The notes under the pieces: generated by a model | What the model saw: the letters and a program-made list of their open reading frames with translations, nothing else | Database searches by the model: none | What the model was told of the DNA's origin: nothing | NCBI GenBank assembly: GCA_030612725.1 | Contig: JAUWNJ010000022.1 | Span: 1 to 49,896, forward strand | DNA length: 49,896 nucleotides | Origin: Planctomycetales bacterium | GTDB lineage: Bacteria > Planctomycetota > Phycisphaerae > SM23-33 | Direction of reading: 5' to 3' | Shown: positions 1-49,896 of the stretch, piece after piece | How positions within the stretch are numbered: the first letter of the stretch is position 1 | How the letters are laid out: each line of letters starts with the position of its first letter | Position numbers and translations under genes: made by a program

Positions 1-67
1 CGACCACAACCGCCATTACCTGAAGACGAAGAAAGACAGGATGGGACACATACTGGATGATGTTTAG
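1..67 (+). pseudogene. ribBA 3'-end copy (cut by window edge)
   Basis: The last 21 codons and TAG of a RibBA reading frame enter at the left edge; the frame ends ...GHILDDV. Bases 1-79 are identical to 28603-28681, the end and flank of the intact ribBA. After that the two copies differ by a 20-bp palindromic insert present only at 28682-28701, and then similarity resumes (window 80-110 against 28702-28732). Whether the gene is complete upstream cannot be seen. It may be a second full ribBA, a displaced 3' remnant, or a repeat at which an assembly broke. Confidence 0.8.
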
Positions 68-152
68 GGAATAGGGACTTGGGATTAAGGGACTCCGTAC
101 TCTGTAACACCCGGCGCATCAAGTTAACGCGCCTTGCATGGGGAGCCGCCTT

Positions 153-229
153 ACGAGCCGCGACCGTCAGGGAGCGGTCGGCAAGACTCTCGCAATTGAT
201 ATGACCGCTCCCTTGCAGTCGCGGCTCGT
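153..229. repeat. Long imperfect inverted repeat (REP-like hairpin)
   Basis: Arms 153-178 and 203-229 pair as ACGAGCCGCGAC...GGGAGCGGTC with GACCGCTCCC...GTCGCGGCTCGT around a loop of about 24 nt. No T-tract follows, so it is better described as a palindromic intergenic repeat than a terminator. The rest of 68-487 is AT-richer non-coding DNA in which I see no gene and no convincing promoter. Confidence 0.7.
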
Positions 230-487
230 TGCATTAAAACCTTGCAGTCTAAAGCCGGTTGAGGTATCATTCCTGTGTGCGGTGAATTGCATGCTTGGCC
301 TGCGAGGTACGTTTGGGGTTCATCTCCAATAACGGCCCGCTGGGAAGTGTGCGGAAAAGAGAAATGCACAACGAAAAGCATGTTGTGCCAAATCTTTAAA
401 TATTTATCGTTTAACAGTTCTTTAATGGTCACTTCTGCGTTAAAGCAGTTAATGGATTGTTGTAAATGGCGATAAAGGGGCAGTACT

Positions 488-1684
488 ATGCAAGTGGTTG
501 AGGTTTTCTGTCCGGGCTGTGGCCAACTTTTGACTGTCCCGCGAGAGTATTTGGGGAGGAAGGGACGGTGCAGCGCATGCAAGAAGGTTTTCGTTATTAC
601 CGAGAAGGCCGATTTGCTTGATTCGGACGATCTGACCGAGCCTGGTCTGGCCGATACGAGCGTGGAGGATATTATTGGCTGGTTAGGCAAGAGCGAGCCG
701 CCCGCCCCCGTTCAGCAGCCGTTGGCTTCGCAGACCGCCGTGGCAGAGAGTCAGTTAGATGCGACTCATACGCCCAGTCCGGCAAAGCAAGTCAAGCCGG
801 TTTCCGAACGGAAGCATTACAATATCCGGCTGGGACACATGGACGAAATGGGCGCTTTTTTCCTTTTCAGTCCCGATTTGCTCTACGAGGAAGATTTTCG
901 CAGCGCCTTTCCGCAGAGGTGCATAGTTTGTGGTAAGCGTCATCATCTGTCGGTTCACCTGGTCGTCTGGGCCAGCAAGTTGCCCGGACGAGGCGAGATC
1001 GGCGCGCGTACCTCCTATTCCCGAAGCGTTTTCGAACTTGACAAACTGGGCGGAGTGTCGGGGCGCGAACTACTGGCGAAACTGGACCCCATTGAGAACC
1101 TTCCGGAGCCATATTGCTTTCCGTTTCCCTATTACCTTTGCCGGGAATGCTCGCCCATCGGAGCGGTAGTTCCCGACGTTAGATTTGCCGCCGACGGACG
1201 CACGCACGAGTGCGAACTGGGGATATTCGCGCTCAAACGGGCAGAGGAGTTTATCCAGATAGTCGGCGGTACTGAATGTCCCGCCCTGGAGCAAATTCGT
1301 GAAGCGGTCAGGAAAGATCGCAGCGACCCCTGGCTGGCGCTGCCGTTGGCCATCAGAAGCCGGATTAAACAGTGGTTCACTCTGGCCGAGGGGGAAAAAT
1401 TCACCGTCTATATCCCCGACGGGGAGTTCGCCAAGACCGAGGCTGGGCTTGCCGGAATCGCGCTGACCGATAAGAGACTGGTGTTTCGCAAGTTCGCCTC
1501 GAAGGTCGAGATCCCGCTGACCGAGAAGATTTCCATTGAGCGAGGGACCGCTAAAAAAAGTGGCAGAAGTCAGTTGCGGATTTCCAGCCAGGCAACCAAG
1601 CCGGCCCTTCTCGTCGCCGACGATGCCATTACAGAACGGCTCCGCACGTTTCTCCGCCATGTGGGCGCAAAAGCCAAATGGTGA
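488..1684 (+). CDS. Zinc-ribbon protein with C-terminal PH-like region, function unknown
   Basis: 398 residues. The N-terminus carries a zinc ribbon: CPGCG near residues 9-13 and CSACKK near 33-38, of the MJ0042-like type common in planctomycetes. A Pro/Ala-rich linker follows (about 70-105), then a middle domain with a second Cys set (CIVCGKRHH and CRECS). The C-terminal 110 residues (GEKFTVYIPDGEF...LTDKRLVFRKF) resemble a bacterial PH-like fold. There is no signal peptide or membrane segment, so it is probably cytoplasmic. A purine-rich AAAGGGG lies 8-9 nt before the ATG. It is convergent with the exporter gene downstream, with 26 bp between stops. I cannot assign a biochemical role. Confidence 0.8.
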   Translation: MQVVEVFCPGCGQLLTVPREYLGRKGRCSACKKVFVITEKADLLDSDDLTEPGLADTSVEDIIGWLGKSEPPAPVQQPLASQTAVAESQLDATHTPSPAKQVKPVSERKHYNIRLGHMDEMGAFFLFSPDLLYEEDFRSAFPQRCIVCGKRHHLSVHLVVWASKLPGRGEIGARTSYSRSVFELDKLGGVSGRELLAKLDPIENLPEPYCFPFPYYLCRECSPIGAVVPDVRFAADGRTHECELGIFALKRAEEFIQIVGGTECPALEQIREAVRKDRSDPWLALPLAIRSRIKQWFTLAEGEKFTVYIPDGEFAKTEAGLAGIALTDKRLVFRKFASKVEIPLTEKISIERGTAKKSGRSQLRISSQATKPALLVADDAITERLRTFLRHVGAKAKW

Positions 1685-1710
1685 TAACCGTTCCGGTTTA
1701 TCGCGGTATG

Positions 1711-2337
1711 TTACATGCCAACCATGTCCCTGATGTTGTTGAAGAGGAACACCCCGCCGAAGAACAGAAGGGATAAGGCGCAAATGGCCTGGACAATTCG
1801 CTGACTTCTTCGGCCAAAAAGTTTCGAGCCTCGATAACTCGCCCACGACAGCGCCTCCAGCCAGATAAGATCGCAAATCCAATGCAGAATAGCGAACAGC
1901 ACGAACGCAAGAACTCCCAAACTGGCTGCCCGGGACGCAAGGGCCAAACCCACCGTCGCCCACCAGAGCATGAAGTACGGATTTCCGAGCGACATCAGGA
2001 TTCCCGTTGCCACTGGTCCCCTGTGGCCCGGTTTGCTTCCCGCGACCGACGGCTTCTTTACCGCATTGAGCATGGTCGCGCCCATCACAATCAGCATCAC
2101 ACCGCCGACCAGGCCGACGCTAATCCGAAAGGTCGGAAACGCAAACAACTTACCGACGCCCACGATAATCAGCACCATCAGCGGGAATTCCACGATCCCA
2201 TGCCCTATCGCCACCAACGCGCCTGCATGGCGATTTCGAGCGCCCAGTCCGAGCGTTACAGCCGTCATCGGTCCCGGAGCCATTACCCCGGAAAATGAAA
2301 TGACAACGGCCTGCATTAGAAAAACAATCAAACCCAA
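1711..2337 (-). CDS. LysE/RhtB-family amino-acid exporter
   Basis: 208 residues, the usual length for the LysE/RhtB family of small inner-membrane exporters of amino acids or related metabolites. The N-terminal segment FSGVMAPGPMTAVTLGLG matches the family signature (xPGP). About six hydrophobic helices follow (about 5-25, 40-63, 68-88, 115-140, 145-165, 180-202), with charged loops such as NAVKKPSVAGSKPGHRG between. The substrate cannot be read from sequence. It stands alone, convergent with the zinc-ribbon gene. The bases just upstream hold a fragment of a tRNA-Leu. Confidence 0.85.
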   Translation of the reverse strand: MGLIVFLMQAVVISFSGVMAPGPMTAVTLGLGARNRHAGALVAIGHGIVEFPLMVLIIVGVGKLFAFPTFRISVGLVGGVMLIVMGATMLNAVKKPSVAGSKPGHRGPVATGILMSLGNPYFMLWWATVGLALASRAASLGVLAFVLFAILHWICDLIWLEALSWASYRGSKLFGRRSQRIVQAICALSLLFFGGVFLFNNIRDMVGM

Positions 2338-2390
2338 TATCGGTTATCCTTTGAAGGCAAGCGAACGGGCGGGATTATTCGACACAGAGA

Positions 2391-2433
2391 CACCTCCCAA
2401 GGGAGACCAGCCCCCCAAGCCGGCGCGTCTGCC
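2391..2433 (-). repeat. tRNA-Leu internal fragment
   Basis: 43 bp match the interior of the complete tRNA-Leu at 3251-3293 with two mismatches. The match covers the end of the D arm, the anticodon arm and the long variable arm. The acceptor stem, T arm and 3' end are missing and one mismatch falls in the anticodon, so this is not a working tRNA. It lies 850 bp from the intact gene in the same orientation, with the HU and small basic genes between them. Confidence 0.75.
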
Positions 2434-2529
2434 GGCGGTTGAAGCGTAAAGCAACCCCGCCGGCAGCACCGGTCTTCGCCAGGCCGATCTCTCAGCCGAA
2501 CCTGCTTGCCCCGCTGAACAACGGTCGCC

Positions 2530-2607
2530 TTACTTCTTGACCTTGACGGCCTTGTCTTTCTTGGGCTTCTTGACGTTCTTGTGCTTAGTGCTGTTACCCT
2601 TCGCCAT
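2530..2607 (-). CDS. 25-residue lysine-rich small protein
   Basis: A short frame starting MAKGNSTKHKNVKK and ending KAVKVKK, with 11 Lys in 25 residues and no acidic residue except one Asp. Support comes from an excellent ribosome-binding site (AAGGAGA, 5 nt before ATG), a clean stop, and its place 133 bp downstream of the HU gene on the same strand. Its first residues resemble the basic N-terminus of HU (MAKSVKPAKNVKPA). It is probably a nucleic-acid- or ribosome-associated basic peptide, perhaps cotranscribed with HU. That role is inferred from charge and neighbourhood only. Confidence 0.65.
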   Translation of the reverse strand: MAKGNSTKHKNVKKPKKDKAVKVKK

Positions 2608-2740
2608 CGGAGTCTCCTTCGCGTTTCAAAAGGGGTCTGCTAATTCCGTAACATTTTGAGCTATCGCAAACGCGGCCTTTGCGCCAGGCCAACCCGCTCA
2701 TCAGTACGGCGAGTACCCCCCAGGGGGCTTATCCCTTTAA

Positions 2741-3076
2741 TTAATTCGCCATGTCCTTGAGAGCCTTGAGGGCCCGGATCTTGACAACCTTGCGAGCGGG
2801 CTTCGCTTTGAATATCTGCTCCTGCTTGGTGAAGGGATTGATGCCCTTTCGCTTCGGGGTAGCGGGCTTGAGGGTGACTACGATCTTCAGCAGACCCGGC
2901 AACGCAAATACGCCAGTACCTTTCTTGCCCACGGCGGCTTTGATCTGACCTGAAAGTGCGTCGAACACGGACGCCACCTGCTTGCGTGAAAGTTCCGTGG
3001 CCTCTGCGATGTTGGACAGAATCTCACTCTTCGTTGCGGGCTTTACATTCTTTGCGGGTTTTACACTCTTTGCCAT
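2741..3076 (-). CDS. HU-family DNA-binding protein
   Basis: 111 residues, longer than the usual 90 because of a basic N-terminal tail (MAKSVKPAKNVKPATK). The body follows HU/IHF: helices SEILSNIAEATELSRKQVASVFDAL, the beta-sheet GVFALPGLLKIVV, and a DNA-clasping arm with KGINPFTKQEQIF where HU has GRNPxTGE. The C-terminus is KIRALKALKDM, like HU's final helix. HU proteins bend and compact DNA. The ATG follows AAGGAG by 6-7 nt. A tRNA-Leu with its own promoter lies 150 bp upstream on the same strand, so HU may share that transcript. The small basic gene follows. Confidence 0.93.
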   Translation of the reverse strand: MAKSVKPAKNVKPATKSEILSNIAEATELSRKQVASVFDALSGQIKAAVGKKGTGVFALPGLLKIVVTLKPATPKRKGINPFTKQEQIFKAKPARKVVKIRALKALKDMAN

Positions 3077-3226
3077 TGTGCTGCTCCTTAGTTGAAAAAG
3101 TTAGAAGACTTATGGAACGGTCGTCCATCAAGGCGGAATTCTACGGGAAGAATCTTGCAGGGGCAAGAGATGTCTTGGCAACCGTCGCGATCACGGAGCC
3201 ATCTGACTGCCGGCCGACGCCTCAAA

Positions 3227-3310
3227 TGCCCGGGACAGGAGTTGAACCTGCACCTCCCAAGGGAGACCAGCCCCTCAAGCTGGCGCGTCTGCCTATTCCG
3301 CCACCCGGGC
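3227..3310 (-). tRNA. tRNA-Leu (anticodon GAG)
   Basis: Read on the minus strand, the acceptor arms GCCCGGG and CCCGGGC enclose a D arm, an anticodon arm CCAGC-TTGAGGG-GCTGG (anticodon GAG, reading CUC), a long class-II variable arm TCTCCCTTGGGAGGT, and a T arm GCAGG-TTCAACT-CCTGT. The discriminator base is A. CCA is not encoded. A sigma70-type promoter lies directly upstream. Confidence 0.95.
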
Positions 3311-3329
3311 GAGTGCCGCAACAAACGAG

Positions 3330-3358
3330 ACTTTAGCGTGAGATTGGGGATATGTCAA
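3330..3358 (-). promoter_or_regulatory. Sigma70-type promoter of tRNA-Leu (and perhaps HU)
   Basis: On the minus strand there is a perfect TTGACA (3353-3358), a 17-nt spacer and TAAAGT (3330-3335, 4 of 6 to consensus). Transcription would start near 3323, about 13 nt before the tRNA 5' end. Confidence 0.7.
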
Positions 3359-3377
3359 GAATGCCTGACGGCAAATG

Positions 3378-3610
3378 TCTAATGTCTAATGACCAATGTC
3401 TATTCAATGACTAATGTCTAATGACTAACCGCTTCCGGCACTGCCGAAACAATCATCCTTATCCAATGTTTGGTCTCACGAGCCTCTTTCTTACAAATAC
3501 CAATCTTGTTTCTGAAATCCCTTTTCGATACTCCGTCGTCATTGGGATTTTTTTAGACATTGGTCATTGGACATTCATTAGGCATTGGTCATTAGAAATT
3601 AGACATTAAT
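3378..3610. repeat. Paired arrays of ATTGGTCATTAG-type short repeats
   Basis: 3378-3425 holds repeated TAATGTCTAATGACCAATG units. 3550-3608 holds the same words in the opposite orientation (GACATTGGTCATTAG and similar), so the two arrays could fold together around about 125 bp of unrelated DNA. No gene is visible. A related pair occurs at 16777-16915. Unit lengths vary and there are no constant spacers, so it is not CRISPR. Confidence 0.75.
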
Positions 3611-3613
3611 TCT

Positions 3614-5035
3614 TTACTCAAGATACACGCTTTCTCCCGGATCGATTGTCATGTTCGCGTCGATGTTTTCAGCCAGTTGTTCGGCGTCGGTTGCCAGTAG
3701 CGGGCTGATTTCGATAACGGCGGAAGGTTCGCCTTCGGCGTCGTGCGGTACAGACAGGCCTGCGGATTCCAGCCAACGGGCGGATCGGCGAATCTGGTCG
3801 CGCATGGAGGTTTCGAGGCTGCCTTGTCCTGTGGCGTTTTTGACGGGCGAAAACTCCTCCTCGCGGAGCGTCTCCAGCACAATGACGTTATCGGCCATTG
3901 GCATCGCGTCGAAGATGAACCGTTCGAGTTTGACGGCATTGTCTTCGGCGGGTGTGACGATTTCGCCGTCCGGGTTGGTATAAGGGGTTTTCTTGTTTGC
4001 GCGGTGGAACCGAAGCGCGCATTGTCCATTGGCTGTCAGGCGTTCGACGAATCGGCGCGAGAGGATATGGATCGCAATGCTTCCCGCGCCGAAGACGAGC
4101 GAACCGTCAGGCCTGGTCGTCCGGGCCAATGCTTCGGGCAGGTCGGAGTATTCGATGACCGTAACTTTACCGGCGACCATGCAGAAGTTTCCGAGTTTCT
4201 CCATAGGTCCGCTTTTCGGGATGGCCTTTGCGGACATTTCGGCTCCGGCCTGGTCGGTCAGCCCTATGAACAACGGGTCGATGCAGTGGTTTAGCGGGTT
4301 GTCCACCTGGAAATAGGAGATGTATTCGATGCCGCGTCGGTCCATGTCGTCCAGAGCGCCGCTTCGATACAGTGCCGTCAGGCATCCGCCATGTCCTTCG
4401 CCGCTGAAGGCGATTTGCCCTTTGCCGGCGAGGAGGATTTTTCCGTTCGTATCCACCACCGGCATCTGTCCCTGCGTGAAGAAAAATACGTCCCGACGCT
4501 CCAGGCCGAAGAAATCGTTATCGTCGAAGAATTCGCGAGTGGCTGCGTCGTTGGCTTGGCTGGTCATGACGTACCACGGGATGGCCGAGCCGTAACGTCG
4601 TTCTGCGGCGAGTAGTTGCTCGGCGAAGACACCGAAGAGGGCTTTGTGTTTAATCGGCGTAACGGCGAAGCACCCCTTCGGTCCGTCGAAACCCAGGCGT
4701 GTTCCCTCGCCTCCCGCGACGACGAAAGCCGCCACCTGTCCGGCGGAGATGAGTTCGCTTCCTCGCCGCCTTGCCTGTCGATAGGAGTTGGCCGAGGCAT
4801 CGTCGGCGGGCCTGATTGGGAGGATAGGGGCGGGGGAGGGATTTGCGGGTATCTCCGAAGGCGGTTCGGCAAGGACGTGCGAGCGGATCAGACCGTCGAG
4901 TTGCTCGAAGTCGATTCCGGAAATCTGCTCAAGCAGGGATGATTGAGAATCGCTGTCGAGTTCCTCGTAGAATATCAGAAGGTGTTCTTGTGAGAACTTG
5001 CCCAGGAGTTTTTGGATTGTTTTTGGTGGTGTCAT
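3614..5035 (-). CDS. UDPGP-family UDP-sugar pyrophosphorylase (UDP-GlcNAc type)
   Basis: 473 residues, close to the eukaryote-like UAP1/AGX1 form rather than bacterial GlmU. Residues 107-121 (AGGEGTRLGFDGPKG) are the nucleotide-binding loop of the family. IAFSGEGHGG and SYFQVDNPLNHCIDP match the uridine- and sugar-binding segments of UDP-N-acetylhexosamine pyrophosphorylases. The C-terminal part contains LERFIFDAMP. The N-terminal ~100 residues are helical and end in a Pro-rich linker. It should join UTP and a hexose(amine)-1-phosphate to give a UDP-sugar; GlcNAc-1-P is the favoured substrate but Glc-1-P or GalNAc-1-P cannot be excluded. nagB and a GlmU-like gene 9-12 kb away fit an amino-sugar theme. 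Confidence 0.85.
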   Translation of the reverse strand: MTPPKTIQKLLGKFSQEHLLIFYEELDSDSQSSLLEQISGIDFEQLDGLIRSHVLAEPPSEIPANPSPAPILPIRPADDASANSYRQARRRGSELISAGQVAAFVVAGGEGTRLGFDGPKGCFAVTPIKHKALFGVFAEQLLAAERRYGSAIPWYVMTSQANDAATREFFDDNDFFGLERRDVFFFTQGQMPVVDTNGKILLAGKGQIAFSGEGHGGCLTALYRSGALDDMDRRGIEYISYFQVDNPLNHCIDPLFIGLTDQAGAEMSAKAIPKSGPMEKLGNFCMVAGKVTVIEYSDLPEALARTTRPDGSLVFGAGSIAIHILSRRFVERLTANGQCALRFHRANKKTPYTNPDGEIVTPAEDNAVKLERFIFDAMPMADNVIVLETLREEEFSPVKNATGQGSLETSMRDQIRRSARWLESAGLSVPHDAEGEPSAVIEISPLLATDAEQLAENIDANMTIDPGESVYLE

Positions 5036-5186
5036 TATCGCGGCAGGTTAAGTCTGCTTCCGGCCTGTGTCAATTAGAAGGTTTTATTATCAGCATAGAA
5101 TGGCGGATGGAGTTTCGACATATATACAGGTTGGGACGGGAGATATCCGGCGGGGCGAAAAAGAGAAAAAAATTCTAAATGTTCTA

Positions 5187-5215
5187 TTGACAGACGTTAT
5201 TGTTATGCCTATGAT
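5187..5215 (+). promoter_or_regulatory. Strong sigma70-type promoter of the prepilin-like gene
   Basis: Perfect TTGACA (5187-5192), a 17-nt spacer and TATGAT (5210-5215, 5 of 6). The predicted start near 5222 leaves a leader of about 197 nt before the ATG at 5419. Inside the leader, GCCGGGG (5347-5353) can pair with CCCCGGC (5372-5378), just upstream of the ribosome-binding site. The rest of 5036-5418 shows no gene. Confidence 0.7.
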
Positions 5216-5418
5216 TAGTATAGATGTAGTGGATCCGCTATTGTTGATGTAGCGTGTAGTGGATGGCGTTTGCGGTTCGACATGGACTCTTCCATAATAT
5301 ACCACGCCAACCGTAGAGTAACCCTCCACTGCAAGCGATAACGTATGCCGGGGTTGAATAGTATAGGTATTCCCCGGCGGGTATGAATTTAACCATTGGA
5401 AGAGGAAGGAAGGTTATT

Positions 5419-6255
5419 ATGAAACGAACAAAAGGTTTTACGCTGGTTGAGTTGTTGGTGGTCGTTGCGATTATCGCTTTGCTGGTGTCCATTCTCCTGC
5501 CTACTTTGGGTCGGGCCAAGGAGCTTGCCAAGCAGGCGCTCTGTGGCGCCAATCTTAACGGTATAGGCAAGGGGATATTGATCTATCAGTCAGAGAGTGA
5601 CGATACCCCGCCGTGGATCGAAAGTTCCAGCTGGAACACTGCAACCGGCACCAACGCCACGAGCGCGACAACACCCACAACCCTCAGTCCCACGGCATTG
5701 ATGTTCCTGATTGTACGCTCGAATCAGCCTCCTGCTATTTTCAGCTGCCCCAGCGACGACAATGCTATCAAGATGAAAAGCCCCAAGGATAGCAACGGCG
5801 ACTACTACTGGGATTTCTACGACGCGGACTCGGATACCCCCACCCCCAGGGACCATTGCCAGAGGGTCAGTTACAGTATCCAGGCGCCCCTGTATGATTC
5901 GGCCGGTACAGCCAGGAGCGGTATTACCGATAACGGCGGCTTGGCGGTTATGGCTGACAAGACTCCCCATTTTGACAGACTGACGCCCTGTACTGACTGG
6001 ACCGCCGATCCGGTATCCAATCAGTCTGACGGTATGAGTCAGAACCACGGGAAAGGCAGTTTCATCAACGTTCTCTTTGCCGATTACCACGTAAGTGGCA
6101 GCAAACGGGCTGACGTCGGTATCGCTAAGGACAATATCTACAGCGCCTCCGGTGACAACGATACGCAGCAGGGAGCGGGCACTAACAAATTGGCAGACCA
6201 CAAGAGTGAAGATGACAGTTACCTGGTTGGTCCGCTTTTTATGACCAACTTATAA
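5419..6255 (+). CDS. Prepilin-like protein (type II secretion/pilin N-terminal domain)
   Basis: 278 residues from the ATG at 5419, chosen because GGAAGGA lies about 9 nt upstream and the class III prepilin leader then starts at once: MKRTKGFTLVELLVVVAIIA, with cleavage expected between G6 and F7 and Glu at mature position 5. One hydrophobic N-terminal helix is followed by a Ser/Thr/Asp-rich globular part. Near the end, NHGKGSFINVLFADYHV resembles the H-x(n)-DG-type motif of planctomycete DUF1559 pilin-like proteins. The protein would sit in the membrane or a pseudopilus and face outward. Many planctomycetes have dozens of these, and the specific role is unknown. A perfect terminator follows. 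Confidence 0.9.
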   Translation: MKRTKGFTLVELLVVVAIIALLVSILLPTLGRAKELAKQALCGANLNGIGKGILIYQSESDDTPPWIESSSWNTATGTNATSATTPTTLSPTALMFLIVRSNQPPAIFSCPSDDNAIKMKSPKDSNGDYYWDFYDADSDTPTPRDHCQRVSYSIQAPLYDSAGTARSGITDNGGLAVMADKTPHFDRLTPCTDWTADPVSNQSDGMSQNHGKGSFINVLFADYHVSGSKRADVGIAKDNIYSASGDNDTQQGAGTNKLADHKSEDDSYLVGPLFMTNL

Positions 6256-6275
6256 AAGATAGCAGGTGTATATCA

Positions 6276-6316
6276 ACGCCGGAGCGGACTTTTCAAGTCC
6301 GCTCCGGCGTTTTTTT
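6276..6316 (+). terminator. Rho-independent terminator
   Basis: A 16-bp perfect stem (6276-6291 with 6295-6310), a TTC loop and TTTTTT immediately after, 20 bp beyond the prepilin stop. The minus-strand GH3-family gene ends right at its T-tract, but no T-run follows the stem in that direction. Confidence 0.93.
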
Positions 6317-7973
6317 ATCGCGAGTTCGGCAGGTCGTTGCTCTCAGAATCGCTGATTACATCGGTCATGAGGTACTTGTGTTTGTATTGTTCAGCCCGCC
6401 CCTGAGGGCCCGAGGCGTGGTCTTTGGTGAGATTTCCTACCTGTATGGTCTTCGCGCGTATCGGTCCGAGCCGACCTGTGCGACGCTTGGAATCGTATTC
6501 GACATTAAGCCCGCATAATGCCCGGTCCATCACATCTGCCAGCGTCTTGGCGTCAATTCCACCGGCTGATTCGAGGTGTAATTCGTAGTAGGGGGTCTCG
6601 TCGAAGTGTCCCTGCAGGACGAACTCATGGATACTCTCGCCGGTCTGTGCAGAGGCTGATTCCATGGCGCGGACTACCTGGTGCTCGGTAATCTTCTCAC
6701 CGGTGATTGAACAGGTGTGCAGGCCCTTAGAGAGGAATTCGAAGATTGGGCTGTCGCCTAGTTTACCCGTTACGCGAACGCGATCGTCGATGTTGTACCG
6801 CCACAGACCCGCCCAATTGGAAAACACGACGAAATACTCGCACCCCGGTTCGACTTCGTGTGCGCGGAACACGTCGGGGCAGTCCGATTCGATTTGATCG
6901 GCAGGGATGAACTCGAAAAAGTTGGACGTGATTTCGGCCACGCCGGCCGATGTATCGTCGGCCAGCGGGACCGACAGCCTTCCTTCGCTTGCAAGCAATC
7001 CCATGTCGCGGATGGGCACGCTGCCGTAGAATTTGCGGACGCTCGGAAGGTACAGCCCGACCGTTCCGCCCGTCCAGAGTAGCATGAAACTGAGGTTCCA
7101 GAAGTGTTTCGGTAGCAGTTGACCGTGTTGTCGTATGATTTCCTCAAGTCGTTTCGCAGCGGCCCGGTCCGGGCGGAACGAAACTCCGCCCATCGCCTTG
7201 ATTGATTTGGTGTTCGACAGGCTGATCGTGCCGTCATGGACGTCTCGGATGATTCGCTCTGCGTTGTCGCGTGCGATTTGGGCGAGTTTGACGGCGGTGG
7301 ACGGGTTTGGAGTGATGACGATACCAACGTCGTGAGCGATAGACGACCGCATGATGGCGTAGTATTTCTCGGCGGGGTCGGCGATGTCGTTGACCTGCGG
7401 CGGGACGGGGTACATTTTTTTGACGACCCATGGTTGGTGTTCTGCCAGCAGGCCGCTGATGGCCCCGCACGAAAGTCCGGTCGGGCTGACGTTTTCACAG
7501 GCAGGCGAACCTATCGTAACAATCTTCCTAAGCCATCCGCTGGGATGGTCCTTGAGCATCCGTATCCCGAAGACGTTCCATCCCCTGCGGTAATCGCTGA
7601 GGAATTGACTCGTAACGGGAATGTGCTTTGGCGTTCCGGTCGTACCGGAAGTAACGGCGAACATACGGATTTTCGTGCCCGCCGCAAACAGCGCTTCGAC
7701 CCGACCGGTCAGGACGTCGTCGATGTATTGGCGATGGTGTTCGTAATCGCTTATCGGAACGGCCGATTTGAAATCTTCGTATGAGCGGATGCTCTTGAAG
7801 TTGTGTTCGCGTCCGAATCTGCTACCGGAAGCGGCGGAAATAAGCCGATGTAGCAAAGCGTCCTGCACCTCGGCGGTATGCTTATGAGTGGCCAGGAACG
7901 CTCTTGCCTGAACCAAAGCACGCGTTCCGGCGATTCGAGCGGCGGGGCGCAGGAGTGTACGGGTGAGACTCAT
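6315..7973 (-). CDS. GH3-family acyl-acid-amido synthetase-like protein
   Basis: 552 residues over the whole GH3 family length (ANL adenylating superfamily). The ATP-binding loop SGTTGTPKHIP is at 109-119. Further on are the acyl-pocket region GAISGLLAEHQPW, the GTVGLYLPSVRKFYG segment, WAGLWRYNIDDRVRVTG (the conserved YxxxDxxxVxG-type motif) and SITGEKITEHQV before the mobile C-terminal domain. Plant members join amino acids to jasmonate or auxin through an acyl-adenylate. Bacterial members have no settled substrate. Its start overlaps the stop of the alpha/beta hydrolase in an ATGA, and both follow a ketoacyl-synthase/ACP operon. An acyl-amide lipid or a detached fatty acid as substrate is therefore plausible but inferred. 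Confidence 0.85.
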   Translation of the reverse strand: MSLTRTLLRPAARIAGTRALVQARAFLATHKHTAEVQDALLHRLISAASGSRFGREHNFKSIRSYEDFKSAVPISDYEHHRQYIDDVLTGRVEALFAAGTKIRMFAVTSGTTGTPKHIPVTSQFLSDYRRGWNVFGIRMLKDHPSGWLRKIVTIGSPACENVSPTGLSCGAISGLLAEHQPWVVKKMYPVPPQVNDIADPAEKYYAIMRSSIAHDVGIVITPNPSTAVKLAQIARDNAERIIRDVHDGTISLSNTKSIKAMGGVSFRPDRAAAKRLEEIIRQHGQLLPKHFWNLSFMLLWTGGTVGLYLPSVRKFYGSVPIRDMGLLASEGRLSVPLADDTSAGVAEITSNFFEFIPADQIESDCPDVFRAHEVEPGCEYFVVFSNWAGLWRYNIDDRVRVTGKLGDSPIFEFLSKGLHTCSITGEKITEHQVVRAMESASAQTGESIHEFVLQGHFDETPYYELHLESAGGIDAKTLADVMDRALCGLNVEYDSKRRTGRLGPIRAKTIQVGNLTKDHASGPQGRAEQYKHKYLMTDVISDSESNDLPNSR

Positions 7974-9061
7974 TGGCCGACCTTCGAGGCGTGTTCCATG
8001 ACGCCGGGTTTATCGGCGTGGAATGACCTTCCGGTGATCTTTTCGACGCCGATGTTTTCGTCAGCCAGGTGTTTGAGGAAAAAAGCGGTCGTCCTTGCGG
8101 CGTATTCCTCCGGCGCGGTCGTAACGGACTGATTATGCTTTGCTTTCGGGACGATCCAGAGGTACTTGGGTTGACCGGCTGAATGATAAAGCAGTTCGGC
8201 CTGGTCGGATCGGATGTAGCTGTCCCGTTGGCCATGGATGAGCATTATCGGGCGTGCAATCATATTCTCCAGCGCCTTGCGAACCGAGGGGAACCGTCTG
8301 CCAAGTTTTGGTTGTGCGAATCGCATCATGCACCAATTGAGGAATTTCCAGAATGCGTCGGGGTGGTTCTGATAGACCAGTTTGACGCGTGCGAAGATGG
8401 ACGCCCATCGTTTCATGAGTGTAACGAGCGTCTCGGCGGTGCTGAAGGCTCCGTCGCACATGATACACGAGATATTCGGGTCCGAACTTGCCGCCATAAT
8501 GGCGGCGCTTGCTCCCCGGCTGATACCGAATACGCCGATTCGCGTCGGTTCGCCCGCAGCCGAAAGCGTATCCTCCACGTAGGCGCATGCTCCGAGGGTG
8601 TCTTTCAGTTCCCGGTCCGAAGGCCACTGGAGCGGACGGTAGTTTTTGGATCGGCTGCTGTCGCCGTGCCCGCGGTAATCGAAAGAAAAAATGTCGAAAC
8701 CGGTTTCGAGGAGCGGGCGGGCGTATCGGGCGCAGCTGTACATATCAGAGCCAAACTCGTGGCAGAAGACGATGGTTCCCTCCTTGGGGGCAGGCTTTTG
8801 TCCGGAGTCGTTAGGCCTCCGAAGCCACATGCCCCGGAGGCTGACGCCGTCGAAACTGCGGAAGCGGACCTCCTCGCCCTGAATTACCTGAAAGTCCCTG
8901 GCGTCGATGGACAGCGGAAGGGGGGTGTCGGTGAAGATGTTCAGGCAGATACGGACGTACTTGGTCAGCATTAAAAGCGCAAACATCAGCAGGCTCATGC
9001 ACGTCGCTGCTATCGCCAGAGCCGCCCAGTTATGCGTTATAAATTGCCACAATGATACCAT
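7970..9061 (-). CDS. Membrane-anchored alpha/beta hydrolase
   Basis: 363 residues. One hydrophobic helix at about 14-33 anchors the protein, and the rest is an alpha/beta-hydrolase fold. The oxyanion region is VFCHEFGSDMYSC, followed by FDYRGHGDS. The nucleophile elbow GISRGAS has S181. The acid is probably the Asp of MLIHGQRDSYI, and the His that of PKAKHN near residue 317. It is likely a serine esterase, thioesterase or acyltransferase acting at the membrane. Its end overlaps the GH3-like gene by 4 nt, so the two are translationally coupled. About 215 bp containing repeats and an 18-bp palindrome separate it from the ketoacyl synthase upstream, so the pair may have a promoter of its own. 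Confidence 0.85.
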   Translation of the reverse strand: MVSLWQFITHNWAALAIAATCMSLLMFALLMLTKYVRICLNIFTDTPLPLSIDARDFQVIQGEEVRFRSFDGVSLRGMWLRRPNDSGQKPAPKEGTIVFCHEFGSDMYSCARYARPLLETGFDIFSFDYRGHGDSSRSKNYRPLQWPSDRELKDTLGACAYVEDTLSAAGEPTRIGVFGISRGASAAIMAASSDPNISCIMCDGAFSTAETLVTLMKRWASIFARVKLVYQNHPDAFWKFLNWCMMRFAQPKLGRRFPSVRKALENMIARPIMLIHGQRDSYIRSDQAELLYHSAGQPKYLWIVPKAKHNQSVTTAPEEYAARTTAFFLKHLADENIGVEKITGRSFHADKPGVMEHASKVGQ

Positions 9062-9100
9062 TGCCCTTAATGCTAAACGTTAAATGATAAATGTCAAATT

Positions 9101-9290
9101 TATAGGGACCAGGGATTTGGGACTCGGGACGAGGGAAAAAAACGGAAAGCCAATCTGGTTTACCAATACTACTCTGCAGAGTAGTGATACTTCGCTACGC
9201 AGCACGAGTCAACCAATCTGTTGATTTGCGGATCAAAGATTTTTTGTTTTTTTTCCAGGTCCCCAATCCCAAGTCCCTAGTCCCTATCTG
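9101..9290. repeat. Inverted pair of TAGGGACT-type repeats around a perfect palindrome
   Basis: 9101-9137 reads TAGGGACCAGGGATTTGGGA and onward. 9260-9288 holds the reverse form (CCCAATCCCAAGTCCCTAGT). Between them, 9168-9185 is a perfect 18-bp palindrome, ACTACTCTGCAGAGTAGT. Similar TAGGGACT words occur at 67-100, 10561-10590 and 28669-28715. Apart from the end of the ketoacyl-synthase gene (from 9277) I see no coding sequence in this gap. Confidence 0.7.
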
Positions 9291-10563
9291 TGATGATCAA
9301 CGTGTCGTTTTGACCGCCGAAGCCGAAGGAATTGCTCATTATGATGTTGACGTCGGCCTTTCGGGATTCGTTGGGGATGTAGTCGAGGTCGCATTCCGGG
9401 TCGGGCGTGTTGAGGTGCATCGTCGGAGGAAGAATCTGGTCGCGCAAAGCCAGAACGCAGGCAATCAGTTCAGTTACGCCGGCAGCGGCGATGAGATGAC
9501 CAGCCGAGCCTTTGATGGACGAAATCGGCACTTTTTTCGCCAGGTCGCCGAAGACGACCTTTATCGCCCGTGTTTCGACCGAGTCGTTCTGTGGCGTGCT
9601 GGTTCCGTGTGCGGAGATGTAGTCTATCTGCTCGATAGTTACACCTGCGTCAGTCAGTGCTGCGAGCATACCTGCGGCAGCGCCGCTACCGTCCGGGTCC
9701 TGGTCGGTGATGCGGAAGGCATCGGCGCTGGAGCCGAAGCCGATGATTTCAGCCAGTATTTTCGCGCCGCGCCGGCGAGCGGATTCGTACTCTTCGAGTA
9801 TCAGGATTCCCGCGCCTTCGCCGAGGACGAATCCGTCGCGGGTAAGGTCGAACGGGCGCGAGGAGGTTTCCATTTCATCGTTGCGGGTTGACAGGGCGTT
9901 GAGGCGGTTGAAGCCCGTTACGCCGAAGGGGTGGATCATACTGTGCGCCCCGCCGGTCATCATTACGTCGGCATCGCCCCGGCGGATGATCATCGTCGCT
10001 TCGCCTATGGCCTGGGTGCTGGCGGCACAGGCGGTCAGGATGTTAAAGGCCGGTCCTTGAATGTTGAACTGTCCAGCCAGGTGCGAGACCACCATGTTGG
10101 CTTCCTGCTCCTGCTCGTGGTGAACGGTCATTCGCTCGAACGCCAGTTTCGCCCATCGGACGGTATCGAGTTTTCCGTCGTCGCCCCAGGCATCGACCAG
10201 CAGGGAGGTGAAGTTGTCGAAGTCCAGGCTCCCTTCGCCCGAACCGAGGTAGATGCCCATCCGTGCCGGGTCATGCCCGTTTGATTCGTCCAGACCGCAC
10301 TGGTTCCATGCTTCAAGAGCGGCTGCCAGGGCGAATCCGGTCTGCCTTCCGACATAGTCGTGTTTTCCGGTTTGGGCTAGGGCGTCAGGAAGTTGAAAAT
10401 CCTTTATCTGTGCGGCGAATGTCGTTGGAAACGTTTCGGCGTCGAACAGTTCGATGGCGCTGATAGCGCTTTTACCGGCAATCAAAGCCGACCATACCGA
10501 CTCGACATCACGCCCAAGCGGAGTAACGCATCCCATTCCGGTTATAACTACTCGTCGTTTCAC
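9277..10563 (-). CDS. Beta-ketoacyl-ACP synthase II-type (FabF-like)
   Basis: 428 residues, the full FabF length. It catalyses decarboxylative condensation of malonyl-ACP with acyl-ACP. All catalytic residues are present: Cys179 in LTACAAST, His319 in SAHGTSTPQND, and Lys351 and His356 in SSIKGSAGHLIAAAG. The start is GTG (10563), directly after a TAGGGACT-type repeat. It sits downstream of a second, non-canonical ketoacyl synthase, an ACP and two hotdog dehydratases on the same strand. With no reductase or malonyl transferase in view, I expect a specialised acyl chain borrowing the housekeeping enzymes. Confidence 0.92.
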   Translation of the reverse strand: MKRRVVITGMGCVTPLGRDVESVWSALIAGKSAISAIELFDAETFPTTFAAQIKDFQLPDALAQTGKHDYVGRQTGFALAAALEAWNQCGLDESNGHDPARMGIYLGSGEGSLDFDNFTSLLVDAWGDDGKLDTVRWAKLAFERMTVHHEQEQEANMVVSHLAGQFNIQGPAFNILTACAASTQAIGEATMIIRRGDADVMMTGGAHSMIHPFGVTGFNRLNALSTRNDEMETSSRPFDLTRDGFVLGEGAGILILEEYESARRRGAKILAEIIGFGSSADAFRITDQDPDGSGAAAGMLAALTDAGVTIEQIDYISAHGTSTPQNDSVETRAIKVVFGDLAKKVPISSIKGSAGHLIAAAGVTELIACVLALRDQILPPTMHLNTPDPECDLDYIPNESRKADVNIIMSNSFGFGGQNDTLIITDRD

Positions 10564-10591
10564 TAGTCACTAGTCCCTAATCCCAAGTCCC

Positions 10592-11905
10592 TCATTCGTA
10601 TCGTTTCAGCACAATGGCTGCATTTTGTCCGCCGGTGGTGTGCGTGCAGCAGAGGGCGTATTGCAATTTCGCGTCGGTCTGTTCTTTTGGAACATTAAGC
10701 CGACAGGCGTCGGCGGATTTCTCAAAATTAACCGCTGGCGGAACCGTCTGCTTGTGCAACGCCATTGCTGCGACGGACAGTTGAACCGCCCCTGCGCCGG
10801 CGAAGAGGTCTCCGAATCCGCCTGTCAACGGAACGACCGGAACGGTATCAGCTCGTTGGCCTAGTGTTTGGCGGATGGCATCGGCCTCGGCTGCATCTTC
10901 CGCCGGTACGCCCGTACCGTGAGGAATGATCAGGTCAATCTGCTCCGGCGAGATTCCGGCATCCGCGATGGCGGCCGATATCGCCCGCGCTTCCCCGTCG
11001 CCTTTGGGTTCTCCGAGATAGTTCATTCCTTCGGGGTTGTTTCCCGCCCCGAATCCGACGAATTCCGCATAAACCCGTGCGCCTCTACCGGAAGCGTGCG
11101 CCTTCTCTTCCAGGATAACCAGCCCACCGCCTTCGCCGATAACGGTCCCGTCGGCGTCTGCGTCGAATGGTTTGCACGCCTGGTCGGGGTTGTCGTTACC
11201 TGTGGTTGTAACCCGTTCAAGGAGCGTTTGCCGCATGAGGTTCATGGGGTTGACCTTGCTTTCGGCCCCTCCTGCGATAGCGGCGTCGGCGGAGCCACGG
11301 GCGATTGTCCTTGCTGCCTCACCGACTGCGAGATGCCCGGAGGCTTCGCCGCAGGTTATCGTATTGGAAGGTCCCTTGGTTCCGTGGATGATTGTTACGT
11401 GGCAGGCGAGCATATTGGGAAGATACTTCAGCAACCACAACGGCGTGAGGTTGCTTATTCCTTCGCGTCCCCATTTTTTGAAGTCGAATTTACCGTCGGT
11501 AACGGAGGTGTTAACAGCGGCTCCCAGTTCGTTCAGGTCGGCGCAGATAAGTCCGGCTCCGATGTTGCATCCGAAGCGGTCGGGGTTTATATCGACGGCG
11601 TTTTCGTCGATACCCTTGGTGGTTATACCGGCGTCGCGGACTGCCAAGTCGGCGGCGGCGACGGCAATCTCGATGTCGCGGGCCATTACCTTGACGGCTT
11701 TGCGATAAGAGCGGGGTACGAATTTGCGGGCGGAAAAGTCGTCCAACTGACCGGCGACCTGGCATCCGAAACCGGACGGGTCGAATAAGTCTATGCGTTT
11801 GACGCCTTGGGTCTTCGCGCAGATGTTCGCGAAGAGTTCTTCGATTCCGAGTCCGCCGGCTGTAACGACGCCCAGTCCTGTGATTACAACGCGGCGATCA
11901 TTCAT
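10592..11905 (-). CDS. Ketoacyl-synthase family protein with altered Lys/His motif
   Basis: 437 residues, thiolase-fold ketoacyl synthase. Cys185 (NTITCGEASG) and His329 (IIPHGTGVP) are kept. The segment that should contain the catalytic Lys and second His reads LTGGFGDLFAGAG, with Thr361 and Asp366 in their places. It may therefore be unable to decarboxylate malonyl-ACP, acting as a priming synthase, an acyltransferase or a partner subunit of the canonical synthase encoded next to it, in the manner of KS/chain-length-factor pairs. That is inference. Its ATG overlaps the stop of the upstream dehydratase gene (ATGA), indicating coupling. Confidence 0.87.
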   Translation of the reverse strand: MNDRRVVITGLGVVTAGGLGIEELFANICAKTQGVKRIDLFDPSGFGCQVAGQLDDFSARKFVPRSYRKAVKVMARDIEIAVAAADLAVRDAGITTKGIDENAVDINPDRFGCNIGAGLICADLNELGAAVNTSVTDGKFDFKKWGREGISNLTPLWLLKYLPNMLACHVTIIHGTKGPSNTITCGEASGHLAVGEAARTIARGSADAAIAGGAESKVNPMNLMRQTLLERVTTTGNDNPDQACKPFDADADGTVIGEGGGLVILEEKAHASGRGARVYAEFVGFGAGNNPEGMNYLGEPKGDGEARAISAAIADAGISPEQIDLIIPHGTGVPAEDAAEADAIRQTLGQRADTVPVVPLTGGFGDLFAGAGAVQLSVAAMALHKQTVPPAVNFEKSADACRLNVPKEQTDAKLQYALCCTHTTGGQNAAIVLKRYE

Positions 11906-12378
11906 TTGGCCGGTGTCTCCACAAACCCCGCAAGCAGGCGGAGGAACTGACCGGTGAAGACGAAGTTTTCTTCGGGGAATTTCGTACCGGCGAGATTCTG
12001 GTCAATGTGCGAGAACATCAGGTCGATTGTGCCGATGTCTTTACCGTTTTTCCAGACGGTTCCGTGGGTACTGGCTGCCTGATCGGTGATTGTTCCTATT
12101 TCGGTATGATATTTCAGTTGATCGCCGGGTACGACCGGTTCGCTGATTTCGACCTTGGAGATTTTGGCGAGAATGACTTTCTCGCGGAAGTCGCGCGCCT
12201 GCCCGACGAGTATTCCCGACGTCTGGGCCATTCCTTCGATCATCAGGGACACCGGCATGACCGGAAAGTCTTCCCAATGGTCGTGGAGGTGCTCTTCAGC
12301 CAACGAGACGTTCTTTACGGCAACGGCTGATACACCGGGTGAAAACTCCTCGAAACGATCAATCCAAATCCAACGCAT
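11902..12378 (-). CDS. Hotdog-fold 3-hydroxyacyl-ACP dehydratase-like protein (second copy)
   Basis: 158 residues of the FabZ/FabA type. The active-site stretch is HDHWEDFPVMPVSLMIEGMAQ-like (His34 and Glu48), against HFPGxPxMPGVLxxEA in FabZ. The Gly pair is changed, but His and Glu remain. It aligns without gaps in this region with the other hotdog protein of the operon (13476 start). Two such proteins in one operon suggest a heterodimer or different chain lengths. Upstream lies a 31-bp-arm hairpin separating it from the ACP gene; downstream it overlaps the variant ketoacyl synthase by 4 nt. Confidence 0.85.
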   Translation of the reverse strand: MRWIWIDRFEEFSPGVSAVAVKNVSLAEEHLHDHWEDFPVMPVSLMIEGMAQTSGILVGQARDFREKVILAKISKVEISEPVVPGDQLKYHTEIGTITDQAASTHGTVWKNGKDIGTIDLMFSHIDQNLAGTKFPEENFVFTGQFLRLLAGFVETPAK

Positions 12379-12412
12379 TGATACCGAACTCCATTTTCGG
12401 ACGGAAAAAATC

Positions 12413-12495
12413 GAACCACAAAGGACACGAAGAGCACAAAGAAAAAATAGTTTTTAATTTTTTGTTCTTTGTACTCTTCGTGTCCTTTGTGGTTC
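12413..12495. repeat. Long hairpin built of an AACCACAAAGGACACGAAGA-type repeat
   Basis: Arms 12413-12443 and 12465-12495 pair over 31 bp with a single G-T position around an AT-rich loop. It lies between the ACP and the second dehydratase inside the operon and has no T-run after it on the minus strand. It could slow or partly stop transcription or protect a transcript end. The sequence type is a common intergenic repeat; part of it recurs at 14562-14574. Confidence 0.85.
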
Positions 12496-12502
12496 AGTTT
12501 GT

Positions 12503-12892
12503 TTACCCGGCGGTTTTATTTTTGACGTAGTTGACGATCGTCTGGACCTTGAACAGTTCCGAGAGTTTGTTAACGTCGGGGTCCTGGTCGAAGTCGCCGA
12601 ATTCAACGTGCGGCATTGACTCTTTGAGTTTTACCAGTCCGACGTCGGTAACTTTTCCGTCGGCTACGAAATCGGGATTGTTAAGGACGTTGTCCGGGAA
12701 CAGGTCGCCGGGCGGTATCTTAATACCGAAGGTTTTCTCGAGTCTGAATACGATGTCCAGGAAGTCGATGGACTCTGCCCCAAGATCGCCCGTAAGCGTC
12801 GCATCGGGTGTAACTTCGTCGTCATCGACGCCGAGCGCTTCGGTGAGCGTTTCTGTAACCTTCTGGAAAACTTCATCATCTGTCATTGGCAT
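12503..12892 (-). CDS. Elongated acyl carrier protein
   Basis: 129 residues against about 80 for AcpP. Helix II begins at GDLGAESIDFLDIVF, with the 4'-phosphopantetheine Ser at 41; the usual D-S-L is E-S-I. After EKTFGIKIPP there is an insertion of about 45 residues (DLFPDNVLNNPDFVADGKVTD... to about 105) before the last helix, which ends FKVQTIVNYVKNK. AGGAGA stands about 9 nt before the ATG. It would carry the growing chain between the hotdog and ketoacyl-synthase enzymes of this operon. The extended loop may dock those partners; this is inference. Confidence 0.88.
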   Translation of the reverse strand: MPMTDDEVFQKVTETLTEALGVDDDEVTPDATLTGDLGAESIDFLDIVFRLEKTFGIKIPPGDLFPDNVLNNPDFVADGKVTDVGLVKLKESMPHVEFGDFDQDPDVNKLSELFKVQTIVNYVKNKTAG

Positions 12893-12921
12893 AACGTATA
12901 TTCTCCTGCTTTATCTCGATT

Positions 12922-12952
12922 TTTTCCGTGTAATCCGTGTAATCCGTGGACT
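12922..12952. repeat. Short tandem CCGTGTAAT repeats
   Basis: CCGTGTAATCCGTGTAATCC followed by GTGGAC, in the gap between the ACP gene and the first dehydratase. No coding or regulatory role is seen. Confidence 0.6.
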
Positions 12953-12975
12953 TATAATGAATTTGTCGGGTAAAG

Positions 12976-13476
12976 TCAATGCGAAGTTGCCGCTTTCAGC
13001 GCTTCGGAGCCGCCGATTAGTTTGAATCCTTCTTTCAGTTGGGCGATTATCCGCTCGTCGGCAGCCGATGCGGGGGCGAAGAAATCGGCGACGTTGAAAC
13101 TTTTCAGTTCAAACCGTCCCTGCACGGCGGTTTGCCCGTCGCCGACTGTTCCGATACCCTTGAATTTCGTGATGTCGCCTTCGGTCTTGAGTAGTTCGAC
13201 TTCGATTCGCAATATCCCGCCGGGCGCGACGAAGTTTCCGTAGCGGACGTTCCGCGCCGCTGACAGCACGACCATGCTTTTGGAAAAATCCTGCTCCAGT
13301 CGGACGAGCCAGGCGGCTGCCTGCACCATCGCTTCGAGCATCAGCACTCCGGGCATGACCGGAAATACGGGAAAATGATCCCCAAGGTACTCTTCCGCCA
13401 GCGAGAGCGCCTTGATACCGACGAGACGCTTTCCCGGCTCGATTTGTTCAATTTTGTCTATAAGGTGAAACTTCAT
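12976..13476 (-). CDS. FabZ-like 3-hydroxyacyl-ACP dehydratase
   Basis: 166 residues from the ATG at 13476, which begins MKFHLIDKIEQIEPGKR, the standard FabZ opening. A TTG 60 bp upstream would add an unlikely tail and overlap the predicted promoter. The active site HFPVFPVMPGVLMLEA holds His34 and Glu48, closer to FabZ than the second copy. The C-terminal extension of about 30 residues (FFAPASAADERIIAQLKEG...) is longer than in E. coli FabZ. The enzyme removes water from 3-hydroxyacyl-ACP in chain elongation. It is the first gene of the minus-strand lipid operon and diverges from nagB. Confidence 0.87.
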   Translation of the reverse strand: MKFHLIDKIEQIEPGKRLVGIKALSLAEEYLGDHFPVFPVMPGVLMLEAMVQAAAWLVRLEQDFSKSMVVLSAARNVRYGNFVAPGGILRIEVELLKTEGDITKFKGIGTVGDGQTAVQGRFELKSFNVADFFAPASAADERIIAQLKEGFKLIGGSEALKAATSH

Positions 13477-13507
13477 TGTGTCTGTCCATTTCCAATAGGG
13501 ATGACGC

Positions 13508-13536
13508 CTTTTATTCCATTTCGGTTTGTCAATCAA
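13508..13536 (-). promoter_or_regulatory. Candidate promoter of the lipid operon
   Basis: On the minus strand TTGATT (13531-13536), a 17-nt spacer and TAAAAG (13508-13513); both boxes match consensus at 4 of 6. A start near 13501 gives a 25-nt leader to the ATG at 13476. Confidence 0.45.
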
Positions 13537-13577
13537 GCAATTTTTCCGGTTATTTATGGGTAACGTGAGGAAAACAC

Positions 13578-13605
13578 TTGATTTTTTCGTCGCAATCGTT
13601 AAAAT
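13578..13605 (+). promoter_or_regulatory. Candidate promoter of the nagB operon
   Basis: TTGATT (13578-13583), a 16-nt spacer and TAAAAT (13600-13605, 5 of 6). The predicted start near 13612 gives an 84-nt leader. It stands back-to-back with the lipid-operon promoter, leaving about 40 bp between the two -35 boxes for shared control. Confidence 0.5.
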
Positions 13606-13695
13606 CTACTGAAATTTTGCTCCGGTTTGCTTGAGGCTGGTGTCTTGGGGATGCAACGCGGAGCGGGGATAATTACCGTTCAGTGGAGAAAAGAA

Positions 13696-14478
13696 ATGGA
13701 AGTTGTAATCTGTCCGTCATACGAAGAAATAAGCAAGCAGGCCGCCCAAATAGTGGCTGAAACGCTCAACGAGATTCCCGATGCCGTTCTCGGTCTGGCG
13801 ACGGGTTCGACGCCGCTGGGTCTGTATAAAGAACTCATCCGCATGCACAAGGAAGAAGGTCTGGACTTTTCGCACGTTACCACCTTCAACCTGGATGAAT
13901 ACGTAGGCCTGACGCACGACCACCCGCAGAGTTACTACTACTTCATGTGGGAGAACCTTTTTAAGCACATCAACGTTCCGGTCGAGAACATCCACGTTCC
14001 CTCCGGTACCGCCAACAATTACCGGGCCTTCTGCGAGTGGTACGAAGACCGGATCGACGAGTGCGGCGGGATCGACCTGCAGGTGCTCGGTATCGGTTCC
14101 GACGGACACATCGCCTTCAACGAACCGTCCAGCAGCCTGGCGTCGCGGACGCGGCTTAAGACGCTGACCGAACAGACCATCAATGACAACGCCCGTTTCT
14201 TCGACAACAAAGAGGAAGTTCCGATTTACTCCATCACGATGGGCGTCGGGACGATCCTTGACGCCGAGCGTCTTATACTCCTGGCCAACGGTGAAGGAAA
14301 AGCCGACGCCCTCGCAGCCGCCGTTGAAGGTCCTGTCAGCAGCATGATTACCGCCAGCGCCCTGCAAATGCATCCCGACAGTATAGTTTTCGCCGATGAA
14401 GCAGCGGCAGGGAAACTCAAAATGAGAGAATATTACGATTGGATTCAGAAGAACAAACCCGGCTCGCCGGGAGCTTAA
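13696..14478 (+). CDS. nagB: Glucosamine-6-phosphate deaminase
   Basis: 260 residues from the ATG at 13696, chosen for GTGGAGA about 7 nt upstream and the usual NagB length. A start at 13627 would add 23 unrelated residues. It converts GlcN-6-P to fructose-6-P and ammonia, linking amino sugars to glycolysis. Visible family marks are LATGSTPLGLYKEL (phosphate loop), FNLDEYVGL with Asp67/Glu68, and GIGSDGHIAFNEP with Asp136, His138 and Glu143 as catalytic residues. It leads an operon with DUF4954 and a GlmU-like gene, 4 kb from its likely UDP-sugar partner functions. Confidence 0.94.
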   Translation: MEVVICPSYEEISKQAAQIVAETLNEIPDAVLGLATGSTPLGLYKELIRMHKEEGLDFSHVTTFNLDEYVGLTHDHPQSYYYFMWENLFKHINVPVENIHVPSGTANNYRAFCEWYEDRIDECGGIDLQVLGIGSDGHIAFNEPSSSLASRTRLKTLTEQTINDNARFFDNKEEVPIYSITMGVGTILDAERLILLANGEGKADALAAAVEGPVSSMITASALQMHPDSIVFADEAAAGKLKMREYYDWIQKNKPGSPGA

Positions 14479-14480
14479 CG

Positions 14481-14518
14481 ATTGCCAATTTTCAATTGCC
14501 AATTGCCAATTGAAAAGA
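14481..14518. repeat. CAATTGC-type short repeats
   Basis: ATTGCCAATTTTCAATTGCC, then AATTGCCAATTG, in the gap between nagB and the DUF4954 gene. A piece of the CTTCGTGGTTC repeat type follows at 14562-14574. No gene is visible in 14479-14590. Confidence 0.55.
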
Positions 14519-14590
14519 GGAATCGCCGAATATTCCTTTCAATCGGTAGTTTAATAGGTTCTTCGTGGTTCAAATTTCTAAACGAACAAA

Positions 14591-16777
14591 ATGAAAATTT
14601 CACCGTTGAAATCTCTGGGTGCGAGTTTCATCCCCGAGCAGTTTCTCCCTGCCGGTAAGGATGAGTATTATCTGCGTAATCAGCAGTCGGGTAAACCGGC
14701 TGACGCCTGGCGGAACCTGCGTCCCGAAGAACTCGAAACGCTCGTCAAGAACGGAAACACTGCCGAGAATTGGGAAACCGTCCTGGTGGCCGATGAGTTC
14801 AGCCCGCACCAGGTGATAAACTGCCAGTTTTTCGGACTGGTACGCATAGGTCGGCTTGAGGAACTGGCATTGACCTATCACGACCTTTCCGTTCCGGTCG
14901 GTTTGAGCAACAGCCTGATTATCGACTGCGACATCGGCGACAACTCAGCCATTCACCACGTTCGATACCTCGCGCACTACATCATCGCCGACCATGTTAT
15001 CCTTCAGAACATTGATGAGATGCACGCCACGAATCACGCGAAGTTCGGAAACGGTATCATTAAGGACGGCGAGGACGAAGAAACGCGGGTCTGGTTGGAC
15101 CTGATAAACGAAGCCGGCGGGCGGAGCGTTATGCCGTTCGACGGGATGCTTCCGGCGGATGCGTATTTCTGGGCGAAATTCCGATCCGACGCCGACCTGC
15201 TAGAACGAATGGGGCAAATGACCCAGCAGATGTTCGACTCGCGCCGCGGATTTTACGGAACCGTCGGCGAAAACGGCGTCGTCAAAAACTGCCGAATCAT
15301 AAAAGACGTCAAAATCGGACCGGCTGCCTACGTCAAAGGCGCAAACAAACTCAAGAACCTCACAATCAACTCAAGCGCCGAAGAACCGACACAAATCGGC
15401 GAAGGCGTCGAACTGGTCAATGGAATCATCGGATACGCCTGTCATATTTTCTATGGATGCAAGGCGGTGCGATTCATCCTGGGCGATAACAGTTCCCTCA
15501 AGTACGGCGCGAGGCTGATACATTCGTATCTCGGCGACAACTCGACGGTCTCCTGCTGTGAATTGCTCAATAACCTGATATTCCCCGCCCATGAGCAGCA
15601 TCACAACAATTCGTTCCTTATCGCCTCGCTGGTAATGGGGCAGAGCAATATCGCCGCAGCGGCGACTATCGGCTCGAACCACAACTCCAGAGCGCCCGAC
15701 GGAGAAATCCAGGCCGGTAGGGGCTTCTGGCCTGGGCTTTGTACAAGCCTGAAGCATAACAGCCGGTTCGCCTCGTTCGTCCTGCCGGCCAAGGGGTCGT
15801 ACCCAGCCGAACTGGACGTTCCGCTTCCGTTCTGCCTCGTAAGTAACGACGTAGCAGCCGATCGCCTGACGCTGATGCCTGGATACTGGTGGCTTTATAA
15901 CATGTACGCTCTGGCGCGGAATTCGTGGAAGTTCCAGGCCCGCGACGCCCGCAAGCACAAACGCCAGAATGTCGAGTTCGATTCGCTCGCGCCCGACACT
16001 GCCGAGGAAATGCTCGCAGCAATGACCTTGCTGGAAGAGTGGACCGCCCAGGCGCACCTGTCGGCAAAGGGCGACTCACCGGACGAGAAAAACCCGGAAG
16101 AACCGGTAAAAATCGGGCGCGGACTTCTGACAGGACCGGCTGGGATTGTGGACAAACTGGAAATCATCGCGACGAACGTCGAAAACTCTCGTCGGAAGAC
16201 CGTTGTTCTCAAGGCCACTGAAGGCTATCGGGCCTACCGCCAGATGCTTCATTACTATGCGGTCAAAAACCTGATGTCCTACATGCAGCGCGACGGCGCA
16301 ACGTTGGAGTCGATGTGCGCCGAACTGACAGGTCCGCGCTGCCTGCGATGGATCAACCTCGGCGGGCAACTTATGACGGGCGATGATTTCGACGCCCTCT
16401 GCACCGAAATAAAATCCGGTAAAATCGCCGACTGGCACGGCGTCCACGAGCGATACGACGAACTGTGGGAAAAATATCCGCTCGATAAGCAGCGGCACGC
16501 CTTTGCAACGCTGCTGGAGTTGCTGGGCGCGGAAGAATTGACGAGCGAACTGTGGGCAGGTGCGCTGGATGAAGCCGTCGAGATTCAGCAATACATCTGC
16601 GAAGCGACCCGCACCAGCAGGGAAAAAGACTACGAAAATCACTTCCGTCAAATTACGTTCGAAACGCCCGAAGAAATGAAAGCGGTGGTCGGCGATATTG
16701 AAGACAATAGTTTTGTCAAACAGGTTTGTGAAGAGACGAAGGAATTTGAGAAATCAGCAATCTCACTTAAAAAATGA
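14591..16777 (+). CDS. DUF4954-family protein (left-handed beta-helix, sugar-nucleotide associated)
   Basis: 728 residues, the full length of the DUF4954 family found in Bacteroidetes, spirochaetes and planctomycetes. The middle third has hexapeptide-type turns (VKNCRIIKDVKIGPAAYVKG, IGEGVELVNGIIGYACHIFYG, LGDNSSLKYGARLIHSYLGDN), a left-handed beta-helix as in GlmU and LpxA. HHNNSF and IGSNHNSRAPDGE are family-specific His/Asn clusters that could bind an acyl or sugar donor. The C-terminal ~250 residues are helical. No signal peptide. The reaction is not established. Its place between nagB and an alternative GlmU points to UDP-amino-sugar or acyl-sugar metabolism. Confidence 0.87.
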   Translation: MKISPLKSLGASFIPEQFLPAGKDEYYLRNQQSGKPADAWRNLRPEELETLVKNGNTAENWETVLVADEFSPHQVINCQFFGLVRIGRLEELALTYHDLSVPVGLSNSLIIDCDIGDNSAIHHVRYLAHYIIADHVILQNIDEMHATNHAKFGNGIIKDGEDEETRVWLDLINEAGGRSVMPFDGMLPADAYFWAKFRSDADLLERMGQMTQQMFDSRRGFYGTVGENGVVKNCRIIKDVKIGPAAYVKGANKLKNLTINSSAEEPTQIGEGVELVNGIIGYACHIFYGCKAVRFILGDNSSLKYGARLIHSYLGDNSTVSCCELLNNLIFPAHEQHHNNSFLIASLVMGQSNIAAAATIGSNHNSRAPDGEIQAGRGFWPGLCTSLKHNSRFASFVLPAKGSYPAELDVPLPFCLVSNDVAADRLTLMPGYWWLYNMYALARNSWKFQARDARKHKRQNVEFDSLAPDTAEEMLAAMTLLEEWTAQAHLSAKGDSPDEKNPEEPVKIGRGLLTGPAGIVDKLEIIATNVENSRRKTVVLKATEGYRAYRQMLHYYAVKNLMSYMQRDGATLESMCAELTGPRCLRWINLGGQLMTGDDFDALCTEIKSGKIADWHGVHERYDELWEKYPLDKQRHAFATLLELLGAEELTSELWAGALDEAVEIQQYICEATRTSREKDYENHFRQITFETPEEMKAVVGDIEDNSFVKQVCEETKEFEKSAISLKK

Positions 16778-16915
16778 CTAATGCCTAATGACCAATGTCT
16801 AAGTAATGTCTAATGACCAATGACCAAAAACAAATGGGAAGGTCTCATGCGTCTTTAGATATTAGTCATTAGTCATTCATTAGACATTGGTCATTAGAAA
16901 TTAGACATTAGTTCT
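16777..16915. repeat. Second paired array of ATTGGTCATTAG-type repeats
   Basis: 16777-16828 has ATGACTAATGCCTAATGACC words and 16857-16912 has the reverse form. The two halves could pair to a long imperfect stem over a loop of about 28 nt. It lies within the operon between DUF4954 and the GlmU-like gene. The same family occurs at 3378-3610. Confidence 0.75.
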
Positions 16916-16933
16916 GTTAATGGAGAAATTGTT

Positions 16934-18217
16934 ATGCGAATGATTCTGTACGATGGCCCGTCGGAAAAGAGGGCGAATTTTCACCCATTGTCGCTGAGCA
17001 GGCCCATATGGGAACTGCGATGCGGGATGAGCACGCTGATCGAGAAACTAATCGCAAAGATCGGCGCAACCGACGTAGCCTGCTTCGTCGAAGCGTACAT
17101 GGCCGATTCCTATCGCGCCAAAACGCAGATGAAGGTCAACGACCCAGCCACACTCGCCGGCGACGATTTGCTTATCGTCAACGGTCGGGTAAAGGCTGTA
17201 GGTTTCGACGTCGCCGCCACCGGCCCGAGCGAGGTCGGCGTTACCGACGACGGCGAAGTGCTTTATGCGAGAATCGCCGCGGCTGACCTTGCCAAACTGA
17301 CCACCGGCGGAATTGAAGAACTGCTGGATTCAGCCAAAGCGGCGCTGCCGACAGTAACGTCCGAGTTGGCGACGTGGAATTATACGTGGGACCTGGTGCT
17401 GGCGAATCCGGCGCAGTTGACCGAGGATTTCAAGGCTGCGGGCAGGAGCGGTATTGAAGGCAATGTTGAGCAGCCTAACGCCATCCGTGGCAGCGACAAG
17501 GACGTATTCATCGGCTCCGGAGCCGTTATTCACCCGATGGTCGTTATCGACGCCGAGAACGGGCCTGTATATCTCGATGAGGACGTCGAGGTCCATCCGT
17601 TCACGCGGATTGAGGGGCCTTGCTACGTCGGCAAGAAGTCGATCCTCCTGGGCGCTAAGTGCCGCGAGGGTAATTCCATCGGCCCGGTCTGCCGCATCGG
17701 CGGCGAGGTCGAAGAGTCCATCATCCATGGCCATTCAAATAAGTACCACGACGGCTTCCTTGGTCATGCGTACGTCGGCGAATGGGTGAACCTCGGCGCG
17801 TTGACGACCAACAGCGACCTGAAAAACGATTACTCCGACGTGTCGGTAATGCTCGATGGCCGCAGGCCTATCGGTACCGGCTCGACCAAGGTCGGTTCGC
17901 TCATAGGCGACCACACCAAGACCGCCATCGGCACGCTTCTGAACACGGGTTCTTACGTCGGTGCGATGGCGTTGATAATGCCCACCGGCAAGCCGCTGCC
18001 GAAGTTTATCTCGTCGTTCGCCTGGTTCCTTGAGGGCGTGGTTACAAAGGGCTTCGGAAGAAAGAAACTGTACGAGACAGCGGCAATAGCCATGAGCCGG
18101 CGTAAGTGCGAATGGACCGAAGCGGAGAAAAACATGTGGGAGAAGATCTTCGAGATGACTGCTCCCGGCCGGGACGAGGCTATTCGTCGAGGACGACGCC
18201 GTATGTCGAGATCGTAA
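16934..18217 (+). CDS. GlmU-like sugar nucleotidyltransferase (alternative bacterial form)
   Basis: 427 residues. The start MRMILYDGPSEKRANFHPLS and RPIWELRCGMSTLIEKL match the alternative GlmU-type family seen in Bacteroidetes and planctomycetes, in which the usual GxGxGTRM loop is replaced. Residues about 180-380 form a left-handed beta-helix (IHPMVVIDAENGPVYLDED, IGGEVEESIIHGHSNKYHDG, SLIGDHTKTAIGTLLNTGSY). It probably joins a nucleotide to a sugar-1-phosphate, with an acetyl- or acyltransferase helix domain. The substrate is unproven. The downstream ACP begins 18 bp after its stop, raising the possibility of an acyl-ACP donor. Confidence 0.83.
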   Translation: MRMILYDGPSEKRANFHPLSLSRPIWELRCGMSTLIEKLIAKIGATDVACFVEAYMADSYRAKTQMKVNDPATLAGDDLLIVNGRVKAVGFDVAATGPSEVGVTDDGEVLYARIAAADLAKLTTGGIEELLDSAKAALPTVTSELATWNYTWDLVLANPAQLTEDFKAAGRSGIEGNVEQPNAIRGSDKDVFIGSGAVIHPMVVIDAENGPVYLDEDVEVHPFTRIEGPCYVGKKSILLGAKCREGNSIGPVCRIGGEVEESIIHGHSNKYHDGFLGHAYVGEWVNLGALTTNSDLKNDYSDVSVMLDGRRPIGTGSTKVGSLIGDHTKTAIGTLLNTGSYVGAMALIMPTGKPLPKFISSFAWFLEGVVTKGFGRKKLYETAAIAMSRRKCEWTEAEKNMWEKIFEMTAPGRDEAIRRGRRRMSRS

Positions 18218-18235
18218 GAACAGAAAGGGAAACAT

Positions 18236-18490
18236 ATGCCCACAGTTGAACAACGTGTCAAGGAAGTAACCGCGCGGGTTTTGAAACTGAACCCGGAAGA
18301 TATTAAGATCGAGCACGATTTCATGTCCGATCTGGGTGCAGAGAGCGTGCAATCCATCGAACTGATGGCAATGTTTGAAGAGGAGTTCGGTATCGAGATG
18401 GATGAGGACGCCGCCCTGTCGGTCGAGACCATCGGCGGTGCAATCAAGTTCATCACCATGGTCTGTAAGGAACAGGGTGTAGATGTCTAG
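18236..18490 (+). CDS. Acyl carrier protein
   Basis: 84 residues, a standard-length ACP. Helix II motif SDLGAESVQSIELMAMFEEEF has the carrier Ser at 37; again Glu precedes the Ser, where most ACPs have Asp. The start ATG follows AAAGGGAAACAT. It carries acyl groups as a phosphopantetheine thioester. It is flanked by the GlmU-like gene and a Claisen-condensation-type enzyme, not by fatty-acid enzymes. The last six codons and the stop are repeated in tandem just after it (18491-18508). Confidence 0.93.
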   Translation: MPTVEQRVKEVTARVLKLNPEDIKIEHDFMSDLGAESVQSIELMAMFEEEFGIEMDEDAALSVETIGGAIKFITMVCKEQGVDV

Positions 18491-18508
18491 CAGGGTGTAG
18501 ATGTCTAG
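18473..18508 (+). repeat. 18-bp tandem duplication spanning the ACP stop codon
   Basis: CAGGGTGTAGATGTCTAG occurs twice head-to-tail, at 18473-18490 and 18491-18508. The first copy encodes QGVDV and TAG, so the second is untranslated. It looks like a recent slippage duplication. Confidence 0.95.
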
Positions 18509-18538
18509 TTAGATACGGAAATTTGGAAGTTCAGACTA

Positions 18539-19936
18539 ATGTCAGAGAAAAAGAAATTGCATCCTCTTGTTGAGGTGGACGAGCCGAACTTCATAACCGA
18601 GGCGTTCGATTATGATCTGCCACCGCTGATTCGCTTCGATTCGCCCGTCGTGGAGTACATCGACGGCGAACCGGTCCGGTTCGATCCGTCCGGCGTCAAG
18701 ACGCGGGACATCCATATTACCGACACCACCTTCCGCGACGGTCAGCAGGCCCGCCCGCCCTACACGATCGACCAGATGGTCCGTATCTACGACCTGATGG
18801 CAAGGATGAGCGGACCCAACCGCGTCATCCGGCAGACCGAGTTCTTCCTGTACACCAGGAATGATCGTGAGACACTTGACCGCTGCCGGGCGATGGGACA
18901 TTCCAGCCCCGAATGCACCGGATGGATCAGGGCGATCAAGGGCGACTTCCGACTGGTCAAGGACGCCCAACTGAAAGAAACCGGTATATTGACCAGTTGC
19001 TCGGATTACCACATCTTCAGCAAACTCAAGATCGACCGTAAAATGGCCATGGAGAGGTACTGCGACGTGGTCGATGCCGCTCTTGCAGCGGGCATCAGGC
19101 CCAGATGCCACCTGGAAGACATCACCCGCGCCGATATTGACGGGTTTGTCCTTCCGTTTGTCGAGAGGCTGATGGAGATGAGCGAGCAGGTTCCCGACGA
19201 GTTGAAGGTCAAGATACGCCTGTGCGACACGATGGGTTTCGGCATCAGTTACCCGGGCGCCGAGTTGCCCCGCAGCATCCCCAAACTTATCTACAAACTC
19301 AATGTCGAATGCGGCGTGCCGGGCGACCGACTGGAATGGCACGGACACAACGATTTCCACAAAGTTCACACCAACGGCGGAACGGCCTGGCTGTACGGCT
19401 GCGACGCCGTCAACACCACACTCTTCGGATTCGGCGAGCGAACCGGAAACCCGCCTTTGGAGGCGGCGATCTTCGAATACATCGCGCTGAAGGGCGACCT
19501 GTGCGGAATCGACACCACCGCCATTACGGAGTTGGCCGATTACATGCGGTCGATAGGGCTGCCGATTCCGGCCAACTACCCCTTTGTGGGAAAGCATTTT
19601 AACACGACCCGCGCCGGTATCCACGCCGGCGGTTTGCGACAGGATGAGCGTATATACAACATCTTCAATACGACCAAACTACTCGGCAGACCGCCGCGGG
19701 TTATCATAACCAATAACAGCGGCGCCGACGGCGTAGCCATATGGGTCAATGAATTCTTCGGCCTGACGGGCGAAGATCGACTCAATAAGATCAAGATCCA
19801 TCGCCTCGCACGCTGGGTCATGGACCAGTACGAACGTGAAGGCAGGATAACCGCCATCGGCGATGAGGAACTCGAGACCAAAGTCGAGGAACTTATGCCG
19901 GAGTACTGGGAAAAGTACAAAGGCAGCCGGGAGTAA
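18539..19936 (+). CDS. DRE-TIM metallolyase, Re-citrate-synthase/isopropylmalate-synthase-like
   Basis: 465 residues with the HMGL-like TIM barrel. DTTFRDGQQ at 62-70 carries the catalytic Arg66 and metal-binding Asp67. WHGHND has His268 and His270 as further metal ligands. GFGERTGNPP is the family's closing glycine loop. From memory of the family, sequences with the ITDTTFRDGQQ...PPYT opening group with Re-citrate synthases of anaerobes, which condense acetyl-CoA with oxaloacetate. 2-isopropylmalate- or homocitrate-type activity is also possible. It lacks the C-terminal LeuA regulatory domain. Its neighbours are an ACP on one side and an ADP-forming acyl-CoA synthetase and a second ACP on the other. 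Confidence 0.8.
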   Translation: MSEKKKLHPLVEVDEPNFITEAFDYDLPPLIRFDSPVVEYIDGEPVRFDPSGVKTRDIHITDTTFRDGQQARPPYTIDQMVRIYDLMARMSGPNRVIRQTEFFLYTRNDRETLDRCRAMGHSSPECTGWIRAIKGDFRLVKDAQLKETGILTSCSDYHIFSKLKIDRKMAMERYCDVVDAALAAGIRPRCHLEDITRADIDGFVLPFVERLMEMSEQVPDELKVKIRLCDTMGFGISYPGAELPRSIPKLIYKLNVECGVPGDRLEWHGHNDFHKVHTNGGTAWLYGCDAVNTTLFGFGERTGNPPLEAAIFEYIALKGDLCGIDTTAITELADYMRSIGLPIPANYPFVGKHFNTTRAGIHAGGLRQDERIYNIFNTTKLLGRPPRVIITNNSGADGVAIWVNEFFGLTGEDRLNKIKIHRLARWVMDQYEREGRITAIGDEELETKVEELMPEYWEKYKGSRE

Positions 19937-19988
19937 TTCCGGAAACAATCGTTAGACTTCCAAAGAGAACAAAAAGGGCAGAGAATCA

Positions 19989-22139
19989 ATGTCGAACACG
20001 ACAAGGTATTCCGTAGAAACAATCCCCGGCGGGTATCCACGCGACCGGATATTCAACCCTGTAAGCGTAGCCGTCATGGGCGTAACGCCTACGCCGGGAA
20101 CCGTTCCCTATGACATTTTCTACAACATCCTCGCCAGCGGTTATAAGGGCGTGCTTTATCCGGTAGCGCCGGGAAAGCGAAGTATTTCCTCCGTCCCCGC
20201 CTACCGTTACCTGACGGACATCAAGGACGATATTGACCTCGCAGTGATTGTTTTTCCGGCCAAGGTCGTCGCAAGGGCGCTTCGCCAGTGCGGCGAGAAG
20301 GGCGTCAAGGGCGTGATAATCATCTCGGCCGGTTTCCGAGAGGTCGGACCCGAAGGAGCAAAACGTGAGCAGGAAATAAAGGACATCTGCGCCGAGTACG
20401 ACATCTCGCTCGTCGGACCTAACTGCCTGGGCGTAGTGAACACCGACCCGAAAATAATGCTCAACGCCTCCTTTGCACGCAAAATGCCGGCCCAGGGAAG
20501 TATTGCGTTCCTCAGCCAGTCCGGCGCGCTTTGCACAGCCGTTCTCGATTACGCACGCAACAGGAACATCGGATTCTCCAAGTTCGTCAGTTTCGGTAAC
20601 AAGGCCGGCGTTACGGAAATGGGACTTCTGGACTACCTCCACCAGGACGAACAGACCGACGTGGTACTGCTGTACCTTGAGGAACTCCGCGACGGGCGCG
20701 CCCTGATAGAGACAGCCCGGCGTGTAACTCGCGGCGATAACCCCAAACCGATCCTCGCGATAAAGTCCGGAAGGACGCCCCAGGGCGCAGACGCCGCCAG
20801 CAGCCACACCGGTTCGCTCGCAGGTGAAGACGCCATATGCGAAGCCGTCTTCGCCGAAGCGGGTATCATCCGCCTGAACACCATCGAAGAACTGTTCGAC
20901 ACCGCCATCATGCTGACGAATCAGCCCATGCCTAAAGGCAACCGTCTGGCAATCGTTACCAACGCCGGCGGTCCGGGCGTGATGGCGACAGACTCCGCCG
21001 TAAATCTCGGGCTTGAGATTGCGCGTTTTGAACAGGCTACGACGGATAAACTCACCGATGCGCTTCCGGCTGCGGCCAATATAAAGAACCCCGTCGATGT
21101 CATCGGCGACGCACGGTCCGACCGATACGAAGCCGCTGTCGGCGCTGTTATGGACGACCCGAATGTTGACCAGGCGTTGGTGATTCTCACGCCGCAGTCG
21201 ATGACCGACATCGAGGAAATCGCACGCGGGATAGTCAAGGTCCACGAGCAGACGGACAAGCCCATGGCCTGTTCCTTTATCGGCGCTGCCGACGTAGCCG
21301 TCGGCGTCGATATCCTCCAGGCTGCTCATATCCCACACTACATCATGCCGGAATGGGCGTGCGGGGCAATGGCCGACGTGCAGCGGATACGCCGATGGCG
21401 AGAGTTGCCCGACGAAGCCGATTACCAGCCTCCGTCGGCTGACCGTGATGCCGCCGCCGCTATTATCGACGCCGCTCCCGCCGGTTATCTCGACGAGGAC
21501 CAGGCGATGACCGTGCTGAAGGCATACGGATTTCCCGTACCGGCTTGCAAACTTTGCCGCGATGCCGACGAAGCCGTCGAATTCGCCGAAAAAAACGGCT
21601 TCCCCGCAGTTATCCGCGTCGTCAGCCCGCAGATTATCCATAAGTTCGACGTCAAGGGCGTGGCCCTGGACCTCAAAGACGCCGATGCCGTTCGCAACGC
21701 CTATAACGACATGTTCAGACACATCAGCGAGGCGATGCCCGATGCCGAGATTAAGGGCGTGTTGGTTCGCGGGATGATCCCGGCTGGGCGAGAGGTAATC
21801 CTCGGCGCTAAGTACGATTCAGCCTTCGGACCGACGTTAATGTTCGGGCTTGGCGGGTTGTTCGTGGAGATATTCCGCGATGTAACGTTCGCCCTAGCGC
21901 CGATAACGCCGTTCACTGCCGCGAGAATGGTTCGCCAGGTCAAGGCCTTCGAACTGCTCGAAGGCGCGCGCGGTACAGGTCCAGCCGACGTGGACAGCGT
22001 GGAAGAATGCCTGTTGCGGCTTGGTCGGCTTGCGTTTGATTTTGAACGCATCGCCGAACTTGATATAAACCCGTTAATCGTCGGCCCCGCCGGACAGGGA
22101 AGCAACGTCGCCGACGTGAGAATCAGATTGAGTGAATAA
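19989..22139 (+). CDS. ADP-forming acetate/acyl-CoA ligase family protein
   Basis: 716 residues fusing the alpha and beta parts of the NDP-forming acyl-CoA synthetases. The CoA-binding domain is at about 20-150 (VAVMGVTPTPG, GPNCLGVVN). A succinyl-CoA-ligase-like domain carries the phosphorylated His273 in SSHTGSLAGE. An ATP-grasp domain runs from about residue 490 (PVPACKLCRDADEAVEFAEKNGFPAVIR, FGLGGLFVEIFRDVTFALAP). It interconverts acyl-CoA and ADP/Pi with acid, CoA and ATP. The acid is unknown. It follows the Re-citrate-synthase-like gene by 52 bp and precedes an ACP by 43 bp, so the four genes read as one transcript. Confidence 0.9.
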   Translation: MSNTTRYSVETIPGGYPRDRIFNPVSVAVMGVTPTPGTVPYDIFYNILASGYKGVLYPVAPGKRSISSVPAYRYLTDIKDDIDLAVIVFPAKVVARALRQCGEKGVKGVIIISAGFREVGPEGAKREQEIKDICAEYDISLVGPNCLGVVNTDPKIMLNASFARKMPAQGSIAFLSQSGALCTAVLDYARNRNIGFSKFVSFGNKAGVTEMGLLDYLHQDEQTDVVLLYLEELRDGRALIETARRVTRGDNPKPILAIKSGRTPQGADAASSHTGSLAGEDAICEAVFAEAGIIRLNTIEELFDTAIMLTNQPMPKGNRLAIVTNAGGPGVMATDSAVNLGLEIARFEQATTDKLTDALPAAANIKNPVDVIGDARSDRYEAAVGAVMDDPNVDQALVILTPQSMTDIEEIARGIVKVHEQTDKPMACSFIGAADVAVGVDILQAAHIPHYIMPEWACGAMADVQRIRRWRELPDEADYQPPSADRDAAAAIIDAAPAGYLDEDQAMTVLKAYGFPVPACKLCRDADEAVEFAEKNGFPAVIRVVSPQIIHKFDVKGVALDLKDADAVRNAYNDMFRHISEAMPDAEIKGVLVRGMIPAGREVILGAKYDSAFGPTLMFGLGGLFVEIFRDVTFALAPITPFTAARMVRQVKAFELLEGARGTGPADVDSVEECLLRLGRLAFDFERIAELDINPLIVGPAGQGSNVADVRIRLSE

Positions 22140-22146
22140 AGTCAGT

Positions 22147-22166
22147 AGGGCGGGCCTTGCCCGCCC
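22147..22166. repeat. GGGCGGGC / GCCCGCCC hairpin
   Basis: A GC-rich stem around CTT in the 43-bp gap between the acyl-CoA ligase and the third ACP. It ends before the ribosome-binding site. It belongs to the common intergenic palindromes of this genome. Confidence 0.7.
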
Positions 22167-22182
22167 ACAAATGGAGAAAAGT

Positions 22183-22428
22183 ATGGAAAAGAGTGAAATT
22201 ACCGAGCGTGCTATCAAGGTAACTTGCGAAGTTCTGAACGTTACGTCTGATATGGTTACGCCCGAAAGCGATTTTGTGTTTGACCTGGGCGCTGAGAGTA
22301 CCCAGTCGGTTCAACTGGTCGCCGCCTTCGACGAAGAATTCGACATCAACATGGACGCCGAGGACGCACTGGAAGTCCAGACCGTCGGCGACGCCATCGA
22401 ATTCATCGAAAAGTACGTCAATAAATAA
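22183..22428 (+). CDS. Acyl carrier protein
   Basis: 81 residues from the ATG at 22183, selected because GGAGA sits 7 nt upstream and the length is then typical. Earlier in-frame starts (22132, 22171) would run through the GC-rich hairpin or lose the binding site. Helix II, DLGAESTQSVQLVAAFDEEF, has the phosphopantetheine Ser at 39. It is similar along its length to the ACP at 18236, as if the two arose by duplication around the Claisen enzyme and ligase pair. Confidence 0.92.
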   Translation: MEKSEITERAIKVTCEVLNVTSDMVTPESDFVFDLGAESTQSVQLVAAFDEEFDINMDAEDALEVQTVGDAIEFIEKYVNK

Positions 22429-22453
22429 GGCGTTCTGACGACACTGAACGTGG

Positions 22454-22482
22454 CACGTTTCACGGGCGTCCCGCCCGTGAAA
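22454..22482. repeat. Hairpin between convergent genes
   Basis: TTTCACGGGCG-TCC-CGCCCGTGAAA. T/A runs are part of the stem and no free T-tract follows on either strand, so a terminator role is uncertain. It separates the third ACP (plus) from the Memo-like gene (minus). Confidence 0.6.
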
Positions 22483-22522
22483 AAATCATGTCCGAGACGC
22501 CCATGTTACAAGTAGGCGTTTT

Positions 22523-23392
22523 TCAGGCGAACACAACGGCTGCATAACCGACGGAATCGTCCGATTGCTGGGAGTACACATCCCGCATCACCTCGGCGCT
22601 CGTTGTGTATTTAAGTGTATGCCCAGTCGTTGCGCCCATCGCCGAACATGCGGCGATGGTGGCTGCGATGGCTCCGCCGCCGCACGCGCTCTGGTGGGCG
22701 GCGGTCTCGGCGACGACCTTATCAGCCTCCATCAACTCGATAAGTTCCAGCACGCGGGCGTCGTTTTGGTTCGCCCATTCAAGCCCGCCGCTGCCCGTCC
22801 CGCCCGGCGTAAAACCGTACTGCGGACCGTAGTGTGTCAGGTCCGTGCTTCCGAGGACCGCCGCGTCGGGAAAATCCCTCGCCAGCACCTCGCCGATCTC
22901 CCTGCCGGTCTGAACGGCATTGGGCGTCGGCGAGATGATAATCGGAACGATCTGCACGTCGTCGCAGGCGACCTGCATCAGAGGCAACTGAACCTCGATA
23001 CTGTGCTCCCTGCTGTGGGCTGAAGCGTCCGCTCGAAGCAGGCTGCAATTTTTAAGCAGGGCGTCGGCGAGTTCCTCGTCGATTGGAACTTCCCCCAGCG
23101 GCGTCAGCCATGCGTCTTTGTCATAGACAGCCCCGTCGCCGGCAGTGCCCCAGTGATCCGCGCCGAAGATGACGACCCGCTTGAGTCTGTCGCGTTTCGC
23201 CAGCGCCTTGAGCGTCGTCGCCGCGGTCAGTCCTGAAAAAGCCCATCCTGCGTGCGGAACCAGCCCGCCGAAAAGATTTTCGGGAAGGTTTTCGGGAAGG
23301 TCGGCCTCGTCGAGAATTTTCCTCGCGCTTCGCCGGCATGCGTCCTCGCCGGCCTCATAAAAACTCCCCGCTCGATACGGTTGACGTTTCAT
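22523..23392 (-). CDS. Memo-family protein (AmmeMemoRadiSam protein B-like)
   Basis: 289 residues with the Memo fold, related to extradiol dioxygenases. Metal-site segments are GGLVPHAGWAFSG, FGADHWG, SREHSIEVQLPL and STDLTHYG, with His residues at the expected places, and a family Cys in HQSACGGGA. In other genomes Memo proteins accompany an AMMECR1 protein and a radical-SAM enzyme. Neither is within view here, so it may act alone or with distant partners. The substrate and reaction are unknown for the bacterial family. Confidence 0.9.
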   Translation of the reverse strand: MKRQPYRAGSFYEAGEDACRRSARKILDEADLPENLPENLFGGLVPHAGWAFSGLTAATTLKALAKRDRLKRVVIFGADHWGTAGDGAVYDKDAWLTPLGEVPIDEELADALLKNCSLLRADASAHSREHSIEVQLPLMQVACDDVQIVPIIISPTPNAVQTGREIGEVLARDFPDAAVLGSTDLTHYGPQYGFTPGGTGSGGLEWANQNDARVLELIELMEADKVVAETAAHQSACGGGAIAATIAACSAMGATTGHTLKYTTSAEVMRDVYSQQSDDSVGYAAVVFA

Positions 23393-23427
23393 TAGTCTGC
23401 CCTCGAAATGACGTCCAAGGAACCTCC

Positions 23428-25026
23428 TTATTGTAGTGGTCGTTCACTGGGATTCAAACTCTTGATTCCCGGCTTGGTGGTGGTCGTTTTTCGGTCGGCG
23501 ACCTTGAGCCTGAAGGCGGCGACATATATGCGTCCCGGTCCCGTAGCAACCATGCGGAGTACGCCTTCTTTATTGATCGCGCCCTTCCAGGGTGCGCTGT
23601 CGGCCAACTCGCTGACTGTCTCGAAGGCGAAGGTAGCGTTAGCCTGTTGGAATCGCCTGCGGGCGGCGCTTCTATCGGGTTTAGACGCGACCTTCAGAGA
23701 ACTACGCCCTGCCTGACGGAAGCCGACGTAAAGTCTGGTCGCTCCCTTCGGTTTGTGGACTTGCCAATGCCACCCGTCGCCGTGGCGTTTGATCTTACAG
23801 TCAAGCGGGTCCGGCAGGTGCATGCGGGCGGCGGGATCACCCAACAGGGCGTACATGAGAATCTGATCACGGCGAAGTTTGGCGACGTTGATCTTTTTCT
23901 CCAACTTGCCCTCCACGTCGCGAAGTGTCCATTCGATGACGGGATTACGGACCTTCATCGCCCGCTGTTGAGCCGCAAGCCACAGGCTGCCGATGCGCTT
24001 GTCGTTCCCGCCGAGGGCCTGCAAGAGGCAGAGGCCCGAAAAGTAATTCGTCAGCGGATGTGATTCGGTGGTCGCCCCGATGACAGCCACAGGCCCGCCT
24101 TTCATCATCAGCAGGGACTCTGCCAGACAGTTTCGGCGTCCGGCGAAGTTGCCGGAATCGCAGGAGAGAATAGCCAACACCGGGCCGGGCTTACCGGTCG
24201 CCAGAGCGTTCTCGGCATCGGCGGCGGTGTATCGGATACTCCTGCCCTCAAACTTCATCGAATAAAAACTCGTGGCGGAGGCATGGCCCATGAGTGCCGC
24301 CATAATACCGCCGCGCTTCAACTGCTTCGTGAACATCGCTGCCTGGTCCGACGGCCGGCCACACAATGGATGCGACGCATCGGCTGAAATAATCCAAAGT
24401 CTCGCCCATGCCGGGGATTTCGTCCGGGCGATACTAAGCAACAGTCCCGTGGTCATGCTGTCGATCACCGGATTGTAACCCGGCGAGCCTAACCACATGG
24501 GCAGCCGAAGATCATCCGGCGTGGGCTGTTTATTCTCAAAGGCGAGTATCTTGTCCACGACCAGTTTCAGTTGGCTGACAGTTCGAACCGGAATTCGCCC
24601 CACGGGCGCGTCCGGTATCAGGTCGCCGTCAAAGTCCCCCCACAGAGCATCTGACGCAAATTCTTTTCGCTGCGCTGTTCGCCACCGGTAGAGTTTCCGT
24701 CGCCGGCTGGGAACGTACCAAGGCTGCTTTTCCCCGCCGGATTGGTCGTCGCCCACAAGCAGCACAAATACCGGTCGGTGTTTGAGGGCCGAGATCGCAT
24801 CAGCGACGGAACGGGTGGAAATGACTGTTCTGAAACCGTCTTCGCGGCGTTTCTTCGCCAGCGGCTTGATGGATTCCTGAAATACAGGTCTGGTTACTAC
24901 CAGCCAAATCGGTTTCTCGTCCGCTCCGGCCAAGGCGGGTGTAACCATGTTTACCATCAAAACCAGAGAAACAGCCACTGAAAAAATGCACGATCCCGCA
25001 CGCAAAACTCTCTGTACCGCTTCCAT
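23428..25026 (-). CDS. Secreted C25 (gingipain-like) cysteine peptidase
   Basis: 532 residues. A signal peptide of about 34 residues (hydrophobic VSLVLMVNMVTPALAG) is followed by a caspase-like gingipain catalytic domain: SDALWGDFDGDLIPDAPVGRIPV (calcium/substrate loop of the family), His248 in LMGHASATSF, and Cys289 in ILSCDSGNFAG. The C-terminal ~120 residues form a beta-rich domain starting near PAARMHLPDPLDCKIKR. It should be a secreted or periplasmic peptidase. No type IX sorting domain is visible. It may process exported proteins or the cell surface. Confidence 0.82.
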   Translation of the reverse strand: MEAVQRVLRAGSCIFSVAVSLVLMVNMVTPALAGADEKPIWLVVTRPVFQESIKPLAKKRREDGFRTVISTRSVADAISALKHRPVFVLLVGDDQSGGEKQPWYVPSRRRKLYRWRTAQRKEFASDALWGDFDGDLIPDAPVGRIPVRTVSQLKLVVDKILAFENKQPTPDDLRLPMWLGSPGYNPVIDSMTTGLLLSIARTKSPAWARLWIISADASHPLCGRPSDQAAMFTKQLKRGGIMAALMGHASATSFYSMKFEGRSIRYTAADAENALATGKPGPVLAILSCDSGNFAGRRNCLAESLLMMKGGPVAVIGATTESHPLTNYFSGLCLLQALGGNDKRIGSLWLAAQQRAMKVRNPVIEWTLRDVEGKLEKKINVAKLRRDQILMYALLGDPAARMHLPDPLDCKIKRHGDGWHWQVHKPKGATRLYVGFRQAGRSSLKVASKPDRSAARRRFQQANATFAFETVSELADSAPWKGAINKEGVLRMVATGPGRIYVAAFRLKVADRKTTTTKPGIKSLNPSERPLQ

Positions 25027-25084
25027 GTCTTACGATTCCACGTTTAAATTAGGAAGAGAATCCTTGGTTGCCGGTTCTTTTACC

Positions 25085-26047
25085 TCAAAGTCCGCTCATG
25101 AACTGGAACATCCTGTCGGTGTGTCCCGGCGGCGACTCGTGTCCGAAATCAGGATAAATTACCAGGGATTTTTTGGCGTCTATTTTATTATAGGCTGCGA
25201 ACTGCGTTGAGGGCGGGCAGATGGTGTCCATCAGCCCCATCCCCAGCATCACCTCGCCTCGAATCCGCGGGCACAGGTACTGGACGTCGATGTATCCGAG
25301 TTTGACGAAAACGTCATCTTCGCGCTCATGGAGCGGGTCGAATTTGCGGAAGTATTCCTGCAATTCGGCGTAAGCGTCCTTGGCCAGATCGATTTCCCAC
25401 GTACGTTTATAATCGCAAAGGAACGGGTACATCGGAGCCGCCAGTTTTATCCTCGGCTCCAGAGCGGCACACGCCAGCGTCAGTCCTCCGCCCTGACTTT
25501 GACCCATCGCGCCGACTCGGGCGGTGTCCACGTCAGGCATCGCCATTACGATTCGGGCCAGTTGGGCTGTATCGAGAAAAATCCGGCGGAAGAGCATTTT
25601 TTCCGGCGGCCCGTCCAAACCTCGAATAATATGCCCACGCATTGTATTACCGACGACCCCTCCGACATCTTCCGAAGAGCCGCCCTGGCCTCGGCAGTCA
25701 AGCGCGGCGACGGTGTATCCCATCGCGGCGTAACCGAGTTTGTCCATCCAGTCGCCGGCGTTGCCGTGATAGCCGTGGAAGATAACCAAGGCTGGGTGCG
25801 GTTCGGACGCACTCGTCGGGCGGAGGACCTTGGCGTGAATCCGCGCGCCTCCTACGCCGGTGAAATACATGTCGAAGCACTCGGCATAGGGCGTCTGGAA
25901 ATCTGACCGGACCATCTTTACCTGCGGATCAATCGCCTTCATCTCGGTAAGTCCCTCATCCCAAAACTCATCGAAATCGTCGGGGCGAGGGTTTCGGCCT
26001 TGGTAGGTCTTCAATTGCTCCAGCGGCATATCAAACAATAACGGCAT
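25085..26047 (-). CDS. Acetylxylan esterase / cephalosporin-C deacetylase (CE7)
   Basis: 320 residues, the CE7 family length. The opening PLLFDMPLEQLKTYQGRNPRP is typical. Catalytic marks are Ser184 in GQSQGGG, an Asp in GLMDTICPPS and His in FGHESPPG. ALDCRGQGGSSED and HGYHGNAGDW are family-specific loops. It removes acetyl groups from xylo-oligosaccharides and other small acetylated substrates. There is no signal peptide, so it acts in the cytoplasm on imported oligomers. It is divergent from the small membrane protein gene. Confidence 0.93.
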   Translation of the reverse strand: MPLLFDMPLEQLKTYQGRNPRPDDFDEFWDEGLTEMKAIDPQVKMVRSDFQTPYAECFDMYFTGVGGARIHAKVLRPTSASEPHPALVIFHGYHGNAGDWMDKLGYAAMGYTVAALDCRGQGGSSEDVGGVVGNTMRGHIIRGLDGPPEKMLFRRIFLDTAQLARIVMAMPDVDTARVGAMGQSQGGGLTLACAALEPRIKLAAPMYPFLCDYKRTWEIDLAKDAYAELQEYFRKFDPLHEREDDVFVKLGYIDVQYLCPRIRGEVMLGMGLMDTICPPSTQFAAYNKIDAKKSLVIYPDFGHESPPGHTDRMFQFMSGL

Positions 26048-26121
26048 GGTTGTTCCTTTCTCCGTAATTTCCGGGAAGGCTACCCCAACCGGTCGCTTTT
26101 TACAAGACGCGACAAAAGTCC

Positions 26122-26151
26122 TTGTCCCGAATCGCTCTCGGCGGGTATGAT
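26122..26151 (+). promoter_or_regulatory. Sigma70-type promoter of the small membrane protein gene
   Basis: TTGTCC (4 of 6), an 18-nt spacer and TATGAT (26146-26151, 5 of 6). The predicted start near 26158 falls only about 6 nt before the ATG at 26164, implying an almost leaderless mRNA, in agreement with the absence of a ribosome-binding site. Confidence 0.55.
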
Positions 26152-26163
26152 TCCTGTTACTAT

Positions 26164-26703
26164 ATGTTTAAGACAGTTGAGGCTGTGCTGGTGAAAGACG
26201 ACGTGAACAGCAACGATGAACATCATACCGATCCCGCCGATGCTCTGGCCGACCTCGCCCGCCGAACCGACGGCGGAATGGTCGTTCCGGACGAGGCTGG
26301 GGGGGTTGCCCCGCTGTCGGCTTTGGACGCGATGGCGCGGAACGACGCCGTTGCGACCGATCCGGGCGAATTCGCCGCTGCCGCTGAAACCAATGTTTCC
26401 GACGAGGTTTTCGCCGGTGGGGCTTCGTTTTCCAATGCCTCCGATCGAGAACACGTAACAGCCGGTGCGGGGTATCGCCGACATCACGCACACATGTACA
26501 AGCAGACCATGATTCCGCTTATGCTTGTGGTCGGGGCGATATTGGTTCTGATTGCTTTTACCGCTGCGGTTATGGTGTTGCAGTCAGACACGACCGATAC
26601 GCTGTATTACTCACGGATGAAAATCGTAATGTACGTCAGTTTTCCGTTGGCGACGGCGGTGCTGGTCGGAGCGTGGCTGTTCCACCAGGACGTGAAGAAG
26701 TAG
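26164..26703 (+). CDS. Small two-helix membrane protein, unknown function
   Basis: 179 residues from the ATG at 26164. The frame is open further upstream, but that would start inside the promoter. The N-terminal ~115 residues are hydrophilic, Asp/Ala-rich and probably disordered (ADALADLARRTDGGMV). Two transmembrane helices follow at about 123-147 (IPLMLVVGAILVLIAFTAAV) and 160-176, ending WLFHQDVKK. The first part would lie in the cytoplasm. It precedes the CDP-alcohol phosphatidyltransferase gene by 3 bp, so the two are cotranscribed and it may assist phospholipid synthesis. No family is recognised. Confidence 0.72.
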   Translation: MFKTVEAVLVKDDVNSNDEHHTDPADALADLARRTDGGMVVPDEAGGVAPLSALDAMARNDAVATDPGEFAAAAETNVSDEVFAGGASFSNASDREHVTAGAGYRRHHAHMYKQTMIPLMLVVGAILVLIAFTAAVMVLQSDTTDTLYYSRMKIVMYVSFPLATAVLVGAWLFHQDVKK

Positions 26704-26706
26704 CCG

Positions 26707-27414
26707 GTGATATACGAATCAGGAGGCGAAAAAATTCCTAATCCGCAATCCGCAATCCGCAATCCGCAATCGGGCACAGCCCGACCCTGGGCATACCTGA
26801 CCTGGCCCAATCGGATTTCGCTGTTGAGGCTTCTGCTTGTTGCGCCGTTCGTGGTGATGTTGCAAAACCAACAGTCCCATTCGGTGTATCGATATGTGGC
26901 GATAGGGTTGTTCGCGTTCATGGCGGCGTCCGACGTTCTGGACGGATACCTGGCCCGTCGGTTGAATGCCGAAAGTCGTCTCGGAGCGATTCTTGACCCG
27001 CTGGCCGATAAGACGCTGATTATCTGTGCGGTCGTTTTGCTTTCGCTCCCGGATTCCGCAGTTGCCGGAGCGACATTGCCCGGATGGGTCGTCGTAGTGA
27101 TTGTCGGAAAGGACCTGTGGGTTATCGCGGGGTTTCTGATTATCTTCCTGCTGACCGGAAGCGTGCATGTATTACCGTCGGGGTCTGGGAAGATTTGCAC
27201 AGCCGGGCAGGTCGCCATGGTCGCAGCAGTGCTTATCAGCCCGGAACTGAACCTCATAGGCATGAAGATCGGGACGCACCTGGCGATGATTTTGTGGTAT
27301 GCTGTAGCCGGGTTGTGTGCTATGTCGGTAGTCAGTTACACGCATATAGGGCTTACGTTTGTAGTGGAGGCCGATACTGATCACGCCAACGACAGCGAAG
27401 ATGAAGTCTTGTAA
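26707..27414 (+). CDS. CDP-alcohol phosphatidyltransferase (PgsA-like)
   Basis: 235 residues, GTG start. The signature D-x2-DG-x2-AR-x8-G-x3-D-x3-D is complete in ASDVLDGYLARRLNAESRLG followed by AILDPLADK. Five to six transmembrane helices follow. It transfers a phosphatidyl group from CDP-diacylglycerol to an alcohol, most often glycerol-3-phosphate. Residues 9-23 (KIPNPQSAIRNPQSG) come from a fourfold TCCGCAA tandem repeat, so the true start may have been changed by repeat insertion. No in-frame ATG exists before the first helix. It is followed closely by ribBA. Confidence 0.87.
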   Translation: MIYESGGEKIPNPQSAIRNPQSGTARPWAYLTWPNRISLLRLLLVAPFVVMLQNQQSHSVYRYVAIGLFAFMAASDVLDGYLARRLNAESRLGAILDPLADKTLIICAVVLLSLPDSAVAGATLPGWVVVVIVGKDLWVIAGFLIIFLLTGSVHVLPSGSGKICTAGQVAMVAAVLISPELNLIGMKIGTHLAMILWYAVAGLCAMSVVSYTHIGLTFVVEADTDHANDSEDEVL

Positions 27415-27433
27415 ATTAAACGGAGGTGCGAAC

Positions 27434-28669
27434 GTGCCGTTTTCGCCGATTGAAGAAATTTTGGAAGAGATTAACGCCGGCAGGCTTATTGTGCTTGTTG
27501 ATGACGAGTCGCGCGAGAACGAGGGCGATCTCGTATGTGCAGCCCAGAGCGTTACGCCGGAGATAATCAACTTCATGGCCAGTTACGGGCGGGGTTTGAT
27601 ATGCCTGCCAATGACGAACGAGAAGGCGGACGCCTTAAATCTGTATCCTCAGGCGATGCGCAACACAGCCCGGTTTGAAACGGCATTTACGGTAACTATC
27701 GACGCAGCCACGGGGATTACCACGGGAATATCGGCGGCGGACCGGGCGCGGACAATCGAACTTGCCTGCCGGGCCGACGTAGCGGCAGGTGATTTCGTCC
27801 GTCCCGGACACGTCTTCCCGCTACGCGCGCGCGACGGCGGAGTGCTCGTCCGGGCGGGACAAACCGAAGGGGCCGTTGATCTGGCACGACTGGCGGGGAT
27901 GAAACCCATCGGCGTTATCTGCGAGATTATGAACGACGACGGGACTATGGCAAGGGTCCCCGACCTGAAAAAGTTCTGCGCCACCCATGGCCTGAAGATG
28001 TGCACCGTCGCCGACCTTATCAAATATCGCCTTCGACAGGACCGCCTTATCGAGCGGGCCGTCGAGTTTGATATATCGCTGGCCACCGGTGATTTCCACC
28101 TGATTGCCTATGAATCGCAGGTGGATATTGAGCCGCACATCGCACTGTGCAAGGGGCCTGTCGGTCGGCTCGACGAATCGGGCAAACCCATTCCGTACGA
28201 CAAGCCCGCCTTGGTTCGCGTCCACAGCGAGTGTCTGACTGGTGATGTTTTCGACTCGTTGCGGTGCGATTGCGGGGCGCAACTGCAAACGGCATTGGCC
28301 GCCATTGAGAAAGTCGGCGCGGGTGCTTTGGTCTATATCCGACAGGAAGGGCGCGGCATCGGGCTGATAAACAAACTCAAGGCCTACAAACTCCAGATCG
28401 AGCAAGGGCTTGATACCGTCGATGCCAATGTCCATCTTGGCTTTGAGCCGGACCATCGCGATTACGGTATCGGAAACCAGATTCTCCGCGACCTCGGTCT
28501 GTCGAAACTCCGCGTGATGACGAACAACCCGAAGAAGATTTATGGCCTGGAGGGTTTCGGACTTCAGATTGTCGAGCGAGTCAGCCTGCAAATCCCACCC
28601 CACGACCACAACCGCCATTACCTGAAGACGAAGAAAGACAGGATGGGACACATACTGGATGATGTTTAG
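27434..28669 (+). CDS. ribBA: Bifunctional riboflavin enzyme: DHBP synthase / GTP cyclohydrolase II
   Basis: 411 residues from GTG at 27434, preferred because CGGAGG lies 7 nt before it. The ATG at 27401 lies inside the preceding gene and would add 11 residues. The N-terminal half is DHBP synthase: [16 protein letters not shown] (Mg and substrate loop) and [13 protein letters not shown]. The C-terminal half is GTP cyclohydrolase [12 protein letters not shown] and LRCDCGAQL (three Zn-binding Cys), QEGRGIGL and [11 protein letters not shown]. It supplies both precursors of riboflavin. The last part is repeated at 1-67 and, with a deletion, at 47099-47314. Confidence 0.96.
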
Positions 28670-28681
28670 GGAATAGGGACT

Positions 28682-28774
28682 CCTGCCTACCGGCAGGCAG
28701 GTGGGATTAGGGACTCAGTACTCCGTAACAGGATGATTTCAGGGTGGCACGGTCAAGTCGAAGACTTGGCCGTG
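28682..28774. repeat. Two palindromic intergenic elements after ribBA
   Basis: 28682-28701 (CCTGCCTACCGGCAGGCAGG) is the insert that separates this ribBA flank from the copy at window position 80. 28748-28774 is a 12-bp hairpin (CACGGTCAAGTC-GAA-GACTTGGCCGTG) with one G-T pair and no T-tract. The gap up to 28835 holds no gene. Confidence 0.75.
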
Positions 28775-28835
28775 GCGGGTAATAACGCGGCCAAGCGTTG
28801 CCGGTGTTTTGTCGTTTATGCGAAAGGAATCTCGA

Positions 28836-29813
28836 ATGGAAACAACAGTTCTTTCGGCAGCGGATGTGGCGGAATGCCTTAAGCCCGAAGATGCTATCGA
28901 AGCGGTGCAGTACGTCCTGAATGAATGGGGCAAGGGCAATATCGTCATGCCCGCCAAGATCACCCTCGACATGTCCAGAAGCGCCGGTGAATCATGGTCG
29001 AACGCAATGCCGGCGTATGTTGTCTCTCGAAACGCCGCCGGCATCAAGTGGATCGGAGGTTACAAGACCAACGCAAAACGAGGCATGCCTTATATTATGG
29101 GGGTTATTGTTCTGACCGATCCGGAAACAGGCCAAACGCTTGCCATCATGGACGGCAAAGAAATAACGAACATGCGTACCGGCGCATCGGCTGCGGTTTC
29201 CGCCCGGTACCTGGCCGGAGAGGAACTGCAAACCATCGCAATCATCGGCGCCGGCGTCCAGGGAAGAACCTCTGTAACCTGCCTGCATCATTTTTACCCG
29301 TCAGCCCAGGTGCGAATTGCCGATATTTCGGCGGAAAGACGCAAGACCTTCCAAAGTGAAATGTCCCGCCGACTCGGTATGGATATCGTCGAGGCCCAAA
29401 GCGCCGCCGAAGCGATCCGGGGAGCAGACCTTGTCGTACTGGTTACGACGGCAGAGTCTCCTTTCGTCCGGGACGAGTGGATTACAGAGGGCGCGACGGT
29501 GTTAGGCATGGGTTCGTCCCAACAAATCGAAGACGCCTTCGCCCTGTCCGCGGACAAGATCGTCGTGGACTGCTGGGCCCAGGCCGGGCACAGAGGCGAA
29601 TTGAAAAACCTCACCGATGCGGGAAAAATCTCGGAAACAGACATTTACGCGAAACTTGGGGACATTGTGGCGGGGAGCAGGCCAGGCCGACAGACGTCTT
29701 CCGAACGCATTCTGATGGTTCCGGTCGGACTTGGCGCATACGATATCTGCATTGTCCAGGAGGTCTTCCTCAAGGCGTCCCGGAAAGGTCTGGGGCAAAT
29801 GGTGAAACTGTAG
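28836..29813 (+). CDS. Ornithine cyclodeaminase / mu-crystallin family enzyme
   Basis: 325 residues from the ATG at 28836, with AAAGGAAT 8-9 nt upstream; an earlier start at 28809 has none. Family marks are Lys71 in GIKWIGGYKTN, the substrate Arg in NMRTGASAAVSARYLA, the Rossmann loop IIGAGVQGR (137-144) and VDCWAQAGHRGEL holding the catalytic Asp. Members deaminate ornithine to proline or reduce keto acids, imines and alanine with NAD(H); the true substrate cannot be told. It lies just after ribBA and ahead of the sugar cluster, on the same strand as both. Confidence 0.88.
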   Translation: METTVLSAADVAECLKPEDAIEAVQYVLNEWGKGNIVMPAKITLDMSRSAGESWSNAMPAYVVSRNAAGIKWIGGYKTNAKRGMPYIMGVIVLTDPETGQTLAIMDGKEITNMRTGASAAVSARYLAGEELQTIAIIGAGVQGRTSVTCLHHFYPSAQVRIADISAERRKTFQSEMSRRLGMDIVEAQSAAEAIRGADLVVLVTTAESPFVRDEWITEGATVLGMGSSQQIEDAFALSADKIVVDCWAQAGHRGELKNLTDAGKISETDIYAKLGDIVAGSRPGRQTSSERILMVPVGLGAYDICIVQEVFLKASRKGLGQMVKL

Positions 29814-30013
29814 TCCGGTCTCGCCACCCCTGAACATTACCGCTGTTGCGCGCGATAATCGCGAAAACTACGCCGGGCTGTGAAAATCCCCCTTTCACGA
29901 AAAGTACCCCCCTCCCCCCCGAAAAAAAAGTGCATTTTATCGCATAATGTACTGGACTTATTTTGCACAGGCGTCAAAGTAACCGCACTATAGACAACAA
30001 AGGAGATAATCAG
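29814..30013. promoter_or_regulatory. Leader region of the sugar cluster with C-tracts
   Basis: No gene is present. 29909-29930 holds runs of C (6 then 8) followed by eight A. 29931-29970 contains GTGCATTTTATC ... TTATTTTGCAC, an imperfect inverted repeat whose right half resembles TATTTTGTGC in the operator-like site before the ABC transporter (47072-47081). A CATAAT near 29943 could be a -10 box, but I see no good -35. Confidence 0.35.
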
Positions 30014-31327
30014 ATGGATGCGTTGAAAGCAGGTGCAGCAAGAGCAAATATTACGCCGGCCGTCGGGGCTATCACAGCAGGCAATGCCTCCGCGGGCGTC
30101 ACCAGTGAACTGTTCGCCAAGGCGCTGGTTCTCGACGACGGAAAGACAAAGGTTGCCCTGGTAACCCTTGATCTCTGCCTTATGTGTAAGCAGATCGTAG
30201 CCGAGACTCGCGAGCGGATTGAACAGACTACCGGAATCCCAGGTCGGTGCGTAATGTTCGCTTCTTCGCATACGCACTCAGGCCCCGTAACAATGCGTGA
30301 AGCCTGGGGAACCGGCGCACGGAACGTTCCGGATCACAGTTACATAGACCAGTTGGTCGCGAAGATGGCCGGCGCGGTCGCCGAAGCCGATTCGCGTCTG
30401 GTCGAGGCGAAGATCGGCGTCGGCGAAGGAAACGCGCCATTCAACATCAACCGCTGGCTTCCCACTCCGGACGGGCCTACCGGGGCAAGGTGGTTCCCCA
30501 ACGCCGACGCGCCGACCGACGAAACCCTCTCGGTCCTGCGCGTGGATCATCCGGACGGAACACCGATGGCGGCGGTGGTCAACTTCGCCGCACACTCCAG
30601 CGTCGCCAGTTGGGGAAAGTATTTCTGCGCCGACTTCCCCGGATACATGCAGGAAACACTGGAGAATTTCTACGGCGGCGGGACCACGGTAATGTTCGCC
30701 AACGGGGCGTCGGGCGACCTGAAGATCAAGTGGCTGACGAAGAAAGAAGACGGTTCGCTCGACTTCGCCTACGGCGACGCCAAAGCCGCCCGCCGGTGGG
30801 GCAGGGTTATCGCCGGAGCCGCCCTGTCGGTCATGGAGCAGATAGAGACGACCGAAGACGGCCTGCGGATAAGCGCCTCGGCAAAGGTAGTTGACCTCCC
30901 GATGTTGCCTTTACCTTCAGTCGAGGAAATCGAAAAAAGACTCGCCGAGAAGCAGAAGGCAGGCAAGGACACCGCCTGGGAAGAGAGGATACTTCCGCAG
31001 CTGCGGGACGGGACAGCGCCGACGGCAATACCCGGCGAGGTGCAGTTAATCCGCCTGGGAAACGACATCGCCCTGCTCGCTGTTCCGGGAGAATTGTTCG
31101 TCGAGATAGGATTGCGGATGCAGGCCGAACTGGGATGCAAGCACCTGTTTATCGTGGGATACGCCAACGGCTATACGGGGTATCTGCCTACGGCGGAAAG
31201 TTGCATCGCCGACGGTATGAACCCGCGCTACGACTGGCATGAGTTTTTCTGGTATCCAGCATGCTTCTCCGAAGGCGTCGAACCGGCGCTGATGGAAGCG
31301 GCAAAGGAACTGATTGAGGCGAAATAA
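30014..31327 (+). CDS. Neutral ceramidase-like protein, cytoplasmic (paralogue 1)
   Basis: 437 residues from the ATG at 30014, with AGGAGA about 8 nt upstream. It matches the N-terminal domain of neutral/alkaline ceramidases: AGAARANITPAVG, metal-site His86 and His88 in SSHTHSG, His194 in NFAAHSS, then FANGASGDLK. It lacks the signal peptide and the Ig-like C-terminal domain of true ceramidases, so it is probably a cytoplasmic zinc amidohydrolase or esterase of other substrate. It opens a cluster of sugar genes, and a paralogue of identical length closes it at 42804. A role in glycan or sugar-derivative hydrolysis is inferred. Confidence 0.82.
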   Translation: MDALKAGAARANITPAVGAITAGNASAGVTSELFAKALVLDDGKTKVALVTLDLCLMCKQIVAETRERIEQTTGIPGRCVMFASSHTHSGPVTMREAWGTGARNVPDHSYIDQLVAKMAGAVAEADSRLVEAKIGVGEGNAPFNINRWLPTPDGPTGARWFPNADAPTDETLSVLRVDHPDGTPMAAVVNFAAHSSVASWGKYFCADFPGYMQETLENFYGGGTTVMFANGASGDLKIKWLTKKEDGSLDFAYGDAKAARRWGRVIAGAALSVMEQIETTEDGLRISASAKVVDLPMLPLPSVEEIEKRLAEKQKAGKDTAWEERILPQLRDGTAPTAIPGEVQLIRLGNDIALLAVPGELFVEIGLRMQAELGCKHLFIVGYANGYTGYLPTAESCIADGMNPRYDWHEFFWYPACFSEGVEPALMEAAKELIEAK

Positions 31328-31409
31328 TCGTACCGGCGGCACATATCCCGCAAGGGCCTGCGCCGCCGATAAAACTTACCTCACGAATCGCAAGAAAAGG
31401 AGATTCAGT

Positions 31410-33263
31410 ATGGGTATTTCATGGTTGAGTCGTGGCAGGACGAGAATGCTTTCGTGTACGGAGAACTGGGACATCTGGGGTCGGTTCTGCGACCTCGATA
31501 TGGTCCGCAGCAGCGGTTTCAATTCGTTTTACGGTGGATTTACCCGCAGTAAGGGCAAACCGTCGGCCGGCAGGAAGACCATAGCCATGCGCCGGGAAGT
31601 AATCAGCAAAACGCCGGGCATAGTCAAGACCCTCAAAGATTCCGGTATGCACGTGATAACCTACGTGTGGACCGGCGGGTTCGACCGGAAATACCACGAC
31701 GAAGCCTCTGCCGAGAAGTTCAAGGGCGAATTTGTCGGACCGCCGCCGACCTGGATCAGGGACGTCAAAGACTACGTCCGCGCCTGCTACGTCAACCCTG
31801 ACTGGATCGAGGAGGTCGCAAGCGACGTCGCCGTCCAGATGACCGAGGGCGGCTCGGATGGTATCTTCTTCGACGTTCTGGTCCCGCTGAACCACTGCGT
31901 CTGCAAACACTGTCAGGCCAAGTTCAAGGAAGATACAGGCCTGGACCTGAAGTCCATGCCGATGCCGGCGTTTTCCGAACCGGCGATGGACCAGACCAGC
32001 GGCGAAGGCTGGAGCGCACAGGAGCGGATTGACTTTTCCAGCAAGGACTACCGCGACTACTTTTTCTGGCGGATGGATACTTTCATTGATTTCTTCCGTC
32101 AGGTTCGCAAGCGGGTCGAAGACCTCACCGGAAGGAGGCCTGTGTGCGTAGGCAACTTCCACTCAAGCCACCCCGAATACGTCTATTGCATCACCCTCGC
32201 CGCCGGCGTGCTCGACGGTGTATATTTCGAGGAAGGCGTTAATTACCCGCCCAACAGCCTGGTCTATGCCTTCAAGGCCGGCGGCGCCGCAATGCCGGGC
32301 GCTGCGCCACTGGTGGTAACCCGCGTCGCCGAAGCCATCCCGACTCCTTCGATGCAAAAGGTCGCCCTGGCTGAAGGCGTAGCCTTCGGAGGATACTTCA
32401 CGCCGTGGGGATACTATATCCACGAATCGGACGACCTGGAGGATGCGACCCGTCAGTGCAACGAATTCTTCGCCGAACACGAGGACATGCTGGCCGACCA
32501 GTCGGACCTGGCCAACGTCGCGCTTATCCAGTCGCTGACCTCGGACATCTTTTACTGGCAGCGTGAACGCCCCGCCGTCAGGGCCATGTCTGTGTTCCTG
32601 ACGGACCTGCACACTCCGTTCGAGTTTCTGATGGCAGAAAACGGCCTGGACGCCGAGCGGCTCGGCAAGTACGCCTTGCTGGTATTGTCGAATACGGGCA
32701 TGGTCTCGGAGGCGGACCTTGCGACGTTCCGTGCGTACATGGACGCCGGCGGGAAGATTATCGCCACCGGCGATGAGGCCTTCTGTTTCGACGAAACAAT
32801 GAAGCGGCGCGATAACAGGCCTGAGCATAAAAACCTGTTCTACATCGCCGGCTGCCCCGAACGGGAATTTACCGACAACAGGATCATAGGCCCGGATTAC
32901 TTCTGCGAATTCGCCACCCCGTCCGGCGAGTTGGCCGAAACCATACAGCGGCACGCCACGCCGCCGATGATAGAGACTTCCGCGCGGACATCGACGTCAA
33001 TCAACCTTACCGAGAGCGATGAAGATATTTTGGTTCACATGGTCAACCTTCACGTGAACATGCGCCTGTCGCAATTATTCATCAGGCTGGACCGCGACGT
33101 TAGTCTGCGTGTTCGCGTGCCCGGCGGCGTCAAGTCAGCCACGCTTCTGTCGCCGGACATCGAAGGCGGTTCCGGTCCGATTGATTTCACACAAAACGGC
33201 GACTACGTCGAATTGAAAATACCGGAAGTGAAGCACTACGTAATCGTCAAACTACAGAAGTAG
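31410..33263 (+). CDS. Glycoside-hydrolase-like TIM-barrel protein
   Basis: 617 residues from the ATG at 31410 (AAGGAG 7-8 nt upstream). The N-terminal ~370 residues look like a (beta/alpha)8 barrel of the GH42/GH29-like superfamily: GSDGIFFDVLVPL at a strand end with an Asp pair, CVCKHCQAKF with two CxxC-spaced Cys, GVYFEEGVN with a Glu pair, and FGGYFTPWGYY. Residues about 390-520 resemble the beta-galactosidase trimerisation (GATase-like) domain: YALLVLSNTGMVSEADLATFRAYMDAGGKIIATG. A beta-sandwich ends the protein. There is no signal peptide. The exact sugar is unknown. Confidence 0.75.
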   Translation: MGISWLSRGRTRMLSCTENWDIWGRFCDLDMVRSSGFNSFYGGFTRSKGKPSAGRKTIAMRREVISKTPGIVKTLKDSGMHVITYVWTGGFDRKYHDEASAEKFKGEFVGPPPTWIRDVKDYVRACYVNPDWIEEVASDVAVQMTEGGSDGIFFDVLVPLNHCVCKHCQAKFKEDTGLDLKSMPMPAFSEPAMDQTSGEGWSAQERIDFSSKDYRDYFFWRMDTFIDFFRQVRKRVEDLTGRRPVCVGNFHSSHPEYVYCITLAAGVLDGVYFEEGVNYPPNSLVYAFKAGGAAMPGAAPLVVTRVAEAIPTPSMQKVALAEGVAFGGYFTPWGYYIHESDDLEDATRQCNEFFAEHEDMLADQSDLANVALIQSLTSDIFYWQRERPAVRAMSVFLTDLHTPFEFLMAENGLDAERLGKYALLVLSNTGMVSEADLATFRAYMDAGGKIIATGDEAFCFDETMKRRDNRPEHKNLFYIAGCPEREFTDNRIIGPDYFCEFATPSGELAETIQRHATPPMIETSARTSTSINLTESDEDILVHMVNLHVNMRLSQLFIRLDRDVSLRVRVPGGVKSATLLSPDIEGGSGPIDFTQNGDYVELKIPEVKHYVIVKLQK

Positions 33264-33304
33264 GCTGGGACGGAGTCCCACCTTTTCCCCGGGAGAAACA
33301 AAAA

Positions 33305-35104
33305 ATGCTTGAGGTTGGAATCCTTGATTCATTGGCCAAGTTGTGCCGGCGGGCGGATGCCCCCAACGACTACTTCCTGCTGGAATCGTTCATGAGCGCC
33401 GAAACAACGCCCCTGGACACCGATAAACTGTTTCGCGGGCCTGCACGGGTAAGCCTTCAGGCTGCGCGCGGCGAGGCAGAATCCTTCCAGATGCTGCTCC
33501 GCGCCGACAGCAAGCAGGCGGAGAAAGTCAGTATAGAAGTCGGCGGATTGGACGGGCAGGCCGGCGGCATCGCCGCTGAAAACATCACTTACAATCCGGT
33601 GGGTTTTATCAAGTCAAAGCCCTTCGACCGTTTCGACGAAATGACGAAGCGAGGCCTGAACGACTACGCCGCCGACCCGCTGATGCCGGCCGACGAGATG
33701 TCGGTTACACCCGACGACCTCCTGCCGGTGTGGGTAACTGTAAGTGTTCCGCGCGATGCAGCCGACGGGGCCTACAGCGGAAACCTATTGGTTACCGCCG
33801 GCGACACCGATCCGGTCGAGGTGAAGATAGACCTTCAGGTCTGGAACATCACGTTGCCGGAGGCCTGCCCCCTGTGGGTCAGCCCCACCGGCGACCTGCC
33901 CCTCGCCATGGAGACAGCCGGCTTCGACCCGACCGATGCCGAGCAGGTGGAGGCATATTGCCGCAGCCACGCACGCCTGCTGAAAAAATACTACATCCAC
34001 GGCACACTGCTTCGGATCCACTGGTGGACCGGCTCGCAGAAACCCGACGGCAGTTGGGAACTGGACTTCTCGCTCCTCGACAGGGCCATCGACGCCATGC
34101 GGGAAGAGGGGGTATTCCGCTTTGCCGCCTTCTTCGGTTACGAGGGCAAGAAATCCGACTTTTTCCCCGGAGTGAAGGGACTGCCCTGGTCCGAGTTCTA
34201 TCAACTGTTTGCCGACCATATGCGAGAAAGAGGCCTGATGCCCAAAGAAGGATGGAGCGATAACTTCATCTTCCAGATCGGGCCTGACGAGCCGGGGATC
34301 AATCAGCCTGGAATCGGAGAGGGAAAGGTCGAAGCGGGCTTCGACCCGAACCATCCCATCCTGAAGGAGGCCATCCAGCACCAGGTCTGGGCGGAAGAAG
34401 CCCGCCTCCAGCCGCACGGGGGATGCCTGGCCACGCTCTTCGAGCCTGGCGACCCCAAGTTCAACTGGGAATTGCTGGGAGACCACTATCAACTCATAAA
34501 GTTCAACGATTACCGCGAGTTGGACACCGAATTCGCCAACCGGCAGCGCAGCAAGGGCGCGTCGTTGTGGTGGTACACCTGCTGCTGGCCTCAAAGCCCG
34601 AATTTCCTGCTGACGAATTCGCTGGTCGAGGCGCGTCTGATCCCGTGGGTGGCGTGGAAGGCGCGTGTTACGGGCATAACTTTCTATGGTTACGACCTTT
34701 GGCAACGGCACAAGGAGCCATGGTCGTTCCTTTACCCGAGCAAAGAGGAAGGGCATTTCGGCGACCACCTGAAGGTCTATCCAAACCCGCGTAAGGACAT
34801 CAACGAGCCGATTTTTGGTTCGGTGCGGATGGAGGCCTATCGCGACGGACTTGAGGACTACGCCTATCTCTGGATGCTGGACCAGGCCGCCGAGGCTGCC
34901 GAACAGGCCGGCGACACCGCCGGGGCCGCTCACGGGCGGGAAGTCCTCCGGAACTCCGTCGAGACCATCGTCAGGTACGGCGACGAGTACGAATGGGGCC
35001 GGGGGCATCTGCTCGACCCGGGCAAACGCTTCCCGACCGCCGACGATTTCCAAAAGGTCCGAGCCGACCTCGCAAAGGCTATTGAGGAACTGACGTCACG
35101 TTAG
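33305..35104 (+). CDS. GH123/DUF4091-family glycoside hydrolase
   Basis: 599 residues. An N-terminal beta-sandwich (to about 190) is followed by a TIM barrel and the DUF4091 C-terminal region (WWYTCCWPQSPNF...IPWVAWKARVTGITFYGYDLW). Asp328-Glu329 in QIGPDEPG is the substrate-assisted catalytic pair expected of GH123. Characterised GH123 enzymes remove beta-N-acetylgalactosamine from glycans. The protein has no signal peptide and so would cleave imported oligosaccharides. It lies 41 bp after the GH-like gene. A short copy of its last codons occurs at 40020-40047, downstream of the enolase-like gene. Confidence 0.83.
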   Translation: MLEVGILDSLAKLCRRADAPNDYFLLESFMSAETTPLDTDKLFRGPARVSLQAARGEAESFQMLLRADSKQAEKVSIEVGGLDGQAGGIAAENITYNPVGFIKSKPFDRFDEMTKRGLNDYAADPLMPADEMSVTPDDLLPVWVTVSVPRDAADGAYSGNLLVTAGDTDPVEVKIDLQVWNITLPEACPLWVSPTGDLPLAMETAGFDPTDAEQVEAYCRSHARLLKKYYIHGTLLRIHWWTGSQKPDGSWELDFSLLDRAIDAMREEGVFRFAAFFGYEGKKSDFFPGVKGLPWSEFYQLFADHMRERGLMPKEGWSDNFIFQIGPDEPGINQPGIGEGKVEAGFDPNHPILKEAIQHQVWAEEARLQPHGGCLATLFEPGDPKFNWELLGDHYQLIKFNDYRELDTEFANRQRSKGASLWWYTCCWPQSPNFLLTNSLVEARLIPWVAWKARVTGITFYGYDLWQRHKEPWSFLYPSKEEGHFGDHLKVYPNPRKDINEPIFGSVRMEAYRDGLEDYAYLWMLDQAAEAAEQAGDTAGAAHGREVLRNSVETIVRYGDEYEWGRGHLLDPGKRFPTADDFQKVRADLAKAIEELTSR

Positions 35105-35191
35105 TACTCTGTCACAGATGAAGCGACAGGTGTTACAGACCGCTAAAGTGTCTTGCGGTCCGACTACAACAAATGGAAAGGGACCATCACG

Positions 35192-38100
35192 ATGAAACAC
35201 TCCACCGGTGTGCACACAGCGGCTTTGGCGATTGTCTTTCTAGCGACCCTTGGTGTAGCCTCCGCTGAGGTTGAGGGGCCCAGGCGTATCGTCCTGCCGG
35301 AGAAACTGTCGCTTTCGGCCATGCTGACTCCCGACGACGTTCTCGTGCCTTGGGCGCAGATCGAGACCAAGTTCAAGGCCGGCGACCCGGACATATGTAA
35401 CTGGGTCGCCAAAACGATGGAAGCGGCCAAGCGGTGGGCCGACCAGCCGGACAGTTACTACATGGGCCTGTTCCGTCCGGAAACGCTGTTCGGGCGCAGC
35501 ACCATCACCTGCCCCTTTCATCCACATATGTTCGTGTGGCTTCCCTTTGACTGGGACCCCGACAAACCCTGGCGACTGACGTGCGCCCAGTGCAAGAAAG
35601 AAGGTCGAAAACCCGACTATTACCCCAACGAGTTGTATCCGGACAACGGCAAAGGCTGCCGTCCCACCGACGAGGTATGGCGAAAGACCCATACGCCCGA
35701 ATGGTCCGCCAAGTACAGGATCCCCTGGGAGAAATGGGACGGGCACACCCACGGCCACGTTGACGGTCATACCTTCTTCTTCCTGGGCTGTGCTCAGTTC
35801 CGCATCTTCTTTGAAATGAATTATCGTCGCGACATCCTGGGCACGATGTGCAAGGCGTACGTCTTCGGGTCCAGGCTCTACCCTGCCGGAAGCGACGAGC
35901 GGAAATTGGCATCGGTCTGCGCCCGTAAGTCCAGACTGATAATGGTTACCATGGCGCGGACGATCATGGGCGACGGCTACCTGCAGGACGTACTCGGGAT
36001 GGATCGGAAGCGGTACCGCCAGGCCGTCGATTCCCTGGCGATCGGACCCGACGGCAAAGCTCTGGCACACAAGGAGTATCCTGGCTACGAGCGACGGGAC
36101 ATCAGCAGCGATCATTCCGCCAACGATCCCGAGCATCCCTTGGAGGCATTACGTCCCTCCAGGCGAAAGCGGCTGACCATTTTCCCGGATACCCACTGGA
36201 ACATGTGGGCGAACATGTGGCTGAGGTCCTACACGATGATCCAGGACAGTTTCACTCCCGACGAGCGGCAGGCCAAACTGACCGGTCTGGTTGAGCGATT
36301 GCTGCTCTCCAAAACCGGCGACGCCGAACGCCTTAAGAAGCGGGACCGCTCGCTCAAGCGTGGTGTGATGGAATATGGAATGCGTCCCTACGACCTGTCC
36401 ATGCGAGGCAACCTCACCGGTAGCACGGCCTGGAGCAACCTGAACCTGGGCCTGACGCTCAAGGACCGGGAGATCGTCCGCAACGTGGGCGCAGATATCT
36501 GGTTCAACCTGCGGAACTACTTTACCGGCGACGGTCTCGGCTACGAAACCTCGCCTCACTATACTCAGGTCGCCATAGGCAACATCTCGCCGTCACTGGC
36601 GAGCCTCAACGGTATGAAGGAAGGATTCGGTCCCGGAGATCCCTTCTGGGACGAGAAGACCGGTTCCCTGAGGCCATACAAGGACCCCGTCCTGGCGGCG
36701 GCAGCCTACAGCCCGCTGCTGAGCGTACTGCCCGATGGTCGGTGCGCGGTATGGGTTGACTCGTGGATCACCGAAGAACCCGACATGCCTCTGATGATCG
36801 AAAAAGTCGCCAACGCCGTCGGCGGAATCCCCGAGAGATTCACGCCGTGGCTGAATGTTACCAAGGACGACCGGGGCAAGTTGAACGTCAGCCTCAAGAA
36901 GGAACTGACCCTGCCCAGTTACGTCATAGGCTCAAACAGGCTGGCCGTTATGAGAACAGGCCTCGGACAGGACCAGACGTTCGTCTCCGTGGACTGGTCC
37001 AGAAGGACCGGACACAGCCACGACGGCCCGTTCAACCTCCTGCTGTATGGCGCGCGTCACGAGATGCTTTTCGACCAGGGCTACCTCAATAACATCACGC
37101 CCACCCAGGCGTGGATGAACAGCGCCGAGTCGCACAACACCGCCCTTGTGCGGTCGGCCGACGGAAACGCCGCCGACTGCTTCACTTGGCGGGGCAGCCT
37201 GAGGTTTTTTGCCGACACACCGCACGTCCAGGCCGTCGAGGTCGCCGAAGAGAACCCCGACCTGCTGCGAAAGGTCGTCCCCGCCGGTCAGAAGGCGATT
37301 TATCAGCGTACGGTGGTGCTGATACCGGCCAAGAATCCTTACGTGGTTGACATATTCCGACTCCACGGAGGCGCCACGCACGACTACTACGTCCACAGTC
37401 TGGGTGAAAATCTCGCCGTCACCGGCGCGACACTCAAGGCGGAAGCCGACCGGAAGAAATCGCTCTACGACATCAGCGGTTTCACATACGCCACCGACAG
37501 CGGCGCTCGCGTTATCACCGGCATCAGCCGGGCGAAAACCGACGGACCATTCACCGCAACATGGAGCAACATAAGGGATTGGCGGAGCGGCTCGGCCGAG
37601 ATGGACGCCGACGCCGTTACCCGTGTCCGCATGCTGGGGTCGCCCGGAACCGAGATATTAGTGGGCGATTCCTTCGGTCAGCGTTATATCGACGGGCCCG
37701 ACGTTGCCGAGCGAGTAACCGTCATGTGCGTCCGCCGCAAAGCCGGGGATTTCCGCGACGTCCCCGACGCCTTCGTTGCCGTCATCGACGCAACCCGCGG
37801 CAAGGTCGATAACATCAAGCAACTCCGGCAACTACAGGTCCTCTCAGGCGACAAGGCCGGCGTGGGAGTCAAGATCACCAGGGCCGGAGGGATCGACTAT
37901 GTCCTGAGCACCACGCACGACGACACTGCGACGACCTTTGTCGATCCCGACACCAAGAAGAAAATCACCCTGACCGGCAGGCTCGGTGTGATAAGAATCG
38001 AGACCGGCAAGGGCGTTTCGCTGGTGCTGGTTCAGGGTAAGCATCTGGGCTTTGGAAGCAAAGCAGTCTCCAGCGGATCAGCAAGCCTCAATGGGCGACT

Positions 38101-38614
38101 GGTCGGCTTCAACAACCGCAACATGGTGCTGACCGTCGAATCCGACGCGGCAATCCCGACCGGGACAGACCTGGCCGGACGGGTGCTGATCGTTCGCCAC
38201 GCCTGTCAGGCAGACGCCTTCACCATCCGCAGGATCGACAGGCTCGCACCCGGACGATACGGAATCGCCGTCGCCGACATGACGAGCCTGTCCAGGTGCA
38301 TGGTACGAGTCAAATCCATTGCGGGCGAATCGGTGGCCATAGAGCCAACGCCGATCCTGTACCGAGAGAACGACTTCTTCGTCTATCGGGAAGACCAGGC
38401 CGGTCAGGCGGTCCTCCTGGCGCCCTACAAGGGAGAAACCAAAGAGGTCTTCGACGAGCACGGCACGACCATGGGCCGATATACCACCGCCACGCTGGTC
38501 GGGTGCAAGGGCATAAAGCCCGGCATGCGCCTGCTTATCAGCGCTTTGCAGATCGGACGAGACACGGTCTCGATTCCTGCAATCCGTTCGACGGTCTCGG
38601 CCGAGGCGAACTGA
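35192..38614 (+). CDS. Large secreted heparinase II/III-like protein
   Basis: 1140 residues from the ATG at 35192 (AAAGGGA upstream). A signal peptide of about 25 residues (ALAIVFLATLGVASA) sends it out of the cytoplasm. The first part contains paired Cys (TCAQCKKEG) and Trp/His-rich segments. The alpha-toroid lies at about 230-560. The heparinase II/III domain follows: VSVDWSRRTGHSHDGPFNLL, where His and Tyr of the lyase centre are expected, then AESHNTALV. The final 300 residues are beta-rich. This family cuts uronic-acid-containing polysaccharides by beta-elimination. The polymer is not known. It is the only clearly secreted catalytic protein of the cluster. Confidence 0.8.
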   Translation: MKHSTGVHTAALAIVFLATLGVASAEVEGPRRIVLPEKLSLSAMLTPDDVLVPWAQIETKFKAGDPDICNWVAKTMEAAKRWADQPDSYYMGLFRPETLFGRSTITCPFHPHMFVWLPFDWDPDKPWRLTCAQCKKEGRKPDYYPNELYPDNGKGCRPTDEVWRKTHTPEWSAKYRIPWEKWDGHTHGHVDGHTFFFLGCAQFRIFFEMNYRRDILGTMCKAYVFGSRLYPAGSDERKLASVCARKSRLIMVTMARTIMGDGYLQDVLGMDRKRYRQAVDSLAIGPDGKALAHKEYPGYERRDISSDHSANDPEHPLEALRPSRRKRLTIFPDTHWNMWANMWLRSYTMIQDSFTPDERQAKLTGLVERLLLSKTGDAERLKKRDRSLKRGVMEYGMRPYDLSMRGNLTGSTAWSNLNLGLTLKDREIVRNVGADIWFNLRNYFTGDGLGYETSPHYTQVAIGNISPSLASLNGMKEGFGPGDPFWDEKTGSLRPYKDPVLAAAAYSPLLSVLPDGRCAVWVDSWITEEPDMPLMIEKVANAVGGIPERFTPWLNVTKDDRGKLNVSLKKELTLPSYVIGSNRLAVMRTGLGQDQTFVSVDWSRRTGHSHDGPFNLLLYGARHEMLFDQGYLNNITPTQAWMNSAESHNTALVRSADGNAADCFTWRGSLRFFADTPHVQAVEVAEENPDLLRKVVPAGQKAIYQRTVVLIPAKNPYVVDIFRLHGGATHDYYVHSLGENLAVTGATLKAEADRKKSLYDISGFTYATDSGARVITGISRAKTDGPFTATWSNIRDWRSGSAEMDADAVTRVRMLGSPGTEILVGDSFGQRYIDGPDVAERVTVMCVRRKAGDFRDVPDAFVAVIDATRGKVDNIKQLRQLQVLSGDKAGVGVKITRAGGIDYVLSTTHDDTATTFVDPDTKKKITLTGRLGVIRIETGKGVSLVLVQGKHLGFGSKAVSSGSASLNGRLVGFNNRNMVLTVESDAAIPTGTDLAGRVLIVRHACQADAFTIRRIDRLAPGRYGIAVADMTSLSRCMVRVKSIAGESVAIEPTPILYRENDFFVYREDQAGQAVLLAPYKGETKEVFDEHGTTMGRYTTATLVGCKGIKPGMRLLISALQIGRDTVSIPAIRSTVSAEAN

Positions 38615-38627
38615 CGAGCGAACGAAA

Positions 38628-38693
38628 ATGAGGATTCATGGCAAAGTTATCGACGCACACACGCACATGTGGGACGGCCCGGCTGCAAGGTAA
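38628..38693 (+). pseudogene. N-terminal remnant of an amidohydrolase-like gene
   Basis: A 21-residue frame, MRIHGKVIDAHTHMWDGPAAR and stop, begins with the VIDAHTH metal-binding strand that opens amidohydrolase-superfamily (PF04909-type) proteins. Nothing more of such a protein is seen in any frame before the enolase-like gene starts at 38752. It therefore looks like the stump of a gene whose body was deleted. No distinct ribosome-binding site remains. Confidence 0.6.
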
Positions 38694-38751
38694 TTTCCAG
38701 TCGCTTGCCGGACCCGCAACGTGAACAATTTCAGACCAAGAGGCCGGCGTA

Positions 38752-40011
38752 ATGCAGACCGACATTCTGGACGCAAGTGTAACGTTCATCAGCCAACCGT
38801 TTATCAGTCCGCTGATACTGAGTTCCGGCGAGATTTCGGAACTGACCGAAGCGCGTGCCGAGGTAGTGGTTCGCGTGAACGGTCGAGAGGCTCGCGGGCG
38901 AGGCTCGATCTATCTCAGCGACCTGTGGTCCTGGCCGGACCAGACGCTTTGCCATGAGCATCGCGATGCGGCGCTGAGGCGATTGTGCGAGCATATCGCC
39001 TGCGACCTGTCGGCGCTTTGCGGCGGGCGAGCGGCGCATCCGACGGAACTGGGCCTGATACTGCACGATAACGTCTGCCGGGAGCCTTCGCCGCCCGCGC
39101 TCGCCAGGGCAATGTGCGCCAGCCCGTTTGATGCGGCGATTCACGACGCAGCCGGAATCGCCCTGAACATCTCGGCGTTCGACTTCTACAAAGACCCGGC
39201 GCCGCTGCCCTGCGCCGATCGATACTTCGCCGACAGGAATGCCTGCGAGGAAATCCGCCGGACGATTCATCCGCCGAAGCGAACCCTGCAGGCGTGGTGC
39301 ATTGTCGGCGGGAACGACTCGATGGAAAAGGACCTCTGCCCGTGGATCCGTAACCGTGGCTATCGTTGTTTCAAGATAAAGGTCCACGGCCGTGACAATG
39401 CCGACGATGCCGCTCGGACGGTGGAGGTTTTCCGAGCGGCCAGGGAATTCGGCGTCGAGAAGCCCTGGCTGTCCGTGGACGCAAACGAGGCGAACGGCGA
39501 CGCCGACAGCGTCCTTGATTATCTCCGGCGGTTGAAGGCGGTCGATACTGATGCGTTTGCGGCGTTGCAATATCTGGAACAGCCCACCGGACGGAACATC
39601 AAGTCGCTTCGGTTTGACTGGCGAGAGGTCGCGAAACTCAAACCGGTAATGCTGGATGAGGGGCTGACCGACCTGGGTCTGATGGAGGAGGCCGTCGCTC
39701 AAGGATGGAGCGGCTTTGCCCTGAAGACGTGCAAAGGCCACAGTTTCGCCCTTGTCGCCGCGGCGTGGGCCAGGCAGCATGGTCTGCTCGTTTCATTGCA
39801 GGACCTGACCAACCCCGGCTTGTCACTGATTCATGCGGCACTGTTTGCGGCGCATGTGCCGATGATTAACGATGTGGAATTGAACTCGCCGCAGTTCACG
39901 CCGGCTGCTAATGCGGATTGGTTGCCCGGGCTGAGCGGCCTGTTCGAGCCGACCGGCGGAATGCATCGCCTGCCGGATGAAATTCCGCCCGGCCTGGGTT
40001 CGACGCTGTAA
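38752..40011 (+). CDS. Enolase-superfamily (MLE/MR-type) enzyme
   Basis: 419 residues. After an alpha+beta capping domain comes the barrel with Lys208-x-Lys210 (FKIKVHG), metal ligands Asp243 (SVDANEA), Glu276 (LEQPTG) and Asp302/Glu303 (MLDEGLTD), and Lys325 (ALKTCKGHS) on the opposite face. This is the muconate-lactonising-enzyme arrangement, used by epimerases, racemases, cycloisomerases and some sugar-acid dehydratases. Given the lyase and GH neighbours, dehydration or isomerisation of a sugar acid is plausible; this is inference. There is no signal peptide. A stump of an amidohydrolase lies just ahead and a stump of the GH123 gene end just behind. Confidence 0.82.
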   Translation: MQTDILDASVTFISQPFISPLILSSGEISELTEARAEVVVRVNGREARGRGSIYLSDLWSWPDQTLCHEHRDAALRRLCEHIACDLSALCGGRAAHPTELGLILHDNVCREPSPPALARAMCASPFDAAIHDAAGIALNISAFDFYKDPAPLPCADRYFADRNACEEIRRTIHPPKRTLQAWCIVGGNDSMEKDLCPWIRNRGYRCFKIKVHGRDNADDAARTVEVFRAAREFGVEKPWLSVDANEANGDADSVLDYLRRLKAVDTDAFAALQYLEQPTGRNIKSLRFDWREVAKLKPVMLDEGLTDLGLMEEAVAQGWSGFALKTCKGHSFALVAAAWARQHGLLVSLQDLTNPGLSLIHAALFAAHVPMINDVELNSPQFTPAANADWLPGLSGLFEPTGGMHRLPDEIPPGLGSTL

Positions 40012-40019
40012 GACCGACA

Positions 40020-40047
40020 TAACAAAGGCTGTTGAGGAACTGACATC
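40020..40047 (+). repeat. Remnant of a GH123/DUF4091 gene 3' end
   Basis: TAACAAAGGCTGTTGAGGAA followed by CTGACATC is nearly the same as the last codons of the GH123 gene at 35075-35100 (KAIEELTSR; here TKAVEELTS). It has no intact gene attached. It fits deletion of a second GH123 paralogue that once stood here. Confidence 0.6.
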
Positions 40048-40119
40048 ACAACGCCAGATCATGGACCCACCTGTAGCCGACCCGACGGCGGCTCAGTGGA
40101 AAAGAAAGGATATTTTACA

Positions 40120-41466
40120 ATGGCATCCGAAAAGCAATCTGAATTCAAGGTGGACTGGAAGCGCAGGAAGGTCGTTGTCTTTGAAAGCGACGACTGGGGA
40201 GGCTGTGAGAACGCTTTTGTGGATACTGAAACCCGCGAGAGAGCGATGAGCGTCCCGGCCATCATGGACGGATTTACACGGTATGGCGGCAAGATGAGCC
40301 CCTGGGCGTGGCATGTGTTAGAGACCGCCGAAGACATGCAGCGGTTGTTCGACCTGCTGCTCAGTTTCAAAGGCGGGGACCGCCGCCCGGCCATCTTCAC
40401 TCCGATATACCTCATAGCCAATCCGGACTTTGAAGCCATCGCCGAGAACAACTTCACCGAGTACGTGGACATCGGTATCGGCGAGGGCTTTCCGAAGCAC
40501 TGGAAGCGGGGAGACATCATCTCTAAGGCGAAGGAAGGGATCGAACTCGGCGTCTGGTACCCCCAGACCCATGGCAGGACGCACCATTACTCTCCGGGTA
40601 AATGGCTGAGGACGCTACGGGAGAAACGCGATGAGGCGATAGTGGCCGCCTTTGAGTTTCGCATCATAGGCTTTCCCTCGCCCTCTTCGGACCGCTACGA
40701 GGTACTGGGGCTTGAGTTCGACGGGTTAAGCCCCGATCAGTTGGATGCGTGGTTCGGGACAGGCCTGGACTATTTCCGCCGTGCCTTCGGGTACGAGACG
40801 CCTTGCGCCCCGATAACCGATGCCGGGCCGCCGGAGGATGTACAAAGGCTGGAGCGCGTGCTGTCGAGGCATCAAATAAAACTCCGCTCACACAGCAACA
40901 TGGGGTTTGTGGGATCCGAGTTCTTCGAAAAACCCTTCGATTCCATTGTGGGTAAGACCGCAGCCGAACTTGACCTTACCTACCTTGGCTGGACCGGTTT
41001 CCTGGACCCCCTGGGACGGCCTGACGGGGAAGGGGTAAAAGGGTTCACCCATGCGTACGATTGTATTCTGAAGAGTTGGGCGCAGGATTTCCCAGCCATC
41101 ATCGGAGGACACCGCACCAACTACGTCAGCCTGAATCCGCAGCAGCGGAAACAGGGTTTTGAGCAACTCGAACGGCTGCTTGCCACGCTTGAGCGGGAGC
41201 ATCCCGATGCGGTGTACCTGACCAGTTGCGAGGTCGGTCGGTTATACAGGACGGGAACGTCGGTGCTTCGGTTTGGAGATCAGGTCGTGTGTCGAAATTA
41301 CTCGCAACGAAGCCGTGAATTTGTCGTGCCCCTGCCTGATGACAGGCGGCCTGGGACTCTGCGAAACCTGCGGACCGACGTTGAAATTCCGGTGCGACTG
41401 ACCGAAAAGGCTGCGACCTTCGAGGCAGGCGACGGAGACTACGTGCTTGAATTGCTACGAAGTTGA
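40120..41466 (+). CDS. Polysaccharide-deacetylase-like barrel protein, function uncertain
   Basis: 448 residues from the ATG at 40120, where AAAGGA lies 9 nt upstream; the GTG at 40096 lacks a site. KVVVFESDDWGG resembles the first strand of NodB-type or glycoside-hydrolase-like deacetylase barrels, with an Asp pair as metal ligands. GVWYPQTHGRTHH supplies further His residues, and LRSHSNMGFVG and FPAIIGGHRTNYV suggest more of the active site. No signal peptide is seen. I treat it as a probable metal-dependent carbohydrate deacetylase; the assignment rests on these motifs alone. It lies 24 bp ahead of the second ceramidase-like gene. Confidence 0.6.
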   Translation: MASEKQSEFKVDWKRRKVVVFESDDWGGCENAFVDTETRERAMSVPAIMDGFTRYGGKMSPWAWHVLETAEDMQRLFDLLLSFKGGDRRPAIFTPIYLIANPDFEAIAENNFTEYVDIGIGEGFPKHWKRGDIISKAKEGIELGVWYPQTHGRTHHYSPGKWLRTLREKRDEAIVAAFEFRIIGFPSPSSDRYEVLGLEFDGLSPDQLDAWFGTGLDYFRRAFGYETPCAPITDAGPPEDVQRLERVLSRHQIKLRSHSNMGFVGSEFFEKPFDSIVGKTAAELDLTYLGWTGFLDPLGRPDGEGVKGFTHAYDCILKSWAQDFPAIIGGHRTNYVSLNPQQRKQGFEQLERLLATLEREHPDAVYLTSCEVGRLYRTGTSVLRFGDQVVCRNYSQRSREFVVPLPDDRRPGTLRNLRTDVEIPVRLTEKAATFEAGDGDYVLELLRS

Positions 41467-41490
41467 AACATAACGAAAGGAGCCGGGCAA

Positions 41491-42804
41491 ATGAGTATGT
41501 TGGCAGCAGGTGTGGCAAGGGCGAATATCACGCCGCCGGTCGGGAGCAACACTTGGGGCAAGCCGGCTGACAGCATCGCAGGCGAACTGTTCGCTAAGGC
41601 GCTGGTTCTCGACGACGGCAGGACAAAAGCAGCCTTGGTAACGATGGACCTCATCCATCTGAGGGGAAAGATTGTAACCGAGATACGGCAGCGGGTCGAG
41701 GAGATGACCGGTATTCCGGGGCGATGCGTAATGCTCGCAGCCTCGCACACGCACTGCACTCCCGACACCTCGCAATACACCTTCGCAAACGGCACAAAAA
41801 GGGCGCCGGACCCAGCCTATCTGGACCAGTTATCAGCCAAGATAGCCGGTGCGGTGGCCGAAGCCGACTCGCGACTGGTCGAGGTGAAGATAGGTGTAGG
41901 CCACGGCCACGCGCCCTTCAACATCAACCGCTGGGTTCCCACCCCGGACGGGCCTACCGGCGCCAGGTGGGCGCCCAACCCCGACGGGCCTACCGACGAG
42001 ACTCTTTCAGTCCTGCGGATAGACCGCACGGACGGGACGCCTCTGGCTGCGGTGGTCAACTTCGCCGCACATGCCAGCGTCATACACTGGGGCAGGTGTT
42101 TTTCCGCCGACTATCCCGGCTTCCTTCAGGAGACACTGGAGAGAGTCTATGACGGGAAAATGACGGCGATGTTTGTCAACGGCGCGTCGGGCGATCTGAA
42201 AATCAAATTTCTGACGAAAAAGGAGGACGGCTCGGACAACTTTGCTTATGGGGCTGTTGAGGACGCCCGGCGATGGGGCAGGATTGTTGCCGGTGTGGCG
42301 TTGTCGGTTATGGAGCAGATAGAAACAACCGAGCAGGATGTACGGGTCGGCGTTTCCTCCAGGGATGTTGATCTTCCGATATGCCCCTTACCGTCGGTCG
42401 ATGAGGTTGCCGGGCAGTTGGAGGAAAAGCGGGCCGCGGGCGAGAATACCGAGTGGGAAGAGTGGGTGCTTCCATTATTGCGAGATGGAACAGCCCCGAC
42501 GGCTGTGGTCGGCGAGGTCCAGTTGCTGCGTCTGGGCGATGACATCGCCCTGGTGGCGGTTCCGGGCGAGTTGTACGTTGAGATAGGCCTGCGGATGAAG
42601 AGGGAACTGCCCTTCAAGCACCTGTTCATCGCAGGTTACGCCAATCGCTTTCTGGGATATTTGCCCTCTGCTGCAAGTTGCCGCCAGGACGGCGTTCGCC
42701 CGCGCGAGGGCTGCCACAGAATATTCCTGTATCCCGCCCGTTTTTCCGAAGGTCTCGAGCCGGCGATAGTATCGGCAGCGAAGGAACTCGCCGGCGACAG
42801 ATAA
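41491..42804 (+). CDS. Neutral ceramidase-like protein, cytoplasmic (paralogue 2)
   Basis: 437 residues, the same length as the gene at 30014, aligning with it without gaps at least through residue 200. Both have His86, His88 and His194, and both have SGDLKIK. It starts MSMLAAGVARANITPPVG after AAAGGAG. There is no signal peptide. The main differences are TWGKPADSIA against TAGNASAGVT near residue 21, and HTHCTPDTSQ against HTHSGPVTMR after the metal site, so the substrate may differ. It is convergent with the ABC permease gene, stops 4 bp apart. Confidence 0.82.
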   Translation: MSMLAAGVARANITPPVGSNTWGKPADSIAGELFAKALVLDDGRTKAALVTMDLIHLRGKIVTEIRQRVEEMTGIPGRCVMLAASHTHCTPDTSQYTFANGTKRAPDPAYLDQLSAKIAGAVAEADSRLVEVKIGVGHGHAPFNINRWVPTPDGPTGARWAPNPDGPTDETLSVLRIDRTDGTPLAAVVNFAAHASVIHWGRCFSADYPGFLQETLERVYDGKMTAMFVNGASGDLKIKFLTKKEDGSDNFAYGAVEDARRWGRIVAGVALSVMEQIETTEQDVRVGVSSRDVDLPICPLPSVDEVAGQLEEKRAAGENTEWEEWVLPLLRDGTAPTAVVGEVQLLRLGDDIALVAVPGELYVEIGLRMKRELPFKHLFIAGYANRFLGYLPSAASCRQDGVRPREGCHRIFLYPARFSEGLEPAIVSAAKELAGDR

Positions 42805-42808
42805 ACGC

Positions 42809-44107
42809 CTATCCCTTGACCGCGCCGAGTTGGATTCCCTTGATGAGGTATTTCTGCAGCACGACGAACAGGAGAATTAACGGTACTATGCTCATTACGA
42901 CCGCGGCCATCATCAATTGCGTTTGAGAGCCCATTGAACTGTCGAAATACAGCAACCCCACCGGAAGGGTGTACTTAGCCTGGTTTTTGACCAGTATCAG
43001 AGGCCAGAAGAAACTACGGTAAGAACCCATGAAAGTGAAGATGACCAGCACGATTAGTCCCGGTCTGGCCAGGGGCATGATAACGTCCCAGAATATCTGC
43101 CACTTGCTGGCGCCGTCGATCTCGGCCGCTTCATCCAGACTGCGAGGGATCGTCAACATAAACTGGCGAAGCAGGAATGTTCCGAAGGCGCTGAAGGCGC
43201 CCGGTACGATCAGTCCCGCGTAAGAATCCACCCATCCAAGTTTCATCATAATTTGATAATTGGGAATCATCAGCACCAATCCCGGTATCATCATTGTGCC
43301 AAGATACAGCAGAAAGACCTTATCGCGTCCCCGCCACCGCAGTCGGCTGAAGGCGAAGGCCGCCATGGTGCTTGTAAGGCATTGCAGCAGCGTTACCCAC
43401 CCGGCGATGAACAGGCTGTTGAAGTAGTAGCGCATGAAGGCCGACTTGGTGAAATACTGCCACCACTGCCAATGCCCTGCCTTCACACCCTTCAAAGCGC
43501 CGTAGCGGAGTTCCTTGAATACGTTGGGGTAATTCTCCGTATGGAATACCCTATGTTCGGACTTGACGATCAGCGAACCGTAGGCGCTTTGAAGAAGGAG
43601 GCGATTCATACGGGATCGTTCGACAACCTCCATCCGGGCCTGCTTTTGGATATCGACGAGTTTGACGACATCAGGCCCCAATTCCAGATGCGCAAACCTT
43701 GATGGTTTGTAGAAATCCACAGCCGGGATAACCACCCCGTTAAGGTCCACGATTACGGCGTCCAGAAGTTTTTCCGAAGGCGGTTGAGTAAGGTCGGCCT
43801 TATCGAGCGTCTTACGCGTCTCTTTGGAGAGTTTGGAACGGATATACACCGAGACAGAATCACGCGGATTTTTCCATTTGGAAAGCAAAGTCGCCGAATC
43901 GGTAAAGTCTTCCACCACGACCTCATTCCGATAGCCCGGAACCCAGTCCTTGGCCTGTATTTCCTTGCCGTGCTTGAAACTGGTCAGAACCATCCAGAGG
44001 AAGGGCAGACCCATTGAAAAGCCCAGTAGCAGAAGAAACGAATGGCTCGTCAGCATTGTCAGCATCGGTCTGAGCCATTTTCGACTATATTCGGTATTAA
44101 AAGCCAT
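42809..44107 (-). CDS. Sugar ABC transporter permease (MalG type) with large insertion
   Basis: 432 residues from the ATG at 44107; a TTG at 44149 is the alternative. The inner-membrane permease has the EAA loop DEAAEIDGASKWQIFWDVIMPLARP that docks the ATPase, and the PNYQIM segment of the MalG class. Members are normally about 275-300 residues. Here about 180 residues separate the first helix (about 24-44) from the second (about 229-250), where 40-60 is usual. The extra part (KLLDAVIVDLNGVVIPAVDF...) is probably an extra-cytoplasmic domain. It is the last gene of the transporter operon. Confidence 0.88.
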   Translation of the reverse strand: MAFNTEYSRKWLRPMLTMLTSHSFLLLLGFSMGLPFLWMVLTSFKHGKEIQAKDWVPGYRNEVVVEDFTDSATLLSKWKNPRDSVSVYIRSKLSKETRKTLDKADLTQPPSEKLLDAVIVDLNGVVIPAVDFYKPSRFAHLELGPDVVKLVDIQKQARMEVVERSRMNRLLLQSAYGSLIVKSEHRVFHTENYPNVFKELRYGALKGVKAGHWQWWQYFTKSAFMRYYFNSLFIAGWVTLLQCLTSTMAAFAFSRLRWRGRDKVFLLYLGTMMIPGLVLMIPNYQIMMKLGWVDSYAGLIVPGAFSAFGTFLLRQFMLTIPRSLDEAAEIDGASKWQIFWDVIMPLARPGLIVLVIFTFMGSYRSFFWPLILVKNQAKYTLPVGLLYFDSSMGSQTQLMMAAVVMSIVPLILLFVVLQKYLIKGIQLGAVKG

Positions 44108-44191
44108 AGCAGTATGAACCGCAGAAATCGCAGGCGGCTGCCGTGGCAAACGGATGCATGCCCTGCGGTGTATTCCTTTTTTTAGATGCTA

Positions 44192-45496
44192 TTAGTCAAC
44201 GTACCTGCTCCCAAACCTGTAATTAAAGATCGTTACGACAAAGATAAGGACAAACATCGACCATGCCACCGCCGAGGCGTATCCGTGCCGCCCAGTTTCG
44301 AATCCTTCGGTGAATATGTAGTAACTTATCGTCGTGGTCGCTCCCTCAGGACCACCTTCAGTCATTGTCCGTGCCTGCTGGAACCCGCCCTGAAGGCCGC
44401 CGATAACCGACATGATCGTGATGAAGAATGTCGTCGGCGCCAATTGAGGCCAGGTAACGTGCCAGAACCGCTGCCAGGGACCGGCTCCGTCGATGTCGGC
44501 GGCTTCGTAGAGGTCCACCGGAATATTGCTGATACCGGCGATGTAGAGCAGCATGTTGTTGGAACCGATGGCAGTCCAGACACCCATGAGTATGATAGCC
44601 GGCATCGCCCATTGGGCGCTTCCGAGCCAGTCTGGTGGCGAAAGTCCGTCGGCGGCGGTCGCTGGAAGGGACTTGATCACTGCCCCAAGCCCGTACAGGA
44701 TCAGTCCTCCGACAGCCAGAATAACCAGTGTTATAAATCCTGTTCCGAAGCCGAATTCCTTGCCTATCCAGTTCCGCACCGTCAGGAAGCCCAGGCTGAG
44801 CACGCCTACCCCAGCGATTGCCCACAGGACGTAACCCATTCCTCCCCACCATACGGGGGACGTGGTGTTGACCAGGTTCGCCAGTGAGTCCAGTATCGGC
44901 GTAAGGGCGCGGTTAATAGGCCCGTGTATGGGGTTGTACATCTGCTTCCATAGTATGAACATCGCCACACCGGCACAGAAACTGGGCAGATAGAACAATG
45001 TCCTATAGACCACAGCGCCGGTGGTAAAGCCCAGCATCAGGATACCGCCTGCCGCCAGGCAGAGAATCAACGCCACCAGACCGTGTCCGCTACCCCAAAG
45101 CCACAATCCTATCGCGCTGAAACCGAAGAGGCTACACAACGCCAGGGCCCAGCGGATTCCCTTTTGCTTGCTTCGAAGTCGGCGTGTCAACAGCACTGCC
45201 AGGAACAGCGAACCGGCAATACTGATCGGCATCCCCGCCATCAGGAACAACGTGTTGCGAAAGTACTTCCAGAAGTCCGGGTGTGTGAAGAGGTCATAGA
45301 AATTCTGAAACCAGACCCACTTGATCGGGTCGGCCCGCCTGGGATGGTGAAGCGATATATCCAGGTTGGTAAAGGCCATTACGACCGAGAAGACCACGGG
45401 TAAGGCCACGAACAAAAGAAAGCCGGTGAAGTTAGGTCCGAGGAACAGGCATGCCGCCAAGAAGTCGCTGCGTCGCTTGAGTTTGACTTGCTTCAT
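44192..45496 (-). CDS. Sugar ABC transporter permease (MalF/UgpA type) with extra helices
   Basis: 434 residues from the ATG at 45496 (GGAGGG 6-7 nt upstream, overlapping the binding-protein stop). The EAA loop is DLYEAADIDGAGPWQRFWHVTWPQLAP. Members are usually about 290-310 residues long. The additions are two hydrophobic helices after KQKGIRW (about 115-155) and two more between NRALTPILDS and PPDWLGSAQW (about 215-290). It pairs with the MalG-type permease 84 bp downstream. No ATPase is encoded nearby, so a shared MsmX/UgpC-type ATPase elsewhere is expected. Confidence 0.88.
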   Translation of the reverse strand: MKQVKLKRRSDFLAACLFLGPNFTGFLLFVALPVVFSVVMAFTNLDISLHHPRRADPIKWVWFQNFYDLFTHPDFWKYFRNTLFLMAGMPISIAGSLFLAVLLTRRLRSKQKGIRWALALCSLFGFSAIGLWLWGSGHGLVALILCLAAGGILMLGFTTGAVVYRTLFYLPSFCAGVAMFILWKQMYNPIHGPINRALTPILDSLANLVNTTSPVWWGGMGYVLWAIAGVGVLSLGFLTVRNWIGKEFGFGTGFITLVILAVGGLILYGLGAVIKSLPATAADGLSPPDWLGSAQWAMPAIILMGVWTAIGSNNMLLYIAGISNIPVDLYEAADIDGAGPWQRFWHVTWPQLAPTTFFITIMSVIGGLQGGFQQARTMTEGGPEGATTTISYYIFTEGFETGRHGYASAVAWSMFVLIFVVTIFNYRFGSRYVD

Positions 45497-46938
45497 TTTC
45501 CTGCCCTCCGGAAATACCGAAGCATCGGATTGGAAATCCACTCAATCGGTACCGGTTTGCCTTCTTTCTTGAGTTTGTCGATTTCTTTCTGGAGTTCGCA
45601 GGCCTTTTCGTATTTCGGCTTGAGTTTGTCGTCTCGCCCGATGGCGAGGCGCATCTCGCGGTTGATTTCGTCGGTCGTTATTCGCAGGGTCTGCTCCATC
45701 GGTCGCGATTGACTGTCAAGCCCCTGTACGCGACGTCTGAGTATACGCATGACCGTATTTGAATTGATAAACGGGCTGCACTCCCATCCCGCTCCGTATT
45801 GTTTCGCTGCGCGTGCGAATTTTTCGTGAGCGCCCCATTCACCGGGATACTCTTTGGGCGTGAGAAACGCCGGTGTCGTGGTCGCGGTGGGGTTGGGAGG
45901 CAGACCGTCGGCGTCCCTGACGATAATCTGGTTGTACTCCGTGTCGGCGAGATACTGGAGGAACCTCGCCGCCAGGCGTGGATTCTTTCCGTAAGCGTTA
46001 ATCCCGGCAGATCGAGCGCCGACAACCGCCACCGGAATGACCTTGTGGGGGAGTAATGCCACATCGGGTTTGAAGTTCTTGAATTCCCGGAGTCGAATCA
46101 GCCCGAATCGCCCGATGGGCATTCCCACAGTCCACTCGTTTCCTATCCACTGTGGGTTCCCGCCCCCGTAACCGGCAGCGGCCGACCTTGACTTTACCAT
46201 GGTGGCGGTGGGAATCACCTTGTGCTTGAACACCAGGTCGTAATAAAACCGCGTCGCTTCTAGTACCTGTGGCGAATCGAGCACGCAATGGGTCATCGTC
46301 TCGTTGAATATGCTCCCCCCATTACTGAACCACATGTTCGACGGTCCGGACGGCATCATCGCGTAGCGCGTTACCCGCCCCTTGGAATCGACCTTCTGAA
46401 CTTTCAGGCACCACTTGAGAAACTCGTCCCATGTCCAGTCGTACTTCGGCATCGGAAGGTTCTCACGCTCCAGCAGCGCGCGGTTGATTACAATCGTAGA
46501 ACCCCCGACGTTGCAGGGAAACGTGTACTGCCTGCCCTCGACGGAAATTGAATCCCACACCGACGCATAAGTTTTATCCGGACCGAAACCGTATTCTTTG
46601 GCCAGGTCGGTTACGTCGAGCAGCACGCCGGCTGAGACATATTCATGCAATCTGTGAGCGCCATAGACGTCGATAACATCGCTGCCTACTTTACTGACCG
46701 ACTGGATGATGACCTTCATTGAGTCGAGGGTGGAGCTGTCCAGTACCATATCGACAGGCCCGTAGCCTTTTTTGATCATCCACTCCTCGAAGGCTTTGAT
46801 TTGAAGCCCGCGGGCGGGATTGGCGTCGGAGGTCCAGTACAGTAGAGGTGCGTCGCTTTGCCGCTCGGGCAACGTCTCAACGGCCAGTACCGTCAAACCG
46901 GCCAATATCACTGCACAGACTACAAAAATTGTCTTCAC
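45493..46938 (-). CDS. Extracellular sugar-binding protein of ABC transporter
   Basis: 481 residues, family 1 solute-binding protein. A signal peptide (IFVVCAVILAGLTVLA) with no lipobox Cys at its end suggests a soluble periplasmic protein. VINRALLERENLPMPKYDWTWDEFLKW and AAGYGGGNPQWIGNEWTVGMP match the carbohydrate-binding class; SAGINAYGKNPRLAARFLQYL is the usual hinge region. The last 50 residues (LRITTDEINREMRLAIG...) are longer and helical. The gene is first in the operon and overlaps the first permease in ATGA. It probably binds oligosaccharides released by the heparinase-like lyase; this is inference. Confidence 0.9.
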   Translation of the reverse strand: MKTIFVVCAVILAGLTVLAVETLPERQSDAPLLYWTSDANPARGLQIKAFEEWMIKKGYGPVDMVLDSSTLDSMKVIIQSVSKVGSDVIDVYGAHRLHEYVSAGVLLDVTDLAKEYGFGPDKTYASVWDSISVEGRQYTFPCNVGGSTIVINRALLERENLPMPKYDWTWDEFLKWCLKVQKVDSKGRVTRYAMMPSGPSNMWFSNGGSIFNETMTHCVLDSPQVLEATRFYYDLVFKHKVIPTATMVKSRSAAAGYGGGNPQWIGNEWTVGMPIGRFGLIRLREFKNFKPDVALLPHKVIPVAVVGARSAGINAYGKNPRLAARFLQYLADTEYNQIIVRDADGLPPNPTATTTPAFLTPKEYPGEWGAHEKFARAAKQYGAGWECSPFINSNTVMRILRRRVQGLDSQSRPMEQTLRITTDEINREMRLAIGRDDKLKPKYEKACELQKEIDKLKKEGKPVPIEWISNPMLRYFRRAGK

Positions 46939-47003
46939 AATCGCCGCCTTTCCTTACAAAACCGCCCGCTGATTCATAAACGAGAATTTACAACAAGTAC
47001 CGT

Positions 47004-47033
47004 ATCTTATCCTGGTATGACAATCAAGGTCAA
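47004..47033 (-). promoter_or_regulatory. Sigma70-type promoter of the ABC transporter operon
   Basis: On the minus strand TTGACC (47028-47033, 5 of 6), an 18-nt spacer and TAAGAT (47004-47009, 4 of 6). The predicted start is near 46997, about 58 nt before the ATG at 46938. Confidence 0.6.
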
Positions 47034-47053
47034 GGAACCAAGTTTAATATCGG

Positions 47054-47081
47054 GCACAAGATAGCGTCAAGTATTTTGTGC
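47054..47081. promoter_or_regulatory. Operator-like palindrome upstream of the ABC operon
   Basis: GCACAAGATA (47054-47063) and TATTTTGTGC (47072-47081) are inverted halves matching at 9 of 10 positions across 8 nt. A third half, TTTTGTGCC, follows at 47090-47098. The site is 20 bp upstream of the -35 box, as for an activator or a LacI/GntR-type repressor. No regulator gene is in view. Confidence 0.5.
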
Positions 47082-47098
47082 AAGTTTGATTTTGTGCC

Positions 47099-47314
47099 AT
47101 CAAGCAAGGCCTTGATACCGTCGATACCGACGGCGATCCTGGCCTGTCGAAACTTCATGTGATGACGAACAATCCGAAGAAAATTTACGGCCTGGATGGC
47201 TTCGGCCTTCAGATTGTCGAGCGTGTCGATCTGCAAATCCCGCCTCACGACCACAACCGCCGATACCTGAAAACGAAAAAAGACAGGATGGGGCATATTC
47301 TTGACGACCTGTAG
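47099..47314 (+). pseudogene. Displaced ribBA 3' fragment with internal deletion
   Basis: 72 in-frame codons and TAG match the end of RibBA: IKQGLDTVDT, then [20 protein letters not shown] through GHILDDL. About 20 codons between TVD and GLSKL (the [12 protein letters not shown] part) are missing. It has no start codon or ribosome-binding site, and base changes are mainly third-position, so it was once under selection. It lies 18.4 kb beyond the intact ribBA in the same orientation, marking the far edge of the sugar cluster. Confidence 0.9.
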
Positions 47315-47329
47315 GGCGGGACCGCAGTT

Positions 47330-48445
47330 CTAAGGGTTCCACGTCTCGTGCCAGATGCGCCTGACGAGTTCACCTCTGTCGGCGCGTCGGTGCGAAAGCC
47401 GACGGGAAACGTTCAGCACCCTGCCGGTTTTGTCGAACGTTACCAGCAGCGGCCACATGCTGTCGGGACCGCCGGGCGTCGCACCATATCGCATGTCATG
47501 GAATTCGACGACGTGCAAACCGTCCCGGCGACTGTAGGCGGCACGCATCTGCCCCATCGCAAACCACTCGTAAGTCTTGATTTCCTCCAGGCGGCGGGCG
47601 CGACTGATCCATTCGTTATGAACCTTGGCCCGGCGGGCAAATCGACTTCTTTCCAGCGGGCGGCTGAACAGGATGTTATGGCGGGCAGTGTACCAGGCGT
47701 CGTCGTCGTCGGCGGTAACGCGCCACAGAAGGATCGTTCCCAGCATCGGATAGGCCCGCGCGTGATTCAGGTTCAGCGTTTTTGCCGTCGTAGAGCGAAT
47801 GTGCCGGCCGATGACCAAACCGGCGGCAAGGTAACCGGTGGACAGGACAAAGCCCGTGATGCCGACAATAATCGCAACCCGGCCTGGCTTGGCCTTGAAC
47901 TTGCGAACGAGCCGGCAGACCAGCAGCGTCAGAATCAACGCGGGCGTGTAGAAAATATCGACAATCGGTACGGCGTCAATGGCGTATCGCGTGTTCGTAA
48001 TCGGCGAGAGCATCTGCGTACCGTAGGAAGTGCACCAGTCAAGCAGCGGATGCGACAGGGCGGCGACGAAGCAGCAGGCGTACAACATCCAAAACGTCGG
48101 CCTGCGCCGGGTCTGCGCGAACTTCAAGTCGGCATCTGCGCCGGACCGGTCGGAGGCGTTTGCGTTTCGGGAGATACGTCGCCTCGCCAACCACCACAGG
48201 CCGGCGACGGCTGCGGCGATGACCGGCGTCATCAGAAGCGAATGGCTGATGCCCCGGTGATGGTACATCATGGTCAGGTCGCCGACCTCCATACCCGTGA
48301 GGTTCATCACCGGCCTGATGAAAACGTCCAGGTCAGGCACGATGGCCGTCGCCGCAGCGACCCACGAAGCGTCGCGCCCGATCCGCTCGCGAAAACCCAA
48401 CTGGGCAGTTACCGCGCCGAGAAGACCCTGTGTCATTGTGTCCAT
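47330..48445 (-). CDS. YdjM/DUF457-type membrane-bound metal-dependent hydrolase
   Basis: 371 residues. The N-terminus MDTMTQGLLGAVTAQLGF and IVPDLDVFIRP belong to the PF04307 family. HHRGISHSLL and LSHPLLDWCTSYG supply the His/Asp metal ligands. Four to five helices (about 75-88, 118-135, 158-178, 190-213) place it in the inner membrane. The C-terminal ~150 residues are soluble. Family members are linked to membrane stress and DNA damage in E. coli, but the substrate is unknown. It lies outside the ribBA-fragment boundary, on the minus strand like the DUF2330 gene upstream of it. Confidence 0.85.
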   Translation of the reverse strand: MDTMTQGLLGAVTAQLGFRERIGRDASWVAAATAIVPDLDVFIRPVMNLTGMEVGDLTMMYHHRGISHSLLMTPVIAAAVAGLWWLARRRISRNANASDRSGADADLKFAQTRRRPTFWMLYACCFVAALSHPLLDWCTSYGTQMLSPITNTRYAIDAVPIVDIFYTPALILTLLVCRLVRKFKAKPGRVAIIVGITGFVLSTGYLAAGLVIGRHIRSTTAKTLNLNHARAYPMLGTILLWRVTADDDDAWYTARHNILFSRPLERSRFARRAKVHNEWISRARRLEEIKTYEWFAMGQMRAAYSRRDGLHVVEFHDMRYGATPGGPDSMWPLLVTFDKTGRVLNVSRRLSHRRADRGELVRRIWHETWNP

Positions 48446-48492
48446 GAATGCAGGCCATTCTACACCGCCCCGCCGGTTTTAGCGACGCGGGA

Positions 48493-49668
48493 TTACCGGC
48501 GGCGGGGAAAATGACTTCGCCCCACCAGTCGAACACCCGTGAACGCCGCGAAGACCAGGCCGCAAGCGGCGGCGACCGGTACGACCGGCGGGTCGTTTGC
48601 GACCAAATAATAAACGTTGCTTACTTTCTCCAGCCCCGCCAGCGGGATGAGCATCACGTCGCGGTCCATCGCCTTCGGCGTCATTATCGCACGCAGGCGA
48701 GTAATCGTCCTGCCGACGCCCATAGACTCGGTCAGCCTGCGGTCGAGCACATTGCCAATTCTGCCGGTGAAATCATCCGCCCTCCCCGCCAACTCGGTAA
48801 CGAAAAGCCTGCCCTGGTTTTTCTCGGTCAATGCCGTTACGAGTTCCTCGTAGTTCGTACCGCTCGGCGAGCCTTGCTTGAGTTCGATTTCATCCTCGCC
48901 GATGGTCGCGTTGGCCCAGTTGGCGCATCCGTATCGGCAGTTGCCGACGACGTACAGGACGATCTCGTTGCGCAGGTCGGCTGACAGTTGCGAGATTATC
49001 AGCGGATAGACGAGTTTGTCGTCGCGATAGGTGTAACTTATCGGGTGCGGCGCGAGCGTGAGAGCATCGACTGCCTCCGGGCGGATACGCATTGCAAGAA
49101 AATACCAGCCGCCTTTGACATACTTATCGAAGATGCGTTCAGCCCCTATTGGTACGAAATACTCGTTATCGTTGAGCCATTTCGTCAACTCGTCCGCCTT
49201 CGTGGCCGACAGGACGACGTACTTGAAAATCCCGGCTGTTCCGGTCTGCTCGACGACGATGGATGATCGCTTGGCCATGTTTGCCGGCATCATGGAACTG
49301 TAGTTGGCGCACCCACAGCCGAAGCCGCCTCCGCCCTTGTCGGGCTTCCGATAGAACTTCGGAGCCGTTTCCGACTCGAGGACGGAGAATATCTCGTCGC
49401 TGCATTTCTCAATTTTTATGGGTTTTGACGGGACCGGGACGATCCACGCAAGTTCTTCAGGACCGGCCCGGAAGTGCGTTCTCAGGACGACCTGCACCAT
49501 CTTTCCGTCGGTGGCCAGGATCGCCTCCTGTTTCGGCGATGCGACCATATTAGTCGATTCGCCGACCTTACGGGGCATACGGGGCATCATGCACCCGTCG
49601 GCCGAAGCGTCCGTCGCACCGAATAAAATCGACGAAATACACGAGACGACAATAAAACATTTCGACAT
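48493..49668 (-). CDS. DUF2330-family secreted, C-terminally anchored protein
   Basis: 391 residues. A signal peptide (CFIVVSCISSILFGATDASA) is followed by a Cys in DGCMMPR. The DUF2330 body contains ELAWIVPVPSKPIKIEKC, FGCGCANYSSM with paired Cys, and PHPISYTYRDDKLVYPLIIS. A second helix near the C-terminus (PVVPVAAACGLVFAAFTGV) and a basic tail suggest an anchored extracytoplasmic protein. The function of the family is unknown. The first ~30 codons are repeated in inverted orientation at 49800-49896. Confidence 0.85.
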   Translation of the reverse strand: MSKCFIVVSCISSILFGATDASADGCMMPRMPRKVGESTNMVASPKQEAILATDGKMVQVVLRTHFRAGPEELAWIVPVPSKPIKIEKCSDEIFSVLESETAPKFYRKPDKGGGGFGCGCANYSSMMPANMAKRSSIVVEQTGTAGIFKYVVLSATKADELTKWLNDNEYFVPIGAERIFDKYVKGGWYFLAMRIRPEAVDALTLAPHPISYTYRDDKLVYPLIISQLSADLRNEIVLYVVGNCRYGCANWANATIGEDEIELKQGSPSGTNYEELVTALTEKNQGRLFVTELAGRADDFTGRIGNVLDRRLTESMGVGRTITRLRAIMTPKAMDRDVMLIPLAGLEKVSNVYYLVANDPPVVPVAAACGLVFAAFTGVRLVGRSHFPRRR

Positions 49669-49896
49669 GACGATTTCCCTTTCACACGGACGGGTGCCCG
49701 GGGGGGGGGGTTTTTGGGCCCCCGTTGTTTAGTGTTGTTGTAACGCGGGGGCCAAACCCCCCCCCCCCCGCCCCCCGCCCGTGTGAAAGGGAAATCGTCA
49801 TGTCGAAATGTTTTATTATCATCTTGTGTATCTCATCGATTTTATTCGGTGCGACGGACGCTTCGGCCGACGGGTGCATGATGCCCCGTAAGGTCG
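49563..49896. repeat. Terminal near-palindrome with long G/C tracts
   Basis: The stretch 49563-49735 pairs with 49755-49896 around a 20-nt centre. Each arm contains the start of a DUF2330 gene, the shared CTTTCACAC flank, then tracts of 11-14 G (or C) and a GGCCCCC-type end. The arms differ by several transitions, a 9-bp unit (ATGCCCCGT, present twice in the left arm, once in the right) and tract lengths. It may be a true head-to-head duplication or an assembly fold-back at a contig end. Confidence 0.85.
49800..49896 (+). CDS. Start of a second DUF2330 gene (partial)
   Basis: 32 codons run off the window: MSKCFIIILCISSILFGATD then ASADGCMMPRKV. They match the DUF2330 gene on the other strand except Val-Val-Ser to Ile-Ile-Leu in the signal peptide and the loss of a MPR unit. 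Silent changes are present too. AAAGGGAAATCGTC before the ATG is the same as in the other copy. It is real only if the palindrome is not an assembly artefact. Confidence 0.5.
   Translation, partial: MSKCFIIILCISSILFGATDASADGCMMPRKV

What the first reader, a model, noticed from the sequence alone, without database searches (positions are those of the whole stretch)
10592..11905. Ketoacyl synthase with Cys kept but Lys and second His lost
Cys185 and His329 are in place, but the KxxxxGH motif reads TGGFGD (Thr361, Asp366). The adjacent synthase has the complete set. This suggests a KS/partner pair or a priming enzyme without malonyl decarboxylation.
Basis: partly seen in the sequence, partly recalled or inferred. 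Interest (0 to 1): 0.5.

Follow-up and report, generated by a model that had tools for sequence, protein, structure and literature searches.

The report
Non-catalytic partner of planctomycete ketosynthase
This gene makes a fatty-acid-type synthase subunit that has lost its own chemistry, apparently so that it can hold the carrier protein for its active neighbour; planctomycetes keep the pair widely, and some lineages still show the stage before the chemistry was lost.

Summary
The gene is real but on the minus strand (11905..10592), in an operon FabZ1-ACP-FabZ2-KSbeta-KSalpha. The headline observation is wrong in its main point: the catalytic cysteine is not kept. Between two conserved anchors the alignment has no gap (39 residues in 100 of 100 KSbeta and 87 of 87 KSalpha), and the nucleophile position (FabF Cys163) holds Glu187; Cys185 lies two residues before it. 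The losses of Lys and second His (Thr361, Asp366) are confirmed. Across 100 homologues the nucleophile position is Glu or Asp in 93, Cys in none. So this is a chain-length-factor-like, non-condensing KSbeta, not a Cys-bearing priming enzyme. The adjacent KSalpha is complete.

Beyond the question: the basic ACP-docking pair of FabF (Lys65/Arg68) is kept in 100 of 100 KSbeta but 1 of 87 KSalpha, the reverse of the catalytic residues. In FabF most ACP contacts come from the monomer opposite the acylated site, so KSbeta probably docks the ACP that feeds KSalpha. In one planctomycete family KSbeta still has the full catalytic set while KSalpha has already lost the dock. Glu-type KSbetas are probably among five ketosynthases reported all essential in Planctopirus limnophila. 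Biochemistry and product are untested.

The parts
10592..11905 (-). KSbeta: chain-length-factor-like ketosynthase homologue; Glu187 at nucleophile position, Cys185 two residues before, His329 kept, Thr361/Asp366/Thr424 in place of Lys/His/gate Phe; Lys69, Lys72, Pro155, Trp157 = kept ACP-docking surface
9277..10563 (-). KSalpha: complete ketosynthase (Cys179, His319, Lys351, His356), docking pair lost; starts 28 nt after KSbeta
11902..12378 (-). FabZ2: FabA/FabZ-type hot-dog dehydratase; overlaps the KSbeta start by 4 nt
   Evidence: directly before KSbeta in 63 of 69 loci with room
12503..12892 (-). ACP with DLGAES Ser41 motif and an insert of about 45 residues between helix II and the C-terminal helix, conserved in the family
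   Evidence: (95 sequences, median 131 aa), model
12976..13536 (-). FabZ1: second FabA/FabZ-type dehydratase, first gene of the conserved five; the true start may lie downstream of this TTG
7970..9061 (-). alpha/beta hydrolase, downstream, found in close relatives only
   Evidence: present in 3 of 62 loci with room
6315..7973 (-). GH3-family protein, downstream, overlapping the hydrolase by 4 nt; close relatives only
   Evidence: NCBIfam OlsH far below cut-off; seen in 3 further loci

Best explanation
The protein is the non-condensing KSbeta subunit of a KSalpha-KSbeta heterodimer, working like a chain-length factor, in a second type II fatty-acid/polyketide-like elongation system of planctomycetes. 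Shown from sequence: KSbeta has no nucleophile and has lost Lys, second His and gate; KSalpha keeps the full set; the genes are adjacent and co-inherited; KSbeta keeps, and KSalpha has lost, the FabF-type ACP-docking surface. Inferred: the two form a heterodimer; the ACP docks on KSbeta and reaches across the dimer into KSalpha's active site; KSbeta also shapes the acyl tunnel. Condensation by KSalpha would be followed by a ketoreductase encoded elsewhere and by FabZ1/FabZ2 on the operon's own long ACP. The product is unknown, but an essential acyl chain is more likely than a dispensable metabolite.
For: Ungapped placement of Glu187 at the nucleophile; E 68, D 25, A 5, Q 1, S 1 of 100, Cys 0. 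Catalytic C-H-K-H complete in 0 of 100 KSbeta and 87 of 87 KSalpha; both docking residues basic in 100 of 100 KSbeta and 1 of 87 KSalpha; the FabF Pro131 and Phe133 positions are Pro and Trp in 100 of 100 KSbeta, scattered in KSalpha. PMC7138838 (passages): most ACP contacts come from the KS monomer not crosslinked; K65E and K65A/K69A reduce crosslinking. PMC8358021 (passages): two Arg of the CLF ApeC are proposed to bind ACP. Adjacency 74 of 76. Sister clades. Fold is full-length FabF-like. Own genome has a separate FabG-ACP-FabF set on another contig.
Against: No heterodimer was modelled or measured. Region 2 of the FabF docking surface (Arg127, Lys128, Arg206) is not kept in KSbeta. In two actinomycete KS-CLF pairs the R68/K69-type residues lie on the KS, not the CLF, so the rule is not general. 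In the Planctomycetia loci examined KSbetas are not next to KSalpha. Two of 76 loci lack an adjacent KSalpha. First His and Lys are still kept in 45 and 62 of 100, which simple decay does not explain. The invariant Cys185 has no explanation here.
Confidence: 0.75

Rival explanations
1. Cys-dependent priming or acyl-transfer enzyme: Cys185 accepts an acyl chain although Lys and second His are gone.
For: Cys185 is invariant in 100 of 100 near homologues, in a family where 55 of 437 columns are invariant in a 30-sequence sample.
Against: Cys185 is at the FabF Thr161 position, two residues before the nucleophile, with no gap to move it; Glu187 fills the nucleophile position; more distant KSbetas have Ser 7, Leu 6, Gln 2, Ile 1 of 16 there and Ala in L138-L140.
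Confidence: 0.06
2. KSQ-like malonyl-ACP decarboxylase: the acidic residue replaces the Gln of KSQ domains (recalled) and the protein makes acetyl-ACP primer for KSalpha.
For: Acidic residue conserved in 93 of 100 and 15 of 16 Planctomycetia homologues; first His and Lys kept in 45 and 62 of 100.
Against: The second decarboxylation His is kept in 5 of 100 (Asp366 here) and Lys is Thr361 here; 21 of 100 keep none of C-H-K-H. The need for both His in decarboxylation is stated in PMC2649909 (passages).
Confidence: 0.07
3. Homodimeric pseudo-ketosynthase that binds the long ACP as a scaffold or sequestering regulator, without a heterodimer.
For: Docking surface strongly kept; in Planctomycetia the KSbetas are encoded away from KSalpha, and G227 has two copies.
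Against: KSalpha has lost its own docking pair in 86 of 87, which a self-sufficient homodimer should not; adjacency in 74 of 76 loci.
Confidence: 0.12

Closest known systems
Actinobacterial ketosynthase/chain-length factor (e.g. actinorhodin KS-CLF, PDB 1tqy)
   Same: Adjacent complete KS plus a partner without the nucleophile; His residues lost or being lost; ACP in the operon; same fold
   Different: Nucleophile position is Glu/Asp, not Gln; dehydratases and no cyclases in the operon; KSbeta is sister to its own KSalpha in the tree, though a common origin with CLF is not rejected (AU p 0.29); the basic docking residues lie on the partner
Aryl polyene ApeO-ApeC and ishigamide Iga11-CLF, highly reducing type II pairs
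   Same: KS plus degenerate partner with ACP (and, for aryl polyene, dehydratases); ApeC Arg30/Arg31 proposed for ACP binding (PMC8358021, passages)
   Different: ApeC is about half size (240 aa in L188), this KSbeta is full length; no ketoreductase, ligase or export genes in the five-gene operon
R. baltica FabF paralogues NP_865682 (Asp163) and NP_866153 (Glu163), Rattray et al. 2009
   Same: Acidic residue in place of Cys163, first His kept, second His replaced by Asn in one (PMC2649909 Table 2)
   Different: Reported as unusual paralogues in a ladderane survey; no pairing, docking or evolutionary order in the parts I read. That they are the same family is my inference from matching Planctomycetia sequences
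Anammox non-canonical FabF/FabB (Kuste3606, 2805, 3348)
   Same: Planctomycete lipid clusters with canonical plus degenerate KS
   Different: Other residues (Val, Phe, Ser at 163); the 18 KS from Brocadiales-like genomes in the tree fall outside the KSalpha/KSbeta clade

Membership tests
Condensing ketosynthase (FabF/FabB, KAS I/II) | Cys nucleophile plus His, Lys, His | tested here: not met
   E187, H329, T361, D366; 0 of 100 homologues complete
Condensing ketosynthase (FabF/FabB, KAS I/II) | NCBIfam fabF (TIGR03150) curated cut-off | tested here: not met
   310.9 bits against 493.75; the complete KSalpha also misses it, 469.8 bits
Ketosynthase fold (Pfam PF00109/PF02801) | Both domains above gathering score; full-length fold | tested here: met
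   128 and 81.6 bits, cut-off 20.8; Z 61.6, rmsd 2.9 over 389 residues to 1j3n
KSbeta / chain-length factor (actinobacterial type) | Gln at the nucleophile position | tested here: not met
   Glu187; Gln in 1 of 100 homologues
KSbeta / chain-length factor (actinobacterial type) | Encoded next to a complete KS | tested here: met
   74 of 76 loci
KSbeta / chain-length factor (actinobacterial type) | Same clade as annotated CLFs | tested here: inconclusive
   Two CLF references fall elsewhere on long branches; joint clade not rejected, AU p 0.29
KSbeta / chain-length factor (any) | Forms a heterodimer with the KS | not testable with these tools
   Only single chains can be folded here
KSQ decarboxylase | Gln at the nucleophile position with both His kept (recalled definition) | tested here: not met
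   Glu187 and Asp366
Ladderane-cluster non-canonical FabF | Groups with KS of Brocadiales-like genomes | tested here: not met
   Separate clades; 18 of 35 extracted KS were used

The most novel reading that the evidence does not exclude
Planctomycetes preserve, step by step, how a chain-length-factor-type subunit arises. After duplication of an active ketosynthase, the alpha copy first lost its ACP-docking surface, which made the copies depend on each other and starved the beta active site of ACP; beta then lost its nucleophile (to Asn/Ser in f40, to Asp/Glu elsewhere) and later His, Lys and gate. One family (f28, 5 of 5 genomes) still stands at the intermediate stage, with a catalytically complete beta and a dock-less alpha. 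The pair serves an essential lipid pathway, independently of actinobacterial polyketide systems.
Probability: 0.45. Interest if true: 0.68.

Novelty: new variant of a known kind. Interest (0 to 1): 0.52.

Why it matters
How type II polyketide KS-CLF pairs arose from a fatty-acid synthase is usually argued from deep trees. Here a living series, with the docking loss and the catalytic loss separable in different lineages, makes the order of events directly testable with purified proteins. It also gives a reading to the Asp/Glu-for-Cys ketosynthases noted in a planctomycete in 2009, and together with published essentiality data it points to an unknown, essential acyl product in this phylum.

Tried and rejected
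The gate residue was also taken off register; the count used here is.

Lineage-specific duplication in f28 (its two synthases as each other's nearest kin): AU p 0.027, only moderately rejected. Common clade of KSbeta with actinomycete CLF: not rejected, p 0.29, so independent origin is not claimed as shown.

Ladderane KS as nearest kin: not supported by the tree. A conserved tailoring gene set: looked for by clustering neighbours; beyond the five genes few families recur widely, so the product could not be read from context; the GH3 and hydrolase genes are local.

A first adjacency count (60 of 76) missed KSalpha reading frames whose called start overlaps KSbeta; one search allows for this (74 of 76).

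Literature searches for earlier description. In those listings only Rattray 2009 describes the substituted paralogues, and I found no description of the pair, the docking asymmetry or the f28 state. Most subscription papers are not held.

Limits: KSbeta homologues were taken by similarity to the query; reading frames under 380 aa, duplicates and the window's own copies were dropped. Long rows were cut to their last 450-470 residues for alignment. The class name Planctomycetia for family f35 rests on the P. limnophila match; for the other families in the 16-row KSbeta and 7-row KSalpha groups it is my label. G108 was searched but not fetched.

Full report
What is there. The reported span holds a 437-aa ketosynthase homologue on the minus strand, inside the run FabZ1 (13536-12976), ACP (12892-12503), FabZ2 (12378-11902), KSbeta (11905-10592), KSalpha (10563-9277), then an alpha/beta hydrolase and a GH3 protein. 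FabZ2 and KSbeta overlap by 4 nt and KSalpha starts 28 nt after KSbeta. The window's genome (3.16 Mb, 65 contigs) has a separate FabG-ACP-FabF set on contig C31, so this is a second system.

The observation. The Lys and second His are gone as stated (Thr361, Asp366). The Cys is not kept. HMMER's alignment to E. coli FabF C163Q and a joint alignment with FabF, FabB, KSalpha and two actinomycete KS-CLF pairs place Glu187 opposite Cys163 of FabF, Cys179 of KSalpha and the Gln of CLF. Cys185 is opposite FabF Thr161. Between the GPS and AGGAE anchors every one of 100 KSbeta and 87 KSalpha sequences has 39 residues, so no gap moves Cys185 into place. In the predicted structure (mean pLDDT 88.8, pTM 0.91) the helix starting at the nucleophile begins at residue 186, and the fold is that of FabF over its whole length.

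How the family behaves. Among 100 distinct homologues the nucleophile position is E 68, D 25, A 5, Q 1, S 1. The first His is kept in 45, Lys in 62, the second His in 5 and the gate Phe in 6; 21 keep none of Cys, His, Lys, His. In the neighbouring KSalpha all four are kept in 87 of 87. KSalpha follows KSbeta in 74 of 76 loci with enough sequence; 4 of 80 were too short to tell. Of the 60 genomes searched (the window's own included), 57 have a match to KSbeta better than E 1e-70, some of them partial; the other three are 69 to 86 percent complete (the threshold is mine). In a spread of 118 genomes of the phylum, 24 have a best match above 355 bits (score only, not all classified).

The docking asymmetry. 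In the AcpP-FabF crosslinked structure, Lys65, Arg68 and Lys69 form region 1 of the ACP contact and Ile129-Phe132 belong to the hydrophobic patch, and most contacts come from the monomer that is not crosslinked (PMC7138838, passages read). The positions of Lys65 and Arg68 are both basic in 100 of 100 KSbeta, 16 of 16 Planctomycetia-type KSbeta and 4 of 4 f28 KSbeta, but in 1 of 87 KSalpha, 0 of 7 Planctomycetia-type KSalpha and 0 of 4 f28 KSalpha. The position of Pro131 is Pro in 100 of 100 KSbeta and in 22 of 87 KSalpha; that of Phe133 is Trp in 100 of 100 KSbeta. Net charge of the region-1 stretch averages +4.66 in KSbeta and +0.68 in KSalpha. Four housekeeping-type FabF from these genomes keep the basic residues. 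Region 2 of the FabF surface is not kept in KSbeta. The simplest reading is a heterodimer with the ACP dock on KSbeta and the chemistry on KSalpha. That the two subunits meet, and that the geometry is as in FabF, is inference.

Evolution. In a maximum-likelihood tree of 101 ketosynthases KSalpha (28 rows, 100/99) and KSbeta (43 rows, 100/96) are sister clades within one planctomycete clade (71 rows, 99/99), outside FabF. In both, four genomes of family f28 branch first, and their KSbeta has the complete set Cys-His-Lys-His-Phe; a fifth f28 genome, not in the tree, agrees. Holding the eight f28 sequences together, as a recent duplication would require, is rejected at p 0.027. Next comes the KSbeta of family f40: its three genomes have Asn, Ser and Asn at the nucleophile (one of the three was in the tree); then the mostly Asp/Glu forms. 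Because f28 KSalpha already lacks the dock while its KSbeta is catalytically complete, the dock seems to have been lost on alpha before catalysis was lost on beta. The sample for the intermediate is small (5 genomes). A shared origin with actinomycete CLF is not rejected (p 0.29).

Is it needed? A transposon study of Planctopirus limnophila (PMC10632474; [quoted passage not shown] Genome G227 has contigs of 5,423,075 and 37,010 bases, which add up to the published genome length 5,460,085 with a 37,010-bp plasmid (PMC3035269, passages; the same paper prints 5,460,075 for the chromosome in another place). It has five stand-alone ketosynthases: a FabF, a KSalpha without dock, two KSbetas with Glu at the nucleophile, and one divergent complete KS, besides larger multidomain frames. 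That these five are the published five is my inference; I did not see the supplementary list.

What is known. Rattray et al. 2009 (PMC2649909; abstract, passages and the comparative section read) noted two R. baltica FabF paralogues with Asp and Glu for Cys163 and took such paralogues to have a different substrate and function. CLF-type partners are long known. The pairing, the reciprocal docking/catalysis pattern and the f28 intermediate were not found in the searched library.

Verdict. A conserved, probably essential, non-catalytic KSbeta of chain-length-factor kind, with an acidic residue instead of Gln: a new variant of a known kind.

Noticed in passing
window 12503-12892 (-): The operon's ACP carries an insert of about 45 residues between helix II and the last helix, conserved across 95 homologues including Planctomycetia-type and f28 genomes; the model gives it short helices.
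   Followed up: partly
window 10592-11905 (-), residue Cys185: Cys185, two residues before the nucleophile position, is invariant in 100 of 100 near KSbeta homologues where KSalpha has Thr in 87 of 87; its role is unexplained.
   Followed up: partly
window 18236-22428 (+): A divergent neighbouring run: small ACP, HMGL-like (isopropylmalate/homocitrate-synthase-like) protein, ADP-forming acyl-CoA-ligase-like protein and another ACP. The first three stand beside the FabZ1 operon also in L004 and L005. An unusual ACP-linked set.
   Followed up: no
L141; G227:C1:3333195-3336619: In two Planctomycetia-type genomes a Glu-type KSbeta is encoded next to the housekeeping FabF rather than next to KSalpha, so KSbeta may have more than one partner there.
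   Followed up: no
window 14591-16777 (+): 728-aa protein with DUF4954 beside a sugar nucleotidyltransferase-like protein and NagB; function unclear.
   Followed up: no
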